From Bacteroidota bacterium (GTDB taxonomy: Bacteria; Bacteroidota; Ignavibacteria; Kryptoniales; JAKASW01), in the NCBI GenBank assembly GCA_021825585.1, contig JAKAGT010000003.1, positions 124,001 to 188,000 on the forward strand: DNA of 64,000 bases, written 5' to 3'. Under the pieces are notes generated by a model. It was not told where the DNA came from. It made no database searches and saw nothing but the letters and a program-made list of their open reading frames with translations. Below are positions 1-64,000 of the stretch, piece by piece. A program made the position numbers and the translations under genes. Position 1 is the stretch's first letter; each line of letters opens with the position of its first letter.

Positions 1-2
1 TG

Positions 3-1259
3 TACGTCAACGGAGACTCCGCGTTCAGCTGGCACGGGACCGGTACCGAAGACTATTATGACGGGGGATGGTATTTCAGGTATGGTCCGTTCCATCTTCC
101 ATTCAACGGATGTCTGGAAAAAATCCCGTTAGCCGGGAGCATTTCCGCATACAGGTTCCAGATAACCGATATGATACCATTCAAGAGTCAATTCAAGATG
201 TTCATCGAGCACGGCGCTGAGAATACCCGGCCCGGTGTGTACTATTCTACAGTTGCATACTGGTACCAGTCTACTCCGGAAAGCGACGCTTACCGGACAT
301 TGGATCCGGCAAAGCTCTCGGTTCCGATGAGGATAGTCTGGAAACAGAAGGGGGTCGACTATCTCGCCGATAATATGCAAGACTTGGTTCCGCATGACGG
401 AAAGTTGACTGTCATGCCATGGAGTGAGAGCTCGCCCAGCTGGAAGGGAATCTCGGACGTTGCATTCAGGCCGGAGGGCAGAGATGCTTCGCTGGGCATC
501 GTCCTCCATCCGCCGATTTCGGGCGAGTATTCAATAGACCTGCAGTATTCGGTGCAACCAAGCGGAGGTAAGTTCGAGACAAGGTTGGGCGGTGCGGTAC
601 TTTCTCCCATGGTGGACACATACGCCCCCGATTTTACGCCGGGGGAGAATGTGCGCATCCTCGCTCACCTGAAAGAGGGAGCCGACACGTTAATGGCGTC
701 GTCTGTCGGGAAGGACGAGCGTTCAGAAGGGAACCGGTTCCTTTTCACCTCGTACAACCTCAGGCCTGAACCGGAAGGACATTTTGTCACGGAATGGAAA
801 GTGGTCGGCCCCTTCAATGATTCCGGCTTTGTTTATAATGACTTACTGTTAGGACCCGAAAGGGATTTCCAACTCAAAGATACCTTCATCGGGGAAGGCG
901 GCAAGAGCATCTCATGGGAAACTGCCGGCGCGGATTCTAATGGGGCGGTAAATCTTGTTAACATGTTCAAGCCGCACGAGTACACGATAGCCTATGCGGG
1001 CACCAGGGTGTTTTCGCCTGCCGAGCAAAAGCTGTATCTCTTTGCGGGTTCAGATGACGGCATCAGAATATTCGTTAACGGGAAAGCCGTTTGGACTCAC
1101 TTCGTCACCCGCGGCCTTGTGAAGGATGAAGACCGCGTGCTTGTCACGCTTCAGAAAGGCTGGAATACCCTGACACTCGAGATTACGCAGGGAATAGGGG
1201 ACTGGGCATTTGCCTTGAGGATTCCGGACTATCCAGGTAAGAAATTGGAATTGCATTAG
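3..1259 (+). CDS. DUF2961 family secreted glycan-associated protein (5' partial)
   Basis: The reading frame is open from the first bases of the window, so the start lies upstream. The first visible residues contain the hallmark GTGTEDYYDGGWYF, followed about ten residues on by PFNG, as in DUF2961 proteins, a family of jelly-roll proteins found in polysaccharide utilisation loci; members have been linked to glycoside hydrolysis. The last ~130 residues (WKVVGPF ... YLFAGSDDGIRIFVNGK ... GWNTLTLEI) look like a PA14/galactose-binding-like beta-sandwich and may bind carbohydrate. About 419 residues are visible. The next gene follows after 70 bases, consistent with co-transcription. The exact substrate is unknown; family placement is confident, enzymatic role is not. 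Confidence 0.8.
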   Translation, partial: YVNGDSAFSWHGTGTEDYYDGGWYFRYGPFHLPFNGCLEKIPLAGSISAYRFQITDMIPFKSQFKMFIEHGAENTRPGVYYSTVAYWYQSTPESDAYRTLDPAKLSVPMRIVWKQKGVDYLADNMQDLVPHDGKLTVMPWSESSPSWKGISDVAFRPEGRDASLGIVLHPPISGEYSIDLQYSVQPSGGKFETRLGGAVLSPMVDTYAPDFTPGENVRILAHLKEGADTLMASSVGKDERSEGNRFLFTSYNLRPEPEGHFVTEWKVVGPFNDSGFVYNDLLLGPERDFQLKDTFIGEGGKSISWETAGADSNGAVNLVNMFKPHEYTIAYAGTRVFSPAEQKLYLFAGSDDGIRIFVNGKAVWTHFVTRGLVKDEDRVLVTLQKGWNTLTLEITQGIGDWAFALRIPDYPGKKLELH

Positions 1260-1329
1260 AATTGAGATATATGCTGCGACATATCGCTGCTAATAGTCAA
1301 ACCTCGTTAAAACTGCTTAGCATCTACAA

Positions 1330-2712
1330 ATGAACAAAACGTACTACGTCATATTGCTGGTAGTGTCGGCCTCGATGTGCCGGTCGCTGATTCCGCAGCC
1401 CTGTCATGCACAGACGAAGCTGCATGCTGCCAACGCTCAGTCAACGCGGAATGAATCGCCTGCTCTCGTGCCTTCCGGTGACGGAGGCGTAATCGTCTTA
1501 TGGCGGTCGGTCATGGCACGGGGTTGCACCATATCTGCACAGAAGTTCGATAAGCACGGCAAGGAAGTCTGGAAAAATGGAGGCGTGGATATCTGCACGC
1601 AGCCGACGAATGACGCGAACTTCTCGGCAGTAACGGACACACGAGGCGGGGTGATAGTGTTCTGGGAGGACACACGGGGAGGGAAGTATGCCTCCGACAT
1701 CTATGCGCAGAGGCTGGATGCCAGCGGAAGGCCGGTCTGGGAAAGCGGCGGTGTGCCGGTCTGCACTGCAAGGCACCAGCAGCTGTTTCCTCATGCTGTC
1801 GTCGACCAACATGGCGGTGCTTATGCGTTCTGGACAGACTACCGGAATGGGAACGCCGACATTTACGGCTGCCATACCGATTCGAATGGAAAGGTAATTC
1901 GGAAGTTTGCAGTCTGCACAGAGAGCGAGGACCAGATGCATCTTTCCGTCGCGGCGTCCCCTTCCGGCGGTGCCTGTGTTGTCTGGGTCGACCATCGCTA
2001 CGACAATCCGGGCATTTATGCGGAACTGATCGATGCCAGTGACAGCGTGTGTTGGCGGAGGAACGGACTTCCAATCTGTACCGGCCTTTATCAGCCGGAA
2101 TCACCATCTGTGTCTGCGGTCGGTAACGGCAGGTTCCTGTTTACATGGGACGACTACCGTGACAGAGTGGCGAAAGTATTCCTCCAGCTGGTGGACGCTG
2201 ACGGGAAAGAAGCCAAGCCGTCAAACGGCGTTTCAGTGAGGACATCCGGCGGACCGCAATACAGCCCGAGTATCTGTGTTACAAGTTCGTCCGGTGCGGC
2301 AGTGACATGGCTTCAGTATGGCAAAGGCGCTGAGATGCTTCAGCAGAGGATGGATCTGTCCGGAAACGTGCGCCTGAAGCCGGAGGTACAATTATCGAAG
2401 GCTTCTCTCGCCCAGTTGTGGGTAAGAAGCGTCCCGGACGGGTCGGGTGGAGTCGTTTGCGTGTGGCTGAAATATGCGGGTGACAGGACCGAAGTGTTCG
2501 CTCAGCGGACCGATTCGCAAGGCCGGCTAAATTGGGGAAGGGACGGACTGCTTCTTGGGCCTGCTGGCGGTGAGGCGCATCCCAGGGTTTTAAGCAGCGG
2601 TCCTAACCGCATTCTCTTTGTCTCATGGACGAAGAGGTCAGGGACAAGCTCGAAGATCATCGTAGTTGCCCTCGCTGAAACCGGAAGCCGAATTTGGAAG
2701 GGGCAATTATGA
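1330..2712 (+). CDS. Secreted beta-propeller-like repeat protein
   Basis: 460 residues with an N-terminal signal peptide (hydrophobic core at about residues 5-15, likely cleavage after PCHAQ). The mature part is built of repeated ~50-residue units. Each carries a GG-x-VVxW strand, a D-x-R-x(3)-DIYAQR strand and a G-x-x-W-x-x-x-G-x-x-VCT turn, for example FWEDTRGGKYASDIYAQR and FWTDYRNGNADIYG. This pattern is typical of uncharacterised beta-propellers in Bacteroidota/Ignavibacteria secreted proteins. No catalytic motif and no T9SS sorting domain are visible. Its stop overlaps the start of the next gene by four bases (ATGA at 2709), implying translational coupling. A binding or scaffold role is inference. 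Confidence 0.75.
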   Translation: MNKTYYVILLVVSASMCRSLIPQPCHAQTKLHAANAQSTRNESPALVPSGDGGVIVLWRSVMARGCTISAQKFDKHGKEVWKNGGVDICTQPTNDANFSAVTDTRGGVIVFWEDTRGGKYASDIYAQRLDASGRPVWESGGVPVCTARHQQLFPHAVVDQHGGAYAFWTDYRNGNADIYGCHTDSNGKVIRKFAVCTESEDQMHLSVAASPSGGACVVWVDHRYDNPGIYAELIDASDSVCWRRNGLPICTGLYQPESPSVSAVGNGRFLFTWDDYRDRVAKVFLQLVDADGKEAKPSNGVSVRTSGGPQYSPSICVTSSSGAAVTWLQYGKGAEMLQQRMDLSGNVRLKPEVQLSKASLAQLWVRSVPDGSGGVVCVWLKYAGDRTEVFAQRTDSQGRLNWGRDGLLLGPAGGEAHPRVLSSGPNRILFVSWTKRSGTSSKIIVVALAETGSRIWKGQL

Positions 2713-5087
2713 GTATTACGCGAAATCCGGTAAGTCCTTCATTCCTCGGTGGTTTCCGTCTTTTCGGTTCAGGTTCTTTCAATCCTGTACTGACCGCTAT
2801 TTTCCTGCTTACGATGACGATAGCGGGGCCGGTCTTCCAATGTCAGGGTGCCGCGGCGGCAGAAAAGGCGTCGGGCGACAGTGTGATTGTGTATGTCTCG
2901 CCGGTCGGGAATGACTCCTGGTCGGGCTTTGTTTCGCGCCCTAACACTCTGCACAGCGACGGTCCGTTGCGGACGATTCAGGCCGCCCTCACCAGGATCG
3001 GAGAGCTTTCGGAAAAAGGGACGCGGCCGAATACCCGCTACGAAGTATTGATAAGACAGGGTGTCTACTATTTGCCAAACGGAGCAACGGTCCATTTCGA
3101 ATCGAAGAGAGGCTCCAGCCTCATAATCAGGAATTATCCGGGAGAGCTTGTTACAATCACCGGCGGAATCAAGCTGCGTCATTTCGTTCCACTTTCGGGT
3201 CTCAGCGTCAAATCACGAATCAAACCTGAGTTCGCGAAAGACGTGTACGCCTGTAATTTGAAGGAAGCCGGGATCGACAATTATGGAAAGATCACGGAAC
3301 GCGGCCATCCGCCACTGCAGGTATTCTTCGATGACACGCTCATGACACTGGCGAGATACCCGAACAAAGGCTGGCTCATCATTGCCGGGGTGCCGCAATC
3401 CGGAGCCGTGCTTTATAACCTCGGCATGGAGCGGGAAAGACGATATGACGGCGTCCCGGTCGGAAGGAATTTTGGCAAGATCGAATTCTCCGGTGATCGG
3501 CCTGCAGGCTGGAGCAGGAACGACGATATCTTTGTTCACGGATACTGGACATGGGACTGGTTTGACTCATTTAAGAGAGTCGACTCTATCAACCTGTCGG
3601 ATCATACCTTGAGTCTTTCCCCGGCCGCCGACCCTTACGGTTATACCAAGGGGCAAAGATACTATTTCCTTAACGTTCCGGAAGAGCTCGATACTCTGGG
3701 CGAATGGTACCTCGACAAGAAGAGCGGCTACTTGTATTTCTGGCCGCCGGAGAATATCTCGGAAGGCAAAACAGTTGTTTCAGTGACAGACTCGCCGCTG
3801 CTTACCTTGCCACACTGCTCACGCGTTTCAATCAGCGGTATCTACTTCGACATATCTCGCGGAGACGGCGTCGTCATAGACGGAGGAACCGGCAATGCTG
3901 TTGAAGGGTGCGTCATGAGAAACCTGGGCGGCAATGCAGTTCTGGTAAACGGCGGTCATGAAAACGGAGTCAAAGGCTCCGTCATCTCCGATATTGGATC
4001 TGACGCAGTTGTGATTATTGGCGGAAACAGGAATACTCTCACCGCAGGCCGCAACTATGCAATGGACAACGACGTTGAGCATTTCGGTACATGGATCCAG
4101 AACGTCCACGGCATTATATGTTCCGGGGTTGGGGACGTCGTATCTCATAACGAAATATTTGATGCGCCCTTTGAGGGTTTGTACATAACCGGGAATAATC
4201 AGCTTGTTGCCTTCAACAATTTTCATGACCTCTGCAAAGAATCGGGCGATGCCGGAGCAATGCATACCGGACGGGATTGGACGTGGCGCGGAAACGTGAT
4301 AAAGTACAACTACTTCCATGATCTCAAAGGTCCCGGGTTGCACGGAGTTATGGGTGTCTATCTCGACGATTGGTCGTCCGGATTTACGGTCTACGGCAAC
4401 GTCTTTGATCACGCCGACCACGCGGTATTCATCGGAGGAGGCCGCGATAACCTGGTCGAAAACAACGTGTTTATCGGATGCTCGCCATCTGTCAGCATCG
4501 ACGGGAGAGGCTTCAGCTGGGGGAGTTATTATTTCGGCGGTCAGGACGGTGCGCAGTTGTTCGATGAGATGGTTGCCATGAAGTACGCCAGGAATCCCTA
4601 CAAGGAGGCGTATCCGCTGTTGGCGACTCTCGCCGAAGGCGATCCGGCCGCGCCGGCCGGGAACGTCATCGCGAACAACATTTCCTGCGACGGCAGATGG
4701 TTGGATGTCCACGATTACGGGACATTCAAGATGAGCATCATTCACGACAAAGGTAACGTCATTGCGGATCCGATGCTTCTGCGGAGAAGGAAGGGAAACC
4801 AGATAGGTTGGGATCCATACTACCTGAACCTGGAGACGGACAGCGGCTATGTAATTCTCGGCCATGACAGCAAGAGAGCGAGACAAGAGCTCGCCGGCAA
4901 CATCTTCGTCTCGGATTCAGACCTGGCGAAAATCTCGAACGGACGGCTGGAAGTATCGAACACGGCTCTAAGGTGCGGATTCAAGCCGATTCCGTTTCAG
5001 CAAATAGGAACATACGACACTCCATCGCGAAAGCTTGCGGAGTGGATTCTTACGACCGCAGAACGTTTTAGGGAGGAAAACTATTAG
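2709..5087 (+). CDS. Secreted right-handed parallel beta-helix protein (pectate-lyase-like fold)
   Basis: I chose ATG 2709 because GGAAGGGG lies just upstream and the ATGA overlap couples it to the previous gene; an in-frame TTG at 2694 is less likely. The protein has ~792 residues. A long hydrophobic export segment (about residues 25-48) is followed by YVSPVGNDSWSG and a PLRTIQAAL stretch, the usual N-terminus of parallel beta-helix polysaccharide-active proteins. Residues ~350-600 are rich in short G/N-ended strands (GNAVEGCVMRNLGGNAVLV and NLVENNVFIG types) that form helix coils. Family members include lyases and glycoside hydrolases. The catalytic residues cannot be assigned, so substrate is unknown. 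It lies directly upstream of a ROK kinase gene. Confidence 0.8.
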   Translation: MSITRNPVSPSFLGGFRLFGSGSFNPVLTAIFLLTMTIAGPVFQCQGAAAAEKASGDSVIVYVSPVGNDSWSGFVSRPNTLHSDGPLRTIQAALTRIGELSEKGTRPNTRYEVLIRQGVYYLPNGATVHFESKRGSSLIIRNYPGELVTITGGIKLRHFVPLSGLSVKSRIKPEFAKDVYACNLKEAGIDNYGKITERGHPPLQVFFDDTLMTLARYPNKGWLIIAGVPQSGAVLYNLGMERERRYDGVPVGRNFGKIEFSGDRPAGWSRNDDIFVHGYWTWDWFDSFKRVDSINLSDHTLSLSPAADPYGYTKGQRYYFLNVPEELDTLGEWYLDKKSGYLYFWPPENISEGKTVVSVTDSPLLTLPHCSRVSISGIYFDISRGDGVVIDGGTGNAVEGCVMRNLGGNAVLVNGGHENGVKGSVISDIGSDAVVIIGGNRNTLTAGRNYAMDNDVEHFGTWIQNVHGIICSGVGDVVSHNEIFDAPFEGLYITGNNQLVAFNNFHDLCKESGDAGAMHTGRDWTWRGNVIKYNYFHDLKGPGLHGVMGVYLDDWSSGFTVYGNVFDHADHAVFIGGGRDNLVENNVFIGCSPSVSIDGRGFSWGSYYFGGQDGAQLFDEMVAMKYARNPYKEAYPLLATLAEGDPAAPAGNVIANNISCDGRWLDVHDYGTFKMSIIHDKGNVIADPMLLRRRKGNQIGWDPYYLNLETDSGYVILGHDSKRARQELAGNIFVSDSDLAKISNGRLEVSNTALRCGFKPIPFQQIGTYDTPSRKLAEWILTTAERFREENY

Positions 5088-5113
5088 ATTATGATTGCCT
5101 GACAGAGGAGTAA

Positions 5114-6043
5114 ATGCCAAGCAAACATATACTGGGATTAGACATCGGCGGCACCAAGTCGGCTGTTGTTTGCGGCACCGCGGAGGGCGAAATCCTATCC
5201 CGGACGGAGTTCCCGACTGAAGCGGGGGGTCCGTTCCAGGATTACTTCCAAAGACTCTGCGAAGCTATTTCAGCGACTCTCAGATCGATGGAGGATGAGC
5301 CGAAAGCAATCAGCGTTTCGATCGGCGGCCCCCTCGATGTCCTGCAGGGAATAATAATGTCGCCGCCGAACTTGCCGGGCTGGGATGATATCCCTCTCAA
5401 GCAATTGTTGAAGGACAGGTTCAACCTGCCTGTCTACGTGGAGCATGACGGCAACGCCGGTGCTCTGGCGGAGTACTACTTCGGAGCCGGTAAAGGGAAA
5501 AGGAGCATTGTCTTCCTGACTCTTGGGACCGGTCTCGGAGCAGGACTGATATTGGACGGCAGGCTCTATCGAGGCACAAGTTATGTGGCAGGCGAGATCG
5601 GCCACATAAGAATTGCGGACGATGGCCCGGAGAGTTACGGGAAAAAGGGTTCACTCGAAGGATACTGCAGCGGGAACGGAATCGAGAAGTTGGCGTCGAT
5701 CCTGTTTCCCAAAAGATGGCCCGACCCGGTTTCTACACGGGAGCTTGGCGCTCTCGCCAAGAAGGGGGACGCCGACGCCGTCGAAGTGTTCAACACGTCC
5801 GGCAGGTATCTTGGCCGCGGACTGGCAATTATCGCAGACCTGATCAATCCTGAAATGATTATACTCGGAGCTCTGGGCGTCAGGATGGGCCCATTGTTGA
5901 TGAAGGCTGCCATGGAAGTATTCAAAAAAGAATCTCTTAGCGAAGCGAGCAACGTTTGTGAGATCGTTCCCGCCAGACTCGGAGAGAAAATAGGCGACAT
6001 TGCGGCATTATGTGCTGCTATCGACCAGGGAGGAATGAGATGA
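5114..6043 (+). CDS. ROK family sugar kinase, lacking the usual zinc motif
   Basis: 309 residues, normal for a ROK kinase. The N-terminal phosphate loop LGLDIGGTKSAVV, the substrate-binding EHDGNAGALAEYYFG with its catalytic aspartate, and the adenosine loop TLGTGLGAG are all present. Such enzymes phosphorylate hexoses or N-acyl hexosamines with ATP in the cytosol. The usual C-x-C-G-x-x-G-C-x-E zinc site after GHI is replaced by ESYGKKGSLE, so all three cysteines are missing while the glutamate is kept. There is no N-terminal HTH, so it is an enzyme rather than a NagC-type repressor. A good ribosome site (AGAGGAG) precedes ATG 5114. It overlaps the next gene by four bases. The sugar specificity is not predictable here. 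Confidence 0.88.
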   Translation: MPSKHILGLDIGGTKSAVVCGTAEGEILSRTEFPTEAGGPFQDYFQRLCEAISATLRSMEDEPKAISVSIGGPLDVLQGIIMSPPNLPGWDDIPLKQLLKDRFNLPVYVEHDGNAGALAEYYFGAGKGKRSIVFLTLGTGLGAGLILDGRLYRGTSYVAGEIGHIRIADDGPESYGKKGSLEGYCSGNGIEKLASILFPKRWPDPVSTRELGALAKKGDADAVEVFNTSGRYLGRGLAIIADLINPEMIILGALGVRMGPLLMKAAMEVFKKESLSEASNVCEIVPARLGEKIGDIAALCAAIDQGGMR

Positions 6044-7998
6044 TATCGAACGACATTGCGCGCTTCAGTATAGAAGCGGCACAACCGGGAACCAACATGA
6101 AATCATACGATGCAAACGATCGCGGAAAGATGAGCTGCATGAAGCAGCTCTTGATGCTCGCGCTTGTCCTCGTCTTTGCGTATCCTGCAGCCTATGCGCA
6201 GACTGATGGACACCTGAGTTTCGAGCAGAGAAGACAGCAGATTCTCCAGTTCTACGCCGACTCGGTGAACATCTCGTTCAGCCCGAGCGCTCCCGATTAT
6301 TCCCGACCGAACTTCAACATAATTGTAGCGAAACTTGCTGCCGGAAAGGATGTGCCCACGGCGATAAGGGCGATGGATACGCTCATGGCCAACCCGGTGG
6401 GAAACATGTTCTACATCTATGAGCTGATGGGAACATATCTGTTCGGCAGGAAGTCTCTGCCGCCAGGATTTGGAGACAAGGTAAGGGACAACCTTGAGAA
6501 GACCACCATCTATCGCGGCGACACTGAGAACCACTTCCTTCAGTATTACACCGGCTGGTATCTCGCGGCCCAGGAATGGAACGTCCCCCGGTGGTCGAAC
6601 GGGAAGACCTCCGAAGAAACATTGAAGGATGCTCAAGACTACCTGGACCACTGGATCAAGCTGACGACATCGCTCGGCCAGGGTGAGTTTAACTCGCCGA
6701 CATATTTTATCACCTACATTGATCCTCTCATCCTGCTATACCAGTTTGCGAAAGACCCTCTCATGAAGAAGAAGGCCGAGATGATGCTCGAGTACATGTT
6801 CGCGGATTACGGCGTCGAGTATCTTGACGGCTTCTACTGCGGCGCTCACAGCAGGGATTATCCCTATATAGCGGTAAATCCTCATGTCGCACAATCGAGG
6901 ATATTCGGATATTTATATTTCGGCCATACCGAATTCAGACCCAGGATACGTGAGGCGATTTCCGTGATCTTCCCGGCACTGAGCAGCTTCAAGGTACCGC
7001 CCATAATCCGCGACGTTGCCACAGACCGTTCACAGCCCTACGTGTCCAAGCAGAGGAAGAGGGTGAGGTTCATCATCCGCTACGGGCCTGAGAGGACGCC
7101 GCCCGTTTACAAATATACTTACATGACAAAGTACTACTGTCTCGGGAGCATGCAGGGGGGAATTCTACAGCCCATCCAGGAGCATGTCTGGGACGTGACG
7201 TTCGCTTCCCGCAGGCCATACAACACGGTGTTTGCCCTCAATCCGTACCGGTCGCCGAAGGAGCTCGGTCTCTTCTTTCCCGAAGAGCCGCTGCCGATTT
7301 ATGGATTTGTCGCGCACTCGCACGGATACTACGGCGACGTAGACAAGTGGTCGTCGAGCTCACCGCATGAGAGAACTTTCCAGCATCTCAACACCATCAT
7401 AGATTTGTACGATCTCAATCTGAACCCGACAGAGCGGTGGCATCAGATCGACGCGTTCTTTCCGCTTACCCTGAACCAATTCATAGTCAGCGAAAGCGGA
7501 TGGATATTCGGAAGGATGGACAGCGCGTTCTTCGCATATTATCCGCTGCAGAAGTACCGCCTCGAAAAGGACACAGACTCAGTTCAGCTTCTGGGTGGCG
7601 ACGAGGGATCGTTCGGCATCGGGAAACTGGACGAACATCCTATCGATTTGAGACTTAAGAGCTTCGAGACTGCAAATGGTTGCGTCCTTCAAGCGGGATC
7701 GGTCGACGAATACGGCAGCTTCGACAATTTCATGAGACTGGTCGAGAAGACGAAAGTGACCTTCGACAGCAAGAAAATCAGTGTTACGTACAAAACGATC
7801 AACGGCGACAGGCTTTACTTCCGGTACCCCGGTGATCGCATGCTCAACGGCAAGAAAGTCGTCCTTGATTATCCGTTGTTCGACAGTAAGTTCCTTCATT
7901 CCGCGGTGAACAGCAGAGTCTTGAAGATTACTTACAAGAACATGGTAAGGACGCTGGATTTCAATAATTTCACAGTATCACAAGACGTTATTCAATAG
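6040..7998 (+). CDS. Unrecognised secreted protein, possibly (alpha/alpha) toroid lyase-like
   Basis: About 652 residues from ATG 6040, which overlaps the ROK stop as ATGA. An internal ATG at 6139 would give a more classical signal peptide (MKQLLMLALVLVFAYPAAYAQ), so the true start is uncertain. The first half is helical with motifs such as TENHFLQYYTGWYLAAQEW and GEFNSPTYFITYIDPL. The TENH and EFNSPTY signatures resemble the helical toroid halves of heparinase II/III-type or other polysaccharide lyase-like proteins. The second half is rich in beta strands, compatible with the beta-sandwich those proteins carry. I do not recognise a specific family and assign no activity. Its place between a ROK kinase and a secreted propeller supports a glycan-related role. 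Confidence 0.6.
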   Translation: MISNDIARFSIEAAQPGTNMKSYDANDRGKMSCMKQLLMLALVLVFAYPAAYAQTDGHLSFEQRRQQILQFYADSVNISFSPSAPDYSRPNFNIIVAKLAAGKDVPTAIRAMDTLMANPVGNMFYIYELMGTYLFGRKSLPPGFGDKVRDNLEKTTIYRGDTENHFLQYYTGWYLAAQEWNVPRWSNGKTSEETLKDAQDYLDHWIKLTTSLGQGEFNSPTYFITYIDPLILLYQFAKDPLMKKKAEMMLEYMFADYGVEYLDGFYCGAHSRDYPYIAVNPHVAQSRIFGYLYFGHTEFRPRIREAISVIFPALSSFKVPPIIRDVATDRSQPYVSKQRKRVRFIIRYGPERTPPVYKYTYMTKYYCLGSMQGGILQPIQEHVWDVTFASRRPYNTVFALNPYRSPKELGLFFPEEPLPIYGFVAHSHGYYGDVDKWSSSSPHERTFQHLNTIIDLYDLNLNPTERWHQIDAFFPLTLNQFIVSESGWIFGRMDSAFFAYYPLQKYRLEKDTDSVQLLGGDEGSFGIGKLDEHPIDLRLKSFETANGCVLQAGSVDEYGSFDNFMRLVEKTKVTFDSKKISVTYKTINGDRLYFRYPGDRMLNGKKVVLDYPLFDSKFLHSAVNSRVLKITYKNMVRTLDFNNFTVSQDVIQ

Positions 7999-8028
7999 AA
8001 CCCTTTCACTAAGACTTTCGAGGTAAAG

Positions 8029-9039
8029 ATGATTAAAAGAGCATTGTTGGCAGTACTTCTCTGTTCGTCGATGTCGTTTGCGCAACAGAGGGTTTACGCA
8101 GTCGTCCATTTGTACCAGACGATGGTTGTCGGCGGACACAACCCGGCCGCCGGTATTTTCTACACCACAGACGGCGGGAGTAATTGGGAGCATCTGGGGT
8201 GGTCGAACATTATCGCTTACTCGCTCACCGTCGATCCCGGTTCCAACGGAAAAATCATGTACCTGGCTGCCGGCAACGGCGTGCTCAAGTCCACCGACGG
8301 CGGCGAGGATTGGCGCATAATGACCAACTGGCGAGAGACTGAGATAAGCAAGCTCGTGATAGACCCGGCAAATCACAACGTTCTCTACATAGCGACGCCG
8401 TACGGTGTCTTCAAATCGACCGACGCCGGCTGGCACTGGGCAAAGAAGAACAACGGAATCAGCCCGACTCAGACCGGCACCACCTCATCGACATTCATAG
8501 GTCCGATACTCCTCGGGAAGAAGAATCCCAATCATTTACTCATCGGAACTGAAAACGGAATTTACAGAAGCACGAACGGCGGCGACTCCTGGAAAATGTT
8601 CGCACTTAAAGGATGGGGAGTCAGAGCCCTGGCGCGCAGTGAGCAGCATCAGAACGAGTTCATTGCTGGAACGGAAAACGGCGGCATGTTTATCTCGCAC
8701 GACGGAGGAAAGAAATGGGACCACGTCACACAGAACAGGATGGATACGCTGGCTGTCTATGATGTGACGTTCAGCCCGAACGACGACAAAATCATTTATG
8801 CCGGTGGTTACGGGACAGGTATGCTGAAGTCTGCCGATGGCGGAAGAACCTGGACCTCCTATGCCGACGGTCTGGACTGCACGACGATTCACAGCATAGC
8901 TGTCGATCCTCAGAACACAGACAATATCTATATCGGCACGATTCCAGGCGGAGTCTATAAGAGCACCGACGGCGGCAAGAGCTGGAAATACCTGCTCCTG
9001 AACGGCGCACAAATCTGGTCGGTATCAATCGGTGAATAA
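8029..9039 (+). CDS. Secreted Asp-box/BNR beta-propeller (VPS10/Ycf48-like)
   Basis: 336 residues with signal peptide MIKRALLAVLLCSSMSFAQ. At least five Asp-box type repeats are visible (VFKSTDAGWHW, IYRSTNGGDSW, MFISHDGGKKW, MLKSADGGRTW, VYKSTDGGKSW), each ending a propeller blade. This architecture occurs in sialidases, sortilin-like proteins and uncharacterised secreted glycosyl-hydrolase-like proteins. The sialidase catalytic Arg triad and Tyr/Glu pair cannot be identified, so I do not call it a sialidase. GAGGTAAAG precedes ATG 8029. There is no T9SS tail. It is the last gene of the secreted set and is followed after 57 bases by the cytosolic catabolic cluster. Confidence 0.78.
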   Translation: MIKRALLAVLLCSSMSFAQQRVYAVVHLYQTMVVGGHNPAAGIFYTTDGGSNWEHLGWSNIIAYSLTVDPGSNGKIMYLAAGNGVLKSTDGGEDWRIMTNWRETEISKLVIDPANHNVLYIATPYGVFKSTDAGWHWAKKNNGISPTQTGTTSSTFIGPILLGKKNPNHLLIGTENGIYRSTNGGDSWKMFALKGWGVRALARSEQHQNEFIAGTENGGMFISHDGGKKWDHVTQNRMDTLAVYDVTFSPNDDKIIYAGGYGTGMLKSADGGRTWTSYADGLDCTTIHSIAVDPQNTDNIYIGTIPGGVYKSTDGGKSWKYLLLNGAQIWSVSIGE

Positions 9040-9096
9040 TCATACGGCGGCCCTGTCGCCTGCCGCCACCAGGAATTTCAAAATTACAGGAAGAAT

Positions 9097-10302
9097 ATGA
9101 CAGCATCTGAAACACTCTACGAGAGGGCTCTGAAGCATATTCCCTGGGGAACCCAGACGAATGCAAAGAGACCAATCCTCGAATATTCCGGAACGATGCC
9201 TTATTTCATTGAGCGCGCAAAAGGCTGCCGGTTTTGGGACGTCGACGGCGATGAGTACATCGACTACAGGCTCTCACTCGGACCGGTGATCCTCGGGTAT
9301 GGATACCCGAGTGTCGATGCCGCCGTGAAAGAGCAGCTTGAGAAAGGCGTCCTTTTCAGCATGGCGAGCCCGGTCGAGATCGAGCTCGCCGAAGCGATCA
9401 GCCGCATTGTGCCGTCGATGGAGATGGTCAGGTTCGGCAAGAACGGCGTTGATGCAAATGCCAGCAACCTGCGTATCGCAAGGGCATATTCAGGCAAGGA
9501 TAAGATGATAAGATGCGGATACAACGGTTACCATGACTGGTTCTCGACCGGGATCAGCGGTAATGGAGTCCCGCGCAGTCTTGCTGACTATGTATATGAG
9601 GTCCGGTACGGCGACGTGGAACAAGTCGAGAGCATCCTGAAGCGCGATGCCTCGAGCATCAGCTGCATACTAAGTTCGCCGTACGATTTCAACGAAGACA
9701 TCTCCGGAGACTATCCGAGAGCGTTAAGAAAACTGGCCGACGAATATGGAGTGATACTTATTTTCGATGAAGTTCTCACCGGCTTCAGGCTCTCGATCGG
9801 CGGGGCACAGGAATATTTCGGAGTGCGGCCTGATCTGAGCTCCTTTGCAAAAGCAGTTGCGAACGGTTTCCCGCTGTCAGTGTTTGGAGGAAAGCGGAAA
9901 CACATGCAGAAGCTGAACGATTTTGTGATCACCGCAACTTATGCGGGCGAAGCGCTCTCGATTGCCGCAGCGATCGCCACGCTGAAGGTGATGGAAAAAG
10001 AGAAGGTTCACGAGCATATCTACAAGATGGGGCGGCGGCTGATGGACGGTTTCACCGCAATTGCCAAACGGGTCGGAGTGGAAGTTAAGATAGGCGGCTT
10101 CCCGGTCGCCTCGTATTTCCTGTTCGACTATAAGGATGCGGATAAGAACAAGAAACTCCACGTCGAGCTCAATCGGGAGCTGTACAAGGAGAGAGTCTTT
10201 GTCTATGACAGATGGTTCATGTCTTTTTCGCACAAGGAGGCCGACATCGACCTGACTCTTGAAAGATTCGAGCGTGCATTGAAGAAGGCTGTAAAGGATT
10301 GA
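9097..10302 (+). CDS. Class III PLP aminotransferase (glutamate-1-semialdehyde aminomutase-like)
   Basis: 401 residues. The fold-type I PLP signatures are present: an N-terminal FWDVDGDEYIDY block, IFDEVLTGFR carrying the Asp that pairs with the pyridine nitrogen, and SSFAKAVANGFP with the Schiff-base lysine. Closest in style to glutamate-1-semialdehyde 2,1-aminomutase and related sugar or keto-acid aminotransferases. A haem-biosynthetic role is unlikely because no tetrapyrrole genes are near. Its partner gene starts 10 bases downstream and encodes an amidohydrolase, so the pair probably acts in one route, perhaps on an amino-sugar or an amino-keto compound (inference). AGGAAG precedes the ATG. 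Confidence 0.85.
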   Translation: MTASETLYERALKHIPWGTQTNAKRPILEYSGTMPYFIERAKGCRFWDVDGDEYIDYRLSLGPVILGYGYPSVDAAVKEQLEKGVLFSMASPVEIELAEAISRIVPSMEMVRFGKNGVDANASNLRIARAYSGKDKMIRCGYNGYHDWFSTGISGNGVPRSLADYVYEVRYGDVEQVESILKRDASSISCILSSPYDFNEDISGDYPRALRKLADEYGVILIFDEVLTGFRLSIGGAQEYFGVRPDLSSFAKAVANGFPLSVFGGKRKHMQKLNDFVITATYAGEALSIAAAIATLKVMEKEKVHEHIYKMGRRLMDGFTAIAKRVGVEVKIGGFPVASYFLFDYKDADKNKKLHVELNRELYKERVFVYDRWFMSFSHKEADIDLTLERFERALKKAVKD

Positions 10303-10312
10303 GACACGAAAG

Positions 10313-11908
10313 ATGAGCAAGATCGTTTATTTCGACAGCTTCGCCTTCGTGGGCAAACGAATGGGGAGTCCGCACTACAGCATCTACGAATTTGAAGATG
10401 TCGATGCCGAGTTGCGGCGATGCGGCGTTGCAGGAGCGCTCCTGACGCACACACTATCACGAGACTATGATCCGGTCGTCGGAAACAAAGTCCTTCTCGA
10501 TAAGATCGGGGCGAGGAAGAACTACGTTCCGTGCTTCGTGCTGAGACCGGACGACCTGGGCGAATTCCCCGACGTGGAAAGATATATCCAGGAGCAGGGG
10601 ATCAGAGCCGCCAGGTTGTATCCCAGGACTCAGATGTACGCCTTCGACGAGTTCACATGCGGAAGGATATTCGACACCCTCGAGCATCGCGAGATACCGC
10701 TTTTCATAGAAGGAGGACGCAGGTTTGTCCCGAGTTTCAACCAGGCGTCGCTGGAAGAACTTGACAGAGTCTGTTCGGCCCATCCCCGGCTTAAGATCGT
10801 CATCCAGGGATCCAGGTGGGATGGGATGCGGGAGGTCTTCTTCCTTATGAAGAAGCACGCGAACATTTTGATAGAGTTCTCTTCCCAGCAGGTGAACCGC
10901 GGGATTGAGTTCTTCCTGGATCATTTCGGTGCCGGGCGTCTTCTCTTCGGGACTCAGTTCCCATCGATGAGCGTCGGCGCCGCGCGCGCTTTCCTGGATT
11001 ATTCGCAGATCAAAGAGGGCGAGAAGAGACTGATTGCAGGCCTCAACCTCGCCGGGCTTCTGAAGATGGATCTTCCGGCCGATGTCGAAGGCGGGGAGAA
11101 GGATGACCGGATTCTGACGGTCGTGAAGAAAGGAAAGCCGCTCGACGAGTTCAACGTAATCGATGCGCACGCGCACATCGTCCCGGAGGGTGAGCATGTG
11201 GCCTACTCTCCCATACTCTACTCAGGCGCGAGCGACATGTCGAAGGGAGACGCGAGGCTGGGAATAAGGAAGGCATGCATCAGCGAGTGGCTTGGACTAT
11301 GGCTCGAACATGAACGGGGAAACGAAGCCACTTACGATGCCATGGCGAGGTTTCCCGATCACTTTATTGGTTACGGCGCGTTCGATCCGAATTTCGTCAA
11401 GGACTGGGAAAGCCTGCTGGAGAAATGGTATGTGCGGAGGCGATTTCTCGGCATAAAGCCGTACTATCCCCGGAACGAAGTCCCCTACAACAGCCAAAAG
11501 TGGGACCCGCTCTTTTCATTTGGAGACAAGCATAATCTCTTCGCGCTGCTTCACCCGTCCGACAATTTCATAAAGGAAGTCGATGAGATTTCGGTGAGGT
11601 ACCCCGGCCTCAGGCTGCTACTGGCGCATTCGGGCCTCAACTTCAAACATGCCGCGGAGGTTTCCGAGCTGGCGAAGAAACGGTCGAATGTCTTCCTGGA
11701 GATTACATTTACGGACGTCGTTGACGGGGTAATCGAGTTCATGGTCGGGCAGGTCGGAGCGGGAAAGGTCTTATTCGGTACAGACCAGCCGATGCGCGAT
11801 GCGTCGCCGCAGTTGGGCTGGGTTGCATACGCCAGAATTTCCGAAGAGGACAAGATTCGGATACTAGGAACGAACATGAACGACATATTAGCCGGCACGC
11901 GGTTGTAA
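10313..11908 (+). CDS. Tandem amidohydrolase-2 family protein with degenerate N-terminal domain
   Basis: 531 residues made of two amidohydrolase-2 (TIM-barrel) copies. The C-terminal copy (from about residue 280) keeps the metal ligands: VIDAHAHIVP, LLLAHSG and LFGTDQPM. The N-terminal copy has the same frame of motifs but without ligands: VYFDSFAFVG in place of the HxH motif, IVIQGSRWDG where the histidine should be, and LLFGTQFPSM with Gln for Asp. It is thus probably a non-catalytic domain, with hydrolysis or decarboxylation performed by the C-terminal half. It follows the aminotransferase by 10 bases. The substrate is unknown; members act on C-N, C-O or C-C bonds of small carboxylated or cyclic molecules. 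Confidence 0.82.
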   Translation: MSKIVYFDSFAFVGKRMGSPHYSIYEFEDVDAELRRCGVAGALLTHTLSRDYDPVVGNKVLLDKIGARKNYVPCFVLRPDDLGEFPDVERYIQEQGIRAARLYPRTQMYAFDEFTCGRIFDTLEHREIPLFIEGGRRFVPSFNQASLEELDRVCSAHPRLKIVIQGSRWDGMREVFFLMKKHANILIEFSSQQVNRGIEFFLDHFGAGRLLFGTQFPSMSVGAARAFLDYSQIKEGEKRLIAGLNLAGLLKMDLPADVEGGEKDDRILTVVKKGKPLDEFNVIDAHAHIVPEGEHVAYSPILYSGASDMSKGDARLGIRKACISEWLGLWLEHERGNEATYDAMARFPDHFIGYGAFDPNFVKDWESLLEKWYVRRRFLGIKPYYPRNEVPYNSQKWDPLFSFGDKHNLFALLHPSDNFIKEVDEISVRYPGLRLLLAHSGLNFKHAAEVSELAKKRSNVFLEITFTDVVDGVIEFMVGQVGAGKVLFGTDQPMRDASPQLGWVAYARISEEDKIRILGTNMNDILAGTRL

Positions 11909-11979
11909 TTGTAAGGATTGACGATGGTCTTTATTTACATAGTCCGCGTGCATAAAATTATGGAGAAATAGAAGAGGAA

Positions 11980-14658
11980 ATGGGTAAGGAACCGACTTAT
12001 AATATTGTAACTCACGCCCACTGGGACAGGGAATGGTACCTCAGTTTCGAGGAGTACAGGACCTGGCTCGTCGACATGGTCGATGAGTTGTTCGATAGAT
12101 TAGAAAGCGATCCGGACTTTGACTCGTTTCTGTTTGACGGGCAGGTCGCAATGCCTCTCGATTACCTGGAGATAAGGAAAGAGAGGCTCGATCAATTCAA
12201 AGAGTATGTGAGAAAGAAGAAGTTCATCATCGGCCCGTGGTATATCCTCACGGACCAATTCCTGCCAAGCGGGGAATCGCATATTCGCAATCTGCTGTAT
12301 GGATTATCCTTTTCACGTGAGCTCGGTGAGCCGATGATGGTCGGGTACGTTCCAGATCAGTTCGGCCACATAGCGCAGATGCCGCAGATACTTAAGGGGT
12401 TCGGTATAGACACCGCCGTAATATATCGCGGTTTCGGCGGCGAACCCGGCCAGGAATCTTCTGAATATAGATGGCGGTCGCCTGACGGAACCACGGTACT
12501 GATGGCACACCTTCCCAAAGACGGTTACAGCTTCGGTTATTTCGGCTCCGACAAGGAAGAGGAGTTTACCTGGAGATTCAGGCGGGTCATGGAAGAGATT
12601 GATCCCCGGGCGCAGACTTCACAGAGGCTGGTGCTCAACGGCGGCGACCATCACTGGGCGGACCCCAACGTCACGAGGGCGGCGAAGAAAATCGCTCGCG
12701 AACTCGGCGTGAACATTGTCCTGACCAACCTCGGCGACTACATGTCAAAGTTGAAGACCGAAGTCAGCATGGACAAGCTGCCCGTCGTCGACGGCGAGAT
12801 GAGGTTCGGCATCAGGTACGCTTTTGCCGTGATCGGAGGTACCGCATCGAGCAGGATGTACGTGAAGCAGGCCAACTATGAGTGCCAGAACAAGCTTGAG
12901 CGGGTGCTGGAGCCTTTGAACGCGATTGCAGTTGCCCTCGGCAGGAAAAGCAGGGGAGGTCTCGTCAAGCACGCATGGAAATACGTACTTCAGTCGCAGG
13001 ACCACGACGTTATCTGCGGGTCCAGCGTAGACAGCGTCTACGAAGAGACGATGGTGCGTTATGCGAAGGTCAAGGAAATCGCAAAGCAGGTGTCAACGCA
13101 AATCCTGAACGATATCATACCTCTCGACGGTTCGAAATACAGAGACGATCAGCACCTGTTCCTCGTCAACCTCCTTCCTTACAGAAGAGGCGGCGTGGTC
13201 GAATGTGATGTCGAGTTCTTTCTGAGGGACGTCATCATCGGTGTGAACCCGGATGTCAAAGTGCTTCCGGATGAACCCCGGTGCAGGACATTCAAGCTCG
13301 TCGCACCCGACGGCAAGGAAGTCTCATACCAGCTGATCAACCGTGAGGATGGTTACGGCATTACTTACGCGAAGTATTCTTATCCCCACCAGACGTGGGT
13401 CGACAGGTGGAAGATCGTGGTGTCGGCGGACCAGCTCCCGGCTATGGGCTACAGCGGGTATTCGGTTGTGAGAGACGAGTCGGCCACTGCATTGAAAACG
13501 GAGCTGAGAGTCACCGAAAGCTCGCTCGAGAACCAGGCCGTGAAGGTCAATGTTGAGAAAGACGGAACGCTGACTATCACGGACAAGGAAACAGGAGAAG
13601 TGTTTTCTGGTCTCAACGGTTTCGAGGATTCCGGCGATATCGGAGACGAGTACACATTCTGTCCGCCGGACGAAGACAAGACCGTCAGTTCGACCGGGTC
13701 GAAAGCATCGGTTCGTGTCGCCGAAAATGGTCCGCTGAGAGGAGCATTAGAGATACGCGTGCCGATGAAAATACCGGCTTCGATAGGCAAAGACCGATTA
13801 CAGCGAAGCGGGCAGTCGGTCGACTTCGATCTTGTTACGACCGTCTGCATGACGTACAACTCAAAGAGGGTCGACATCAAGACGACCGTCGACAACAACG
13901 CCCGGGACCACAGGTTGAGGGCACTCTTCAACAGCGGGATTAACACGGACATTTCTTTTGCCGATTCTCAGTTCACCGTGGTAAAGCGCAAACACCGCAG
14001 GTATGAAATGACGGGTTTCAAATTCGAGCTGCCGCAGAACCTGGAAGTCCTTCAGAGATTCGTAACGATCCAGCAGGGCAAGCGCGCGATCACCGTCTTC
14101 ACGAAGGGCCTTCCGGAGTACGAACTGAAACTCGATGAGCCCGGTATTCTGGCGGTTACACTGCTGCGTTCCGTCGGACATCTGTCAAGTTCCAATCTGA
14201 AGACGCGTCCGGGCGGAGACGCAGGCTGGAAAAACGAAACACCCGGAGCGCAGTGCCTTGGCATGAATACGTTTGAGTATAGTATTCTTGTGCACCAGTC
14301 AACGGAAGACTTCGCGGAGATCAATCGCTATGCTGAGGATTACAATTCTCGGATCATAACGACTGCCAGAAAACACCCGGTCGACGTTCCCCGCGAGGCT
14401 TCATATCTTGAATTAAAGGGAAATTCGCTGGCTTTCAGCGCCTTCAAGGAATCTGAGGATGGAACGGGAATCATCTTCAGGTGTTATAATTTGGCAGACC
14501 GCCGGTCGGGAGGGAGCCTCTCCGCCGGTTTGCCAATTAAGACGATGGAATCAGTGAGTCTTGAAGAAAAAGAGCGATCCAAATTGGACTACAAAAACCG
14601 GCAGACGGAGTTTGCCGTCGATGGTCATTCTATTCTTACGATCAAACTGCAAAAATGA
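11980..14658 (+). CDS. GH38 alpha-mannosidase
   Basis: 892 residues, typical for a bacterial GH38 enzyme. The zinc and catalytic motifs are in place: HAHWDREWY near residue 8, FDGQ, and PDQFGHIAQMP near residues 124-134, where the aspartate is the expected nucleophile. Further domains are the three-helix middle domain (about 290-370, with SQDHDVICGSSVDSVYEETM) and a C-terminal beta-sandwich. No signal peptide, so it acts in the cytosol on imported mannosides. GAAGAGGAA precedes the ATG. It sits between an amidohydrolase and a ferritin-like protein, so the alpha-mannoside is probably the entry point of the cluster's pathway (inference). Exact linkage cannot be told. Confidence 0.93.
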   Translation: MGKEPTYNIVTHAHWDREWYLSFEEYRTWLVDMVDELFDRLESDPDFDSFLFDGQVAMPLDYLEIRKERLDQFKEYVRKKKFIIGPWYILTDQFLPSGESHIRNLLYGLSFSRELGEPMMVGYVPDQFGHIAQMPQILKGFGIDTAVIYRGFGGEPGQESSEYRWRSPDGTTVLMAHLPKDGYSFGYFGSDKEEEFTWRFRRVMEEIDPRAQTSQRLVLNGGDHHWADPNVTRAAKKIARELGVNIVLTNLGDYMSKLKTEVSMDKLPVVDGEMRFGIRYAFAVIGGTASSRMYVKQANYECQNKLERVLEPLNAIAVALGRKSRGGLVKHAWKYVLQSQDHDVICGSSVDSVYEETMVRYAKVKEIAKQVSTQILNDIIPLDGSKYRDDQHLFLVNLLPYRRGGVVECDVEFFLRDVIIGVNPDVKVLPDEPRCRTFKLVAPDGKEVSYQLINREDGYGITYAKYSYPHQTWVDRWKIVVSADQLPAMGYSGYSVVRDESATALKTELRVTESSLENQAVKVNVEKDGTLTITDKETGEVFSGLNGFEDSGDIGDEYTFCPPDEDKTVSSTGSKASVRVAENGPLRGALEIRVPMKIPASIGKDRLQRSGQSVDFDLVTTVCMTYNSKRVDIKTTVDNNARDHRLRALFNSGINTDISFADSQFTVVKRKHRRYEMTGFKFELPQNLEVLQRFVTIQQGKRAITVFTKGLPEYELKLDEPGILAVTLLRSVGHLSSSNLKTRPGGDAGWKNETPGAQCLGMNTFEYSILVHQSTEDFAEINRYAEDYNSRIITTARKHPVDVPREASYLELKGNSLAFSAFKESEDGTGIIFRCYNLADRRSGGSLSAGLPIKTMESVSLEEKERSKLDYKNRQTEFAVDGHSILTIKLQK

Positions 14659-14676
14659 AGTACAGAGGAGGACATT

Positions 14677-15873
14677 ATGAAGTACTTATCAAAGGAGGAG
14701 GTAATCGATAGGTTTAAACGCTATCGATTCGTGAAGAACCAGATATTTGAGATGATGGGAGGCTGGGTACTGTCGTTCCCGGAGATCGAGATCAAGATTC
14801 AGTTCGGAAGGCAGATGTATTCTGACGCCCTGCATTCCGACCTGCTGAAACAGCGGCTGCACTACCTCGGCGCACGGACCGACAACAGGCAGATCGCGTA
14901 TCCCGACAAGAAGTTCTTCGCTTACCTTGAAGACCTGTGGCACAACGCCAGCCCGACGGTCGTGAAGCTCTATACCGTGGACGTGCTGCTGCGCTCGCTC
15001 ATCGTGGATACGATACGCGAGCAGCTCGACAGAACGTCGGTCCCCGAGGACAAGGCGTCCGAGGAAATCCTCAGGAGAATAGTGAGCGACGATTACGCCC
15101 GCATAAGCTGGGCCAACAGTGCGATCATGGAGCTGGATCCCGGCCGAGAGATCCTCACCGACAAGCTGAGAGAGACGCTGAAGGACAACCTGGCCAAGTC
15201 CGGCGGGTTTATGTCTTCGGAAGATCCGGGCGTTCCGTTCAAGAGAGAATTTGCCTACAGCAAGGCGCCCACCAGGCCGAAGAACTGGAAGATTATCGAA
15301 AATGCAGACGAGTATACCGAGAAGAATAACACGTACGACAACGTGGAAGGGAAGAAGCGCCTGTTGCACGACCTGGTTGACGGCGAGCTCTGCAGTATCG
15401 AGAGACTCGGGAAGATGCTCGCGGAGTTTCCCGATTTCCCGTGGGAAATGAAGATGCAGCTGACGAAACAGGCATGGGACGAATCCCGGCACGCTGAGTC
15501 GCAAATAAGGAGACTCAAGGAACTCGGTGGAAAAGTAGGTGATTATCCCGTAAATTATTGGGGTTGGGAGGTCGACGTTAATCGTCCCGACCCGCTCGAA
15601 AGGCTTGCGATCTCCAACATGACGTTTGAAAGCGAAGCCTGTAAACATATGAGTAGCTGGATCGAAACCGCCCGGACCACGGGAGACGAAGAGTCCGCCA
15701 GACTCATCGAGTTCATCCTGATGGATGAGGTTACGCATGTCCAGATCGGCAAGCGGTGGGTCGACGAACTGACGAAGAACGACCCTGAGCACTTGAAGAG
15801 AGTCCTTGCATACCCTGAGACCGTATTGGCGGAATCGCGGCCGAAGGGAATCAAGATGGAAGATCTCGTATGA
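14677..15873 (+). CDS. Ferritin-like di-metal protein (DUF455-like)
   Basis: 398 residues with strong ribosome site AGAGGAGG. The second half shows a complete ferritin-like four-helix metal set: GELCSIE (near 237), DESRHAE (E-x-x-H, near 268-272), FESEACKH (near 317) and DEVTHVQ (E-x-x-H, near 351-354), the pattern of a di-iron or di-manganese carboxylate centre. This matches DUF455-type ferritin-like proteins, whose reactions are mostly undefined; members of the wider superfamily include oxygenases and N-oxygenases. The N-terminal ~200 residues are helical and unrecognised. It follows GH38 by 18 bases, so it belongs to the same transcript. An oxidative step in the pathway is possible but unproven. 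Confidence 0.75.
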   Translation: MKYLSKEEVIDRFKRYRFVKNQIFEMMGGWVLSFPEIEIKIQFGRQMYSDALHSDLLKQRLHYLGARTDNRQIAYPDKKFFAYLEDLWHNASPTVVKLYTVDVLLRSLIVDTIREQLDRTSVPEDKASEEILRRIVSDDYARISWANSAIMELDPGREILTDKLRETLKDNLAKSGGFMSSEDPGVPFKREFAYSKAPTRPKNWKIIENADEYTEKNNTYDNVEGKKRLLHDLVDGELCSIERLGKMLAEFPDFPWEMKMQLTKQAWDESRHAESQIRRLKELGGKVGDYPVNYWGWEVDVNRPDPLERLAISNMTFESEACKHMSSWIETARTTGDEESARLIEFILMDEVTHVQIGKRWVDELTKNDPEHLKRVLAYPETVLAESRPKGIKMEDLV

Positions 15874-16050
15874 AGGAGAACGCCAGAGTGCATCGATATC
15901 GAGCGCGGAGTGACGCGGCGCCCCACTTCGCGCAGCCTGTATGCACAAAGGGATAAGCTTGATTCATAGGTCCTGACAGGGGGACATTACTAGGGAGGCT
16001 ATTAGCCTGACAAACACAAAGTCACGCGCAAAAGGCGGTGAAGCATTTCT

Positions 16051-16830
16051 ATGGCTCCGAATTATATAGTACCTGCTGTAGATAGGACTGTGAAGGTCCT
16101 GCAGTCCCTCGTCCACCATCCCAGCGGAATTTCGCTGGCTAAGCTGGCGGTTGAAACAGAGATTCCAAAGAGCTCACTCTTCAGGATACTAATGACGCTC
16201 CGGCATCATTCCCTCGTAACCGTGGACTCGGAAAGGGAGACTTTCTGCCTCGGCATCAAGCTCGTCGAATGGGGGAGCGCCACTCTCGAAAGGCTTGACG
16301 TCAAAGCGGTTGTCCATCCGTATCTCGTGCGGTTGGCCGCGCAGACAGGTCAAAGTTTTTATCTTGCGCTTCTGAACGACGCAGAGGTCCTGCTTGTCGA
16401 TCGTGCGGACACTCCCGATATCTGGCAGATCGTCACGAGGCTGGGACTTCGTTCGCCGGTTCATTGCACGGCGAGCGGCCTGTCGATGATAGCGGAGCTC
16501 CCCGACCAGGAAATCAACGAGCTGATCGAGGCGAAGGGACTCGCACGGTTTACACCCAAGACCATAACCACCGAGAAGGCGCTCAAGAAGAAACTCGCCG
16601 AGGTGCGAAGGCTCGGTTATGCCGTTGCCGACGGGGATTTCAAACCTGATCTCTACGCGTTAGCCGTCGGAATCAGGGATTACCAGGGGAAAATCGTGGC
16701 TTCTCTAATGACTGCGCTTCACTCGGCGAGTGCGAGAAAGAGCAAGAAGCTGGTCGCATCGCTGATCAAAATTCTGCAGGATGAAGGATACGACATTTCG
16801 AAACGGCTCGGATACAGGGGCGACATGTAA
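16051..16830 (+). CDS. IclR family transcriptional regulator
   Basis: 259 residues, the usual length. Residues ~8-65 form the winged HTH (VDRTVKVLQSLVHHPSGISL, then AVETEIPKSSLFRIL). Residues ~80-250 form the IclR effector domain (PYLVRLAAQTGQSFYLALLN, GLRSPVHCTASG). Such proteins bind DNA as dimers or tetramers and respond to small carbon-source metabolites. Its position in the middle of the catabolic cluster, with a 177-base upstream gap and a terminator hairpin just downstream, makes it the likely local regulator of the genes on both sides (inference). The start ATG 16051 follows AAAGGCGGTGA at a slightly long spacing. Confidence 0.92.
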   Translation: MAPNYIVPAVDRTVKVLQSLVHHPSGISLAKLAVETEIPKSSLFRILMTLRHHSLVTVDSERETFCLGIKLVEWGSATLERLDVKAVVHPYLVRLAAQTGQSFYLALLNDAEVLLVDRADTPDIWQIVTRLGLRSPVHCTASGLSMIAELPDQEINELIEAKGLARFTPKTITTEKALKKKLAEVRRLGYAVADGDFKPDLYALAVGIRDYQGKIVASLMTALHSASARKSKKLVASLIKILQDEGYDISKRLGYRGDM

Positions 16831-16833
16831 ATC

Positions 16834-16865
16834 CCGGGCCGGGATTGCGAGGCCCGGCTCTTTCC
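16834..16865 (+). terminator. Probable rho-independent terminator after the IclR gene
   Basis: A perfect 7-bp stem CCGGGCC/GGCCCGG (16834-16840 and 16851-16857) with a 10-base loop is followed by CTCTTT. It starts four bases after the IclR stop and would separate the upstream block from the isomerase-led block. The T run is short, so termination may be partial. Confidence 0.6.
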
Positions 16866-16978
16866 AAGATAGATTTTTCTAACCTCATAGAACTTTTCCT
16901 GTTCGCAAGCGAGAATGGATAGGAGAAAACGGCCTGCCATAAGCGGCCGCCTGCATATTATTCAACCTAAGGAACAGC

Positions 16979-17791
16979 ATGGAAATAGGAATCGTAAGTG
17001 ACGAGATATCTCCGGATTTTTCCGTCGCCGTGAAACACGGGCTGGATTGGGGAATCAGGAGATATGAAATCCGGGTGCTGAAAACGGGGCGCGTGCCTGA
17101 TGTGGAAGAGAGCGAGATACAAACAGTCCTGTCTCTCATCAAGACGAACGGCATCACCGTCACAGCTCTATCGCCCGGTCTTTTCAAAATTCCGGTTTCA
17201 AACGAAGCGGAGGCAAGGAGACAGCTCGGCGACGTGCTCCCGAGGACGATTGAACTGGATGCAAGACTTGGAACGAAGAAGGTCATCGTGTTCGGTTTTC
17301 AGCGGGAAGGAGAGGGGGCTCCGGCCGATCTCGACAAGGTGGTGAAGTATCTCGGCGCAGCCGCGGAAATCGGGCAGAAAGCGGGAATTGATTTACTTGT
17401 GGAAAACGAACCCGGTTTCTGGTGCGACACAGGCAAGAACACAGCGCTCGTGCTTAACAGGGTTGGATCACCGGCACTCAAGGCGAATTGGGACCCGTGC
17501 AACGCGTTCGGTCTGGACGAAGAACCATTTCCCGATGGCTACAGGCAGATAAAGAGTCTCATCGCAAACGTTCACGTAAAAGACACGCGAAAAGGCGGAC
17601 TCGTCGAATGTGTCCCGGTCGGAGAAGGCCTCATCGACTGGCAGGGACAACTTCAGGCGCTCGTCGAGGAGAAACAGGTGGAGCATGTGACCATTGAAAC
17701 GCACTGCCTCCCCCTCATTGATAAGTCGAGACAGAACACAGAAACCATAAGAAACATTCTGGCCAAAATTGCGGAGAACCAGCTCCGGTGA
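16979..17791 (+). CDS. Sugar phosphate isomerase/epimerase-like TIM barrel
   Basis: 270 residues, a typical AP-endonuclease-2/xylose-isomerase-like TIM barrel of the IolE/Hyi kind. Likely metal ligands are seen in order: the glutamate of LLVENEPG (strand 5), the aspartate of NWDPCN, the histidine of NVHVKDTR and the glutamate of VTIETHC. These enzymes isomerise, epimerise or dehydrate sugars, inosose-like compounds or hydroxypyruvate. It has no signal peptide. It opens the second block after the IclR terminator, and a flavin oxidoreductase gene follows after 39 bases. The substrate is undefined. Confidence 0.85.
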   Translation: MEIGIVSDEISPDFSVAVKHGLDWGIRRYEIRVLKTGRVPDVEESEIQTVLSLIKTNGITVTALSPGLFKIPVSNEAEARRQLGDVLPRTIELDARLGTKKVIVFGFQREGEGAPADLDKVVKYLGAAAEIGQKAGIDLLVENEPGFWCDTGKNTALVLNRVGSPALKANWDPCNAFGLDEEPFPDGYRQIKSLIANVHVKDTRKGGLVECVPVGEGLIDWQGQLQALVEEKQVEHVTIETHCLPLIDKSRQNTETIRNILAKIAENQLR

Positions 17792-17830
17792 GTATATACC
17801 GTTTCACCTTTTCCAACCAATAGGGATATC

Positions 17831-19276
17831 ATGAAAGAGAAATACTTTACGTACAAAACTTTGGACGATGTGAGGAAGGACGTCAACGAACTTGGCGTTG
17901 ATATAACTTTCGAAGAGAAACTCGAGGCAGTGAGACGGCAGGTAACGATTGCGGGGAGGAAGATCGGGAATTCTCTGGCTATTCACCCGATGGAGGGATG
18001 CGACGGAACCCTTGACGGCCGGCCCGACGAGCTCACTTATCGGAGGTGGGAGCGTTTCGGAGGAGGTGGAGCGAAACTGATCTGGGGAGAGGCGACCGCC
18101 GTCGTCCATGAAGGCCGCGCGAATCCATGCCAGCTTTTCCTGTCGGAAGAGAACCTTTCGGATTTCGAGAAGCTTCTGAACGGGGCACGCAGGAAGCATA
18201 AGGAGGTAAACGGCACTACGGACGATCTGATGATCGGGCTCCAACTGACGCACTCTGGCCGATACAGCTATCCCAGGCCGATAATCGCCTACCATCATCC
18301 GCAGGTCGACGCCGTCACTTATGCCGACAAGGCTAAGGGGCTAAAAGTCACACCAGATTATCCCACCGTTACCGACAGCTACCTTGAAGAGCTGGAAGAC
18401 TCTTTCGTCGACGCCGCGAAGATGGCTGCAAAGATCGGGTTCGACTTCATCGATATCAAGCAGTGTCACACATATCTTCTCAACGAGCTCCTTGGGGCGC
18501 GGACGCGACCGGGAAAATACGGCGGCAGTTTCGAGAACCGGACAAGGCTGGTGCGCAACATTCTCGGCAAGATAAAGGACGAGCTCGGCAACCGGATCAT
18601 ACTGGCGTCGCGGATTAACGCGTTTGACGGAGTTCCTTTCTATGAGGAACCTGAGACTAAGGCGGGCAGGCCGCTGCCGTACGAGATCCCGTATGAATAC
18701 AGCTTCGGCATAAAGAAGGATAATCCCTTGGATTACGACCTGACCGAAGTCATGGAATTTGTGAGAATGATGATAGGCTCCGGCGTCCAGCTTCTGAACG
18801 TATCGCTCGGAAGTCCTTATTACAACATGCACCTGGGACGTCCGTTCGACAGGCCGCCGGTCGACGGTTACTACTCGCCCGAGCATCCCCTGATCGGCGT
18901 CGCCCGCCATTTCAAGGTGACCGAGGAGATTCAGAAGGCTTTTCCGGAGCTCCCGGTTATGGGGACAGGCTACAGCTGGCTCCAGAAGTATCTCGTCAAT
19001 GCAGCCGAGTCCAACATCAGAAGAGGGAGAGTCTCAATCGTGGGAGTCGGCAGAAACGCGATTGCCTATCCCAATTATGTGAACGACTTGTTTGCCACCG
19101 GAGAGCTGGAGAGCAAGAAAGTCTGCTACGGCGTGAGTTATTGTACCAATCTCATGCGGTCGAAGCACAATGAACTTGGTCAGTACCCGGCCGGATGTGC
19201 TCCTCGCGACCCGGTTTACGGCGAAATCTATAAGGAGTCGCTCAGGGCAGCGAAGAAAAAAGACGGGGGCAAATAA
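17831..19276 (+). CDS. NADH:flavin oxidoreductase, old yellow enzyme family
   Basis: 481 residues, longer than a minimal OYE (~350) but without a second FAD/NAD domain of the dienoyl-CoA reductase type. An N-terminal extension of ~45 residues precedes the barrel. Barrel motifs include IHPMEGCDG, LQLTHSGRYSYP (the His that contacts substrate), FDFIDIKQCHTYLLNELL and a C-terminal GVGRNAIAYPN phosphate-binding block, then CYGVSYCTNLM. OYEs use FMN and NAD(P)H to reduce activated C=C bonds or oxidise unusual compounds. Its place beside Gfo/Idh/MocA dehydrogenases suggests a redox step on an unsaturated or keto-sugar intermediate (inference). Confidence 0.85.
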   Translation: MKEKYFTYKTLDDVRKDVNELGVDITFEEKLEAVRRQVTIAGRKIGNSLAIHPMEGCDGTLDGRPDELTYRRWERFGGGGAKLIWGEATAVVHEGRANPCQLFLSEENLSDFEKLLNGARRKHKEVNGTTDDLMIGLQLTHSGRYSYPRPIIAYHHPQVDAVTYADKAKGLKVTPDYPTVTDSYLEELEDSFVDAAKMAAKIGFDFIDIKQCHTYLLNELLGARTRPGKYGGSFENRTRLVRNILGKIKDELGNRIILASRINAFDGVPFYEEPETKAGRPLPYEIPYEYSFGIKKDNPLDYDLTEVMEFVRMMIGSGVQLLNVSLGSPYYNMHLGRPFDRPPVDGYYSPEHPLIGVARHFKVTEEIQKAFPELPVMGTGYSWLQKYLVNAAESNIRRGRVSIVGVGRNAIAYPNYVNDLFATGELESKKVCYGVSYCTNLMRSKHNELGQYPAGCAPRDPVYGEIYKESLRAAKKKDGGK

Positions 19277-19317
19277 TACCGTTGTTAATGAATTATATTG
19301 ACGAAAGATAAGAGAGA

Positions 19318-20346
19318 ATGAAAGACAACAGGGTAAATATCGGAATTGCGGGAGTCGCCAATCACGGTCAAACGATCCTTCGGGCAATCGGAGGCTGTGA
19401 GAATCTCGTACTTAAATCATGTTTCGACGTAAACGAAGAAGCCGCCGCGGGGGTTGCCAGGAAGACAGGCTGCCGCCGGGCATCTACTTATGAGGAACTT
19501 GTCGGCGATAAGGAGCTGGACGCGGTCGCCCTGGTGACGCCGAACTTCGTCCATCTTGACCAGGCCGTCAAGGCGCTCAACTCCGGAAAACACGTGTTCG
19601 TGGAAAAGCCGTTTGCCTTGAACGTACACGAGGGAAAGCAGATTGTCGAAGCCGGCCGCAAGAACGGGAAAATCATCCAGGTGGGACACAACACCAGGAA
19701 GAGAACATCATTCAGGGAAGCCAGGCGGCTGATCGGTTCGGGCGAGCTCGGCGATATCGTCAGCGTGTACGCCAATATGTCGTTCGACTTCGGCCTGACG
19801 AAGGATGTGCCGGAGTGGAAGAAGCAGAAGGACAAATGTCCTCTCCTGCCGATGACACAGCTCGGCATCCACTTCATCGACACGCTCGAATACCTCGTTG
19901 GAAAAATCGAGTCCGTATCGGCCGTCCAGCGATCCGCCGTGCTGAAGGACGAGAAGGGAAATCCCGTAACTGACAGCGTCGCTGCAGTGCTCAGTTTTGA
20001 AAACGGCGTCATCGGCTCGATACAGTCGGACTACGTGTCGCCTTCGACTTATACCATCGTCGTCTTCGGGACGAAGGCAAAGATCACCTGCGGAGACAGC
20101 GAGATAATGATCGAGAGGCCGTCGGCCGGGAAGACGGTTAGCGAGATGCTGCCCGCCAAAGAGAAGATCGACGGGGAGAGCTATTTTGCCGAGATTGCGG
20201 AATTCGCGGAATGCGTCCTGACCCGGCGCCCGCCGGAAGTAGACGGGGAAGTCGGATTAAGGAATCTCGCGGTCATCGAGGCGATGCTCCTCTCTGCCGA
20301 AAGCAGCCGCTCGGTTACAGTTAGCCAGGTACTCGAGAGTGCCTGA
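19318..20346 (+). CDS. Gfo/Idh/MocA family dehydrogenase (first copy)
   Basis: 342 residues. The Rossmann start NIGIAGVANHGQTIL and the family signature FVEKPFALN (E-K-P, near residue 100) are present. The C-terminal alpha/beta domain contains LLPMTQLGIHFIDTLEYL, where the histidine is the usual active-site residue. Members oxidise sugars, inositols or sugar acids with NAD(P). The first glycine-rich loop is slightly atypical (GVANHG). It follows the OYE-type gene by 41 bases. A second, divergent family member lies at 22488. Confidence 0.9.
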   Translation: MKDNRVNIGIAGVANHGQTILRAIGGCENLVLKSCFDVNEEAAAGVARKTGCRRASTYEELVGDKELDAVALVTPNFVHLDQAVKALNSGKHVFVEKPFALNVHEGKQIVEAGRKNGKIIQVGHNTRKRTSFREARRLIGSGELGDIVSVYANMSFDFGLTKDVPEWKKQKDKCPLLPMTQLGIHFIDTLEYLVGKIESVSAVQRSAVLKDEKGNPVTDSVAAVLSFENGVIGSIQSDYVSPSTYTIVVFGTKAKITCGDSEIMIERPSAGKTVSEMLPAKEKIDGESYFAEIAEFAECVLTRRPPEVDGEVGLRNLAVIEAMLLSAESSRSVTVSQVLESA

Positions 20347-20447
20347 CTACTTTAGGCCGGCTTGTGAATGTTCGTCAATGAAGCGGGGATTCCTTTGGTG
20401 TTCGGTCGAATCTGCAGATGCGCATCTTGAATTGAGGTGATTTGGGA

Positions 20448-22349
20448 ATGGACGAACAAGTACTCGCCTCATCGTTGAAGTCGATAGAGAGGACGAAAGT
20501 CGGTGTAATCGGGGATTTCACACTCGATGCTTATTGGCAACTGGATACCGGCACGCCCGAGGAGTCGATTGAGACAGGGAAGGCGACTCAGGCCGTCATA
20601 AAACAGAAGTACAGCCTCGGCGGCGCAGGAAATGTCGTATGTAATCTCGTCGATCTCAAGGCCGGAAACGTGTTCGCGTTCGGCGTAATCAGCAGCGACA
20701 TCTTCGGGCATGAGATGCTCAGGCAGCTAAAGAAGCTGAATGTGGATGTCGATGGGATGATGGTCCAGGAGAACGGCTGGGATACGCCCGTATATGCGAA
20801 ACCGTACCTCGGAATGGAAGAGCAGAACAGGATTGACTTCGGCCGCTTCAACATCATGGAGGAGCCTACCGAGAGCGACCTGATAGGGAAGCTGGGTGAG
20901 AAGCTGGCCGATCTCGATGCGCTCATCGTGAACCAGCAGCTCCCTAGAGGGATTTACAGCCGGGCCGTCGTCGCGGCGATCAACCGGTTTGTCGTCGAAC
21001 ACCCATCGAAGGTGTTCCTGCTCGATTCGCGCAACAGGAGCGAAGAGTTCGAGAACATGGTCTGCAAGGTGAACGCTTCCGAGGCGGCGCGAATGTGCGG
21101 CAGGCAGAAAAAGTTTACCGAGCTGATACCGGTGGATGAGCTCAGGGATTACGCGGTCCGGATTTATGACAAGATGCACAAGCCGCTCTACATAACACGC
21201 AGCGGCCGCGGAATCATGCTCTACGACGGGACGAATTACGACGATATACCCGGCATCCAGATTCTCAAGAGAATCGATCCTGTCGGTGCGGGTGACACCA
21301 CCGTCTCCGCAATCGCCGCAGTTCTGGCGGCGGGCGGCGACTATCACACGGCAGGTGTCGTGGGAAATCTTGCCGCAGCCGTGACAATCCAGAAGCTTCA
21401 GCAGACAGGCACCGCTTCTCCCGAGGAAATCACGGACATGTGGGCCAATGCGAACTACGTCTACAATCCCGAGCTTGCAGACGACTTGCGCCGTGCGAAG
21501 CGCGCCGAAGGCTCGGAGATAGAGATTATCGCGCGCACTTCTCTTCCGGTAAGAATCGAGCACGCCATTTTCGACCACGATGGGACGATCTCGGTCCTCC
21601 GGCAGGGATGGGAAGACATTATGCATCCGGTGATGATGCGATCTATATTGGGAGAGGTCTACGATTCCACCGACGAAGAGACTTATCGCCGCGTACAAGA
21701 GAGAGTTCAGGAGTACATTGATCGTTCGACGGGAATTGAAACCATCCTCCAGATGCAGGCGCTTGTGGATATGGTGCGCGAATTCGGCTTCGTGCCCGCC
21801 GACAAGATCCTCGATCCGCAGGGCTACAAGCGTATCTATAACGAAGCGCTTATGAAACACGTCGATGTCCGACGGGAAAAACTCGCCGCAGGTGAGCTCG
21901 ACCCATCGGACTTTGTAATCAAGGGAGTCATAGGGTTCCTGGAGGAGCTGCACGAACTCGGCATCAAATTGTATCTTGCGAGCGGGACCGACCATGACGA
22001 CGTGGTACGCGAGGCGAAAAGCCTGGGGTACGCAAACCTGTTCGGCGGGCGGATTTACGGCTACACCGGAGGCGAGACCACCAATACGAAGCGAAAAGTC
22101 ATTCAGTCTCTGATAGGGGACAATAAGCTTCAGGGGAGCAATCTGATCTGTTTTGGTGACGGGCCGGTCGAGCTCAGAGAGGCCAAGAGATTCGGCGGGA
22201 TGGCCGTCGGTGTGGCGAGCGATGAGATCCGCCGTTACGGACTCAACGTGTCGAAACGGTCGCGTCTAGTGAAGGCGGGAGCCGACATGATTGTTCCCGA
22301 CTATTCGCAGTCCGATAAAATTCTCGAGCTCCTTTACCTGAAGAGCTGA
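20448..22349 (+). CDS. PfkB carbohydrate kinase fused to a HAD-type phosphatase
   Basis: I chose ATG 20448, seven bases after GAGGTGA, over the in-frame TTG 20442. The ~633-residue product has two domains. Residues ~1-345 are a ribokinase-like PfkB/RfaE-type kinase (GDFTLDAYW, the GGAGNVVCNL loop, and PVGAGDTT near 280 with the catalytic Asp). Residues ~370-630 are a haloacid dehalogenase-like phosphatase (FDHDGT near 376, SGTDHDDV near 511, FGDGPVELREA near 569). The HAD nucleophile motif is FDHDGT. Kinase-phosphatase fusion suggests that the sugar is phosphorylated at one position and dephosphorylated at another, as in heptose activation, but no nucleotidyltransferase domain is present. Substrate unknown. 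Confidence 0.86.
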   Translation: MDEQVLASSLKSIERTKVGVIGDFTLDAYWQLDTGTPEESIETGKATQAVIKQKYSLGGAGNVVCNLVDLKAGNVFAFGVISSDIFGHEMLRQLKKLNVDVDGMMVQENGWDTPVYAKPYLGMEEQNRIDFGRFNIMEEPTESDLIGKLGEKLADLDALIVNQQLPRGIYSRAVVAAINRFVVEHPSKVFLLDSRNRSEEFENMVCKVNASEAARMCGRQKKFTELIPVDELRDYAVRIYDKMHKPLYITRSGRGIMLYDGTNYDDIPGIQILKRIDPVGAGDTTVSAIAAVLAAGGDYHTAGVVGNLAAAVTIQKLQQTGTASPEEITDMWANANYVYNPELADDLRRAKRAEGSEIEIIARTSLPVRIEHAIFDHDGTISVLRQGWEDIMHPVMMRSILGEVYDSTDEETYRRVQERVQEYIDRSTGIETILQMQALVDMVREFGFVPADKILDPQGYKRIYNEALMKHVDVRREKLAAGELDPSDFVIKGVIGFLEELHELGIKLYLASGTDHDDVVREAKSLGYANLFGGRIYGYTGGETTNTKRKVIQSLIGDNKLQGSNLICFGDGPVELREAKRFGGMAVGVASDEIRRYGLNVSKRSRLVKAGADMIVPDYSQSDKILELLYLKS

Positions 22350-22487
22350 TGTTTCGTGCGGCAGCATGACAGGCTCCGGCTGCCGAATTGTTCATCCGTG
22401 TGTCGCGCCCGATCTCATGGGGGCGGCATCACGGTTTCCTGACCGTCCCATCGCGGTTATTCCAATTTCAAAAGGAGAGGAAGTAAA

Positions 22488-23636
22488 GTGGCAAAGAAAG
22501 AAATTAAATTCGGAGTCATAGGGTGCGGACTCATGGGCCGCGAGTTTGCCAGCGCGGCAGCCAGGTGGCTCCACCTTGCAAACGTCGGCTTCGAGCCGAA
22601 AATAGTCGCCGTCTGCGACACTAGTCTGAAGGCAACCGAGTGGTTCAAGGAGAACGTCCCGTCGGTCGAAATGGTTACCGACGATTACAGGCGGCTTCTC
22701 GATAATCCAGCCGTTGATGCTGTTTACTGCGCGGTTCCTCACAACCTCCATGAGCGGATTTATACCGATATCATAGAGTCGGGCAAGCACCTGCTCGGAG
22801 AAAAACCGTTCGGAATAGACCTCGCGGCAAACGAGAAGATAAACCAGGTTATCGCCGCGAATCCGAAAGTGCTCGTGAGATGCTCATCGGAATTTCCGTT
22901 CTTCCCGGGCGCCTACCAGATATTTCGCTGGATGCAGGAAGGAAAGTTCGGCAGGATAATAGACGCCGAGGCTGGATTCTGGCACAGCAGCGATCTTGAT
23001 CCGCGCAAAGCGATAAACTGGAAGAGAATAATCAAAACCAACGGCGAGTACGGATGCATGGGCGACCTCGGACTCCATGTGGTCCACATGCCCTTCCGCT
23101 TCGGATGGAAGGTGAAGAACGTCAGGGCGCTCCTTTCCAATATCGTGAAGGAGAGGCCCGACCGCGACGGCAAGATGGTGCCGTGCGAAACATGGGACAA
23201 CGCGACTCTTGCATGCGATGCGGAAGCCAACGGAGAGCCTTTTCCGATGATTCTTTCGACGAAGCGGATAGCTCCCGGCAACTCGAACACATGGTTCATC
23301 AATATTACCGGCACTTCGTTTTCGGCGAGGTTCACCACGAAGATGCCGAAGACGATCGCCTCGCTGCCTTATTCGGTCGGCGGCGAGCAGGCCTGGCATG
23401 TACTCGACACGCCTTATGCTTCTGCATACCCGACCATCACCGGCGGGATATTCGAATTCGGATTTTCCGACTCCATACTTCAGATGTGGGCCTCATTCTG
23501 CGACGAACTGGTCAACGGTCCGAATATGACGCAGCCTTTCGGCTGTGCGACGCCCCAGGAGGCTGCCGAAAGCCATAAACTCTTCACAGCCGCCCTCGAA
23601 TCTGAGCGCACCGGCCAGACTGTGAACGTAAACTGA
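22488..23636 (+). CDS. Gfo/Idh/MocA family dehydrogenase (second copy)
   Basis: 382 residues starting at GTG 22488, preceded by AAAGGAGAGG. The NAD-binding loop GVIGCGLMGREF, the HNLHERI block and GEKPFGIDL (E-K-P) identify the family. The catalytic-domain segment YGCMGDLGLHVVHMPFRFGW carries the expected histidines. It is longer and clearly different from the copy at 19318, so two different oxidation or reduction steps are likely. It is followed after 10 bases by a second PfkB kinase. Confidence 0.9.
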   Translation: MAKKEIKFGVIGCGLMGREFASAAARWLHLANVGFEPKIVAVCDTSLKATEWFKENVPSVEMVTDDYRRLLDNPAVDAVYCAVPHNLHERIYTDIIESGKHLLGEKPFGIDLAANEKINQVIAANPKVLVRCSSEFPFFPGAYQIFRWMQEGKFGRIIDAEAGFWHSSDLDPRKAINWKRIIKTNGEYGCMGDLGLHVVHMPFRFGWKVKNVRALLSNIVKERPDRDGKMVPCETWDNATLACDAEANGEPFPMILSTKRIAPGNSNTWFINITGTSFSARFTTKMPKTIASLPYSVGGEQAWHVLDTPYASAYPTITGGIFEFGFSDSILQMWASFCDELVNGPNMTQPFGCATPQEAAESHKLFTAALESERTGQTVNVN

Positions 23637-23646
23637 GAACAGGGAA

Positions 23647-24858
23647 ATGAAGTCGTCCGGCGGTGAAATAATCGTTGCGGGACATGTTTGTCTCGATATA
23701 ATCCCGAAGTTTCCCGATACCAGATTTGCCGGGGAAGAGCTGCTCCGCCCCGGGAAGCTGACTGTCGTCGGCCCTGCGACCATTGCAACCGGCGGCTCCG
23801 TCTCCAACACAGGGATCGCGCTTAACAGGCTCGGCGTGCCGGCCGTACTCATGGGAAAGGTGGGTGACGACCTTTACGGCAAAGCTGTGCTGGACATACT
23901 CCGGTCTTATGGCGATGAATTTGTGAGCGGCATGTCGGTCGTAAAGGGTGAAACCACTTCCTACAGCATCGTGATAAGCCCGCCGGGTGTGGACAGGATG
24001 TTCCTGCACTGCCCGGGAGCTAACGACACATTCGGCAAAGAAGATGTGGACCTCTCCGGACTGGAGAGCGTGAAGCTGTTTCATCTCGGTTATCCCCCGA
24101 TAATGAGAAGAATGTTCATCGACGGGGGTAAGGAGTTGGAAAGCATTTTCAGGCTCGCGCGAGAGGGAGGGATGACGACGAGTCTTGATATGTCCATGCC
24201 GGATCCGGCGTCGGAGTCCGGGCGCGTCGATTGGAAATCGCTCCTCGAACTTGTCCTGCCGCGGGTGGACGTCTTCCTGCCGAGTTTCGAAGAAGTCCTC
24301 TTCATGCTCGACCGGCCTCTCTTCGACGACTTGATGAGCGGGAGGGCGGCGCGCGAGCGCGTGCTTGAGAACGGAGAGATCCTGAACAGCCTCGCTTCGG
24401 ATCTTATCGGCATGGGAGCGGCGATAGTCGGCATAAAACTTGGCGAGGACGGCTTTTATCTTCAGACTTCCGGGAGCAGGGACAGAATCAGGGAAATGGG
24501 AAAGTGTACGCCGTGGGATGTTAAGAAGTGGGCCGGGCGCGAGCTGATTGCGCCATGTTTCAAAGTAGACGTGGCCGGCACGACGGGCGCCGGCGACAGC
24601 ACGATTGCAGGCTTCCTTGCGGGCCTGGTCAAGGAACTCGACCCGGAAGAGGCAATGATATCTGCCGTCGCGGTCGGCGCGTTCAACGTCGAAAAGGCAG
24701 ACGCGACGAGCGGCATACCATCGTGGAAAGTTCTGCAGGAACGCGTATCGGCCGGATGGCAAATGCGTCCGGTAAGCTTCGATCTGTCCGGCTGGATTAA
24801 AGAAAATGCCGGCAGAGTGTGGCATGGTCCCCGCGACGGTGTACGGAATGCGGATTGA
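23647..24858 (+). CDS. PfkB family carbohydrate kinase
   Basis: 403 residues. The N-terminal GHVCLDIIP and GGSVSNTGIALNRLG blocks and the C-terminal VAGTTGAGDSTIAGFLAGL (anion hole and catalytic Asp) mark a ribokinase-type enzyme. It is longer than ribokinase (~310) owing to insertions near residues 180-240 and 285-310. It phosphorylates a sugar or keto-sugar acid with ATP in the cytosol. No HAD domain is attached, unlike the kinase at 20448. A short 70-base gap leads to the isomerase. Confidence 0.9.
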   Translation: MKSSGGEIIVAGHVCLDIIPKFPDTRFAGEELLRPGKLTVVGPATIATGGSVSNTGIALNRLGVPAVLMGKVGDDLYGKAVLDILRSYGDEFVSGMSVVKGETTSYSIVISPPGVDRMFLHCPGANDTFGKEDVDLSGLESVKLFHLGYPPIMRRMFIDGGKELESIFRLAREGGMTTSLDMSMPDPASESGRVDWKSLLELVLPRVDVFLPSFEEVLFMLDRPLFDDLMSGRAARERVLENGEILNSLASDLIGMGAAIVGIKLGEDGFYLQTSGSRDRIREMGKCTPWDVKKWAGRELIAPCFKVDVAGTTGAGDSTIAGFLAGLVKELDPEEAMISAVAVGAFNVEKADATSGIPSWKVLQERVSAGWQMRPVSFDLSGWIKENAGRVWHGPRDGVRNAD

Positions 24859-24928
24859 CTTTATCGGAGAATTTGTTCAAATGAAGAGAGTCCTTTACAC
24901 ATAAGAACACAGGAGGTCGGATACAACC

Positions 24929-25477
24929 ATGATGAAGCGTAGTGAGGTCAGGAAGGCGCAGGCGCGCGCCGCAAAGATGTACGAAGAAGCGGGCATCGTT
25001 CTTACGCCGGAAGAGAGAAACAATATCGAAATCGCCGAGTTCGGACTCGGTGATCTTGAACACCAGGGGCTTGAGCTGGTCACATATATCAACACAGATA
25101 TCTATTGCGCCAAGGAGCTGGCTCTCTTCCCGGGGCAGACCTGTCCCGAGCACCGGCATCCTCCCGTCGGAGAAAGGCGCGGGAAGATGGAGACATTCAG
25201 GTGCAGACGCGGACTCGTGTGGCTGTACGTCGAGGGAAATCCGGTGAATAAGCCGAAGGCGTCCGTCCCAAAGGGACATGAGAAATACTACACCGTGTTT
25301 CATGAAATCGAGCTTCATCCCGGCGAACAATTCACCATACCGTCGAATACCCGGCACTGGTTCCAGTCCGGACCCCAGGGCGCCATCGTGTCCGAGTTCT
25401 CAAGCACGAACAGCGACGAGAGCGACGTCTTCACCGATCCCGGAATCGAGCGGATGCCGAAGGCAATCGAAGACTGA
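24929..25477 (+). CDS. D-lyxose isomerase-like cupin
   Basis: 182 residues of a single cupin domain. The metal motif is visible: CPEHRHPP then GKMETF (H-x-H and E), and a later histidine in NTRHWFQSG. Length and motif order match D-lyxose ketol-isomerases, which interconvert D-lyxose/D-xylulose and often D-mannose/D-fructose using Mn2+. AGGAGG lies upstream of two adjacent ATG codons (24929 and 24932), either of which could start. Together with GH38 upstream this fits mannose-type sugar processing, although the family also contains members of unknown specificity. Confidence 0.83.
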   Translation: MMKRSEVRKAQARAAKMYEEAGIVLTPEERNNIEIAEFGLGDLEHQGLELVTYINTDIYCAKELALFPGQTCPEHRHPPVGERRGKMETFRCRRGLVWLYVEGNPVNKPKASVPKGHEKYYTVFHEIELHPGEQFTIPSNTRHWFQSGPQGAIVSEFSSTNSDESDVFTDPGIERMPKAIED

Positions 25478-25593
25478 AGCGTTTTCCAGGAGACCTTCGC
25501 TCGGTTACAGCTGCAAGTCTGCCGGTACCCTGCGAGGGTTTCGTGTATTTGGGCATGGATCTATGACTGTAATGACTAATTCAAGGTGACAAA

Positions 25594-26664
25594 TTGAAAC
25601 TGTACGGTAAGAACTGGTCCCGTCGGGAGCTTGAAGCCCGGGTGGGCAGAATAGAGCAGGTCGGCGGAATCCGAAGAATGGAGCTCACCGAGGGACGTGA
25701 GAAAGATGTAGAGCAGATACAGGTACGCACCGGCGCCGGTCTCGAATATTACGTTTCGCCGATGCGGGGCATGGACATCTCGCTCGCCCAGTTCGGCGGT
25801 GTCCCAATCAGCTGGCAATCCGGGAACGGCGACGTTCATCCCTCTTACTACGACCCCGAAGGAGCCGAGTGGGGGAGGACGGCCGCAGGAGGGCTCCTGA
25901 TGACCTGCGGGCTTACGCAGGTCGGTTCGCCGTGCGAAGAAAACGGGCGGAAGTACGGCCAGCACGGGAGGGCGCATCATACCCCGGCGGCGCAGGTCTC
26001 CGCGGAAGCCCGATGGGAGAAGGACGAATACTCGATGACCGTGCGCGGCACGATCGAGGAATCGAGAATCTTCGGTGAGAGCCTCCGGCTCACCCGCACC
26101 ATCGGGAGCAGGCTTGGCGAAAACAGGATTTCCATCAGGGACGTCGTCGAGAATGTCGGCGAAGAATCGACGCCCCACATGATACTGTACCATTTCAATT
26201 TCGGCTTCCCGCTGATGTCGGAGAAGACCCTGATCGCATTCCCGGAGCGGGACGTCGTCCCGAGGGACGAAGGGATTCCGGTCGAAGGCTACGACGCGTG
26301 GGATGCTCCCCAGTCCGGCTACCGAGAGCGGGTTTACTACCATGAACAAGCGAACGGCGCCGGCTCATCCGCGAATCGCCGGGGCGAAGGGAAGGCCGAA
26401 GTAGTCATCACCAACCCGTCGTTCCCATCCTTCGATGCGAAGGGGAGAGTCGGCATTGAGGTTCACCTTGCATGGAACGCCGGCACGCTCCCGCGGCTTG
26501 TGGAGTGGAAAATGCCCGGCGAGCAGACATACGTACTCGGGGTCGAGCCGTCGAATTGTCACGTCGAGGGGCGCGTGGTAGAGCGGCAGCGCGGAACGCT
26601 GGTGACTCTGCAGCCCGGCGAGTCGGCAGCCTACGAGCTCGAACTGGAAATCAGGGTGAAGTAG
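25594..26664 (+). CDS. DUF4432 aldose-epimerase-like protein
   Basis: 356 residues from a TTG start at 25594, preceded closely by AAGGTGA. The all-beta galactose-mutarotase-like fold is suggested by VSPMRGMDISLAQFGG, GGLLMTCGLTQVGSP, the HGRAHHTPAAQV active-site block and a C-terminal GVEPSNCHVEGR. These are features of the DUF4432 group of aldose 1-epimerase relatives, thought to act on sugar ring forms or sugar acids. It is the last gene of the catabolic cluster, followed by a hairpin and repeat DNA. The exact reaction is not established. Confidence 0.85.
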   Translation: MKLYGKNWSRRELEARVGRIEQVGGIRRMELTEGREKDVEQIQVRTGAGLEYYVSPMRGMDISLAQFGGVPISWQSGNGDVHPSYYDPEGAEWGRTAAGGLLMTCGLTQVGSPCEENGRKYGQHGRAHHTPAAQVSAEARWEKDEYSMTVRGTIEESRIFGESLRLTRTIGSRLGENRISIRDVVENVGEESTPHMILYHFNFGFPLMSEKTLIAFPERDVVPRDEGIPVEGYDAWDAPQSGYRERVYYHEQANGAGSSANRRGEGKAEVVITNPSFPSFDAKGRVGIEVHLAWNAGTLPRLVEWKMPGEQTYVLGVEPSNCHVEGRVVERQRGTLVTLQPGESAAYELELEIRVK

Positions 26665-26678
26665 CAATAAGGGCGGAG

Positions 26679-26703
26679 AGCCAGGCCCGCCTGGGCTTCT
26701 TCG
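26679..26703 (+). terminator. Possible terminator hairpin at the end of the catabolic cluster
   Basis: AGCCAGGC and GCCTGGGCT pair with one bulged base and a two-base loop, followed by TCTTC. It lies 15 bases after the DUF4432 stop. The T tract is weak. Confidence 0.4.
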
Positions 26704-26770
26704 CCGGATGTACCGGATAGTTTCCTCCCACCTCCTTCTTGATCCCTTCCGGGGTTCCCTCCTTCAGATT

Positions 26771-27440
26771 AAGTCGTCTGGTCAGGCGCACACACAAGAT
26801 TCCTCCGCTCGTCCCGCCTTGCGGCGTGACTCGGTCGGGATGACAAGTGGGTATGTCGGTGCGTCCCCAACGATACTCATTACCACTGCCGCTTGTCATT
26901 TCGAGCGAAGCGAGAAATCCACTCGAATACTCCTCTTAAGTCGCCTGGTCAGGCGCACACACACAAGATTCCTCCGCTCCTCCCGTCTTGCGGCGTGACT
27001 CGGTCGGGATGACAAGTGGGTATGTCGGTGCGTCGCCAACGATACTCATTACCACTGCCGCTTGTCATTTCGAGCGAAGCGAGAAATCTACTCGAATACC
27101 CCTCTTAAGTCGCCTGGTCGGACCCACACACAAGATTCCTCCGCTCGTCCCGCCTTGCGGCGTGACTCGGTCGGAATGACAAGTGGGTATGTTGGTGCGT
27201 CCCCAACGATACTCATTACCACTGCCGCTTGTCATTTCGAGCGAAGCGAGAAATCTACTCGAATACTCCTCTTAAGTTGTCTGGTCAGATTCCCACACAA
27301 GATTCCTCCGCTCGTCCCGCCTTGCGGCGTGACTCGGTCGGAATGACAAGTGGGTATGTTGGTGCGTCCCCAAGGATACTCATAACCACTCCCTGTTGTC
27401 ATTTCGAGCGGAGCGAGGCTCACGAAGTGATCCCTTCGGG
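26771..27440. repeat. Four tandem ~168-bp repeats built from imperfect palindromes
   Basis: Unit starts (AAGTCG/TTGTCTGGTC) are at about 26771, 26938, 27107 and 27274, a period of 167-169 bases, with the last unit diverging near 27420. Each unit contains AAGATTCCTCCGCTCGTCC...GGATGACA, and later TGTCATTTCGAGCGAAGCGA...AAATC, which is roughly the reverse complement of the first half, so the transcript can fold into a long hairpin. Units differ by a few substitutions (e.g. GGGATGAC versus GGAATGAC). Frames through the array are open only because 168 is divisible by three; I see no real gene in 26704-27587. Confidence 0.9.
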
Positions 27441-27587
27441 AAAGGAATCGACCAGATGTATCCTCAAGTGAACCTGGGGCGTCGTGAACTCAGCTTTCAG
27501 CGTTTCGAATATAGCCCCGGCCCTGTTAACTTACTTGTGCATAGTCCGTTAATTGTTTCATGAAAAATCCGCAGGCTTTCAGGAACC

Positions 27588-27920
27588 ATGGCGCGAACTA
27601 AAGTATATTATGTTTACATAACGGCCAGCTTTTCACGTGTTCTATATGTGGGGATGACTGATAATTTGTGCAGACGAGTCTACGAGCATAAGCACAAGGT
27701 ATTTAAAGGGTTTACAAGCCGTTACAATGTCGACAGGCTGGTTTATTACGAAGAGACTAACGACGTATGGGTGGCGATTAACAGGGAGAAGCAGTTGAAG
27801 AGATGGAGACGTGAAAAAAAGATCGCACTGATCGAGTCGATAAATCCGGCGTGGGAGGATTTGTATCGGGATCTTTGCGAAGGGGGATTGATAATCCCGA
27901 CCGAGATCATTTCAACGTAG
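27588..27920 (+). CDS. GIY-YIG nuclease-like protein
   Basis: 110 residues forming a single GIY-YIG domain of the short UPF0213 type. YYVYITAS supplies the first motif and VLYVGMTDNLCRRVYEH the second, including the conserved arginine; the downstream NREKQLKRWRREKKIALIE contains the usual glutamate. AGGAACC precedes the ATG. The wider domain cuts DNA, but functions of these short proteins are mostly unknown. It is flanked by copies of one palindromic repeat family (26771-27440 and 27969-28023), which is notable. No other coding partner is adjacent. Confidence 0.85.
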   Translation: MARTKVYYVYITASFSRVLYVGMTDNLCRRVYEHKHKVFKGFTSRYNVDRLVYYEETNDVWVAINREKQLKRWRREKKIALIESINPAWEDLYRDLCEGGLIIPTEIIST

Positions 27921-27968
27921 GTGGTAAGCCGACCATTCTTCCATTCAGCTGCCATTACGTTGATATAC

Positions 27969-28023
27969 TGCGCAAGATTCCTCCGCTCGTCCCGCCTTGC
28001 GGCGTGACTCGGTCGGGATGACA
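27969..28023. repeat. Single half-copy of the palindromic repeat
   Basis: CGCAAGATTCCTCCGCTCGT through GGGATGACA matches the first half of the 168-bp unit almost base for base. It stands alone just after the GIY-YIG gene, showing that the half-unit itself is the dispersed element. Confidence 0.85.
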
Positions 28024-28077
28024 ATTTAATGTGTCAGCGGATCAACCCACGCTGATGCTCACACCTGTCTCCTCCTC

Positions 28078-28146
28078 GTCATGCCAGCGAAAGCTGGCAT
28101 CCAGTTCCAAGCGAAATTCCGGACTCCGGCTATCGCCGGGATGACA
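28078..28146. repeat. Second dispersed palindromic repeat (CGTCATGCCAGCG...GGGATGACA type)
   Basis: CGTCATGCCAGCGAAAGCTG opens and CTATCGCCGGGATGACA closes the element, with CATCCAGT and ACTCCGG inside. This resembles the widespread bacterial intergenic repeats that encode small hairpins ending in TCAT/ATGA. It is a different family from the 168-bp unit. The rest of 27921-28433 has no gene I can support; it must hold the promoter of the next gene. Confidence 0.7.
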
Positions 28147-28433
28147 TTGGCCTCAGTAGTCAGCAGATGAGCCGGGTTCGGTCGATGGGCAGGTCTCATT
28201 GATTCAGCCCTGTAGAATCACAAATGGCAAGCAGAGACGTAAAGGTTTTTGAGTCTTATTTCCTGAGGCCAATCCCACTCATCATTGTGGCATTTATCTT
28301 ATACGACATTTATATATGCAAGGTGGTCGCTTCATGCCGCGCACATAGTAGGCCGAAAGGAGCGCGGCACGAACGTGATTGCCGCAAACTACTTCTGCAA
28401 TTGCCCCGTCAAACGTCAAACAAGGGGAGAAGT

Positions 28434-29321
28434 ATGAGACACGCATTGCGATTTCTTTTGCCGTTGTTTTTCACATATGCTAGTACGAATCCGTCGTTTG
28501 CCCAATGGGTGCAAACCAACGGACTCCACGATACCTCTGTGCATGGTATTGCTGTCATTGGTAATGGGCTTTTTGCCGGTACTCTGGACAGCGGCGTATT
28601 TAAATCAACTGACTACGGGGCAAACTGGATTCGAGTCCTTCCGGCAAAGCCGGATTCGTGGCTGTGGTCTCTTATTGCGAGCCCCGGCGACTCAGGGAAT
28701 ACGAATCTTCTAATTGCATCCTCCGGTTCTGCCGGAGGCATTTTCCGATCGATCGACTATGGTACAAGCTGGACTTCAGTAAACTCTGGTCTGACGAGCA
28801 TGATCGTCCAAGTCTTTGCAGTCGTTCGCAAAGGTGCGGGTGAGAATGACATCTTTGCGGGTACTACGGGTTGTGTCTTTCTATCCAGCAACAATGGTAC
28901 AAGCTGGAACGCGCTTAACTCAGGCCTGACAAACTTTAACGTGCATTCTCTTGCTGTCGTCGGTACAGACCTGTTTGCAGGGACCGATGATGGCGTGTGG
29001 ACGCGTCCGCTCTCCGAAATGATTACCGGGGTCAGAAGTCAGGAGCAGGAAATCCCATCTCAGTGTGCTCTTGAGCAGAACTACCCAAATCCATTTAACC
29101 CCACGACAGTAATCAGTTATCAATTACCAATGGCCAGTCGTGTGAACTTGACAGTTTACGATGTGCTTGGCAGGGAAGTGACGATGCTCATGGACCAACG
29201 CCAGAGTGTCGGCACTTATTCCATCACCTTTGATGCGGGAAGCCTGCCCAGCGGGGTATATTTCTATCGCTTGCAGGCCGGTGCATTCACGGAGACGAAA
29301 AAACTGATGCTACTCAAGTAG
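28434..29321 (+). CDS. T9SS-exported Asp-box propeller-like protein
   Basis: I chose ATG 28434 because AAGGGGAGAAGT precedes it and a clear signal peptide follows (MRHALRFLLPLFFTYASTN, cleavage near SFAQ); the open frame further upstream is not protein-like. The ~295-residue product has propeller-type repeats (GVFKSTDYGANW, GIFRSIDYGTSW, VFLSSNNGTSW). It ends in a complete type IX sorting domain: LEQNYPNPFNPTTVISYQL near residue 210, then LTVYDVLGREV, SGVYFYRL and the terminal KKLMLLK. It would be sent to the cell surface or medium. The propeller is short (about three blades), so it may have lost repeats or assemble as an oligomer. Confidence 0.82.
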   Translation: MRHALRFLLPLFFTYASTNPSFAQWVQTNGLHDTSVHGIAVIGNGLFAGTLDSGVFKSTDYGANWIRVLPAKPDSWLWSLIASPGDSGNTNLLIASSGSAGGIFRSIDYGTSWTSVNSGLTSMIVQVFAVVRKGAGENDIFAGTTGCVFLSSNNGTSWNALNSGLTNFNVHSLAVVGTDLFAGTDDGVWTRPLSEMITGVRSQEQEIPSQCALEQNYPNPFNPTTVISYQLPMASRVNLTVYDVLGREVTMLMDQRQSVGTYSITFDAGSLPSGVYFYRLQAGAFTETKKLMLLK

Positions 29322-29473
29322 CGGCTAGCCGTTGGAACAAGGGGGACAAAATGGTATTCTTGTGGAGCCAGACGGCCTAATTGTCCGATACGAATGACTG
29401 GTTTGTCCCCCGGGACATTTTCGACAGGTTGCCGGACGTGTTATGATCGTGGACTTGCGAGAAAGGAATTCTG

Positions 29474-29710
29474 ATGCAGCTAAGAGATGTCCTTCCACTG
29501 GTGACGGCGGTCGCAACAATCGCAGTCATCGTAACCTTGTTCGTCCGAATTGCCATACGGCTCAGGCGACGCGGCGGAAGTCTGACAACCGTAGGTTTCG
29601 GCGCCACTTATGAACTCATGAATAGGGACCGGAGGAGGGCTTCCGAGACCGTTCTGGATATGAACGCGGGCAAGAAGCGAGAATACCACAATAGAAAAGA
29701 ATCCAAATGA
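29474..29710 (+). CDS. Small single-pass membrane protein
   Basis: 78 residues preceded by GAAAGGA. One transmembrane helix (about residues 6-28, VLPLVTAVATIAVIVTLFV) is followed by a positively charged stretch and a hydrophilic tail (GATYELMNRDRRRASETVLD, then KKREYH). The charge arrangement suggests an N-out, C-in protein. The ribosome site and a coherent membrane/tail pattern support a real gene. Function unknown. The ~280 bases that follow, up to the transporter gene, contain only very short open frames. Confidence 0.55.
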   Translation: MQLRDVLPLVTAVATIAVIVTLFVRIAIRLRRRGGSLTTVGFGATYELMNRDRRRASETVLDMNAGKKREYHNRKESK

Positions 29711-29988
29711 AGGACGTCCGTCGGCGCATCACGGGTTTGCAGGCCAGACAACCGGGTTGAATGGGCGGAGGAAAGAAAGTCATGAGGACAAAGCGCGGTG
29801 GCATCAGGAGAGGTGACATATGGATGGAATCAGGCTGTCGCTCTACTCAAGGGTCTGTGGTAAGACAGGGTGACAGCTATGCCGGACGGGTCATGGCTGA
29901 TTCAGCGGCTTAAAGGAAACTCGAAACCAGGGTGTCGTTGGAAGTCCATGCGTTTTGAAAATCATGGCGCAGGCAGATATATTGTACC

Positions 29989-30891
29989 ATGTTTCTCGAA
30001 TTCTTTCTTGTATTTGCCGCGGCGATACTCGCGGGGTTCCTGGGTGCGTTAGTCGGTATAGGGGGCGGCGTGATCATCGTGACTGCACTCTCTCTTTTCT
30101 TTCACCTCCCCATCCACGTGGCTATTGCTGCGAGCCTTGTCTCCGTTATCGCGACGTCTATCGCCGGAGCGCTGCGATTTGTGAAGCAGCAGATTGCCGA
30201 TGTCAAGTTGGGGATGTTCCTCGAGATGGCGACCACGATCGGCGCACTGGCAGGGGCTTTTATCGGAGTCCTCTTGAGCGCCTACGTGCTCAGTCTTGTG
30301 TTTGGTACGTTCCTCCTCTACACGGCAATAAATTCTCTTCGAGGAGGTAGAAAAGAAAAAGCCGCGATTGGAGTCCGGAACGATGAAAGCGCAGTTTCGA
30401 GTAAGCTGTCGGATTCTCAGGACACTTCTGGGAGGCTCCTGAAGAAGGGAACATATTACGACAAATCCACCAAGGCAAATGTCGAGTATATACCGGTCAG
30501 GCCTTTGCCCGGAGCTCTTGTCGTTTCGTTCGCCGGGCTGGCCGCCGGCCTGCTGGGAATCGGAGGGGGAGTCATCAATGTCGCCGCTATGAATTCTATC
30601 ATGAAGGTTCCCGTCAAGGTGTCGATTGCCACGAGCCAGTTCATGATAGCAGTCACTGCTGCAACCGGCGCTATTGTCTATTTCCTTGCCGGCGGAATAA
30701 ACGTCTATGTAGTCGCTCCGGCAGCTTTGGGAACTCTGCTGGGCTCGACCACGGGCAGCCTGCTGATGAACCGGCTTCCCGTGAAGGTCATTACGACCTT
30801 GTTTCAGTTCCTGCTCCTCTATCTCGGGTACCAGATGATAGCGAAGGGACTTCTCATGGGGTTCGGGATGAAACTCCCCGGGTCAGTGTAG
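29989..30891 (+). CDS. TSUP (TauE/SafE) family membrane transporter
   Basis: 300 residues with about eight hydrophobic segments in two internally repeated halves, each carrying the family glycine motif: LVGIGGGVIIVTAL near residue 24 and LLGIGGGVINVAAM near 188. A charged cytosolic loop of ~50 residues (about 115-170) separates the halves. Family members export or import sulfite, sulfoacetate or other organosulfur anions; the substrate here is unknown. No clear ribosome site precedes ATG 29989. Its stop lies very close to a headless cytochrome gene. Confidence 0.85.
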   Translation: MFLEFFLVFAAAILAGFLGALVGIGGGVIIVTALSLFFHLPIHVAIAASLVSVIATSIAGALRFVKQQIADVKLGMFLEMATTIGALAGAFIGVLLSAYVLSLVFGTFLLYTAINSLRGGRKEKAAIGVRNDESAVSSKLSDSQDTSGRLLKKGTYYDKSTKANVEYIPVRPLPGALVVSFAGLAAGLLGIGGGVINVAAMNSIMKVPVKVSIATSQFMIAVTAATGAIVYFLAGGINVYVVAPAALGTLLGSTTGSLLMNRLPVKVITTLFQFLLLYLGYQMIAKGLLMGFGMKLPGSV

Positions 30892-30892
30892 G

Positions 30893-31408
30893 CAAAGCCG
30901 GTCGCTTCAGGTCGATTCCGGTCATCAGGCCATTAATGTCGGTGCGGAAGTATGCGCAATGTGTCACAGGACGCCAAAGAGCGGAGAGCAGTTTCAGAAA
31001 TGGCAGGCGAGCAAACACGCAGATGCTATGAAAACGCTTGCAACTCCCGCCGCTATGAAGATTGCAGAGGCAAGGGGAATAAAGGGTGACCCTGCAGATG
31101 CTCCGGAATGTCTGAAGTGTCACCAGACTGCTTATGACGTACCGGCTTCAATGCTCAGCCCGAGATTCAACAAGCAGGATGGAGTCCAATGCGAAACCTG
31201 TCATGGAGCCGGGAAAGACTACATGAAAATGGATATCATGAAAGACCCGAAAGAGGCTGCGGCTAATGGGCTCGTTCTCCCGTCGGTAAGCGACGGGAGT
31301 GCGGAGAAATTCTGCGAGACCTGCCACAACAAGATGAGTCCGAACTTCAAAGGATTTGACTTCAAGAAGATGTGGGCAGAGATCGCCCACCCGGTTCCGA
31401 AGCAGTAA
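30893..31408 (+). pseudogene. Multihaem cytochrome c gene lacking its start and signal peptide
   Basis: The ATG at 30959 falls inside the first haem motif: read in frame, 30953-30967 gives CAMCH. The frame is open further upstream to the end of the TSUP gene, but it holds no ATG, GTG or TTG and no signal peptide. The product carries haem-binding motifs CAMCH, CLKCH, CETCH and CETCH, so four haems, in a cytochrome c554/NapC-like small protein of ~155 visible residues. Without export, haem cannot be attached, so the copy is likely dead, or uses an unusual start. A deletion joining it to the TSUP 3' end is the simplest explanation. Confidence 0.7.
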
Positions 31409-31853
31409 TAGCGACGGAGTCTCTCCGCTGTTCTCAGGTTTCAGCAGCCGTGGTGGAGAGATACTTCCGGAACTAATCATGGGCTCCCCGGTATCCCGGC
31501 TTCGCACGCCACCCCGGCAGGGGAGCCTGCATTATCGCAAACGGCCTTTTTCATTTCCCCTTCGTGACTTTCAGGGTTGGGCAGAGGCGCTTCCTGCCTG
31601 CTGAAGATATTTCATTCGTTCTACATCGTCTTGTCCGGAACAGATGAACGATATCCGCAGCGGGGATTAATCCCGGTTGGGGTGAAATCCACCGACGCCT
31701 TAAAGAATGGCGGGGCGTGCAATAAAATAAGGTGACAAGGTTCCACAAAGAAGAGTACAGTGATTGAAGACATGTTCCTTCAGTCCATGTCCTTTGTGTT
31801 TATACGCTGTAGTATCTGTCGAAGCGTGTGAAATTGGAGACCCGTCGAATTAC
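31409..31853. other. Intergenic stretch without recognisable genes
   Basis: Open frames here are short, lack ribosome sites and give low-complexity or arginine/serine-rich products. A GC-rich segment near 31490-31530 and a segment near 31670-31700 can form hairpins, but I see no RNA family or terminator I can name. Together with 31884-32476 it forms a ~1-kb poorly coding gap. Confidence 0.5.
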
Positions 31854-31882
31854 TTGACATAGCATCCAGGTATAGTTACATT
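31854..31882 (+). promoter_or_regulatory. Sigma-70-like promoter candidate
   Basis: TTGACA (31854-31859), a 17-base spacer and TACATT (31877-31882). Nothing convincing starts directly downstream; the first plausible target is NIF3 at 32477 or a decayed gene. Confidence 0.35.
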
Positions 31883-31931
31883 TTCTGCATCAGGATTAGT
31901 AGAGAAGGGATATACAGCGAGAAAGCGGGAC

Positions 31932-32460
31932 ATGCTGAGCGGGAACTGCCCAAGCGAGGGCGCACATGGAAGCGGCTTCGGGCCGCCTGTGGGCTTGGTA
32001 ATAGATCTAAATCAGTCCATCCGCTTCATTGTCGAATGTTTTGCCCACCCTCATCACCTCAAATGCAATACCTGCCATTCCATCCCGCGCAATCACAGCC
32101 TTGAATCAAGAAGTGGTGCCAGCGTGTGTCAATATATTCGTGGCAGGTTCGACGGAGAAAAAAGTGGGGCGGCTGTGAAGTTATATGCTAATAGAAGAGG
32201 AGGGGGCTTATTGGCACCTCCGATAATAACAATCAAACATCAATGTGAGGATAGTACAAATCGTCGGTTTGCTCGCCTGTGGGGCCGGATTGGGAGTTTC
32301 CGTCATGCGCCTTTTTCAAGCCTTGAAGCGGGGTGAAGCGAAATCGTAGCTGACGATTTGCCACAGGGAAGTGATTCAAACCGGGAAGATCGTTGCCATG
32401 GAGGAACGGCTTCGCGGCGATGAACTGTAGAAGACGCTCGGAAAATACCTGGGAAAGTGA
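31932..32460 (+). pseudogene. Decayed coding remnants, including a CNTCH motif
   Basis: A 134-codon open frame from 31932 contains HLKCNTCHSIPRN, a c-type haem motif, but the remainder is not protein-like. Just downstream, a frame from GTG 32245 gives a membrane-like segment (VGLLACGAGLGVSVM), stops at TAG 32347, then stays coherent (LTICHREVIQTGKIVAMEER) until a second TAG. This looks like debris of one or more genes rather than active coding sequence. Identification is weak. Confidence 0.25.
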
Positions 32461-32476
32461 GGCTGGCTAATCAGAT

Positions 32477-33334
32477 ATGTTTCTTGAAGATTTGGCAGTC
32501 CGGCTGGACACTGAGTTTGGAGTTGATGTAAGCAAGGAGAACCTGGTCGAATGGGCCGTGACAGAAGATAATGCCGCGGCCATTAGACCGGCATTTCTTG
32601 AGCACAGGAGCGGCCTTATGGTAGCTGGAGGCGCATCCGTTACTGCGGTACGGACGGCGGTATTTGTGACAGACCGCATCGTGAAGAAACTCCGGTCTCT
32701 TGAGCCATGTCTCCTCGTGGCGCACCATAATTTCGATTACTATGAAGACGAGAGAGGGCTTCAGCCTATAAGGTCGGCGCAAATTCAGGATCTGCTGGAT
32801 CACGGCCATTCAATATATGTAGCGCATGCCGGACTCGATACTCATCCTGTTTATGGCACTTCACTGGCGCTCGCCACGCTGGTTGGTATCGATGTTAAGG
32901 AGCGTTTCTACGACTACTTCGGGGCGCCGACGGCATTAATCGGCGATGCGGGAGGATGGGAGTTCGAGGCTTTCGCCGAACACGTGCGGAAGAGTCTCCA
33001 GCGCCCGAAGGTGTCAGTCGACAATCACGGCGCACGTGTGAGAGTGGTGGCCGTTGTGGCCGGCGGCGGTGATGCGCCGGACTTTCTCGAGGAGGCTTAT
33101 GACCGCGGCTGCGATACAATACTCATGGGGACGCTTGAAAACAGATGGGCAATCCCAGACATGCAACGGGATCACGGCCTTTTCCTGAGATTGAATGATT
33201 CGCTGAGGTTGAATCTGGTCGGCGGCTCGCACTTCGGCACTGAGCGGCCGGCGATGATCCGCCTGCTCGACTTTTTCAGGGATATGAGCGTTCCTTGTGA
33301 ATACTGTGAAGATGAAGAGCTGTTGAATTGCTGA
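32477..33334 (+). CDS. NIF3 family di-metal hexameric protein
   Basis: 285 residues. The NIF3 order of motifs is present: LLVAHHNFDYYED (metal-binding HH), SIYVAHAGLDTHPVYG (H and D), a mid-protein IGDAGGWEF and a C-terminal VGGSHFGTERPAM (H and E). NIF3/YbgI proteins are conserved toroidal hexamers binding two metals; they have been tied to GTP cyclohydrolase-like or DNA/RNA hydrolase roles, and the true function is unsettled. The HHP tripeptide of most members reads HHN here. The start ATG 32477 has no strong ribosome site. Its place among glycan genes is not explained. Confidence 0.85.
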   Translation: MFLEDLAVRLDTEFGVDVSKENLVEWAVTEDNAAAIRPAFLEHRSGLMVAGGASVTAVRTAVFVTDRIVKKLRSLEPCLLVAHHNFDYYEDERGLQPIRSAQIQDLLDHGHSIYVAHAGLDTHPVYGTSLALATLVGIDVKERFYDYFGAPTALIGDAGGWEFEAFAEHVRKSLQRPKVSVDNHGARVRVVAVVAGGGDAPDFLEEAYDRGCDTILMGTLENRWAIPDMQRDHGLFLRLNDSLRLNLVGGSHFGTERPAMIRLLDFFRDMSVPCEYCEDEELLNC

Positions 33335-33535
33335 GGGGTACATTCCTTGCCGCTTGCGGCGAGGTGGTTCATTGTGCCGGCCCGCCTTGTCTATCGGGAC
33401 GCGCACTTTCCAAAAGCCTCTTTGAGGTTATTTCAAGCGGTGGTTATATTCTTTTGCGGCTCCGGTACCGCAGACGGCTTGCGGGGCTCAGGGCCGCGAA
33501 TTCGATCTCCTGATTTACAAAGTCGAACCAAACGT

Positions 33536-35614
33536 GTGAGGAACGCCGTCACGAAAGTTACCGCAATGGGGGTCGCAGTTGCCGCCCTTCTCACGTCCAT
33601 GATGGCCACGGCAGTGGCACGACAGCCTTATCTCTCAAACCTTCATGCAACCAAAAATTCTCCGCTCTACACGACTTACGCCGCGGCCCTGCAGCGCTCG
33701 GAATTCACGCTGGATGTCGGTTACCATATGGTGTTCTACGATTCTTCCAGAGGGATAGAATTTCAAAATCAGAAAGCCGGCGATTGGGGAATAGCTTTCG
33801 CCAGAGGAAGTGGAGGCCGGGAAAGTCGATATCGCTGGAAATTGCCGTCACTATATCACCAGCCGGTGATAACCCTTTCGTATTCCGATATTGTGAAGTA
33901 TTATTATTACCCTTTCAGGGACATCAGGGTCGATGTCACCTTCCTGGTTTACAGCTCTCAGACGGCCGTGCAGGAATTCGTTCTTAAGAATCTCGGGGCC
34001 GAGAGCCGGGCAGTCGATATCGCACCGTATCTCCGGCTCGATCAGGGGACGTATGGTGATGTCCGCCATGACGATGGGCGAAACGCCTTCACATTCACTT
34101 ACCTCGATATGCCTGATGACTGGATGGCGTCGCATAATATTCCCCACGTGGATACCGTGGCCAATATGTTTACGCCGGGCTTCATCCCGGATTCTACAAC
34201 CGTGTCAGCATCTGCGTTTCCCTGGTCGGGTGAAGCTGGCACCGGCGGTTCGGCTGAATCCATGGCTTTCTTTAAACAGGTCACCCTCAAGCCTCATGGG
34301 ACTTTTAAATTCCGCGTCGTTCGAACGGTAGCGAGGTCTCTGTCCGACTCCTTGAAGATGCTTAGCTCGGCAGGAAAGGCATTCGCTCTGAGTCTTCCTT
34401 CATTCGTCAGAGCGGATCAGGAAGTCTACGACAGAATCCCGCGTCTGCATTTCAACAATCCCGACAGCGAGATGATGTACTGGAGCACCTTCTCGCTTTT
34501 GAGGCAGTGCATGCTGCCGCCTGAAGGGAAGTGCAGCTACAATTACTACGTGTTCTCGCGCGAGCCGGTCTGGGGATGGGGGCACGGCGGACAGGTGTTT
34601 CATGAGAGCCTCTCTATGCTTGCGTACGTTTTCATGGATCCTCGTGGCGCGATGAATTCACAAAGGGTCTTCATGGAACGCCAGCATCCTGACGGATACA
34701 TCGATTACCGCGCCGGGCCTTACCTCGATGAAACTATCCCTTTCAAAGGACAGCTGACGACTTCCGCTCCGTGGTTCAGCTGGGAAAATTGGGAGATATA
34801 CAAAGTCACGAAAGACCGTCGTTTCTTGCGCGAAGCATACCTGTCCGGGGTAAAGCTCTTCGGGTTCTGGGAGAAGAATCGAGACGGCCAGCATGACGGT
34901 CTCTTTGAGTGGGGCGGGGAAGCGGTATTGGAATCCGTTCGCGACGACCAGGTTGCAGTGTGGGACCAGGTCGGGTGGCCTTCGAATTTCGAGGGACCGG
35001 ACCTCAACAGCATGCTCGTGGTGGAAGCCAGGTCTCTGTCAAAAATGGCGGCAGCACTTGGCAGGAAAAAAGACTCGGAAGGATGGGAGCGGAAGGCGGA
35101 AAAGATAGCAGTTTTGATAAATAAATATATGTGGGATGATTCGACCGGTTTCTATTACAACGTCGACAAGCTGAACCACACGTTCACTTTCAAACGGCAA
35201 AACGATTTGAGGCGGAAGGAAATAATCGGCTTCCTGCCGCTTTGGGCAGGCGTCGCCGGGAAAGAGCAGGCAGCACGTCTCGTCAAAGCTATGACGGACA
35301 CGTCGGAATTCTGGCGGAAATTCGGTATTCCATCCCTATCCGCGAACGACCCTTATTACAATTCCCGAGGGTACTGGAACGGCCCGGTTTGGGTTGAATG
35401 GAATTATCTCCTTGAGCGGGGGTTGCTGAAGTACGGGTACGGGGATGTTGCAAAGGAGCTGGTGAAAAAAGTAACCGCCAACGTTATTGCACAGCTGAAA
35501 AGAGATCACTATTTCTGGGAGTTTTATGACCCGGACTCTCAGTGGGCAGGGTACCACAGAACTTACATCTGGGCAGGACTCGTCAGCAGGATGCTGATGG
35601 ACGTGATGAAATAA
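33536..35614 (+). CDS. Exported trehalase/GH63-like (alpha/alpha)6 glycosidase, copy 1
   Basis: I chose GTG 33536 because it opens a signal peptide (VRNAVTKVTAMGVAVAALLT, cleavage near ATAVA); ATG 33566 is an alternative and the ribosome site is poor. The ~692-residue protein has an N-terminal beta-domain (~30-330). The helical barrel (~340-690) carries LLRQCMLPPEGK, WGWGHGGQVFHESLSML, DGLFEWGGEAV and RGYWNGPVWVEWNYL, motifs shared with GH37/GH63 and related MGH-type enzymes. The ending YWNGPVW block is typical of GH63. It is a clear paralog of the gene at 38239 (shared N-terminal LYTTYAAA and barrel). Likely cleaves alpha-glucosides or similar in the periplasm; substrate unproven. Confidence 0.75.
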   Translation: MRNAVTKVTAMGVAVAALLTSMMATAVARQPYLSNLHATKNSPLYTTYAAALQRSEFTLDVGYHMVFYDSSRGIEFQNQKAGDWGIAFARGSGGRESRYRWKLPSLYHQPVITLSYSDIVKYYYYPFRDIRVDVTFLVYSSQTAVQEFVLKNLGAESRAVDIAPYLRLDQGTYGDVRHDDGRNAFTFTYLDMPDDWMASHNIPHVDTVANMFTPGFIPDSTTVSASAFPWSGEAGTGGSAESMAFFKQVTLKPHGTFKFRVVRTVARSLSDSLKMLSSAGKAFALSLPSFVRADQEVYDRIPRLHFNNPDSEMMYWSTFSLLRQCMLPPEGKCSYNYYVFSREPVWGWGHGGQVFHESLSMLAYVFMDPRGAMNSQRVFMERQHPDGYIDYRAGPYLDETIPFKGQLTTSAPWFSWENWEIYKVTKDRRFLREAYLSGVKLFGFWEKNRDGQHDGLFEWGGEAVLESVRDDQVAVWDQVGWPSNFEGPDLNSMLVVEARSLSKMAAALGRKKDSEGWERKAEKIAVLINKYMWDDSTGFYYNVDKLNHTFTFKRQNDLRRKEIIGFLPLWAGVAGKEQAARLVKAMTDTSEFWRKFGIPSLSANDPYYNSRGYWNGPVWVEWNYLLERGLLKYGYGDVAKELVKKVTANVIAQLKRDHYFWEFYDPDSQWAGYHRTYIWAGLVSRMLMDVMK

Positions 35615-35643
35615 TCCGGTATCTATCATTGGGAGAAAGCTCC

Positions 35644-38238
35644 ATGCGTAGCAAGAAACTGTTGCTTCCTATTTTGATGATGTTGGTTTCGTCGTCTGCC
35701 GCACTCTCAAAGGCCGACTCGTCGTCCACAGGGATGCAGGGGCTCATCCCTGCCTTCCCGATTGAACATCCCGATATGACGATAAGGCAGCTGGCACAGC
35801 CGTTTACACCATTCGACAAGGTGGGCAGGAAGTTCGCCATCCTCGGTTACGAGAGCGGCTCGTTCGAGGCATGGGCGTATCCACTCAAGCTCCTGAGGAA
35901 TTTCGAATTCTCGTTCTTCCTGCAGAATTCTACCAGGCCCATCAAGGCGGCGGATGTCCTGCGATACATAGATATTTCTCCCGCGGTCACGACGATAACG
36001 TACGTTTATCAGTCGTTCACGGTAAAGGCCAACTTCATTACTCCCGTAGACGAACCGGGAGCGATGATACTTCTTTCCGTAAACTCGGTCGTCCCATTAA
36101 AGATAGTGTGCGGTTTTCTCCCGGTTCTCGAGCCCATGTGGCCGGCGGGAATCGGCGGCCAGTATGCCTACTGGGACGACAACCTGAAGGCGTACATCAT
36201 ATCCGAGCCGACAGGCGAGAACCACGGCGTCGTCGGGTCGCCGGCGGCTTCCGGAATCTCGTATACCCCTGCCCATATGCTTTCGGACTATCCCAACCAA
36301 TTCACGATTGAGATAAGAAACCCCGCAGATGTCGACGGGCAATTCATACCCATTTATCTTGCCGGAGGGAGAGGGAAGTGGGACACTGTTAAGGCGGTTT
36401 ACGACAGCCTCGCCTCTAATCCCCGGAAGTATTACGAGGAATGCGCGCGGCACTACAAAGAACTCGAGGAGAATACACTCCACATCCAAACCCCGGTGAA
36501 GAAGTTGAATCTTGCATTCAAATGGGCTAAGGTCGCCTATGACAATCTCGTCGTCGACAATCCAGATCTCGGAAAGGGGCTTGTCGCGGGGCTGGGCATG
36601 TCGGGCACGAGCGGTCGCCCGGGCTTTGGATGGTTCTTCGGCGGAGACGCGTACATCAACTCGTTCAGCCTAAACAGTTACGGAGCGTTTCATACGGTCC
36701 GGGACGCGCTGGCGTTCACCGAGAAGTGGCAGCGTGCCGATGGCAAGATGGCTCACGAGCTGTCACAGGCTGCAGGCTATGTCGACTGGTTCCATAAATA
36801 TGGCTATGCGTATATTCACGCCGACACCACTCCATTTTACATCGATGCTGTGTACGATTACTACAGGATGACGGGTGATATCGGATTTGTCAGGCAGAGC
36901 TGGAAATCGTTGACTGAAGCCTACGACTGGTGCCTTTCCACGGACGCGAACGGCGACGGGCTTATGGACAACAGCAAGGCGGGACTCGGTGCCCTTGAGT
37001 TCGGGTCGCTTATTGGGATCCAATCGGACGTGTACCTCTCGGCAATATGGGTGCGTGCGACATACGCGATGGAGCAGCTGGCGAAAGCCGTCGGTAACGA
37101 GGCATACGAGGAGAAGGCCTCCTCCGATCACGAGAAAGCCGGCAAAGCCTACGAGAAGAAGTTCTGGAATTCAGCGGATGGGTATTACTCTTACGCTTTC
37201 AACGCGAAAGGAGAACAGGTAACCGAGCTTACTCCGTGGATGTCGGTCGGGCTTGCCTGGAACATCGGAAATCCCGCTCATCAGGATGAGGCACTGGAAA
37301 GGCTCGCCTCTTCGGAGCTGACCACCGATTGGGGAGTCCGCAGCATATCGGTCAAGAGCAAATATTACGATCCGCTGAACTATAACTACGGGACAGTGTG
37401 GCCGTTCATAACAAGCTGGGCTTCGACTGCGGAGTTCGAGCACCGGTTCAGCCAGCAGGGCTACGAGATGCTTATGGCTTCGGTGAGGCATACTTTCGAC
37501 AACGAGCCGGGCGATGTCACCGAGGTGTTTTCGGGTGCGACAAACGTCTGGCTCGGAGAGGCTGTGCCCCACCAGGGATTCTCCACTTCCGGAGTGGTCC
37601 TCCCGCTGGTGAAGGGACTCTTCGGACTCGACGGCGACGCGGTCAGGAAAACCGTCAGCTTCTCCCCGCAGTTCCCCGCGGACTGGCATGATGCCTCTGC
37701 ATCGAACTATCATGTCGGGGAGGCCTCGTTCTCATTCGGCTATCAAAGGTCAGACAGCTCAATCGTGGTGACGGTAACGGGACGAAATGCGGACGGCTAC
37801 GCCGTTGAGGTATCGCCTGTTCTCGGGCCGGGGACGGCAATAGAGTCGGTTACGGTGGATGGCAGGCCGGTGGCTTTCAGGTCTGCGGACTACCCGCAGG
37901 GAGTCGAGGCGGCTGCGAAGTCGCCGGCATCAGGACATGAAATGAAATTTCAATTCAGCTACAGACCTACTGTGGAGATACTCCCTCCGTCGATTAGCAC
38001 GGAAACAGGAGAGAAAGACCATGGTCTCAAGATTGTTTCTATCCGGAGAACGGGGATGGAGCTGCACGTCGAAGTCGAAGGACTTGCCGGGCGTGAATAT
38101 TCGTTGGATATCGCGAATCCAAAGCTTGCGCTCGAGGTGAAAGGGGCGACGCTGGATGGATCTGAATTGAAGTTTAAGTTCTCAGGCACAACCGGAGATG
38201 GCTTTGCACGTCACGATATAATCATCGGAGTGAAGTAG
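35644..38238 (+). CDS. Exported debranching-enzyme-like (alpha/alpha)6 glycosidase
   Basis: ATG 35644, soon after GGGAGAAAG, starts a ~864-residue protein with a signal peptide (MRSKKLLLPILMMLVSSSAA). A beta-rich N-terminal region (~30-280) precedes a helical barrel (~300-720) with GWFFGGDAYINSFSLNSYG, DGLMDNSKAGLGALEFG and YNYGTVWPFITSWAS, as in amylo-alpha-1,6-glucosidase/GH78-like six-hairpin enzymes. A C-terminal beta-sandwich (~720-864) completes it. The precise GH family is not certain from the sequence alone. It lies 29 bases after copy 1 and directly abuts copy 2, so all three are one operon. Probable role: exo- or debranching glycosidase in the periplasm. Confidence 0.72.
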   Translation: MRSKKLLLPILMMLVSSSAALSKADSSSTGMQGLIPAFPIEHPDMTIRQLAQPFTPFDKVGRKFAILGYESGSFEAWAYPLKLLRNFEFSFFLQNSTRPIKAADVLRYIDISPAVTTITYVYQSFTVKANFITPVDEPGAMILLSVNSVVPLKIVCGFLPVLEPMWPAGIGGQYAYWDDNLKAYIISEPTGENHGVVGSPAASGISYTPAHMLSDYPNQFTIEIRNPADVDGQFIPIYLAGGRGKWDTVKAVYDSLASNPRKYYEECARHYKELEENTLHIQTPVKKLNLAFKWAKVAYDNLVVDNPDLGKGLVAGLGMSGTSGRPGFGWFFGGDAYINSFSLNSYGAFHTVRDALAFTEKWQRADGKMAHELSQAAGYVDWFHKYGYAYIHADTTPFYIDAVYDYYRMTGDIGFVRQSWKSLTEAYDWCLSTDANGDGLMDNSKAGLGALEFGSLIGIQSDVYLSAIWVRATYAMEQLAKAVGNEAYEEKASSDHEKAGKAYEKKFWNSADGYYSYAFNAKGEQVTELTPWMSVGLAWNIGNPAHQDEALERLASSELTTDWGVRSISVKSKYYDPLNYNYGTVWPFITSWASTAEFEHRFSQQGYEMLMASVRHTFDNEPGDVTEVFSGATNVWLGEAVPHQGFSTSGVVLPLVKGLFGLDGDAVRKTVSFSPQFPADWHDASASNYHVGEASFSFGYQRSDSSIVVTVTGRNADGYAVEVSPVLGPGTAIESVTVDGRPVAFRSADYPQGVEAAAKSPASGHEMKFQFSYRPTVEILPPSISTETGEKDHGLKIVSIRRTGMELHVEVEGLAGREYSLDIANPKLALEVKGATLDGSELKFKFSGTTGDGFARHDIIIGVK

Positions 38239-40425
38239 ATGAGACGCCCCACAAGAAGAGGTCTCAATGTTCACCTGCTTGTTCTCCGCGCGATGGTGAC
38301 GGTCGTCCTATTGTGCTCTTTTCATGCAAGGGCGGATTCACAGGTGATAATTCGCGACAAGTACCTGCGGATCCGGGCCCGGGCGGACGACCCGCTTTTT
38401 ACGACCTACGCAGCGGCTAAAGATCGCTCGCGCCTTTATGCCGATAAGGCGTATTTCATGAACTACTTTACACCCGACAGGCCGATCACTTATTCGAGCC
38501 AGGATGCCGGCGACTGGTCGACGATATGGCGGATCGGAAATGTCGTGGTGGACAAGGTTAATCAATTCCAGGAGCCGCCCGTCGTTGTCGCTTCCTTCCC
38601 GGATATGGCGGTTCTCGAATACGAGCCGTTCGCAGGCGTAAAAGTGCAGGAAGTATTTTGTGTTTACAGCTCAGGTGCGGCAATCGTCGACCTGCATATG
38701 AAGAACGTCGGGAAGTTGACGTACGACATGAATATCTATTCGGTTCTCGCGATGGACCCTTCCGATTCGATGGACGTCGCCGGTTTCGATTCTCTATCGA
38801 ACGGATTGGAGCTTTCCCATTACGAATCTCCCGTGAGGATGTTCAGCAATCTCTATCCAGGCTACCCGGACCGATTTCGTGATATGCTGGTTTCCGATAC
38901 TTCGCCTCAGAGCTACGGCGCGTATCCTTTCTGCAAACTTTCTGATTTTGAACCCGTCCTCCGGCGGTTCAACGAGTACGACCCTCACAAGACGAAGCTT
39001 GACCAGGTCTCTGCAGGGCGGAGCGGCCTTGTTGTGCTGCAAAGAAACCTGTCGCTGGCTCCGGGCGATTCCGCCGATGTCAGGTTCGTCAGGGGATGTC
39101 AGGCTGTCGGTTCACCACGGAGCGAAATGGACAGAGAAGTGAGGGATGCACTGTCGGCCAACTTACAGTCGCTGGCCGATGCCGATGTGTCCCTCTTCTC
39201 AGCAATTCCGCGAGTCCCATTTAAGACTTCCTCCGAGAAGCTCATCTACCTGGATGCTTTCAATCTCGTGAGACAGTGTATGCTTCCTCCAAGCGGTGCG
39301 GCGAGACGCAATTATTACGTCTTCTCCCGCAATCCGATATGGGGCTGGGGACACGGACACCAGGTGATGCACGAGTCGCTGTCGATGATTCCTTATGCAT
39401 ATCTGGACTGGAAGTCGGCGGAGGAGTCGCAGCGTATTTACATGGACCAGCAGTCTCCCGACGGACTGATTCCCTACCGGGTCGGTCCGCGCGGCCCGCA
39501 GAGTTATCCACGCGATTCGATCGGAACCACGTCGGCGCCCTTCTTTTCCTGGACGAACTGGGAGATTTATAAGATCAGCCGCGACAGGAGTTTCCTGAAT
39601 GAGGCTTACAAGTCGGGATCGAGGTATGTGCATTATCTCCAAAAATACAGGGACCGCAATCACGACGGGCTCCTGGAGTGGGGACCGAACGGGATAATCG
39701 AGAACGTGCGCGACGACTGGAACATAATCTTTCAGCTGAAGAACCCTGCGCGTGGACTGGAAGGGCGCGATATTTCCGACGAGATAGACTGCCTCGACCT
39801 TTCCTCCCAAACCGCGAACGAGATGTATTATCTGAAACTGATGGCGCAGGAACTCGGCGACAGCTCGGGGGTGAGGGAATGGTCCCGTAAGTTCGATGCG
39901 CTCGCCGGCTTGATCAACAAGTACATGTGGGACAAAAGAGACAGGTTCTTCTATCATGTCTCGATGAACAGGCATCTCTTCGAGTTCGAAGGGTCAAGCC
40001 TCCGCAGAAAAGAGATAATAGGGTTTCTGCCCATGTGGGCCCGTGTTGCCACGAAGGAACAGGCAGCCGAACTTGTTAAGGAGCTTAAGAATCCGAAGAC
40101 CTTTTGGCGCCAGTACGGCATCCCAACGGTTGCGGCCGACGACCCGGACTACACTCCATTCGTCGACGACTGCTGCCACTGGAACGGTCCCGTCTGGATG
40201 CTCTGGGATTACATGGTTATGGATGGCCTTGAGCATTACGGTTACAAAAAAGTTGCGGATGAGGTTGCCGACAGGATGCTCCTGGCGGCAGAGACCCAAC
40301 TGCGGAAGAACCACCGCTTTTGGGAATCATACAGCGCGGACTTCCCAATTCAGCAGAGCCCTCCCAACTACATCTGGGATTCCATACTGGCAAAAGTGTT
40401 AATCGAGAAATACTCTGCGAAATGA
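38239..40425 (+). CDS. Exported trehalase/GH63-like glycosidase, copy 2
   Basis: 728 residues starting directly after the previous stop, with GGAGTGAAG as ribosome site inside the upstream gene. The signal peptide covers about residues 1-34. Barrel motifs mirror those of the 33536 gene: LVRQCMLPPSGA, WGWGHGHQVMHESLSMI, DGLLEWGPNGIIENV, and CHWNGPVWMLWDYM near the end. Both copies share the LFTTYAAAKDRSRLY-type opening of the mature region. The two paralogs flank the debranching-like gene, suggesting duplication and then divergence of specificity, for instance for different linkages of the same glycan. Confidence 0.75.
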   Translation: MRRPTRRGLNVHLLVLRAMVTVVLLCSFHARADSQVIIRDKYLRIRARADDPLFTTYAAAKDRSRLYADKAYFMNYFTPDRPITYSSQDAGDWSTIWRIGNVVVDKVNQFQEPPVVVASFPDMAVLEYEPFAGVKVQEVFCVYSSGAAIVDLHMKNVGKLTYDMNIYSVLAMDPSDSMDVAGFDSLSNGLELSHYESPVRMFSNLYPGYPDRFRDMLVSDTSPQSYGAYPFCKLSDFEPVLRRFNEYDPHKTKLDQVSAGRSGLVVLQRNLSLAPGDSADVRFVRGCQAVGSPRSEMDREVRDALSANLQSLADADVSLFSAIPRVPFKTSSEKLIYLDAFNLVRQCMLPPSGAARRNYYVFSRNPIWGWGHGHQVMHESLSMIPYAYLDWKSAEESQRIYMDQQSPDGLIPYRVGPRGPQSYPRDSIGTTSAPFFSWTNWEIYKISRDRSFLNEAYKSGSRYVHYLQKYRDRNHDGLLEWGPNGIIENVRDDWNIIFQLKNPARGLEGRDISDEIDCLDLSSQTANEMYYLKLMAQELGDSSGVREWSRKFDALAGLINKYMWDKRDRFFYHVSMNRHLFEFEGSSLRRKEIIGFLPMWARVATKEQAAELVKELKNPKTFWRQYGIPTVAADDPDYTPFVDDCCHWNGPVWMLWDYMVMDGLEHYGYKKVADEVADRMLLAAETQLRKNHRFWESYSADFPIQQSPPNYIWDSILAKVLIEKYSAK

Positions 40426-40501
40426 CTACGGATTTATTCGTTGACAGCTCATCGGAAATCTTGAGTTCACATTCGTTGGAACCAGCCCTGGAGATTATCA
40501 A

Positions 40502-43108
40502 ATGACGACTCTTCGAGAAATAGTGCTCCTCTCATTACTGACGACATTCTTTCTCGTGCCGGCTGCTTTCGGTCCGGCACTTGCGGAAGAACCCAACCCC
40601 GTTGCGAATCCGAAAGCTGTCGTCGCCGCCGGCAGCGCGCGTTTCACGATCCTGACACCTGAACTCGTGAGGATGGAGTGGTCGGGCGACGCAGAGTTCA
40701 TCGATTCTCCGTCGCTCGTGTTCATAAACAGGCGGCTTCCTGTGCCTCGATACGAAGCAACAAGCAAAGACGGGTGGCTTATCATCAGGACGGGCAAACT
40801 CACACTCAGGTATAAGGAAGGTTCAGGGGAATTCAACAAGGATAATCTCAGCATCGAACTCATCCTGGACGGCAGGCCGGTCGTCTGGCATCCTGGCGAA
40901 AAAGATACGACGAATCTGTTCGGCACGATCAGAACACTTGACGGGGTGAAGGGAGCGACTGCACTTGCGCCGGGACTTCTCTCACGCGGCGGGTGGACAG
41001 TCGTCGACGACAGCCACCGGCCCCTCTTCGACAACTCGAGCTGGAAATGGGCCATGAACAGGCCGGCTGATGAACTGCAGGACTGGTACTTCTTCGGGTA
41101 TGGGCACGATTACGAAGAAGAGCTTGGCGATTACGTCAAAGTTGCCGGCCGCATTCCGATGCCCCCGCGGTTTGCGCTCGGAGCATGGTGGTCGCGCTAC
41201 TGGGCTTACACGGACGAGGAGCTGAAAAACCTCGTCGGTCAATTCCACAATCACAACGTACCGTTGGATGTTATGGTGGTAGACATGGACTGGCACGAGA
41301 CGTTTGACCTGAGATGGTCTAAGCAAGTGCTCGACCAGGCCGGTCAGACTAAAGGCTGGACCGGCTATACATGGAACAAGCTCCTGTTCCCGGATCCGAA
41401 AGAGTTTCTCGACTGGTGCCATATACAGGATCTGAAGGTCGTACTGAACCTTCATCCCGCTTCCGGCATCCAGCCGTGGGAAAAAAGTTACCCGGCGATG
41501 GCGCGCGCGATGGGAGTCGATCCGGCCACAAAGAAATACATTCCCTTCGATCCGACAGACAAGAAGTTCGCGGAGAATTATTTCAAGCTTGTCCTTGAGC
41601 CGCTGGAGAAAGAAGGCGTGAATTTCTGGTGGATAGACTGGCAGCAATGGGACACGACGAAGATTCATTATTTGAATCCCACATGGTGGCTCAACTACAC
41701 GTTCTATACAAATATGGAAAGGGAAGGCAAAGCACGGCCCATCATACTGGCGCGATGGGGCGGGCTGGGTTCGCACAGGTATCAAATCGGATTTTCGGGC
41801 GATGTCATCACCGACTGGTCGTCCCTCAAGTTCCAGCCTTATTTCACGGCGACTGCCGCGAATGTCGGATTCGGTTACTGGAGCCATGACATAGGAGGAC
41901 ACATACCCGGCACCGTTACACCCGAACTTTTTACGCGATGGGTGCAGTGGGGAGCGCTCAGCCCCGTGCTGAGGACGCACACTACACGGAATGCGGAGGC
42001 CGAGAGGCGGATCTGGGCATATCCTTACCCCTATGCGAAGGCGATGCGCGATGCGTTTCTGCTCAGATACAGGCTGCTGCCGTACATTTATACCACATCG
42101 AGAAATGCCTACGATACTGGCATCTCGATGATTCACCCGCTGTACTATGACTATCCGAATGCAGACGAGGCATACGATTTCGGGGATGAGTACTTCTTCG
42201 GCAGCGACGTCATTGTTGCTCCGGTAGTCCAACCGATGTCGGAGGATTCGCTCCTCGCGAGCGAGGACGTTTGGATACCGCCGGGGACCTGGATTGAGTG
42301 GAACAGCGGCGAAAGGCTTCATGGGCCGAAAGTCGTCACGAGGCAGTATTCGCTCGATGATATTCCGATTTTTGTGAGGGCCGGTTCAATTATTCCCATG
42401 CAAACCCTGAAACAGAAGGCCGATATTGAAAATGTGGATCCTCTTGTCCTCAGGATTTATCCGGCGAACGGTGGTTCGACGAGCGTATACGAAGATCAGG
42501 GAAACTCGCAGGGATACCGCAACGGACAATTCAGCCGTACTACGGTGAAATACGGCATCGTAAAGGGCCGGATCATGCATATCACCATCGACCCTGAAAA
42601 GGGAACCTATCCCGGCATGAAGCGCAGCCGGAGTTATGTGGTCGAGCTGATGAATGTTTTTCCGCCTGAAAGGGTGACCTGTAATGGCGCGGAGATCGAA
42701 TTCGGCGATGATGGCTGGAAGTACGACGGGGACAGGCTGGAGACGGTGATCAAGACCTCTTCCTTCAATGTGAAGAGGGAAGTGACGCTGACCGTGCAAT
42801 TTCCCGAATCGATCGAGTCGCAACTGCTGGACGGTACGCGCGGGAAGATTGAGCGTTTCAAGGAAGCCATGAGCATTCTCAATCATCTCTGGCCTCAGGA
42901 CTGGTCGCCTGACATTCTTATCGAGGCAGCGCAGACCGGGGACTTCCTGACAATGTACCCTGATTCTGCCGTGACCCGTCTGCGGAAGTTTGCGGAGGAA
43001 GTCCCTGGGTTGCGCGGGGCTATAATGAAGCTATCGGGTGACGAATCCTGGATAAACAAGGCGCTAAACCATCTCAGCGGGGTCCTGTCGGATCAGGACG
43101 GACGTTGA
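40502..43108 (+). CDS. Exported GH31 alpha-glycosidase
   Basis: 868 residues with a signal peptide (MTTLREIVLLSLLTTFFLV, cleavage near ALAEE). The order is N-terminal beta-sandwich, (beta/alpha)8 barrel from ~220 and C-terminal beta domains. The nucleophile region is VNFWWIDWQQWD (Asp near 379) and the acid/base region is GFSGDVITDWSSL (Asp near 433), followed by FGYWSHDIGGH. GH31 enzymes hydrolyse alpha-glucosidic or alpha-xylosidic bonds with retention. It closes the four-gene glycosidase run. A ~100-residue C-terminal extension after the last beta-domain is unrecognised. Confidence 0.92.
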   Translation: MTTLREIVLLSLLTTFFLVPAAFGPALAEEPNPVANPKAVVAAGSARFTILTPELVRMEWSGDAEFIDSPSLVFINRRLPVPRYEATSKDGWLIIRTGKLTLRYKEGSGEFNKDNLSIELILDGRPVVWHPGEKDTTNLFGTIRTLDGVKGATALAPGLLSRGGWTVVDDSHRPLFDNSSWKWAMNRPADELQDWYFFGYGHDYEEELGDYVKVAGRIPMPPRFALGAWWSRYWAYTDEELKNLVGQFHNHNVPLDVMVVDMDWHETFDLRWSKQVLDQAGQTKGWTGYTWNKLLFPDPKEFLDWCHIQDLKVVLNLHPASGIQPWEKSYPAMARAMGVDPATKKYIPFDPTDKKFAENYFKLVLEPLEKEGVNFWWIDWQQWDTTKIHYLNPTWWLNYTFYTNMEREGKARPIILARWGGLGSHRYQIGFSGDVITDWSSLKFQPYFTATAANVGFGYWSHDIGGHIPGTVTPELFTRWVQWGALSPVLRTHTTRNAEAERRIWAYPYPYAKAMRDAFLLRYRLLPYIYTTSRNAYDTGISMIHPLYYDYPNADEAYDFGDEYFFGSDVIVAPVVQPMSEDSLLASEDVWIPPGTWIEWNSGERLHGPKVVTRQYSLDDIPIFVRAGSIIPMQTLKQKADIENVDPLVLRIYPANGGSTSVYEDQGNSQGYRNGQFSRTTVKYGIVKGRIMHITIDPEKGTYPGMKRSRSYVVELMNVFPPERVTCNGAEIEFGDDGWKYDGDRLETVIKTSSFNVKREVTLTVQFPESIESQLLDGTRGKIERFKEAMSILNHLWPQDWSPDILIEAAQTGDFLTMYPDSAVTRLRKFAEEVPGLRGAIMKLSGDESWINKALNHLSGVLSDQDGR

Positions 43109-43187
43109 CACGGCGGTGGAATTCCGTGTAGAAGCTTCGAGGAGGCGTAATGCATTACTCATGGGAGGCATCCGAAAGCTTCAATTA

Positions 43188-43267
43188 AACCGCCATGCGC
43201 GCCAAGATCGCGAAGTTTTTGTATCATAATTGGTTATCCTTGCGTCCTTATGCGGTCTTGGCGGTTT
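43188..43267. repeat. Inverted repeat between GH31 and the integrase
   Basis: AAACCGCCA (43188-43196) and TGGCGGTTT (43259-43267) are perfect reverse complements. The inner arms GCCAAGATCGCGAAG and CTTGCGTCC...GGTCTTGGC extend the similarity imperfectly. It lies between two convergent genes and resembles common intergenic inverted repeats (GCCAAG...CTTGGC type); it may also act as a bidirectional terminator. Confidence 0.55.
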
Positions 43268-43295
43268 CATGTCCCACTGTTGTCAGAAGTTTTTG

Positions 43296-44540
43296 TCATA
43301 ATTTCTCGTCATAAATTTGCGGCAATGCATTGTTTTTGTCCGCTTGGCTTAGTCCCGCAGCATTCATATCGGATGCCTCATTCGTAGGATCACTATCCGT
43401 GTTCCAGATCATATCAGATAACAAATCAAGATGATGCCTTATTACTTTCACCGGGTACCCTGAATAGTGGAGTTCATTGACGTCCCTGGTTTTGTGACCC
43501 AATAACTTCTTACAAAAGTATGGTGATAATCCCGTGATCTGCAAGAGCGTATTCACCGTCTTGCGCAGATCGTGGAACTTGCCCCTTATACCGGTGACGC
43601 TTCTGACGTTTGCCCAATATTCCTCGATAACCTCCTTGCTCAGGAATACCGGCGTTTCATACCCTTTCATCTGAAGGAGCTTCAAAGCCTCCATGCTCTT
43701 CTTCCCTAAGGGCACTTTCCTGTCTCGGTTCCCCTTAGTTACGGGCGGAAAAACGATAATCTGCTTAACAAAATCAATCCACGACCACTGTAGCTTTAGC
43801 CCATCGCTCAACCTCATCCCTGTCATGAGATACAGGATGTAGACAGCCGTGACTTCTTCGCCGTACAGGTTTGACATCGTGTTGAGAATCAATTCGATGT
43901 CTTCAGGTTCGAAAAAGTTTGCCTCCACTGAATCCTCTGGCACCTTTTCAAATCCTTTGAACGGATTTTCTTTTGGTGCATAGCCCTGGTCTCCTGCCCA
44001 CGAGAACGCCGAGCGATAGATGCGTAAGTGTCCATTGATTGTCTGTCCGGCGAGGTTCTTCTGTGTCCCGTCTTTCATGGTGCGTATCTGTAGCAACAAT
44101 GTATCCTGGAATTTCTCTACGTGTCTCTTATGGACTTCGAACAGTTTAAGATCACCCACCACTTCGATCAATGAGTTGAAGCTGTGGACCACATTGCTGC
44201 AATACATTGATGAACGTCTTCGTATCTTTAGGTGATTGGAGAATTCGTCTCTCAGATTCGACAACCGCATCTTCATTTGTCCCGGTTTTTCAATTCGCTG
44301 GAAGATATTAATAGCTCTGGATATTGCCACCATACGGTCTGTCGTTTTCAGCGATCTACGAAAACGTCCCTTCGGACCTCTGCCTATTTGTAGGTCGATC
44401 CAAAATGTCTTCTTTTTACCGCACGTACGTAGGCTGTCTTCGATTTGCCTTGTTGTAATACGTTCCAATAATTTCATAAACAATCCTATTTTTGGACGAG
44501 TGTGGTTGTCTTCTCGGCTGTGTCTGGTAGAGATGTTCAA
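43296..44540 (-). CDS. Tyrosine recombinase / integrase
   Basis: 414 residues from a TTG that overlaps the upstream HTH stop; ATG at 44477 is an alternative start. The N-terminal SAM-like core-binding domain covers ~80-200. The catalytic domain from ~215 carries TGMRLSDGLKL (R), TKGNRDRKVPL (K), KFHDLRKT (H-x-x-R), KLLGHKTRDV (H) and ELHYSGY (Tyr nucleophile), so all active-site residues are present. Such enzymes integrate and excise phages, islands and conjugative elements at att sites, often in tRNA genes. With the small HTH gene it forms an int-xis pair. AT content is higher than in the neighbouring glycosidases, which suggests transfer. Confidence 0.92.
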   Translation of the reverse strand: MNISTRHSREDNHTRPKIGLFMKLLERITTRQIEDSLRTCGKKKTFWIDLQIGRGPKGRFRRSLKTTDRMVAISRAINIFQRIEKPGQMKMRLSNLRDEFSNHLKIRRRSSMYCSNVVHSFNSLIEVVGDLKLFEVHKRHVEKFQDTLLLQIRTMKDGTQKNLAGQTINGHLRIYRSAFSWAGDQGYAPKENPFKGFEKVPEDSVEANFFEPEDIELILNTMSNLYGEEVTAVYILYLMTGMRLSDGLKLQWSWIDFVKQIIVFPPVTKGNRDRKVPLGKKSMEALKLLQMKGYETPVFLSKEVIEEYWANVRSVTGIRGKFHDLRKTVNTLLQITGLSPYFCKKLLGHKTRDVNELHYSGYPVKVIRHHLDLLSDMIWNTDSDPTNEASDMNAAGLSQADKNNALPQIYDEKL

Positions 44541-44763
44541 TCCGCATGATTCACTACATCCTGCAAAGCCTCCGAAAAAACAGTGGGATCGAAGTCGTAT
44601 TGGAATCGACGCTGCTCGATCCAGTTGTCCACTTCTTCTTCGCTGAACTTGTACAACTTTCCCAATTTGAAGCAGGGGAGACCCTGAGTCTTGACAAGTC
44701 TACATATATGTTGTCTCGAACAGTTCATTTCGTTGCGATGTCCTTCGAGCTGAGTAAAACCAT
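44537..44763 (-). pseudogene. Excisionase-type HTH gene, split by a one-base frameshift
   Basis: The second part, 63 codons from ATG 44728, reads MNCSRQHICRLVKTQGLPC... then KFSEEEVDNWIEQ, the second half of a MerR-like excisionase (HTH_17) domain. The missing first half lies just upstream on the same strand, in another frame, from ATG 44763: MVLLSSKDIATK, then TGA. One extra A at AAATGA (near 44728) would join the two into a canonical SSKDIA-x-K-x-x-x-SRQHI domain. Either a base was lost (or misread) or the two frames are coupled by ATGA overlap. Its stop overlaps the integrase start. It would control excision directionality or integrase expression. Confidence 0.7.
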
Positions 44764-44862
44764 ATAGAAATCTCCATTCCTGGTTTAAAGGTTTCAGTTC
44801 ACTTTTTCGCCAGGTTATTCCGGCGGAGATTTCTTTTAGTTTTGTTAGTTGCGTCTGTTAGT

Positions 44863-46368
44863 TAGGACGGTGTGTAAATTAGTTTGTGGAAATTGAAGAG
44901 GGTAAGGCGCATAATCCTTTAAGATAATTATGAAATGAAAAAAGAAAGGAGTTATGCACCATGTACCCCGAAAACAGCGAAGAGAAAAATCTTGTCGAGA
45001 CGCCGCATCCGGATGGAGAAAGCAATCTTGATCCGTCCGAAGGATCCTGTGGACAGGCAATGGAGCTTTCGTAGAACGGAAGGATAAGTGAAGTCGAAGA
45101 ACTTTTCTCCCGCTCATTCTTATGAAGATTGGATATGCGGGATGCCGCAAGGCGGCAAAGGAGATCATGAAAGAACCCGGAAGAATGTTTGATATGTTTA
45201 GAATAGACATAAAGAGAGCGTGCGAGAAAGCGGTGGAACAGGTTATATCACTGGAGCTGACGGCACACCTTGGCAGAGACCGGTATGAAAGGAAGACGAC
45301 AGACGACAAGAATTATAGAAACGGTAGTTACCAAAGAGCCTTCACAGCTAAAGGAATCGGAAACCTTCAGTTCAAGGTGGCTCGTGACCGGAACGGCGAG
45401 TTCCATTCTAAGGTGATAAACCGATACGAGCGGTATGAGGAGGAGATAGCGCACGATGTGCAGGCGATGTTCCTTTCGGGGATGTCGACCAGAAGCATAG
45501 AACTGTTCTCGGAACATCTTCTGGGCCGGAAGATCTCATCTGGGGAAGTATCGAAGATAAACGGTGAACTCATTGCAGCGGTAGAAAAGTGGCGAACGCG
45601 TTCACTTGCTGGGCTGAAGATTGAGTATCTGATGATGGACGGTGTTTTTCTTCAAATTTAGGGTGAAAAGGGTGGTAGACGGCGCGACACAGATGGAAAT
45701 CAAGAGGATACCTATGCTTGTTGTGATCGGAGTAACGTCCACCAAGCAGAGAGTTTTCCTGAACATCCAGCAGGGTGACAAAGACTCCGCCACTACATGG
45801 CGTGAGATATTTAAAGACCTTAAGCAACGAGGACTCGAAGCATCCGATGTGAAACTCGGTATCATGGACGGGCTGCAAGGGCTTGAGAAAGTCTTCTGTG
45901 AGGAATTTCAAAAGGCAAAAGTTCAGAGGTGCATCGTACACGTGATGCGTAATGTTACAACGAAAGCACCGAAGGCGCTTCACCAGGAAGTGACCGACTC
46001 GCTCCGTGACATCTTCTACGCCACTGACAGAAAAACAGCAATTGAGAGATACGAGGAGTTTGTTAAGAAGTACGATGGCACTATTCCCAGCGGAGTTGCT
46101 TCCCTCAAGCGCAGCATTGAATCGTGCCTTACGTTTTACGATTTCCCGGAGGAGGAGTGGGTAAGTTTACGAACTACTAACATCATCGAGCGTGTCAACA
46201 AAGAGTTCAAGCGACGAACCCGACCTATGGAGATACTAGCGAGTGAAAGGTCCGCTTACGTTATCCTCGGCTTCGTTGCCTACAAGATGGAGGCAAACTG
46301 GAAATGTGCGCCTTTCGGCAAAAGTAATTTGCCGATCCTCAGAAATTTTACACAAATCTCTTGACATT
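44863..46368 (+). mobile_element. IS256-family insertion sequence (approximate ends)
   Basis: The outer parts contain inverted motifs: TGTGTAAAT on the left (about 44869) and TTTTACACA on the right (about 46346). Between them lies one transposase gene of ~1.25 kb, giving an element of ~1.5 kb, as expected for IS256 relatives. Target duplication could not be identified. A short open frame at 44961-45074 with a good ribosome site precedes the transposase, but its product is not recognisable. Confidence 0.65.
45122..46364 (+). pseudogene. IS256-family (Mutator-type) transposase, frameshifted
   Basis: The first part (45122-45661) has HLGRDRYER, NYRNGSYQR, VARDRNGEFHS and IEYLMMDGVF with the first catalytic Asp. 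The second part (from the 45642 frame) continues with VDGATQMEIKR, KLGIMDGLQGLEKVF (second Asp), KAKVQRCIVHVMRN and RTTNIIERVNKEFKRRTRPM (Glu). The two frames meet at a T5 run (45645-45649); removing one T would restore a ~410-residue protein, the normal length. IS256 transposases are not usually made by frameshifting, so this copy is probably inactive, or the T run is a sequencing slip. Confidence 0.85.
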
Positions 46369-46369
46369 G

Positions 46370-46526
46370 CCATCTTTTGTGCAAATGCAGTCACCGCAGG
46401 ATGATCCACGCTGCGTATGATGGCTCTGCCTTTCCCGTTGTTTTGTGGACAACATTTCTCTTTAAATGAACATCCTTCGCACTCACGCGCATCGGCTCGA
46501 TAACATGCTACCGCGCCTCGAACTGG
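46370..46526 (-). pseudogene. Zinc-ribbon fragment of an IS1182/DDE_Tnp_1_6-type transposase
   Basis: On the minus strand the frame reads VACYRADARECEGCSFKEK, then CCPQNNGKGRAIIRSVDHP and AVTAFAQKM: the C-x-x-C-x(5)-C ribbon typical near the C-terminus of IS1182-like transposases. The fragment has no start, meets a stop a few codons upstream (near 46533), and is cut on its C-terminal side by the right end of the IS256 element. The continuation was not found left of that element, so more was deleted. Confidence 0.6.
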
Positions 46527-46881
46527 CGGCTAATCGGAACGACAGCAGGTCGCGGTAGAAACGACAGGGCCAAGGCATATGCGCTGAGCGTGAAAGATGT
46601 GTACGTGTATCCACTGGTTAAGGACTTCCGCGCTCGGCCTTATTTGATTACTTATACTCTTAAGAGTCGAAACTTGCAATATGCCGAATGCTCCTCTGGC
46701 GCGGTAAGCCGTTCCCGACGAGGGAGCCCATCGACCGAGATAGAGATACGCCTTCTTAATTGTAATATGATGTCCGACTTCGTAGGCCATTTCTCATGGT
46801 GATCATATGGCGATATTCTGACACAAATCCGGACCGCGCCATACATCCCAGTGCTACGAAATGCTGCAATATGAAACGGAA

Positions 46882-47001
46882 CGGCCCTTTTTAGCCAGTT
46901 CCAAGCCCCCTCGTTACCTTTTTTCCTGACTCATAATCAGGGGGTCGGGGGTTCTCCGCCGGAGGCGGATACGCCTGCGGCGCAAAGTCCCTCAGGGCCC
47001 A
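46882..47001 (+). pseudogene. Broken elongator tRNA-Met(CAT) with hairpin insert in the T loop
   Basis: CTGACTCATAATCAG (46926-46940) is a perfect 4-bp anticodon stem with the CTCATAA loop. GGGGTC and GGGGGTTC follow as variable loop and 5' T arm. AAGTCCCTCAGGGCCCA (46985-47001) supplies the 3' T arm, acceptor strand and discriminator A. Between the T-arm halves sit ~30 extra bases formed of two small hairpins (TCCGCCGGAGGCGGA and TACGCCTGCGGCGCA). The 5' side keeps only GGCCCT and TTAGC-CAG; the D arm is replaced by unrelated, longer sequence. It cannot fold as a tRNA. It may be a remnant attachment site of the nearby integrase. Confidence 0.55.
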
Positions 47002-47126
47002 CATCTAAACCCCACAACCCAGTACGGTTTGCAAGATTTTTTTGTCGGGTTCACTTCGGTGACCGCACCTAAAGAAATTCCATTCCGATCATATTCTGAT
47101 ACGAAGTTAAAAACCTGACTTGTGAA

Positions 47127-47203
47127 AATTAGCCCAGGTTCAACACTCGGTTTAGACCGCCGTCGAAGACCTTTGACTTTGTAGACTTTTCACCGGGCTA
47201 ATT
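47127..47203. repeat. 9-bp inverted repeat upstream of the TonB locus promoter
   Basis: AATTAGCCC (47127-47135) and GGGCTAATT (47195-47203) are perfect reverse complements separated by 59 bases. It may be the ends of a lost small element or a leader structure. Otherwise 46527-46881 and 47002-47217 show no gene. Confidence 0.45.
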
Positions 47204-47217
47204 CCTCTTTCCATCTC

Positions 47218-47253
47218 TTGACAAACGAATTGTACTGGTTTATATTCGTTTGT
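47218..47253 (+). promoter_or_regulatory. Promoter with overlapping perfect palindromic operator
   Basis: TTGACA (47218-47223), a 17-base spacer and TATATT (47241-47246) form a near-consensus promoter; TATATTCG also resembles the Bacteroidota TAnnTTTG -7 box. ACAAACGAAT (47221-47230) and ATTCGTTTGT (47244-47253) are a perfect 10-bp inverted repeat with a 13-base spacer that covers both promoter boxes. This is the layout of a repressor operator. It would drive the TonB-dependent receptor locus. Confidence 0.6.
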
Positions 47254-47416
47254 TGACCGAACGAACCAACTTAATAGATGTACGCAGATGAGAGATCTTG
47301 AGGAGTCAAAGATAAGCGTGGAGAGAAGGGCGTTCTGGAAAGTTGTGAATCAATCGGAGTTGAAGTGCCGTTAGTGTAATCGGAAAACCAATTCATAAGA
47401 GATTGAGGCGGAACAA

Positions 47417-47638
47417 ATGATTTGCGCGTCGGTTCGAAGAAGTGGGGTTGTGTTAATCTCGGTTTTGATTTGCAGCATGACTCTGTATGGGCAGGGGCTG
47501 AAATACCCGGCACTTTCGGAGAGCAGGGTTATTACGGTCGGCGACAGCGGGAAGTGGGACGCGAATAAAGTTCACACCCTCTCGGTTGTAGAGTCAACGA
47601 TACGAAAGAGTTTCGTGTCAAATGAATGTATTGCCTGA
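47417..47638 (+). pseudogene. Truncated secreted protein (N-terminal fragment)
   Basis: 73 codons with a ribosome site (GAGGCGG) and an intact signal peptide (VVLISVLICSMTLYGQ). The mature part starts with GLKYPALSESRVITVGDSGK and becomes unlike a folded protein after ~residue 65. It looks like the head of a larger secreted protein whose remainder was deleted. The TonB receptor gene follows after 122 bases. A genuine small secreted peptide is the alternative. Confidence 0.5.
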
Positions 47639-47760
47639 GAGTAATAAGGAAAATGATTTTCTCGGGATGATCTGCTTCAGAACTTATGGTAAGTCGGGTG
47701 AAGGAGTCTACCAGGCTGTTCGAACTCAGGCATTCGACGGAAATTGAAAAGGAGAGAAAG

Positions 47761-50667
47761 ATGCGCATAGCTTTACACGCTGCTGTCTTACTGGTTTTAG
47801 TAATTGTGACCAGCGCACAAGCGGCCAGTTCAAGAATCGAAGGCTCTGTAAAAGATGCCCAGACAGGTGAGGGACTCCCCGGGGCGACTGTGTTTCTCAA
47901 GGGAACCAGCCTGGGAGCTTCGACCGATCTGAACGGGAATTATCACCTCCGAAACGTTCCACCCGGAACCTACACCATTCGAGTAAGCTACATCGGTTAC
48001 ACGACGAAACAGATCAGCATCGAAGTGAAGGCAGGAGTCACCGTTAGGAGAGACTTCAAGCTGTTGGCTGTTGGTGTAAAAGGCAGGAAAGTTGTGGTGA
48101 CCGCCCAAGCAAACGGTCAGGCGCAAGCTATTAACCAGGAGCTTTCATCGAACAATATCATGAACGCTGTTTCGGCAGCGAAGATCCGGCAGCTGCCTGA
48201 CGAAAACGCAGCGGAGTCGGTGGGAAGATTGCCTGGGGTCTTTGTCTTGAGAAGCGGTGGAGAAGGATACGCAGTTGTTATCCGCGGGATGGCGCCGCAG
48301 TACAATGAAGTCACGATAAACGGGATCCAGATGGGGTCGTCTGACCCGAACAGTCGGAGCACTAATTTGAGCATGGTCTCTTCGAATATGCTCGAAGGGA
48401 TACAGGTGTCAAAGACAGTCACGCCCGATATGGATGCCAATGTGATAGGTGGGGTGGTGAATTTCGATATGCGGGAGGCGCATGTAAAGGAGCCTGGTGT
48501 ACCGCAATACAGCCTCCTTGTGCAGGGAGGGTATAATAACCTTCCGGACGCCTACCACAGATACAACAACTACAAATATGTCGGGAGTGTTGAAGATAGG
48601 CTGTTCAACGACAAGCTGGGCGTTTTCGCGCAGGTGGATATTGAGAGATTGAACCTTACCTCCAATGAGATGTCTAGCTCGTATACGCACTTCGGCAACA
48701 GCACGTCGCAGTACGTCATTTCAGGTGTCACCCTTTTCGATATTCCACGGGACAAGAGGCTTTACAACGGAGCGCTCGATCTGGATTATGAGTACTCCGG
48801 AGGGTCGCTTAAGCTCATGAATTTCCTGAGTACCGGGGCCACCAGCGCGCAGCAGCGATCTCAGTCTTTCGATATAGGAAGCGATGTGCTCTATTACGGG
48901 TTGTCAAATTCGAGCAATGTATTGAACACTATTTCGGATGTCCTGGACTTCAAACAGAAACTTCCTGTCTTTGACATGGACATAAAACTGGGTCACACAT
49001 ACTCTGAGACGAAGGCGCCGAACAACTGGGGAGTCCAGTTTTCGCAGACGTCCGGGGGGCTCAGCCAGTTCAGCAGTATGCTGAATGTAAATCCTCAGGC
49101 GGTCGTAAATGCAGCGACCCGCAAGTTATCCGAGACTTACCTCTACTATCTTGATAATACCAACAGCTTCTCCAGGTCCCGCGCGTTAACGGCGTCCATC
49201 GATCTTAAGACCAACATCAGTTTTTCGGATGCGGTCTCCGCAGTGATAAAGTTCGGAGGAGAAACCCGTTATGTGACGAGATCATATCTCTTTGATGAGT
49301 ATGATACTGCTCAGCTGCTCAACTCCGGCAGTGCGCTGTCTCTCGATAATATGATCAGTTCGTACTTCTCGTTTCCTACGGGGAGTTTCCAGATACCGAT
49401 AACGAACTTTCTGGATCCGAGCTTCAGTTATGGTACGTTCCTGAACGGTGACTACTCTATGGCGGCGCCGTTGAGTTTCGGGATGATGTCGAGGCTGGCA
49501 ACTTACATGCAGAGTAATGCGCAGTATATAGCACAGACCGTCGGCCCGGCCAACTATGGGCACGATAATTACGCCTCGACCATACCCAACTATTCGGGAA
49601 GTGAAAACCCCAATGCCGCTTATGCGATGGCGACTGTGAAAGTTGGTCCTCGAGTTACGGTCATCGGGGGGGCTAGGTTCCAAACCTTCCAATCATCCTA
49701 TACAGGCGTCGCCGGCGTAACAAGTCCTGAGTCGTATTTTACGTACAACCACTATGACACGACCATCACCCGGTACCACGGCTATTTGCTGCCTGATGTA
49801 ACTCTGAGGTACGACCCGGTATCGTGGTCCGACATAAGGCTTTCTTATACCAACACATTAGCTTATCCGAGCTTTGCCAATTTCGTACCGAGGATCAACC
49901 TGTCCGGTATTACGGTCGGCTGGAACAACAACGCACTGATTCCCGCACACTCGGTCAACTACGACGCCGCCGTTTCCTTCTACGACAACACGATCGGGCT
50001 CCTTAGCGCGGACGTCTTTCTCAAGCAGATACGGGATATGATATATTCGTGGCAATTCTTTGTCAAAGGGAACGCAGCTTTGGCATACCTCCCAACTAAT
50101 CTGGCGAACTTTAATCCCAATGCCACTTATTCGGTATCTACAACTGAAAACAACCCGTACCTGAACAAGGTATATGGGCTGGAACTCGACTGGCAGACAC
50201 ATTTCTGGTATTTGCCGGGGGTCTTGTCCGGATTGGTGCTTGACGTTAACTACACGCACACGAAATCGATGGCACAATATCCATACGTATATTCGGTGTC
50301 GACGGGTCGCGTCATCCAGTACATCGACACATCATTTACGGATCGGCTTGTCGATCAGCCTGACAATATATTCAACCTTTCTCTTGGTTTTGATTATAGA
50401 GGCTTTTCGGTCCGGGTCGCGATGGTCTATCAGGCAGACATCTTTACCGGTCCGAGCCAATGGCCCCAGTTGAGGGGGTACACTGCTGCATACAGACGCT
50501 GGGATGTTGCGGCCAGGCAGAAACTGCCATGGGAAGGTATCGAACTATACGCGGACCTCAACAACATCAATGGGGCAAACGACATGCAGGTGATTGAAGG
50601 CGGACCTCCCACATCGATAGAGGACTATGGATTCACCGCAGACATGGGAGTCCGTTGGAGATTATAA
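47761..50667 (+). CDS. TonB-dependent outer-membrane receptor with CarboxypepD_reg domain
   Basis: ATG 47761 follows AAAAGGAGAG and opens a signal peptide (MRIALHAAVLLVLVIVTSAQ). The ~968-residue product has a carboxypeptidase-regulatory-like domain (~25-110, GSVKDAQTGEGLPGATVFLK), a plug (~120-250, with AAESVGRLPGVFVLRSGGEG and VVIRGMAPQYNEVTINGIQM) and a ~700-residue beta-barrel ending in an aromatic-poor strand (GVRWRL). The plug style matches the large sugar-type receptors (TIGR01782-like) rather than SusC, and no SusD-like lipoprotein gene follows. It probably imports an oligosaccharide released by the nearby enzymes, energised by TonB. Confidence 0.9.
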   Translation: MRIALHAAVLLVLVIVTSAQAASSRIEGSVKDAQTGEGLPGATVFLKGTSLGASTDLNGNYHLRNVPPGTYTIRVSYIGYTTKQISIEVKAGVTVRRDFKLLAVGVKGRKVVVTAQANGQAQAINQELSSNNIMNAVSAAKIRQLPDENAAESVGRLPGVFVLRSGGEGYAVVIRGMAPQYNEVTINGIQMGSSDPNSRSTNLSMVSSNMLEGIQVSKTVTPDMDANVIGGVVNFDMREAHVKEPGVPQYSLLVQGGYNNLPDAYHRYNNYKYVGSVEDRLFNDKLGVFAQVDIERLNLTSNEMSSSYTHFGNSTSQYVISGVTLFDIPRDKRLYNGALDLDYEYSGGSLKLMNFLSTGATSAQQRSQSFDIGSDVLYYGLSNSSNVLNTISDVLDFKQKLPVFDMDIKLGHTYSETKAPNNWGVQFSQTSGGLSQFSSMLNVNPQAVVNAATRKLSETYLYYLDNTNSFSRSRALTASIDLKTNISFSDAVSAVIKFGGETRYVTRSYLFDEYDTAQLLNSGSALSLDNMISSYFSFPTGSFQIPITNFLDPSFSYGTFLNGDYSMAAPLSFGMMSRLATYMQSNAQYIAQTVGPANYGHDNYASTIPNYSGSENPNAAYAMATVKVGPRVTVIGGARFQTFQSSYTGVAGVTSPESYFTYNHYDTTITRYHGYLLPDVTLRYDPVSWSDIRLSYTNTLAYPSFANFVPRINLSGITVGWNNNALIPAHSVNYDAAVSFYDNTIGLLSADVFLKQIRDMIYSWQFFVKGNAALAYLPTNLANFNPNATYSVSTTENNPYLNKVYGLELDWQTHFWYLPGVLSGLVLDVNYTHTKSMAQYPYVYSVSTGRVIQYIDTSFTDRLVDQPDNIFNLSLGFDYRGFSVRVAMVYQADIFTGPSQWPQLRGYTAAYRRWDVAARQKLPWEGIELYADLNNINGANDMQVIEGGPPTSIEDYGFTADMGVRWRL

Positions 50668-50834
50668 ACAAATGGAGTCACTTTCACGGAGCATTAAGTC
50701 AAACATTAAATGACAAGATGAAACGAATTTGCAACTCCCGGCAACGAAACAGGCTTCCGTCTTTGAGTGCTACTCTTCAGATGGGAGGCCATATCAACTT
50801 AATTAACGAAACCCTTCAGAGAAGGAGCAATACC

Positions 50835-52565
50835 ATGAAAACTCTACTAGTCCATGCGGCAGTAATATCGCTGATTGTCTTGTTTGGTCTTTCGAGCGAG
50901 ACATTTGCTGCCGGCAACGACACGCTTGTCGTGTACGCAAATGGGCCGACTCTCGACCAGGTGATAAATAGTGATACGACTGCCAGTGGCCAGCAGGCTC
51001 ATAGTGTATATGAGTTTGTTTCGCTCGACACGACCTATATATTCCTGGCATCGATTACGCCGAGGTCCAACGTGACATTCTTAGGAGTCCTCGGCACCAA
51101 CGGCCGCCCGCCATGCATACAGCCGGGGGTTCTGAACGACGGTTCAATACCTAAGATACTGTTTAATCTGAATCGAAGGGGGATAACGGCGACATTCCAG
51201 AATCTCTACTTCGAGGATTTATCCACAAACGGTTCTAACGCCGCCGGCAGTCGGGATGTCCTGGTTGCGGCTGACTCTGTAAAACTCCATATGAATAATG
51301 TGATCTCCGACGAAAACACCGGAACTGTGGTCGGTTACACGGGGAACTGGGATGATTTCTACATTACGAATTGTGACTTTAGGAACGGCGTTAACCCTCC
51401 GACCTGGACCGATACGGAAATCCTGGCGCCCCTATGGCCGGCAGTTCCTGCGGTCGATACAATTTCCATGAAGTATAACACCCTTTTCTGTGACAATGCC
51501 TATGTAGTTGTGGCAAAGTATCCTGTGCGGTACATCGACTTCTCTCATAACAGTATCGTATTTTCCTTTTTGCAGCCCTTCTTTATTTTCGCTGCTCTTC
51601 ATGCAAAGATTGATAACAACATACTCTATGGTGCGTTTGTTGGAGGCGAAACTAAAGCGGAATATCCATGGTGGGATGAAATGTTCTCGCCTGCGCCTCC
51701 TTCAATCATAGACTTTGATACCATGAATGTAGCTAGTGATAAGGTGTTTGATCCTGCCGATTCAGGGAAGTCGAACTGGAGGATGCTGGCTGAGGGAAAG
51801 AGAACCGTTGAAGTCGAAAACAATGATTTTTTCGAGCCTCAGGCGATTACAAATTTCTGGACCGCCTGGGATGACACTGCTAAAACCGGTGACTCTCTCT
51901 ATACTCCACCCTGGATGAATGCTCGCACCACGCATATGTTTAATGACCCGACAGATTGGCCAGGTTTCAAGGCGTCAGGCAATATGATTGGTGTTGATCC
52001 TGGATACGGCCCTTCATTTGCAAATGTACTTCAAGGTGGCGGTAACTACGGAGTTGGTTTATTGCCGTACTTTACCATGATCAGGACGGCGCAGTCGCCG
52101 ACTATCGGATGGGGCTATCAAATACAGTCCATACCCACAGGGAGCAGTAATTGGACCCCGTATTGGCCGCTGCCTGAGGCTGCCGACATGCAGTACACTA
52201 ATGCCGCGGTAAAGAACGGCAGTACGGACGGGAAACCGGTTGGCGACCCTTACTGGTTCAACGGGCTCAGCGCCGTCAAGCCGCTGCCTGCGCAGGTTGC
52301 CACCAGGTTCAACCTGAGCAATAATTATCCGAACCCGTTCAACCCCTCGACCGTCATCAAGGTCAGCTTGAAACAGGCCGGGATAATAAGCCTCAAGGTT
52401 TACAATGTACTCGGACAGCTGGTCAAGGTTGTGGACCAGGGATACAAAGCGCCCGGTGTGTATAGTTATGATGTCAATATGAACAACTTCGCCAGTGGAG
52501 TCTATTTCTACACCCTCCAGCAAGGAGCGAATATCATGACTAAGAAGATGATGCTGCTGAAATAA
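50835..52565 (+). CDS. T9SS-exported beta-helix-like surface protein
   Basis: ATG 50835 after GAGAAGGAG, with signal peptide MKTLLVHAAVISLIVLFG and cleavage near TFAAG. The ~576-residue protein has an N-terminal region (DTLVVYANGPTLDQVIN, SVYEFVSLDTTYIFLA, GVLNDGSIPKILFNL) and a repetitive strand-rich centre (~120-320) resembling parallel beta-helix coils (FYITNCDFRNG, IDFSHNSIVF, IDNNILYGAF). It ends in a type IX sorting domain: NNYPNPFNPSTVIKVSL, LKVYNVLGQLVKV, ASGVYFYTL and KKMMLLK. It is probably a surface binding protein or enzyme for the glycan imported by the upstream receptor. No catalytic residues were identified. Confidence 0.8.
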   Translation: MKTLLVHAAVISLIVLFGLSSETFAAGNDTLVVYANGPTLDQVINSDTTASGQQAHSVYEFVSLDTTYIFLASITPRSNVTFLGVLGTNGRPPCIQPGVLNDGSIPKILFNLNRRGITATFQNLYFEDLSTNGSNAAGSRDVLVAADSVKLHMNNVISDENTGTVVGYTGNWDDFYITNCDFRNGVNPPTWTDTEILAPLWPAVPAVDTISMKYNTLFCDNAYVVVAKYPVRYIDFSHNSIVFSFLQPFFIFAALHAKIDNNILYGAFVGGETKAEYPWWDEMFSPAPPSIIDFDTMNVASDKVFDPADSGKSNWRMLAEGKRTVEVENNDFFEPQAITNFWTAWDDTAKTGDSLYTPPWMNARTTHMFNDPTDWPGFKASGNMIGVDPGYGPSFANVLQGGGNYGVGLLPYFTMIRTAQSPTIGWGYQIQSIPTGSSNWTPYWPLPEAADMQYTNAAVKNGSTDGKPVGDPYWFNGLSAVKPLPAQVATRFNLSNNYPNPFNPSTVIKVSLKQAGIISLKVYNVLGQLVKVVDQGYKAPGVYSYDVNMNNFASGVYFYTLQQGANIMTKKMMLLK

Positions 52566-52812
52566 CGACATTTGTCGCATAGAGACGTGGACGTCGATTC
52601 GAAATATTCTTCATGAAAAAGGAATATCCCGTCCACCTCTCTATGTTGAATTTTTCCTGTCCCTCCGGAACTGTCAAAAGAAAGTAGGGCGTTCCGAATC
52701 GCCGACGCAAGAGGTCCTTTTTCCGTCCAAGAGGGATCTCATCGGGAGAAGTTTGTAAGCATCTACTTCGGTATCCGACCTTTGTCGAGCCCTTAAAGAA
52801 AGGAGAAGCACA

Positions 52813-53985
52813 GTGAAGTTGGTACTATCGGCAATAACAGCAATTACAGTGGTTAGCTTCTTTGGTTCTCCGGGGAAGACATTGGCAGGCTTACGTGCCG
52901 AAGAACGCTTCGGTCCGCAGGGAAACGGAAGCGATGCGCTTTTCATCTACGCGAGTGGTTCTACTCTTGATCGGGTTATTAACACTGACACCACCTCGAC
53001 CGGTCAACAGGCCCACAGTGTCTACGAACTTGTTTCGTTGGACACAACCTATATATACCTCGGACAGATATCACCAAGGGAAGACATTACGGTTTTAGGA
53101 GTGTTAGGTTCTGACGGCCGGCCACCGTGTATACAGCCGGGTGTTTTGAACGACGGCTCGACACCTAACGTCTTATTCAACCTGAATCGAAGCGGATTAG
53201 TAGGGACTTTCAAGAATCTCTACGTCGAAGTCGAAAACAATGACTTTTATGAGCCCGCGGCTGTCACAAATTTCTGGACCGAATGGGATGATACTGCCAA
53301 AGGGGCTGACTCCCTGTACACCGCAAGCTGGATGAATGCCCGCACTACACACATGTTTAATGACCCGACTGATTGGCCTGGTTTCAAAGAATCCGAGAAT
53401 ATGATTGGCACTGATCCCGGATACGGTGCTTCGTTTGCAAATGTGTTTCAGGGCGGCAGTAACTATGGAATCGGCTTGCTGAAGTACTTCACTCTGATCA
53501 GGACACTGCAATCGCCAACGGTTGGCTGGGGGTATCAAATACCATCCATCCCCGCCGGCACAACTAACTGGATCCCGGATCGGCCGCTTCCTGAGGCTGC
53601 CGACATGCAGTACCGCAACGCGGCATTGATGAGCGGAGGCACGGATGGCAAGCCGCTGGGAGACCCGGGCTGGTTTACCGGAGGTTATACTGGCGTGAAG
53701 CAGCATTCTCAAACGGTCCCAACCGGATTCATTCTGAGTAACAACTATCCCAACCCGTTTAACCCTTCGACTGTTATAAAGGTCAGCTTGAATAGAAGCG
53801 GCGCAATGAGCCTTAGGATCTACAATGTTCTCGGTCAGCAGGTCAAGGTTGTGGACCAGGGGAATAAAGCGCCGGGCGAATATATATACGGCGTCAACAT
53901 GGACAACTTTGCCAGCGGAGTGTATTTCTACACTCTCGAGCAAAGGCCCAATATAATGACGAAGAAAATGCTTCTTCTCAAATAA
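52813..53985 (+). CDS. T9SS-exported paralog with large internal deletion
   Basis: 390 residues from GTG 52813 after AAAGGAG. N- and C-terminal parts match the preceding gene closely (SVYELVSLDTTYIYLG, CIQPGVLNDGSTPNVLFNL, WMNARTTHMFNDPTDWPGF, NNYPNPFNPSTVIKVSLN, KKMLLLK). The ~190 residues forming the beta-helix centre of the neighbour are missing: FKNLYVEVENNDF joins the two halves where the neighbour has QNLYFED and, 190 residues later, TVEVENNDF. The frame is kept, the signal peptide is a weaker one, and the T9SS tail is complete. It may be an adaptor or a decaying duplicate. Confidence 0.8.
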   Translation: MKLVLSAITAITVVSFFGSPGKTLAGLRAEERFGPQGNGSDALFIYASGSTLDRVINTDTTSTGQQAHSVYELVSLDTTYIYLGQISPREDITVLGVLGSDGRPPCIQPGVLNDGSTPNVLFNLNRSGLVGTFKNLYVEVENNDFYEPAAVTNFWTEWDDTAKGADSLYTASWMNARTTHMFNDPTDWPGFKESENMIGTDPGYGASFANVFQGGSNYGIGLLKYFTLIRTLQSPTVGWGYQIPSIPAGTTNWIPDRPLPEAADMQYRNAALMSGGTDGKPLGDPGWFTGGYTGVKQHSQTVPTGFILSNNYPNPFNPSTVIKVSLNRSGAMSLRIYNVLGQQVKVVDQGNKAPGEYIYGVNMDNFASGVYFYTLEQRPNIMTKKMLLLK

Positions 53986-54117
53986 CGACCGTGAGAGGTG
54001 CCCTTGCGAAGGCAACGGGAGCCAATGGACATTTCAGCCTCTTCTGGCTCGAACCCTCGCAAGGCTTGGTGAAGAATCTCACTCGTCGTTCCGACCCCTA
54101 TAGAAAGGAGAAATACG

Positions 54118-56334
54118 ATGAAGTTGGTGTCAATTTTGGTGTCAGTAATCACCGTGGCTGTTTTCTTTAGCCTTCCGAAGGAGACATTCGCACGCAACGA
54201 TACGTTCTCCAGCGTGAAGGCTTCCGGACAAGCCATATCTATTTCGGTTACTCCTACCAGAGTATCTGTCGGGGACACTGTAAGAATAACGATTGAAGCC
54301 CAAAATGACGGGTCACTAAGAGTCGAGGTTCTCGTTCCCGACAAAGGTGTCTTACCCCTCAAGCTAAATTCGGTAAAACCGTCCGTTTATGCTTCACAAT
54401 TCATTGTCACCGGGAAGGATCCACAGGGACTTTATGCAATACAGGCATGGACCGGGCAAGAGGCCAGGCCTGCCGCGATAGGGAAGGCGACCTTCCTGTT
54501 CAAGAAGCTCATCGGAGATTTTTGCATTACGGGAATATTCAACCCCAAGAATCCTGAAAAGGATATGGACAAGTACATTCAGGAAATGAAAGGCTTCGGA
54601 GCAAACTTTTTAATTGCCACCTCGATTATCACACCGAAGATAGTCTACTACAAATCAAGCATCTGCGACACAAATGGTTCGTCTGTCGTTGACCAAAGTT
54701 ATGTTGACGACTTGCTGAAGTGTGCCGATAAAAACGGCATCTCCGTCATGCTCTCCGCGACCTGGGATGCGACGCGGGATATCCCTTATCCTGACCGGAC
54801 CAAGAGCACAGAAGACATAATAAAAGAACTCTACGGCCTTTACGGCAGCCATCCTTCCTTAGTGGGATTTTATGTTGACCAGGAAGGAAGTGGAATATAC
54901 TACGCTCCCTTCGTGAGAAAGCTTTGCGGTTATGTGAAGCAGATCAATCCTGGATTACTCACCGCATGTTCGCCCTACGTGGACAATTCTTTGCTTGCCA
55001 GTTATCTGAGCGTCATCAGGAATTTGGATGTCATAATCTATCAAGGCATGGTAATGGCAAGTTACAGACCGGACAACCGGATCAAATTTCCCTTAAGAAG
55101 GGTAAAGGATTTTGGCTCACTCTCTTCCGGGGCAAAGGAGCTTCAAAACAAGATTGCCTTGACCCATGTTGAGACATTTGGATATGGGGAAAACAGACTG
55201 GAAGATTTGTTCATCACGGGATACAACAACATTTATCAACAAATCCTAAGTGCCGCAACTGTTCCTGATAATGACGGAATTATCATGTACGATTATAGCG
55301 GCTCCAACTATAACATGTTGAATCAATACCCGCAATACAGGAAGGAATTTATCCGCAGCCGGGATGCCGTCTTTGATGGGATGAAAGCATTCGAATTGAT
55401 CGGCAAGGCTTCAAAGGATCGAAATCAACTTGCAGTTTATTTTCCGTATACGGACTGGCAGGAATACAGATGGGCACGCTACTATTACAGTGCTCTTGAC
55501 GCATTCAGAATGATGGGAATCCCCGTCGATGTTCTCCCCTATGCTCCTCCTCACAGGGAATCTTATCCTCCTTACTGGCCGTTCCACGAAAACCGTCATG
55601 TGTTGAAACGACTGCTGAAGGAAAAAGAAGTACTGGTACTTCCGAGCGTATCGGGGTTCCAGGCAACAGACAGCGACTTGATGAAACATTTTGTAGGAGA
55701 CGGTGGAACCATCATTGCATTTGGTCCGAGGATACCGATGGGCAGGACTTATGATCGAACTCTTCTGTTCGGGATAGAGAAGACCGGTAGAAGAGCGGCA
55801 CACTCCGAGATTATCGGCCAGAGCGGTTTAGACGGGAAGACACCCCATAAAGGAAAATGGAAACTAGGGAAGGTGACGCTTCCGGTTTGGCGGAGCGAAG
55901 GTGCGAAGATTATTGCGGAGTTCGAGGACGGCTCTCCCGCTATAGCTGTGAATACTTATGGAAAGGGGACCGTCGTTTCTATCTTGACCGATGCAAAGAC
56001 CGCCGCCCGTTATTTTCCGGATCTGGTGCGGGAGGTCCTTAACCGGGTCGGGGTACAGCGCTACGTTGATGTAATCGGAACGAATCAGAATTGTGATGTC
56101 GCTGTTTCCAAAACGAGGACAGGTTTCATAGCCGCCGTAGTGAATCACAATAATACAAAACTTCATATCACTCTTAGGCCACTCACGGCTTTTTCGCATC
56201 GAGAGTCGCAAGATTGGATAGACATGGTCTCGGATAAGGAAATAGCGAAGTTGAAGAGCAATGAACCATTGGGCATAGTAGTAAAACCGAGAACCTACAG
56301 ACTGATTGAAATGGCCGGAAGCGCCAATAAATGA
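54118..56334 (+). CDS. Exported DUF4434-type TIM-barrel protein with GATase-like C-terminal domain
   Basis: 738 residues starting after AAAGGAG. The signal peptide (~1-24) is followed by an Ig-like beta domain (~35-120, ISVTPTRVSVGDTVRITIEA). A TIM barrel (~125-410) has FCITGIFNPKNPEKDMDKYI, NGISVMLSATWDATRD, HPSLVGFYVDQEGSG (likely catalytic acid region) and DGIIMYDYSG. A beta-galactosidase-trimerisation/GATase-like Rossmann domain (~430-640) has EVLVLPSVSGFQATDSDLMK and VGDGGTIIAFG. This order is seen in DUF4434/GH42-like glycosidases. It is part of the TonB locus; substrate unknown. Confidence 0.72.
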   Translation: MKLVSILVSVITVAVFFSLPKETFARNDTFSSVKASGQAISISVTPTRVSVGDTVRITIEAQNDGSLRVEVLVPDKGVLPLKLNSVKPSVYASQFIVTGKDPQGLYAIQAWTGQEARPAAIGKATFLFKKLIGDFCITGIFNPKNPEKDMDKYIQEMKGFGANFLIATSIITPKIVYYKSSICDTNGSSVVDQSYVDDLLKCADKNGISVMLSATWDATRDIPYPDRTKSTEDIIKELYGLYGSHPSLVGFYVDQEGSGIYYAPFVRKLCGYVKQINPGLLTACSPYVDNSLLASYLSVIRNLDVIIYQGMVMASYRPDNRIKFPLRRVKDFGSLSSGAKELQNKIALTHVETFGYGENRLEDLFITGYNNIYQQILSAATVPDNDGIIMYDYSGSNYNMLNQYPQYRKEFIRSRDAVFDGMKAFELIGKASKDRNQLAVYFPYTDWQEYRWARYYYSALDAFRMMGIPVDVLPYAPPHRESYPPYWPFHENRHVLKRLLKEKEVLVLPSVSGFQATDSDLMKHFVGDGGTIIAFGPRIPMGRTYDRTLLFGIEKTGRRAAHSEIIGQSGLDGKTPHKGKWKLGKVTLPVWRSEGAKIIAEFEDGSPAIAVNTYGKGTVVSILTDAKTAARYFPDLVREVLNRVGVQRYVDVIGTNQNCDVAVSKTRTGFIAAVVNHNNTKLHITLRPLTAFSHRESQDWIDMVSDKEIAKLKSNEPLGIVVKPRTYRLIEMAGSANK

Positions 56335-56596
56335 AGGCCTGACGAAGAAGAGCCGCGATGCAATATCAATCTGTCGGATCACCTGCCGGTCCGCGAACAC
56401 TGTTCGGCAATAAATTCGGTATGTGAAGGACTTTTACACGAAACTAAGAGATGAGGTAGCAGAGAAAGGGACAGAGGTGAAAAACGCCGCAAAATCGCGA
56501 GAAATGGTAACCGGACAAATATCCTAATAGTAAATAGTAACATGGAAAAAGGGGAGATGTATCTCAAGGAACTAACTAAATGAGGATACCCGATAA

Positions 56597-58750
56597 ATGG
56601 ATATGAGACGCTTTGTCAAAAGCTTGATCCTTTGTTTCCTTTTTTTTGCAACTACGGCATATTCTCAAAGTGAAAGAACGAGAATAAATCTCTGCTGTAA
56701 TACAAAGAACGACTTGTATGTGCTTTTGCACAAGAATGACGTAGCCATGACGGTCTACAGCACCCCCCGCCAGGCAATTAGTCATGCAATGAAAGGAACG
56801 GGGGTTTTAATACTGGCTGATTCCTATCCGGGACATAAAACGTCAATCAGCAGTCAGCTGCTTGGGATTGCGAAGAAAAAAGGCATAAGACTTTACATAG
56901 AATATCCGGCTTCCTTACCGGGCATGAATATTCAAGATACTATTGTCGCGACAAGGTTTGAAAGAGGCGTGGTGGTATCCGATGTGTTTGGAGAGAATCT
57001 GAAACCGATGAGCATCCTTGGGATCAACGGCTGCCACGTAATACCGGTGAATGTAAAAGATCCTCTTATCGTGTTAGGCAGGGTGGCGGGTTTTGATGAG
57101 GCTATATATGGGCTTGATGGCGTTAAGACTTATCCGCTGCTGTTTCGGAAAGGCAATATGCTGGTGGCGATGACCCGGTTAAGCAGTTTCGCAACGGGCC
57201 GCTATGAACCGGAAGCTTACTGGAAAACCGTATGGCAGTACATATTATCCTGGGTTTCAGGAGACAAGGCCATCCGACTTAATCATTGGCTTTCATATGC
57301 TTCTCCGATGTACGGACGAAACGCGCCGCTGCCCCCAAATGCAATGAGAACATGCATACGAAAAGGTGTGCAGTGGTTTTTTAACGGACATTTTTTTGTC
57401 GCACCCAGCTGGGAAAAGATGTACCTGAAATATCAGGGCAACGGCACGTCTCCTTACGGTCCACCCGTCAAGTCTTCCTGGCCAAATGGAGATGGTTCTT
57501 TGGGAATTCTCGAAGGACAGGCTTCACACATTTATTATAATGGTACACAAGAGTATCGTTATTGGGTCCGGTCCGATAATCAGGGGCAAGTTGCTTATGC
57601 ACTTGCTGCAGCCGGTAATTATTTGCATAGGAGAAGCTACTCCAAGATCGCAACGAATCTGGCTAATTTTATTTTCTATCATTCCGATCTCAGGGCGGGG
57701 CCTAAGAATGACAAGGGGAGTCCTGCCTTCGGCCTAATCGGGTGGGCCGTCACTCATCCCTGGGTCTTTTACGAAGATGATAATGCCCGAGTGTTATTGG
57801 GAATGATAGGTGCGGAAGCTTACCTGAAAACCGACCGATGGGATAAGAAGATTGCAGAAGGCATTATGGCCAATTTCAGAACCACAGGTCGAGAAGGCTT
57901 TCGTGGTTCATGGATCAGCCAGGACTCTCTCTTGAAGTATGGGTGGAAGCATTTTTGGGACCTGAAGATCGTCGATCCGAATCCACACTACGAGGCCTGG
58001 ATGTGGGCCTGCTATCTCTGGTTGTACGGTAAGACGGGCTATGAACCTCTCCTGACAAGGACGGAAGATGCGATCAGGACAACCATGCAGGATTATCCCG
58101 GAAAGTGGATCTGGTCCAATGGCCTTCAGCAGGAGCGCGCTCGCATGATATTGCCTCTTGCCTGGCTGGTACGCGTCGACAATACGCCTCAACACCGCAA
58201 ATGGTTGAATGAAATGGTATCGGACTTGCTGAAGTATCAGGCACCTTGCGGTGCGATCAGGGAAGAGCTTGGTCCTCCGGCTAACGGCCTTTATGGCCCT
58301 CCAAAATCAAACCAGGCCTACGGAACAGCGGAGGCACCATTGATATTCAAGAATGGCGAGCCTGTCGCCGACATGCTATATACTGACAACTTTGCCTTCT
58401 TTGGTTTGAATGAGGCTGCCCATGTCACAGGAAACAAGAGATATGCGGCGGCAGTCAGAAAGCTTGCCGATTTTCTTGTCCGGATCCAGGTGAAGAGCGC
58501 CAAGTATGAAGACTTGGACGGCGGTTGGTTCAGAGCTTTTGATTATGGCCTCTGGGACTACTGGGCCTCAAACAGCGATGCCGGATGGGGCGCCTGGTCT
58601 ACGAATACCGGCTGGATACAAAGCTGGATCATATGCACCGATATACTGCTCGAAGAACATCAGAGTTTTTGGTCTCTCACTCAGAAATCTAAGATCAATG
58701 ACATAATGCCGCAAACCGTCCGAATTATGTTTGGAAGCGGCACGAAGTGA
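56597..58750 (+). CDS. Unrecognised exported protein: GATase-like domain plus helical barrel
   Basis: 717 residues with signal peptide MRRFVKSLILCFLFFATTAYSQ minus its first residues; a second ATG three codons in is possible. Residues ~30-215 look like a Rossmann/GATase-like or ThuA-like domain (GVLILADSYPGHK, GIRLYIEYPASLPG). Residues ~230-700 look like an (alpha/alpha)6 barrel (CIRKGVQWFFNGHFFVAP, LGILEGQASHIYYNGTQ, MWACYLWLYGKTG, DNFAFFGLNEAAHVTGNKRY). I cannot assign a GH or PL family. Its neighbours make glycan hydrolysis likely, but this is inference. Confidence 0.6.
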   Translation: MDMRRFVKSLILCFLFFATTAYSQSERTRINLCCNTKNDLYVLLHKNDVAMTVYSTPRQAISHAMKGTGVLILADSYPGHKTSISSQLLGIAKKKGIRLYIEYPASLPGMNIQDTIVATRFERGVVVSDVFGENLKPMSILGINGCHVIPVNVKDPLIVLGRVAGFDEAIYGLDGVKTYPLLFRKGNMLVAMTRLSSFATGRYEPEAYWKTVWQYILSWVSGDKAIRLNHWLSYASPMYGRNAPLPPNAMRTCIRKGVQWFFNGHFFVAPSWEKMYLKYQGNGTSPYGPPVKSSWPNGDGSLGILEGQASHIYYNGTQEYRYWVRSDNQGQVAYALAAAGNYLHRRSYSKIATNLANFIFYHSDLRAGPKNDKGSPAFGLIGWAVTHPWVFYEDDNARVLLGMIGAEAYLKTDRWDKKIAEGIMANFRTTGREGFRGSWISQDSLLKYGWKHFWDLKIVDPNPHYEAWMWACYLWLYGKTGYEPLLTRTEDAIRTTMQDYPGKWIWSNGLQQERARMILPLAWLVRVDNTPQHRKWLNEMVSDLLKYQAPCGAIREELGPPANGLYGPPKSNQAYGTAEAPLIFKNGEPVADMLYTDNFAFFGLNEAAHVTGNKRYAAAVRKLADFLVRIQVKSAKYEDLDGGWFRAFDYGLWDYWASNSDAGWGAWSTNTGWIQSWIICTDILLEEHQSFWSLTQKSKINDIMPQTVRIMFGSGTK

Positions 58751-58829
58751 TTGCGAAAGGCGATGAACACGAACGGCGGCTTGAAGGGCACAATAGATAT
58801 CAGCATACGCAACCATGGAGACACTCAAC

Positions 58830-59939
58830 ATGAAATTCTCACTCGCAGTTCTCTTATCACTTTTTTCTGCCATTGCACCCGGTCTTCAGAAACCGGCGTC
58901 GGCTGCAGATGGCGGGGGGATTTCATCGGCGCAGACCAATATCTCACGAACCACTAATGCCGAGTTTCGATCACAGTTTCTTCAGCTGTGTGATTCGACT
59001 CTTGTTAGACTAAGACACGAAAAGGATGGCCATCCGTTTTTCGTAGACTCTTATGGAGTTCGCAGTCTGTGCGTGGCGTATGACATGACGGGAAATCAGA
59101 AGTATCTTGAGGCCTGTCGCTCCTGGGCCGACCGGATGGTGAGGTCTCAGAAGAAGATGATTCCCGCAGGTGCATACTACATAAATTACGGGCGAAAGCC
59201 CGGCCAGAAGTCCGGCGATTGGTATGTGGCGGATTGCTCGTCTATAGCGATGGGCGTGCTCTCGACTGCCATCAGATGCAAGGGCGCGGAACGGAATCGT
59301 CTCCTCCACTCCGTCGAGGAGTTTGCCTCTCTGGTAATCAAGAATTTTGTCCGTCCTTCGGGCGGGGTCACAGATGGGTTCTGGCCGCAGTATGACGGAG
59401 CGTGGTGGTGCAGTTCGAGCCTGTTCGGCTCCTTCTCTTTCATGCTTTACAAGAACACCGGGAAGGAGCGCTATCTTAATGTTGCTCTGGGTATTGTGGA
59501 TTGGTTGAATAAACAGGACCTCGCCACAGCTCAGCCATTGCCTCTTTCACACCAGGGCCCGTCACTGCCCATGTATGTCCTCGAATGTTATTCTGCCGGC
59601 TGGCCATATTTGAGTAAGGACAATGCAAGGAACAAAGCAGCCACTGCGCAGATTGACTGGAGTCTCAATTGGGCGGAAAATCAGCAGCGAATCCCGATTG
59701 CAAAAAGACACTGGCCTCTTCTAAGCTGGTGGGGAGCAAAATATGGAGGCCTGCCCTTCCAGGAGTACATCTACTCGCGCTATCTTCCCGGACACCGTAA
59801 CCTGCTGGCCAAAGGGGATCGGGAAATGAAACTCCTTGCTCCGGTGGTTTTATCGGGCAAGCCGGGAGTGTCGCAGCTTACTGCGTTTATACTGATGTCT
59901 TATGCGCAGCGTTTGGATCCGGGTGCAATTTACAGATAG
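58830..59939 (+). CDS. Unrecognised exported six-hairpin-like protein
   Basis: ATG 58830 is preferred (GGAG nine bases upstream; ATG 58815 is the alternative). The ~369-residue product has a signal peptide (MKFSLAVLLSLFSAIAPGL). The rest is helical with paired repeats (LCVAYDMTGNQKYLEACRSW, MGVLSTAIRCKG, FMLYKNTGKERYLNVALGIV), the pattern of an (alpha/alpha)6 toroid as in GH88/GH105-like or lyase-like proteins. Aromatic/acidic motifs such as DGFWPQYDGAWW may line the active site. No family assignment is made. It follows the previous barrel gene by 79 bases and may act with it. Confidence 0.58.
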   Translation: MKFSLAVLLSLFSAIAPGLQKPASAADGGGISSAQTNISRTTNAEFRSQFLQLCDSTLVRLRHEKDGHPFFVDSYGVRSLCVAYDMTGNQKYLEACRSWADRMVRSQKKMIPAGAYYINYGRKPGQKSGDWYVADCSSIAMGVLSTAIRCKGAERNRLLHSVEEFASLVIKNFVRPSGGVTDGFWPQYDGAWWCSSSLFGSFSFMLYKNTGKERYLNVALGIVDWLNKQDLATAQPLPLSHQGPSLPMYVLECYSAGWPYLSKDNARNKAATAQIDWSLNWAENQQRIPIAKRHWPLLSWWGAKYGGLPFQEYIYSRYLPGHRNLLAKGDREMKLLAPVVLSGKPGVSQLTAFILMSYAQRLDPGAIYR

Positions 59940-60116
59940 ACCGGACGTGAAGATTGAATACTGATCATTCCGATTTTGTGGCGATTTCAGAACGCATTGT
60001 CGCAACCATTTACCTCATGTCCGGGGCTTCCAGTACAAGGCTCGTGAGGCGGAGGCGGCGCAGCGAATCGAAGGCGTGTCACTCTTATGACAAACAAATT
60101 AAGAAAGGGGACACAG

Positions 60117-60908
60117 ATGGCTGTTGTTAGCGGAGGGCAGCATGTTCAGCGAAGATCATTAGCGTTGGACGCATTGCGGGGACTCTCCATACTTCTGATG
60201 GTGTTCGCCAATACTATGCCTAACGGCCTCCCTTCGTGGATGTATCATGGCCAGCTTCCTCCGCCGGCTCGTGTATTCGTCCCCACTCTGCCAGGGATCA
60301 CCTGGGTCGATCTTGTCTTTCCGTTTTTCCTTTTCGCGATGGGCGCTGCAATCCCGCTTGCGTTGTCGAGGCGAATTGAAACCGGCTACTCGTCCTGGGA
60401 AGTGGTGAAATCGGTCCTTTTTCGAGGATTCTTGCTGGTAGCATTTGCGATGTTCATAATGCAAATACATCCGGGCATTATCAGCAACAACCCCGACTGG
60501 AAAATTGGGCTGGTCGGTTTGCTGGGCTTCGCGTTATTGTTTCCCGCACTTGCGCGATTGCCCGAGGGCTGGACCAAACGAAGAAGATATCTTGTCCGTG
60601 CAATAGGCTGGGGCGGAGCAATTATTCTTATGGCGTTGGTGCGCTTTCCGAACGGATCGGGGTTCTCACTCTACCGAAGCGATGACATTATAATGATACT
60701 TACCAATGTTGCCGTCTTTGGAAGCCTGGTATGGCTCATGACCCGCGACAATTGGCTCCTTCGTTTGAGCATTATGGGGATTCTGCTCTCGTTTAGATTG
60801 TCGTCGGGCGGGCCGGTCTGGCTGCCCGATATGGCCTACAATAGCCCGATCCTTGTACCGGTGAGCTTCTCTGCTGCGCCTTCCGCAATGATGAGACGCT
60901 CACGCTAA
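60117..60908 (+). pseudogene. DUF5009/HGSNAT-like membrane protein, truncated at the C-terminus
   Basis: ATG 60117 after AAAGGGG is preferred to ATG 60087. The N-terminal RRSLALDALRGLSILLMVFA, then TWVDLVFPFFLFAMGAAIPL, is the signature of the heparan-alpha-glucosaminide N-acetyltransferase-like DUF5009 family, multi-pass proteins of ~370-470 residues. Here seven or so membrane segments are followed after ~240 residues by an unrelated tail (SFSAAPSAMMRRSR) and a stop, so roughly the last third is missing. Members are thought to acetylate sugars across the membrane. The copy may be inactive. Confidence 0.65.
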
Positions 60909-60936
60909 CCTTTACAAAAACACCGGAGCAGTTCAA

Positions 60937-62646
60937 ATGAGAATTTCGCTTTTATATTTAGTCCTTTTACTTGGCATGTTTGCAGCCAGGTCATATGCTC
61001 AGGTCTTTGCCGACCCTGAGACGAGAGGCGTGTGGGCTCCCGCCGGGTATTCGCCGTCAGACTCTGCGGGAATAGACACGCTGGTGAGAAATCTCAGCTC
61101 TGCAAACTTCAACATGATCTATGTCGGCGTGTGGGACGGCCATAGTACCGAAGCGGGCACAATTTACCCAAGTTCCGTTGTTAAAGACGCCGGCGGACCG
61201 ATGCAATATCCTGATTATGTGGGACGTGACCCGCTGCGAACATACATCGATATCGCTCACAAATACGGTATGGAAGTCTTTGCCTGGTTCGAGCTGATGC
61301 CGTTCGATGTGAGCGTCGGTAGTACGGCGACAGACATACCGACGCTTCTGAAAGCGCATACCGACTGGTCTATGCTGCAACGTGACACTACTACGAACTA
61401 TCACCACAATATTTACGGTTACTATTTTGGAATCGATCCTGGCGTGCCCGCGGCATGCAACTTCGTCGTCAGGCTTTACACGGAGATTGCCAAGAATTAT
61501 CCCGACCTCGACGGAATTGAATCGGATATAGAAGACGATACATTATTCTCGTATTCGGACATTGCCCGCGCCCGTTTCGTGCGCGAGACCGGAAATCCTG
61601 ATCCATTGACTCTGCCGGGGAACGACCCCGCCTGGTTGGCGTGGCGGCGGCGTCAAATAACAAATGTTGTGAAGAGAATCTACAATGACGTTAAAAGAGT
61701 CAACCCGGAATGCGTCGTGAGCGGTGCGGTTCCTCCGCCGTACATGTCAAGCTATATGCTTGAATCGTGGGGTGACTGGGCGAAGCGCGGATACGTGGAT
61801 ATGCTTGAACCGATGCTCTACGTTAATACGAGTGATTTCGATCATCAGATGGAGCTATGTGAAGACTACGTTCCGAAGGGATTCCATCTCTCTCCTGGCA
61901 TCTCCATCAGCTCCGCAGGGTCAGCCGCGAAAACCGTCTACGAAATACAGGATGCAATAAATAGAGATGCGGCCGGTGTTACGATCTGGTACTACAATTA
62001 CTTGCTGAGTTATCCGAACGCGCTCGCCGACCTGAAGTCGGAAGCGTTTCCTGAGAAAGCTCTCCCAGGTTACGACGACCTCATAATGGACAATGTCCGG
62101 ATCGGTATGTTCCGTTCGACCGGATCATGGACGACGCAACGCGGAGGGTATGACGGAACGTACCTGTCCGCGCGGGCAGTCAAAGGCGACACAGCGGTTT
62201 TTTCGGTAAGAGTGCTCAGAAGCGGCAATTACACTCTGTACGGATACTGGGGTGGAGACTCATCTGCAAACTGCTCGAAGGCAACTGTGAGAGTGACCAT
62301 GACAGGTTTGACGAAGTCCTACATCGTGAACGAGGGGACGAATACGGACTCGTGGTCAAGTCTTGATGAGTTTCATTTAGACTCCGACGATACCATCACC
62401 GTGAAATTGTTCGGGGCTGACGGGAAGGTCTTAGTCGCTGACGCATTCCGATTGAGAAGGGAGTCTCCGACTTTCTTGGGGGACTGTGCTCTGCCGGACA
62501 GCGATATGCCCGCAACGAAGTCCGTCAGTCATCCTCCCGGAATCTCCTTCTATGGAAGCACGTATCTCCTTGCGGAAAGAGGGGCTAGGCTGCTCGATGT
62601 GCCGCTGAACAAACCTCCTGCAGGTGAATATTACAGGAGCAAGTGA
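60937..62646 (+). CDS. Exported GHL10-type glycosyl-hydrolase-like protein with golvesin-like C-terminus
   Basis: 569 residues with signal peptide MRISLLYLVLLLGMFAARSY (cleavage near AQ). The barrel (~25-365) begins TRGVWAPAGYSPSD, then NFNMIYVGVWDGHSTEAGTI, YGMEVFAWFELMPF, LDGIESDIEDDTLF and VDMLEPMLYVN, matching glycosyl hydrolase-like 10 (DUF187) proteins; the acidic GIESDIEDD segment may be catalytic. The C-terminal ~130 residues (DNVRIGMFRSTGSWTTQ, GNYTLYGYWGGDSS, VLVADAFRLRRE) are a golvesin/xanthan-lyase-associated beta-sandwich. It precedes the GH92 gene by 35 bases. Confidence 0.82.
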   Translation: MRISLLYLVLLLGMFAARSYAQVFADPETRGVWAPAGYSPSDSAGIDTLVRNLSSANFNMIYVGVWDGHSTEAGTIYPSSVVKDAGGPMQYPDYVGRDPLRTYIDIAHKYGMEVFAWFELMPFDVSVGSTATDIPTLLKAHTDWSMLQRDTTTNYHHNIYGYYFGIDPGVPAACNFVVRLYTEIAKNYPDLDGIESDIEDDTLFSYSDIARARFVRETGNPDPLTLPGNDPAWLAWRRRQITNVVKRIYNDVKRVNPECVVSGAVPPPYMSSYMLESWGDWAKRGYVDMLEPMLYVNTSDFDHQMELCEDYVPKGFHLSPGISISSAGSAAKTVYEIQDAINRDAAGVTIWYYNYLLSYPNALADLKSEAFPEKALPGYDDLIMDNVRIGMFRSTGSWTTQRGGYDGTYLSARAVKGDTAVFSVRVLRSGNYTLYGYWGGDSSANCSKATVRVTMTGLTKSYIVNEGTNTDSWSSLDEFHLDSDDTITVKLFGADGKVLVADAFRLRRESPTFLGDCALPDSDMPATKSVSHPPGISFYGSTYLLAERGARLLDVPLNKPPAGEYYRSK

Positions 62647-62681
62647 GAATGCAAAGAGGCTTTTATTCAGGAAAGCGTTGC

Positions 62682-64000
62682 ATGAAAACCTTACGCGTTG
62701 TTCTCGTTCGCCGCAAGGTTTCTAATAATTGTAAATGGATATTCTTTGCGAGCCTGATGCTGTTTATCTCCGCATCGTTCTCGTTTGCGCTGGAAAAGGA
62801 GCTTAGTAGTTACGTTAATCCTTTCATCGGCACTGCAGGAGACGGTAATGTGTTTCCCGGCGCGACGATGCCATTCGGAATGGTACAACTGAGCCCCGAT
62901 GAGAGGATGGGTATAACAAGCTGGCCCTCCGGATACAACTATTCCGCACATACGATTCTCGGTTTCAGTCATACTCATCTCAGCGGAACCGGTGTTGGAG
63001 ACTACGGCGACATACTCTTCATGCCGACCGTCGGGAAGGTGAGGGTTATACCCGGCACAAGCGCAGATCCATATGAGGGATATCGTTCGCCGTTCAGTCA
63101 CTCGACGGAGACAGCGTCCCCCGGATTTTACAGCGTTCTCCTCCAGCGATACGATATCAGAGTCGATCTTACTGCCACAGACCGCTGCGGGATGCACAAG
63201 TACATATTTCCGGAGTCCGACAGTTCGAATGTGATAATCGATCTCCAGCACGGCATCGGAAACACTTGTACAGGCGGTTGGATAAGAATAGTAGGCGACA
63301 GATGGGTCGAGGGAATGAGACGTTCGCACGGCTGGGCAGATCTCAGGTACGTGTACTTTGCCGCCGAGTTTTCAGAACCGTTCAGGAGGTTCGGAACCGC
63401 TGATGGTAATGTTATTACTGCCGGAAGCAGGCACGCGGAAGGCGACAGCGTCAGAGCTTACGTGTCGTTCGGCACGAAGAATGGGGAAGCAGTAATAATA
63501 CGGGTCGGGATTTCTGCAGTAAGCCTCGACGGGGCGAAGAAGAACCTGGCAGCGGAGATGCCGGACTTCAATTTCGATAAGTACCGAAAGGAGGCTCACG
63601 ATGCCTGGAATAAGGCGTTGGGGAAGATTCAGGTGGAGGGGGGCACACATGCAGAGAAGGTGACATTCTACACGGCACTTTACCACACGATGATGGATCC
63701 GAATTTATTCCAGGATGTAGGCGGGAAATATTTTGGAATGGATCACAAGATACACACGGCAAAAGGTTTTACGAACTACACCGTCTTCTCTCTCTGGGAT
63801 GTGTTCCGTGCAGATTGTCCTCTGATGTCAATAATCGCGCCGCGTCGATATGTAAACTTCGTCCGGTCGCTGATCCAGGAGTACAAAGAAGATCGCTTCC
63901 TTCCAATGTGGAGTCTGGCCGGCAACGAGACCTATACTATGATTGGATATCCGTCGGTGCCAATAATATTTGATGCATACATGAGAGGCTTCAGAGCGTT
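62682..64000 (+). CDS. GH92 alpha-1,2-mannosidase-type enzyme (3' partial)
   Basis: The frame runs off the window end. I chose ATG 62682 because AGGAAAG lies six bases upstream; ATG 62649 in the same frame lacks such a site. A signal peptide or anchor spans ~residues 18-38. The mature start YVNPFIGTAGDGNVFPGAT and then MPFGMVQLSPD, SGYNYS and LGFSHTHLSGTG are hallmarks of GH92 domain 1. Later FYTALYHTMMDPNLF and FSLWDVFRADCPL begin the helical catalytic domain. GH92 enzymes are calcium-dependent exo-alpha-mannosidases. Its presence with GH38 elsewhere in the window points to mannan or N-glycan-like substrates. Confidence 0.93.
   Translation, partial: MKTLRVVLVRRKVSNNCKWIFFASLMLFISASFSFALEKELSSYVNPFIGTAGDGNVFPGATMPFGMVQLSPDERMGITSWPSGYNYSAHTILGFSHTHLSGTGVGDYGDILFMPTVGKVRVIPGTSADPYEGYRSPFSHSTETASPGFYSVLLQRYDIRVDLTATDRCGMHKYIFPESDSSNVIIDLQHGIGNTCTGGWIRIVGDRWVEGMRRSHGWADLRYVYFAAEFSEPFRRFGTADGNVITAGSRHAEGDSVRAYVSFGTKNGEAVIIRVGISAVSLDGAKKNLAAEMPDFNFDKYRKEAHDAWNKALGKIQVEGGTHAEKVTFYTALYHTMMDPNLFQDVGGKYFGMDHKIHTAKGFTNYTVFSLWDVFRADCPLMSIIAPRRYVNFVRSLIQEYKEDRFLPMWSLAGNETYTMIGYPSVPIIFDAYMRGFRA

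Follow-up and report, generated by a model that had tools for sequence, protein, structure and literature searches.

Positions 46925–47001 of the window, the 64,000-nucleotide stretch of DNA analyzed here, are the 3′ portion of a gene for elongator tRNA-Met(CAU), from the anticodon stem to the 3′ end, with the T loop split by a pair of GC hairpins. We give a probability of roughly 0.57 to the reading that this is the core of a dead attachment (att) site which the 30-nt hairpin pair entered later, and that it is one case of a wider process in which tRNA genes would be cut in association with small GIY-YIG nucleases and their surplus copies sealed by hairpins, here acting in trans. The anatomy of the copy, the association of small GIY-YIG genes with tRNA genes, the tracking of tRNA isotype by closely related nucleases and the occupied and empty states of one site were observed directly and are described below.

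Structure of the interrupted tRNA-Met copy

The window copy agrees with an intact tRNA-Met gene of the host genome (C1:32–105, L007) at 45 of 47 tRNA bases, in register, and both mismatches belong to one swapped pair, G27-C43 in the host and C27-G43 in the copy. An earlier note on this sequence had called the tRNA parts exact, which holds except for this pair. When the copy was searched against the host genome, its 29-nt half was recovered with E 9.9e-7 (97%) and its 3′ end with 17/17 bases; a second intact gene is present at C44:7105–7178. The intact tRNA-Met for which the earlier note advised a search is thus present in the host, and an unrelated 3′ half is excluded.

Immediately after T54-T55-C56, an insert of exactly 30 nt interrupts the T loop, TTC-AAGT; it is capable of folding into two 15-nt hairpins, as had been described from the sequence (Table 1). 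Folded as single-stranded DNA, the insert gave z = −3.9 and −4.3, with 0 of 200 shuffles as good; the best such fold is one long hairpin in which the two units pair together, an alternative to two hairpins. A GTAG tail is absent from the insert as read directly. A strict double-hairpin scan of the window returned three pairs, none of the T-loop family, and missed the target owing to its mismatch.

The copy was not called a tRNA by ARAGORN, and Rfam gave no match in the feature at gathering score or at E≤10. An intron or known structured RNA at this position was rejected, there being no Rfam match in the window. A degenerate full-length tRNA with a decayed D arm was also rejected: the likeness of 46882–46924 to tRNA positions 1–26 was matched by 63 of 1000 shuffles, and an att arm explains the sequence.

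Table 1. Features of the tRNA-Met copy and its surroundings (positions in the window)
Feature	Positions	Strand	Basis
Tyrosine recombinase (PF00589), type unlike that at related att sites	43296..44540	-	
IS256-family transposase, two overlapping frames, between integrase 43296-44540 and att site	45122..46364	+	
P-side att arm of tRNA-Met integrase element	46780..46924	+	alignable with arms at other scars
att core, first part: anticodon arm, variable region, T stem 5′ strand, TTC	46925..46954	+	host tRNA-Met comparison
Anticodon arm of tRNA-Met copy	46925-46941	+	sequence read directly
Variable region of tRNA-Met copy	46942-46946	+	sequence read directly
T stem 5′ strand	46947-46951	+	sequence read directly
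T-loop TTC	46952-46954	+	sequence read directly
Hairpin insert, 30 nt	46955-46984	+	sequence read directly
Hairpin 1: 6 bp, perfect, loop GGA (NNA type)	46955..46969	+	
Hairpin 2: 6 positions, one A.C mismatch, loop TGC (TNN type)	46970..46984	+	
att core, second part: T-loop rest to discriminator	46985..47001	+	17/17 = host tRNA-Met
T-loop remainder AAGT	46985-46988	+	sequence read directly
T stem 3′ strand	46989-46993	+	sequence read directly
Acceptor 3′ strand	46994-47000	+	sequence read directly
Discriminator A	47001	+	sequence read directly
Probable P′-side att arm, degenerate	47002..47110	+	likeness to G009 and C1 downstream DNA

A predicted tRNA-Met attachment site

Sequences flanking the copy were compared with the host genome and 60 related genomes and then aligned. 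The upstream arm is common to tRNA-Met 3′ halves in the host (C36, C81), G004 and G009, with the same starting base, which bears out the earlier suggestion of an att scar on tRNA-Met; it also precedes the 3′ half of another tRNA in G003 (L066) and in host C30. The 130 bases upstream of the core scored 42 against the C36 att arm (maximum of 500 shuffles, 24). The D arm, earlier described as replaced, is simply absent, and the DNA upstream of the core is the att arm. Downstream, the arm matches the DNA after the G009 tRNA-Met scar at 70% and that at C1 at 77%, over spans that include the shared tRNA end; without the tRNA part it scored 23 against C1, a value reached by 3 of 500 shuffles. Similarity is strong for the upstream arm and modest for the downstream one.

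A tyrosine integrase ORF is located ~107 bp downstream of the intact C1 tRNA-Met, and likewise after the G009 scar. The integrase 2.3 kb from the window copy, which had been proposed as the cognate enzyme, would not be an obvious partner of the att site, because it is only 29% identical to the C1 integrase (326 aa), while the C1 and G009 integrases are 89% identical to each other (241 aa). As judged from these sequences, the window feature is the dead att site of a tyrosine-recombinase element predicted to integrate at tRNA-Met; it is called dead because there is no cognate integrase at the site, the nearby integrase being of another type. A single core flanked by both arms points to a tandem junction or a stranded attP-like site.

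Among the five arm-sharing tRNA-Met scars only that of the window carries the hairpin; the T loop is intact in C81, G004 and G009, and the T arm is decayed in C36. The view that a hairpin repeat came later fits the scars with an intact T loop, but a lone hit by an ordinary repeat does not fit, as double hairpins recur at this T-loop position in tRNA copies from several phyla and many of the broken copies adjoin small GIY-YIG genes. Two tRNA-Lys scars in G048 carry a hairpin, one with an integrase ORF beside it, and together with the window copy they suggest that integrase-made surplus tRNA pieces can be hit too. No GIY-YIG gene or remnant was found near the window att copy, the sole hit in the window below E 1 being 27564–27917. 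That hit, a small GIY-YIG ORF, falls in a clade without tRNA-linked members (0/36).

Recurrence of the hairpin pair at the T loop

Of 294 genomes of the class, 17 contained the pattern GGNTTC-TCCGCC-NNN-GGCGGA, at 35 places in all, with 0 for a reversed-pattern control, and a longer pattern scanned in named genomes gave 77 stretches. T9SS-like protein tails are in line with a probable placement of the host near Ignavibacteria or Chlorobi. The class scan and the named-genome scan together yielded 101 distinct hits (L091–L197), which were fetched by hairpin pattern, so that their counts are not unbiased. At least two recognized hairpins were present in 70 of these, and the 31 with fewer than two were excluded from the analysis of flanks, in which T-arm-like was defined as at least 4 of 5 stem pairs plus the following RA. 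T-arm-like flanks were present in 37 of the 70 double-hairpin hits, where 1.7 were expected from shuffled flanks, and were absent from 33. For 36 of the 101 hits a similar intact tRNA (local score at least 20) was present in the same locus, sometimes at 10–60 bp and sometimes at ~280–300 bp.

The tRNA-related cases came from Ignavibacteria, several Patescibacteria lineages, Margulisbacteria, Omnitrophota, Bacteroidetes, Acidobacteriota and one Nanoarchaeota; none was among the pattern hits in Verrucomicrobia, Chloroflexota and Zixibacteria. Phage carriers were considered and rejected on the following results. Nine viral contigs matched the pattern, and none of the five contexts viewed (four GGCTTC, one GGATTC) was T-arm-like by eye; no phage record matched the L145 nuclease, the single nuclease tried. 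Several hits unrelated to tRNA read as coding sequence. In Kaiserbacteria, the 30-nt double hairpin is situated in apparently the same protein gene, as judged by eye, in L148, L160 and L163, and adds 10 residues in frame.

A functional tRNA with a T-loop hairpin, which the earlier note had named as an observation that would speak against its reading, was not clearly seen: after the flanks were joined, 0 of the 101 hits gave a tRNA by ARAGORN, a test that is weak where just the first of two unlike hairpins was recognized and removed. Some broken copies still score as tRNA; Rfam gave 25 matches on 16 related loci, all tRNA, of which two are in the broken copies of L220, and ARAGORN called a tRNA-Cys in L254.

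To describe the insert, 87 distinct 30-nt pairs adjoining GG(N)TTC were collected, with both strands pooled and the set partly query-selected. Perfect pairing is seen in 160 of their 174 hairpins, and compensating changes occur at stem pairs 2 and 3. The first loop ends with A and the second begins with T (NNA/TNN) in 79/87 30-mers (46/53 ignoring strand); the loops run NNA and then TNN, and therefore the two units are arranged head to head, a design to which the window loops, GGA/TGC, conform. The fixed stem is partly a result of the query, and inserts reached through nuclease genes show other stems in the same design, such as TCCCGAAGGGA-CTCCTTTGGAG.

Small GIY-YIG genes adjoining tRNA genes

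The ~290-bp gap between an intact tRNA and a broken copy is an ORF of ~80 aa with a GIY-YIG domain. In the host genome, tRNA-Pro and tRNA-Arg each have two such units in tandem behind them, and tRNA-Gln also has such a unit; in each case the first is no more than ~12 bp from the tRNA end. Among 136 distinct small GIY-YIG ORFs, from loci that beyond the first 30 were hand-picked from among the matches listed, an intact tRNA was present within 160 bp of 66 and directly upstream within 60 bp for 38, many ORFs starting 0–60 bp after the tRNA. An NNA-loop hairpin was found within 350 bp of 45/66 tRNA-linked and 32/70 other GIY-YIG ORFs, a weak separation among loci that were partly hairpin-selected. 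In G007:C20 (L250), four small GIY-YIG genes lie within 9.4 kb, with no tRNA detected on their strand in the stretch.

Nuclease lineage tracks tRNA isotype among close relatives. In a tree of 126 domains, which left out 10 of the 136 that were shorter than 70 aa, and in which tandem second genes up to 760 bp from a tRNA were labeled linked, a clade of 36 contains 0 tRNA-linked members, and on the other side of a 99/98 branch 69/90 are linked; the 21 rows on that side with no tRNA detected come in part, perhaps, from cut loci. The nearest neighbor from another locus is at the same anticodon for 37/69 (shuffled mean 3.9, maximum of 500 shuffles 11), a signal that is lost when neighbors are at ≤55% identity (9/69, shuffled mean 4.0, maximum 12). 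In 51 GIY-YIG proteins, Y6, Y17, G19, R27 and H31 are invariant and E63 is present in at least 90%. The model of the tRNA-Gln protein had pLDDT 94, with Foldseek hits to UPF0213, Slx1 and I-TevI, and the tRNA-linked nuclease model is nearer UPF0213/Slx1 than I-TevI.

The order of the unit is intact tRNA, GIY-YIG gene and a partial tRNA copy broken by GC hairpins in the D, anticodon or T loop. No displaced copy with all spanned loops intact was found among those judged; the copy was not judgeable in about eight of the 66 tRNA-adjacent loci (L147, L186, L219, L226, L227, L261, L298, L305). The L222 copy is broken by substitution, without a hairpin, and many displaced copies have no 5′ acceptor strand. 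The intact tRNA adjoining the nuclease keeps its loops, and a seal alone thus fails to account for its being spared.

Explicit T-loop inserts right after TTC are present in 16/66 tRNA-adjacent loci, 9 of them reached without a hairpin query and 7 found via the hairpin pattern; one of the 16, L260, read short. Replacement of the anticodon arm is the rule in tRNA-Gln units of the host's own genus and frequent for Pro and Val. By eye, the hairpin is within ~6–27 nt of the copy's ORF-facing edge; the window hairpin is ~30 nt from the core edge. Where one isotype is served by different nuclease lineages, different loops are broken: in tRNA-Asp, the T arm (L225, L303, L314) versus the anticodon arm (L229), and in initiator Met, a hairpin in the D loop (L220, L234) versus the anticodon loop (L269, L291). 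L312 (initiator Met, T-arm hairpin) is an exception to the link between loop and lineage, as it is in an 8-row clade with L220 and L234.

Tandem copies were observed at two tRNA-Pro genes. In L166 (VGWB01000199.1, 4266–4760), tRNA-Pro is followed by four tandem 3′-end units of 74–77 bp, each with a T-loop double hairpin, separated by two alternating spacers. In L110 (G007:C21), two tandem units come after it at a spacing of 108 bp; their hairpins are in the anticodon and T regions, and no ORF lies between them.

tRNA-Gln precedes prs in most genomes examined, and this site was compared at 25 of 30 loci, with distances measured to a motif just inside prs. In the 13 own-genus genomes, seven have an ORF between tRNA-Gln and prs, in G009 prs is preceded by a GIY-YIG frame that an internal stop interrupts, and five have no ORF and a gap of 154–408 bp, some with visible hairpin scars. 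In the 12 genomes from outside the genus, nine have 41–110 bp and no ORF, G033 has an ORF, and two have no upstream tRNA-Gln. The site thus shows occupied, decaying, scarred and empty states, which is how a homing site would be expected to look under gain, decay and loss.

Proposed cutting and sealing of tRNA copies

The GIY-YIG enzyme SegB of phage T6 makes cuts within tRNA genes, the motif RAWTSGAAC being present at 23/83 sites; according to the passages considered, the motif is not strictly required in vitro, and donor alleles of such homing enzymes are usually cut poorly (PMC13096335). In our own comparison, the complement of this motif, GTTCSAWTY, fits the common T loop GTTCGAATC, in the middle of which the hairpins sit; the tRNA-Met T loop GTTCAAGTC departs from the motif at two positions. 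From SegB cutting in tRNA, the fit of the motif and the poor cutting of donor alleles, we therefore propose that a loop is cut, that repair restores the tRNA but leaves a copy behind, and that a hairpin abolishes the site in this copy.

In this scheme, minimal GIY-YIG nucleases (UPF0213/SLX1-like) would live beside specific tRNA genes as small homing-type units. The nuclease would cut inside a tRNA loop, D, anticodon or T, depending on nuclease lineage, and repair would leave a rebuilt tRNA plus a surplus copy, which would persist once its target is destroyed by a hairpin, often a pair, that fills the site of the cut. Cutting and sealing of this kind may also act in trans on surplus copies left by other elements. 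At the window, an integrase element would have left the att core, from the tRNA-Met anticodon stem to the 3′ end, and a 30-nt head-to-head hairpin pair would later have entered the T loop between C56 and R57; we infer action in trans here because no GIY-YIG gene or remnant is near the feature.

In its general form, to which we give just short of an even chance, the proposal is one of widespread minimal mobile elements: isotype-specific GIY-YIG nucleases of ~80 aa would insert at a tRNA, rebuild it and leave a hairpin-sealed displaced copy, and the sealing would reach surplus tRNA pieces of other elements, including that of the window.

Comparison with known elements and alternative explanations

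In the open-licence PMC literature, no description of small GIY-YIG genes beside bacterial tRNA with hairpin-broken copies was recognized. Among the closest known systems is that of T4/T6 SegB, a free-standing GIY-YIG homing endonuclease whose gene, as here, adjoins tRNA genes (PMC13096335, PMC2988022). Further likenesses, as far as the passages considered go, are that the motif for its cuts inside tRNA genes fits T-loop sequence (PMC13096335) and that SegB drives segmental amplification of the tRNA region (PMC13096335, PMC2988022). In contrast to the present system, SegB is phage-borne and no favored tRNA isotype is reported in the passages considered (PMC13096335), nor are hairpin-broken tRNA copies mentioned in the parts consulted (PMC13096335, PMC2988022). 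The present proteins are chromosomal, ~80 aa long and nearer UPF0213/SLX1 than I-TevI.

Islands and scars of tRNA tyrosine integrases, as described in the relevant passages, resemble the window in having a core that is the 3′ part of a tRNA, an intact tRNA elsewhere and shared arms, whereas in the window the T loop of the core is broken by a hairpin pair, arms are present on both sides and the cognate integrase is absent (PMC9897764). GC double hairpins that are thought to be mobile are also known from fungal and algal mitochondria, and the cryptophyte paper mentions tRNAs with palindromes; these elements differ in being mitochondrial, and the passages considered contain no nuclease gene with a displaced tRNA copy (PMC5910586). 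GIY-YIG/LAGLIDADG insertions in CPR rRNA share with the present units overlapping bacterial groups and sites at the tops or bases of stem-loops, but they are in rRNA rather than tRNA, and GIY-YIG was judged in the passages considered to be sparse, with homing not regarded as its means of spread; the word tRNA occurs 0 times in the main text of that paper (PMC11270868).

The hairpins could instead be mobile REPIN-like palindromes that favor TTC^RA or hairpin tips and owe their movement to a Y1 (RAYT/IS200-type) transposase, with insertions in tRNA surviving just in surplus copies and the link to GIY-YIG genes being indirect; we regard this as rather unlikely. REPINs are short palindromes arranged head to head, as in the present hairpin pairs with their NNA/TNN loops (79/87, 46/53 ignoring strand). 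In the passages considered, REP/REPIN sequences with their RAYTs are also like the present hairpins in being short, GC-rich, dispersed and able to sit in genes, but differ from them in that the present hairpins have no GTAG tail, favor one T-loop bond and are associated with GIY-YIG genes (PMC3733652). The host genome contains 10 Y1_Tnp matches, 3 of the 10 loci have a hairpin, ACTGCC-NNN-GGCAGT, that shares the inner core GCC..GGC, a Y1 transposase in L350 (G000:C18) is flanked on both sides by an array of 5-bp hairpins with mostly gaa or ttc loops, and the hairpins under study are found outside tRNA too. However, no TCCGCC-type hairpin is present within 350 bp of the seven examined of the ten Y1 genes, the hairpins nearby having other stems; the window insert is without the GTAG tail; and movement by a Y1 transposase leaves unexplained why the judged GIY-linked copies are broken and why different loops are broken in different nuclease lineages.

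A role at the RNA level, in which the hairpins would prevent a surplus tRNA end, transcribed along with the real tRNA, from folding together with it or being processed in the same way, and the nuclease gene would be a passenger in the tRNA transcript, seems improbable to us. Structure is indeed kept while stems vary, as seen in the covariation of pairs 2 and 3 and in unrelated stems such as TCCCGAAGGGA, and many nuclease ORFs begin 0–60 bp after the tRNA; yet many copies are without the 5′ acceptor strand, 0 of the 101 flank-joined hits gave a tRNA, and the tracking of isotype by nuclease lineages is left unexplained. Neutral decay, with a random palindrome acquired by an att scar and no connection to the other loci, would account for the absence of the hairpin from other tRNA-Met scars in the genus and for the A.C mismatch by which hairpin 2 is already decaying. 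It is contradicted, however, by tRNA copies from several phyla in which the 30-nt design recurs at this T-loop bond, and we consider it very improbable. We prefer the reading of a dead att core entered later by a hairpin pair that is tied to the GIY-YIG units.

Implications

If this reading is true, the tRNA genes of many uncultivated bacteria would host a family of tiny selfish nucleases, which may explain many of the small genes labeled 'GIY-YIG family' in such genomes. The hairpin-bearing loop would be a visible record of where each nuclease may cut, giving dozens of ready nuclease/target pairs, and the system would offer a natural example in which GC palindromes are linked with a nuclease that is not a Y1 transposase. 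It would also serve as a warning that partial tRNA copies in such genomes may not all be integrase scars.
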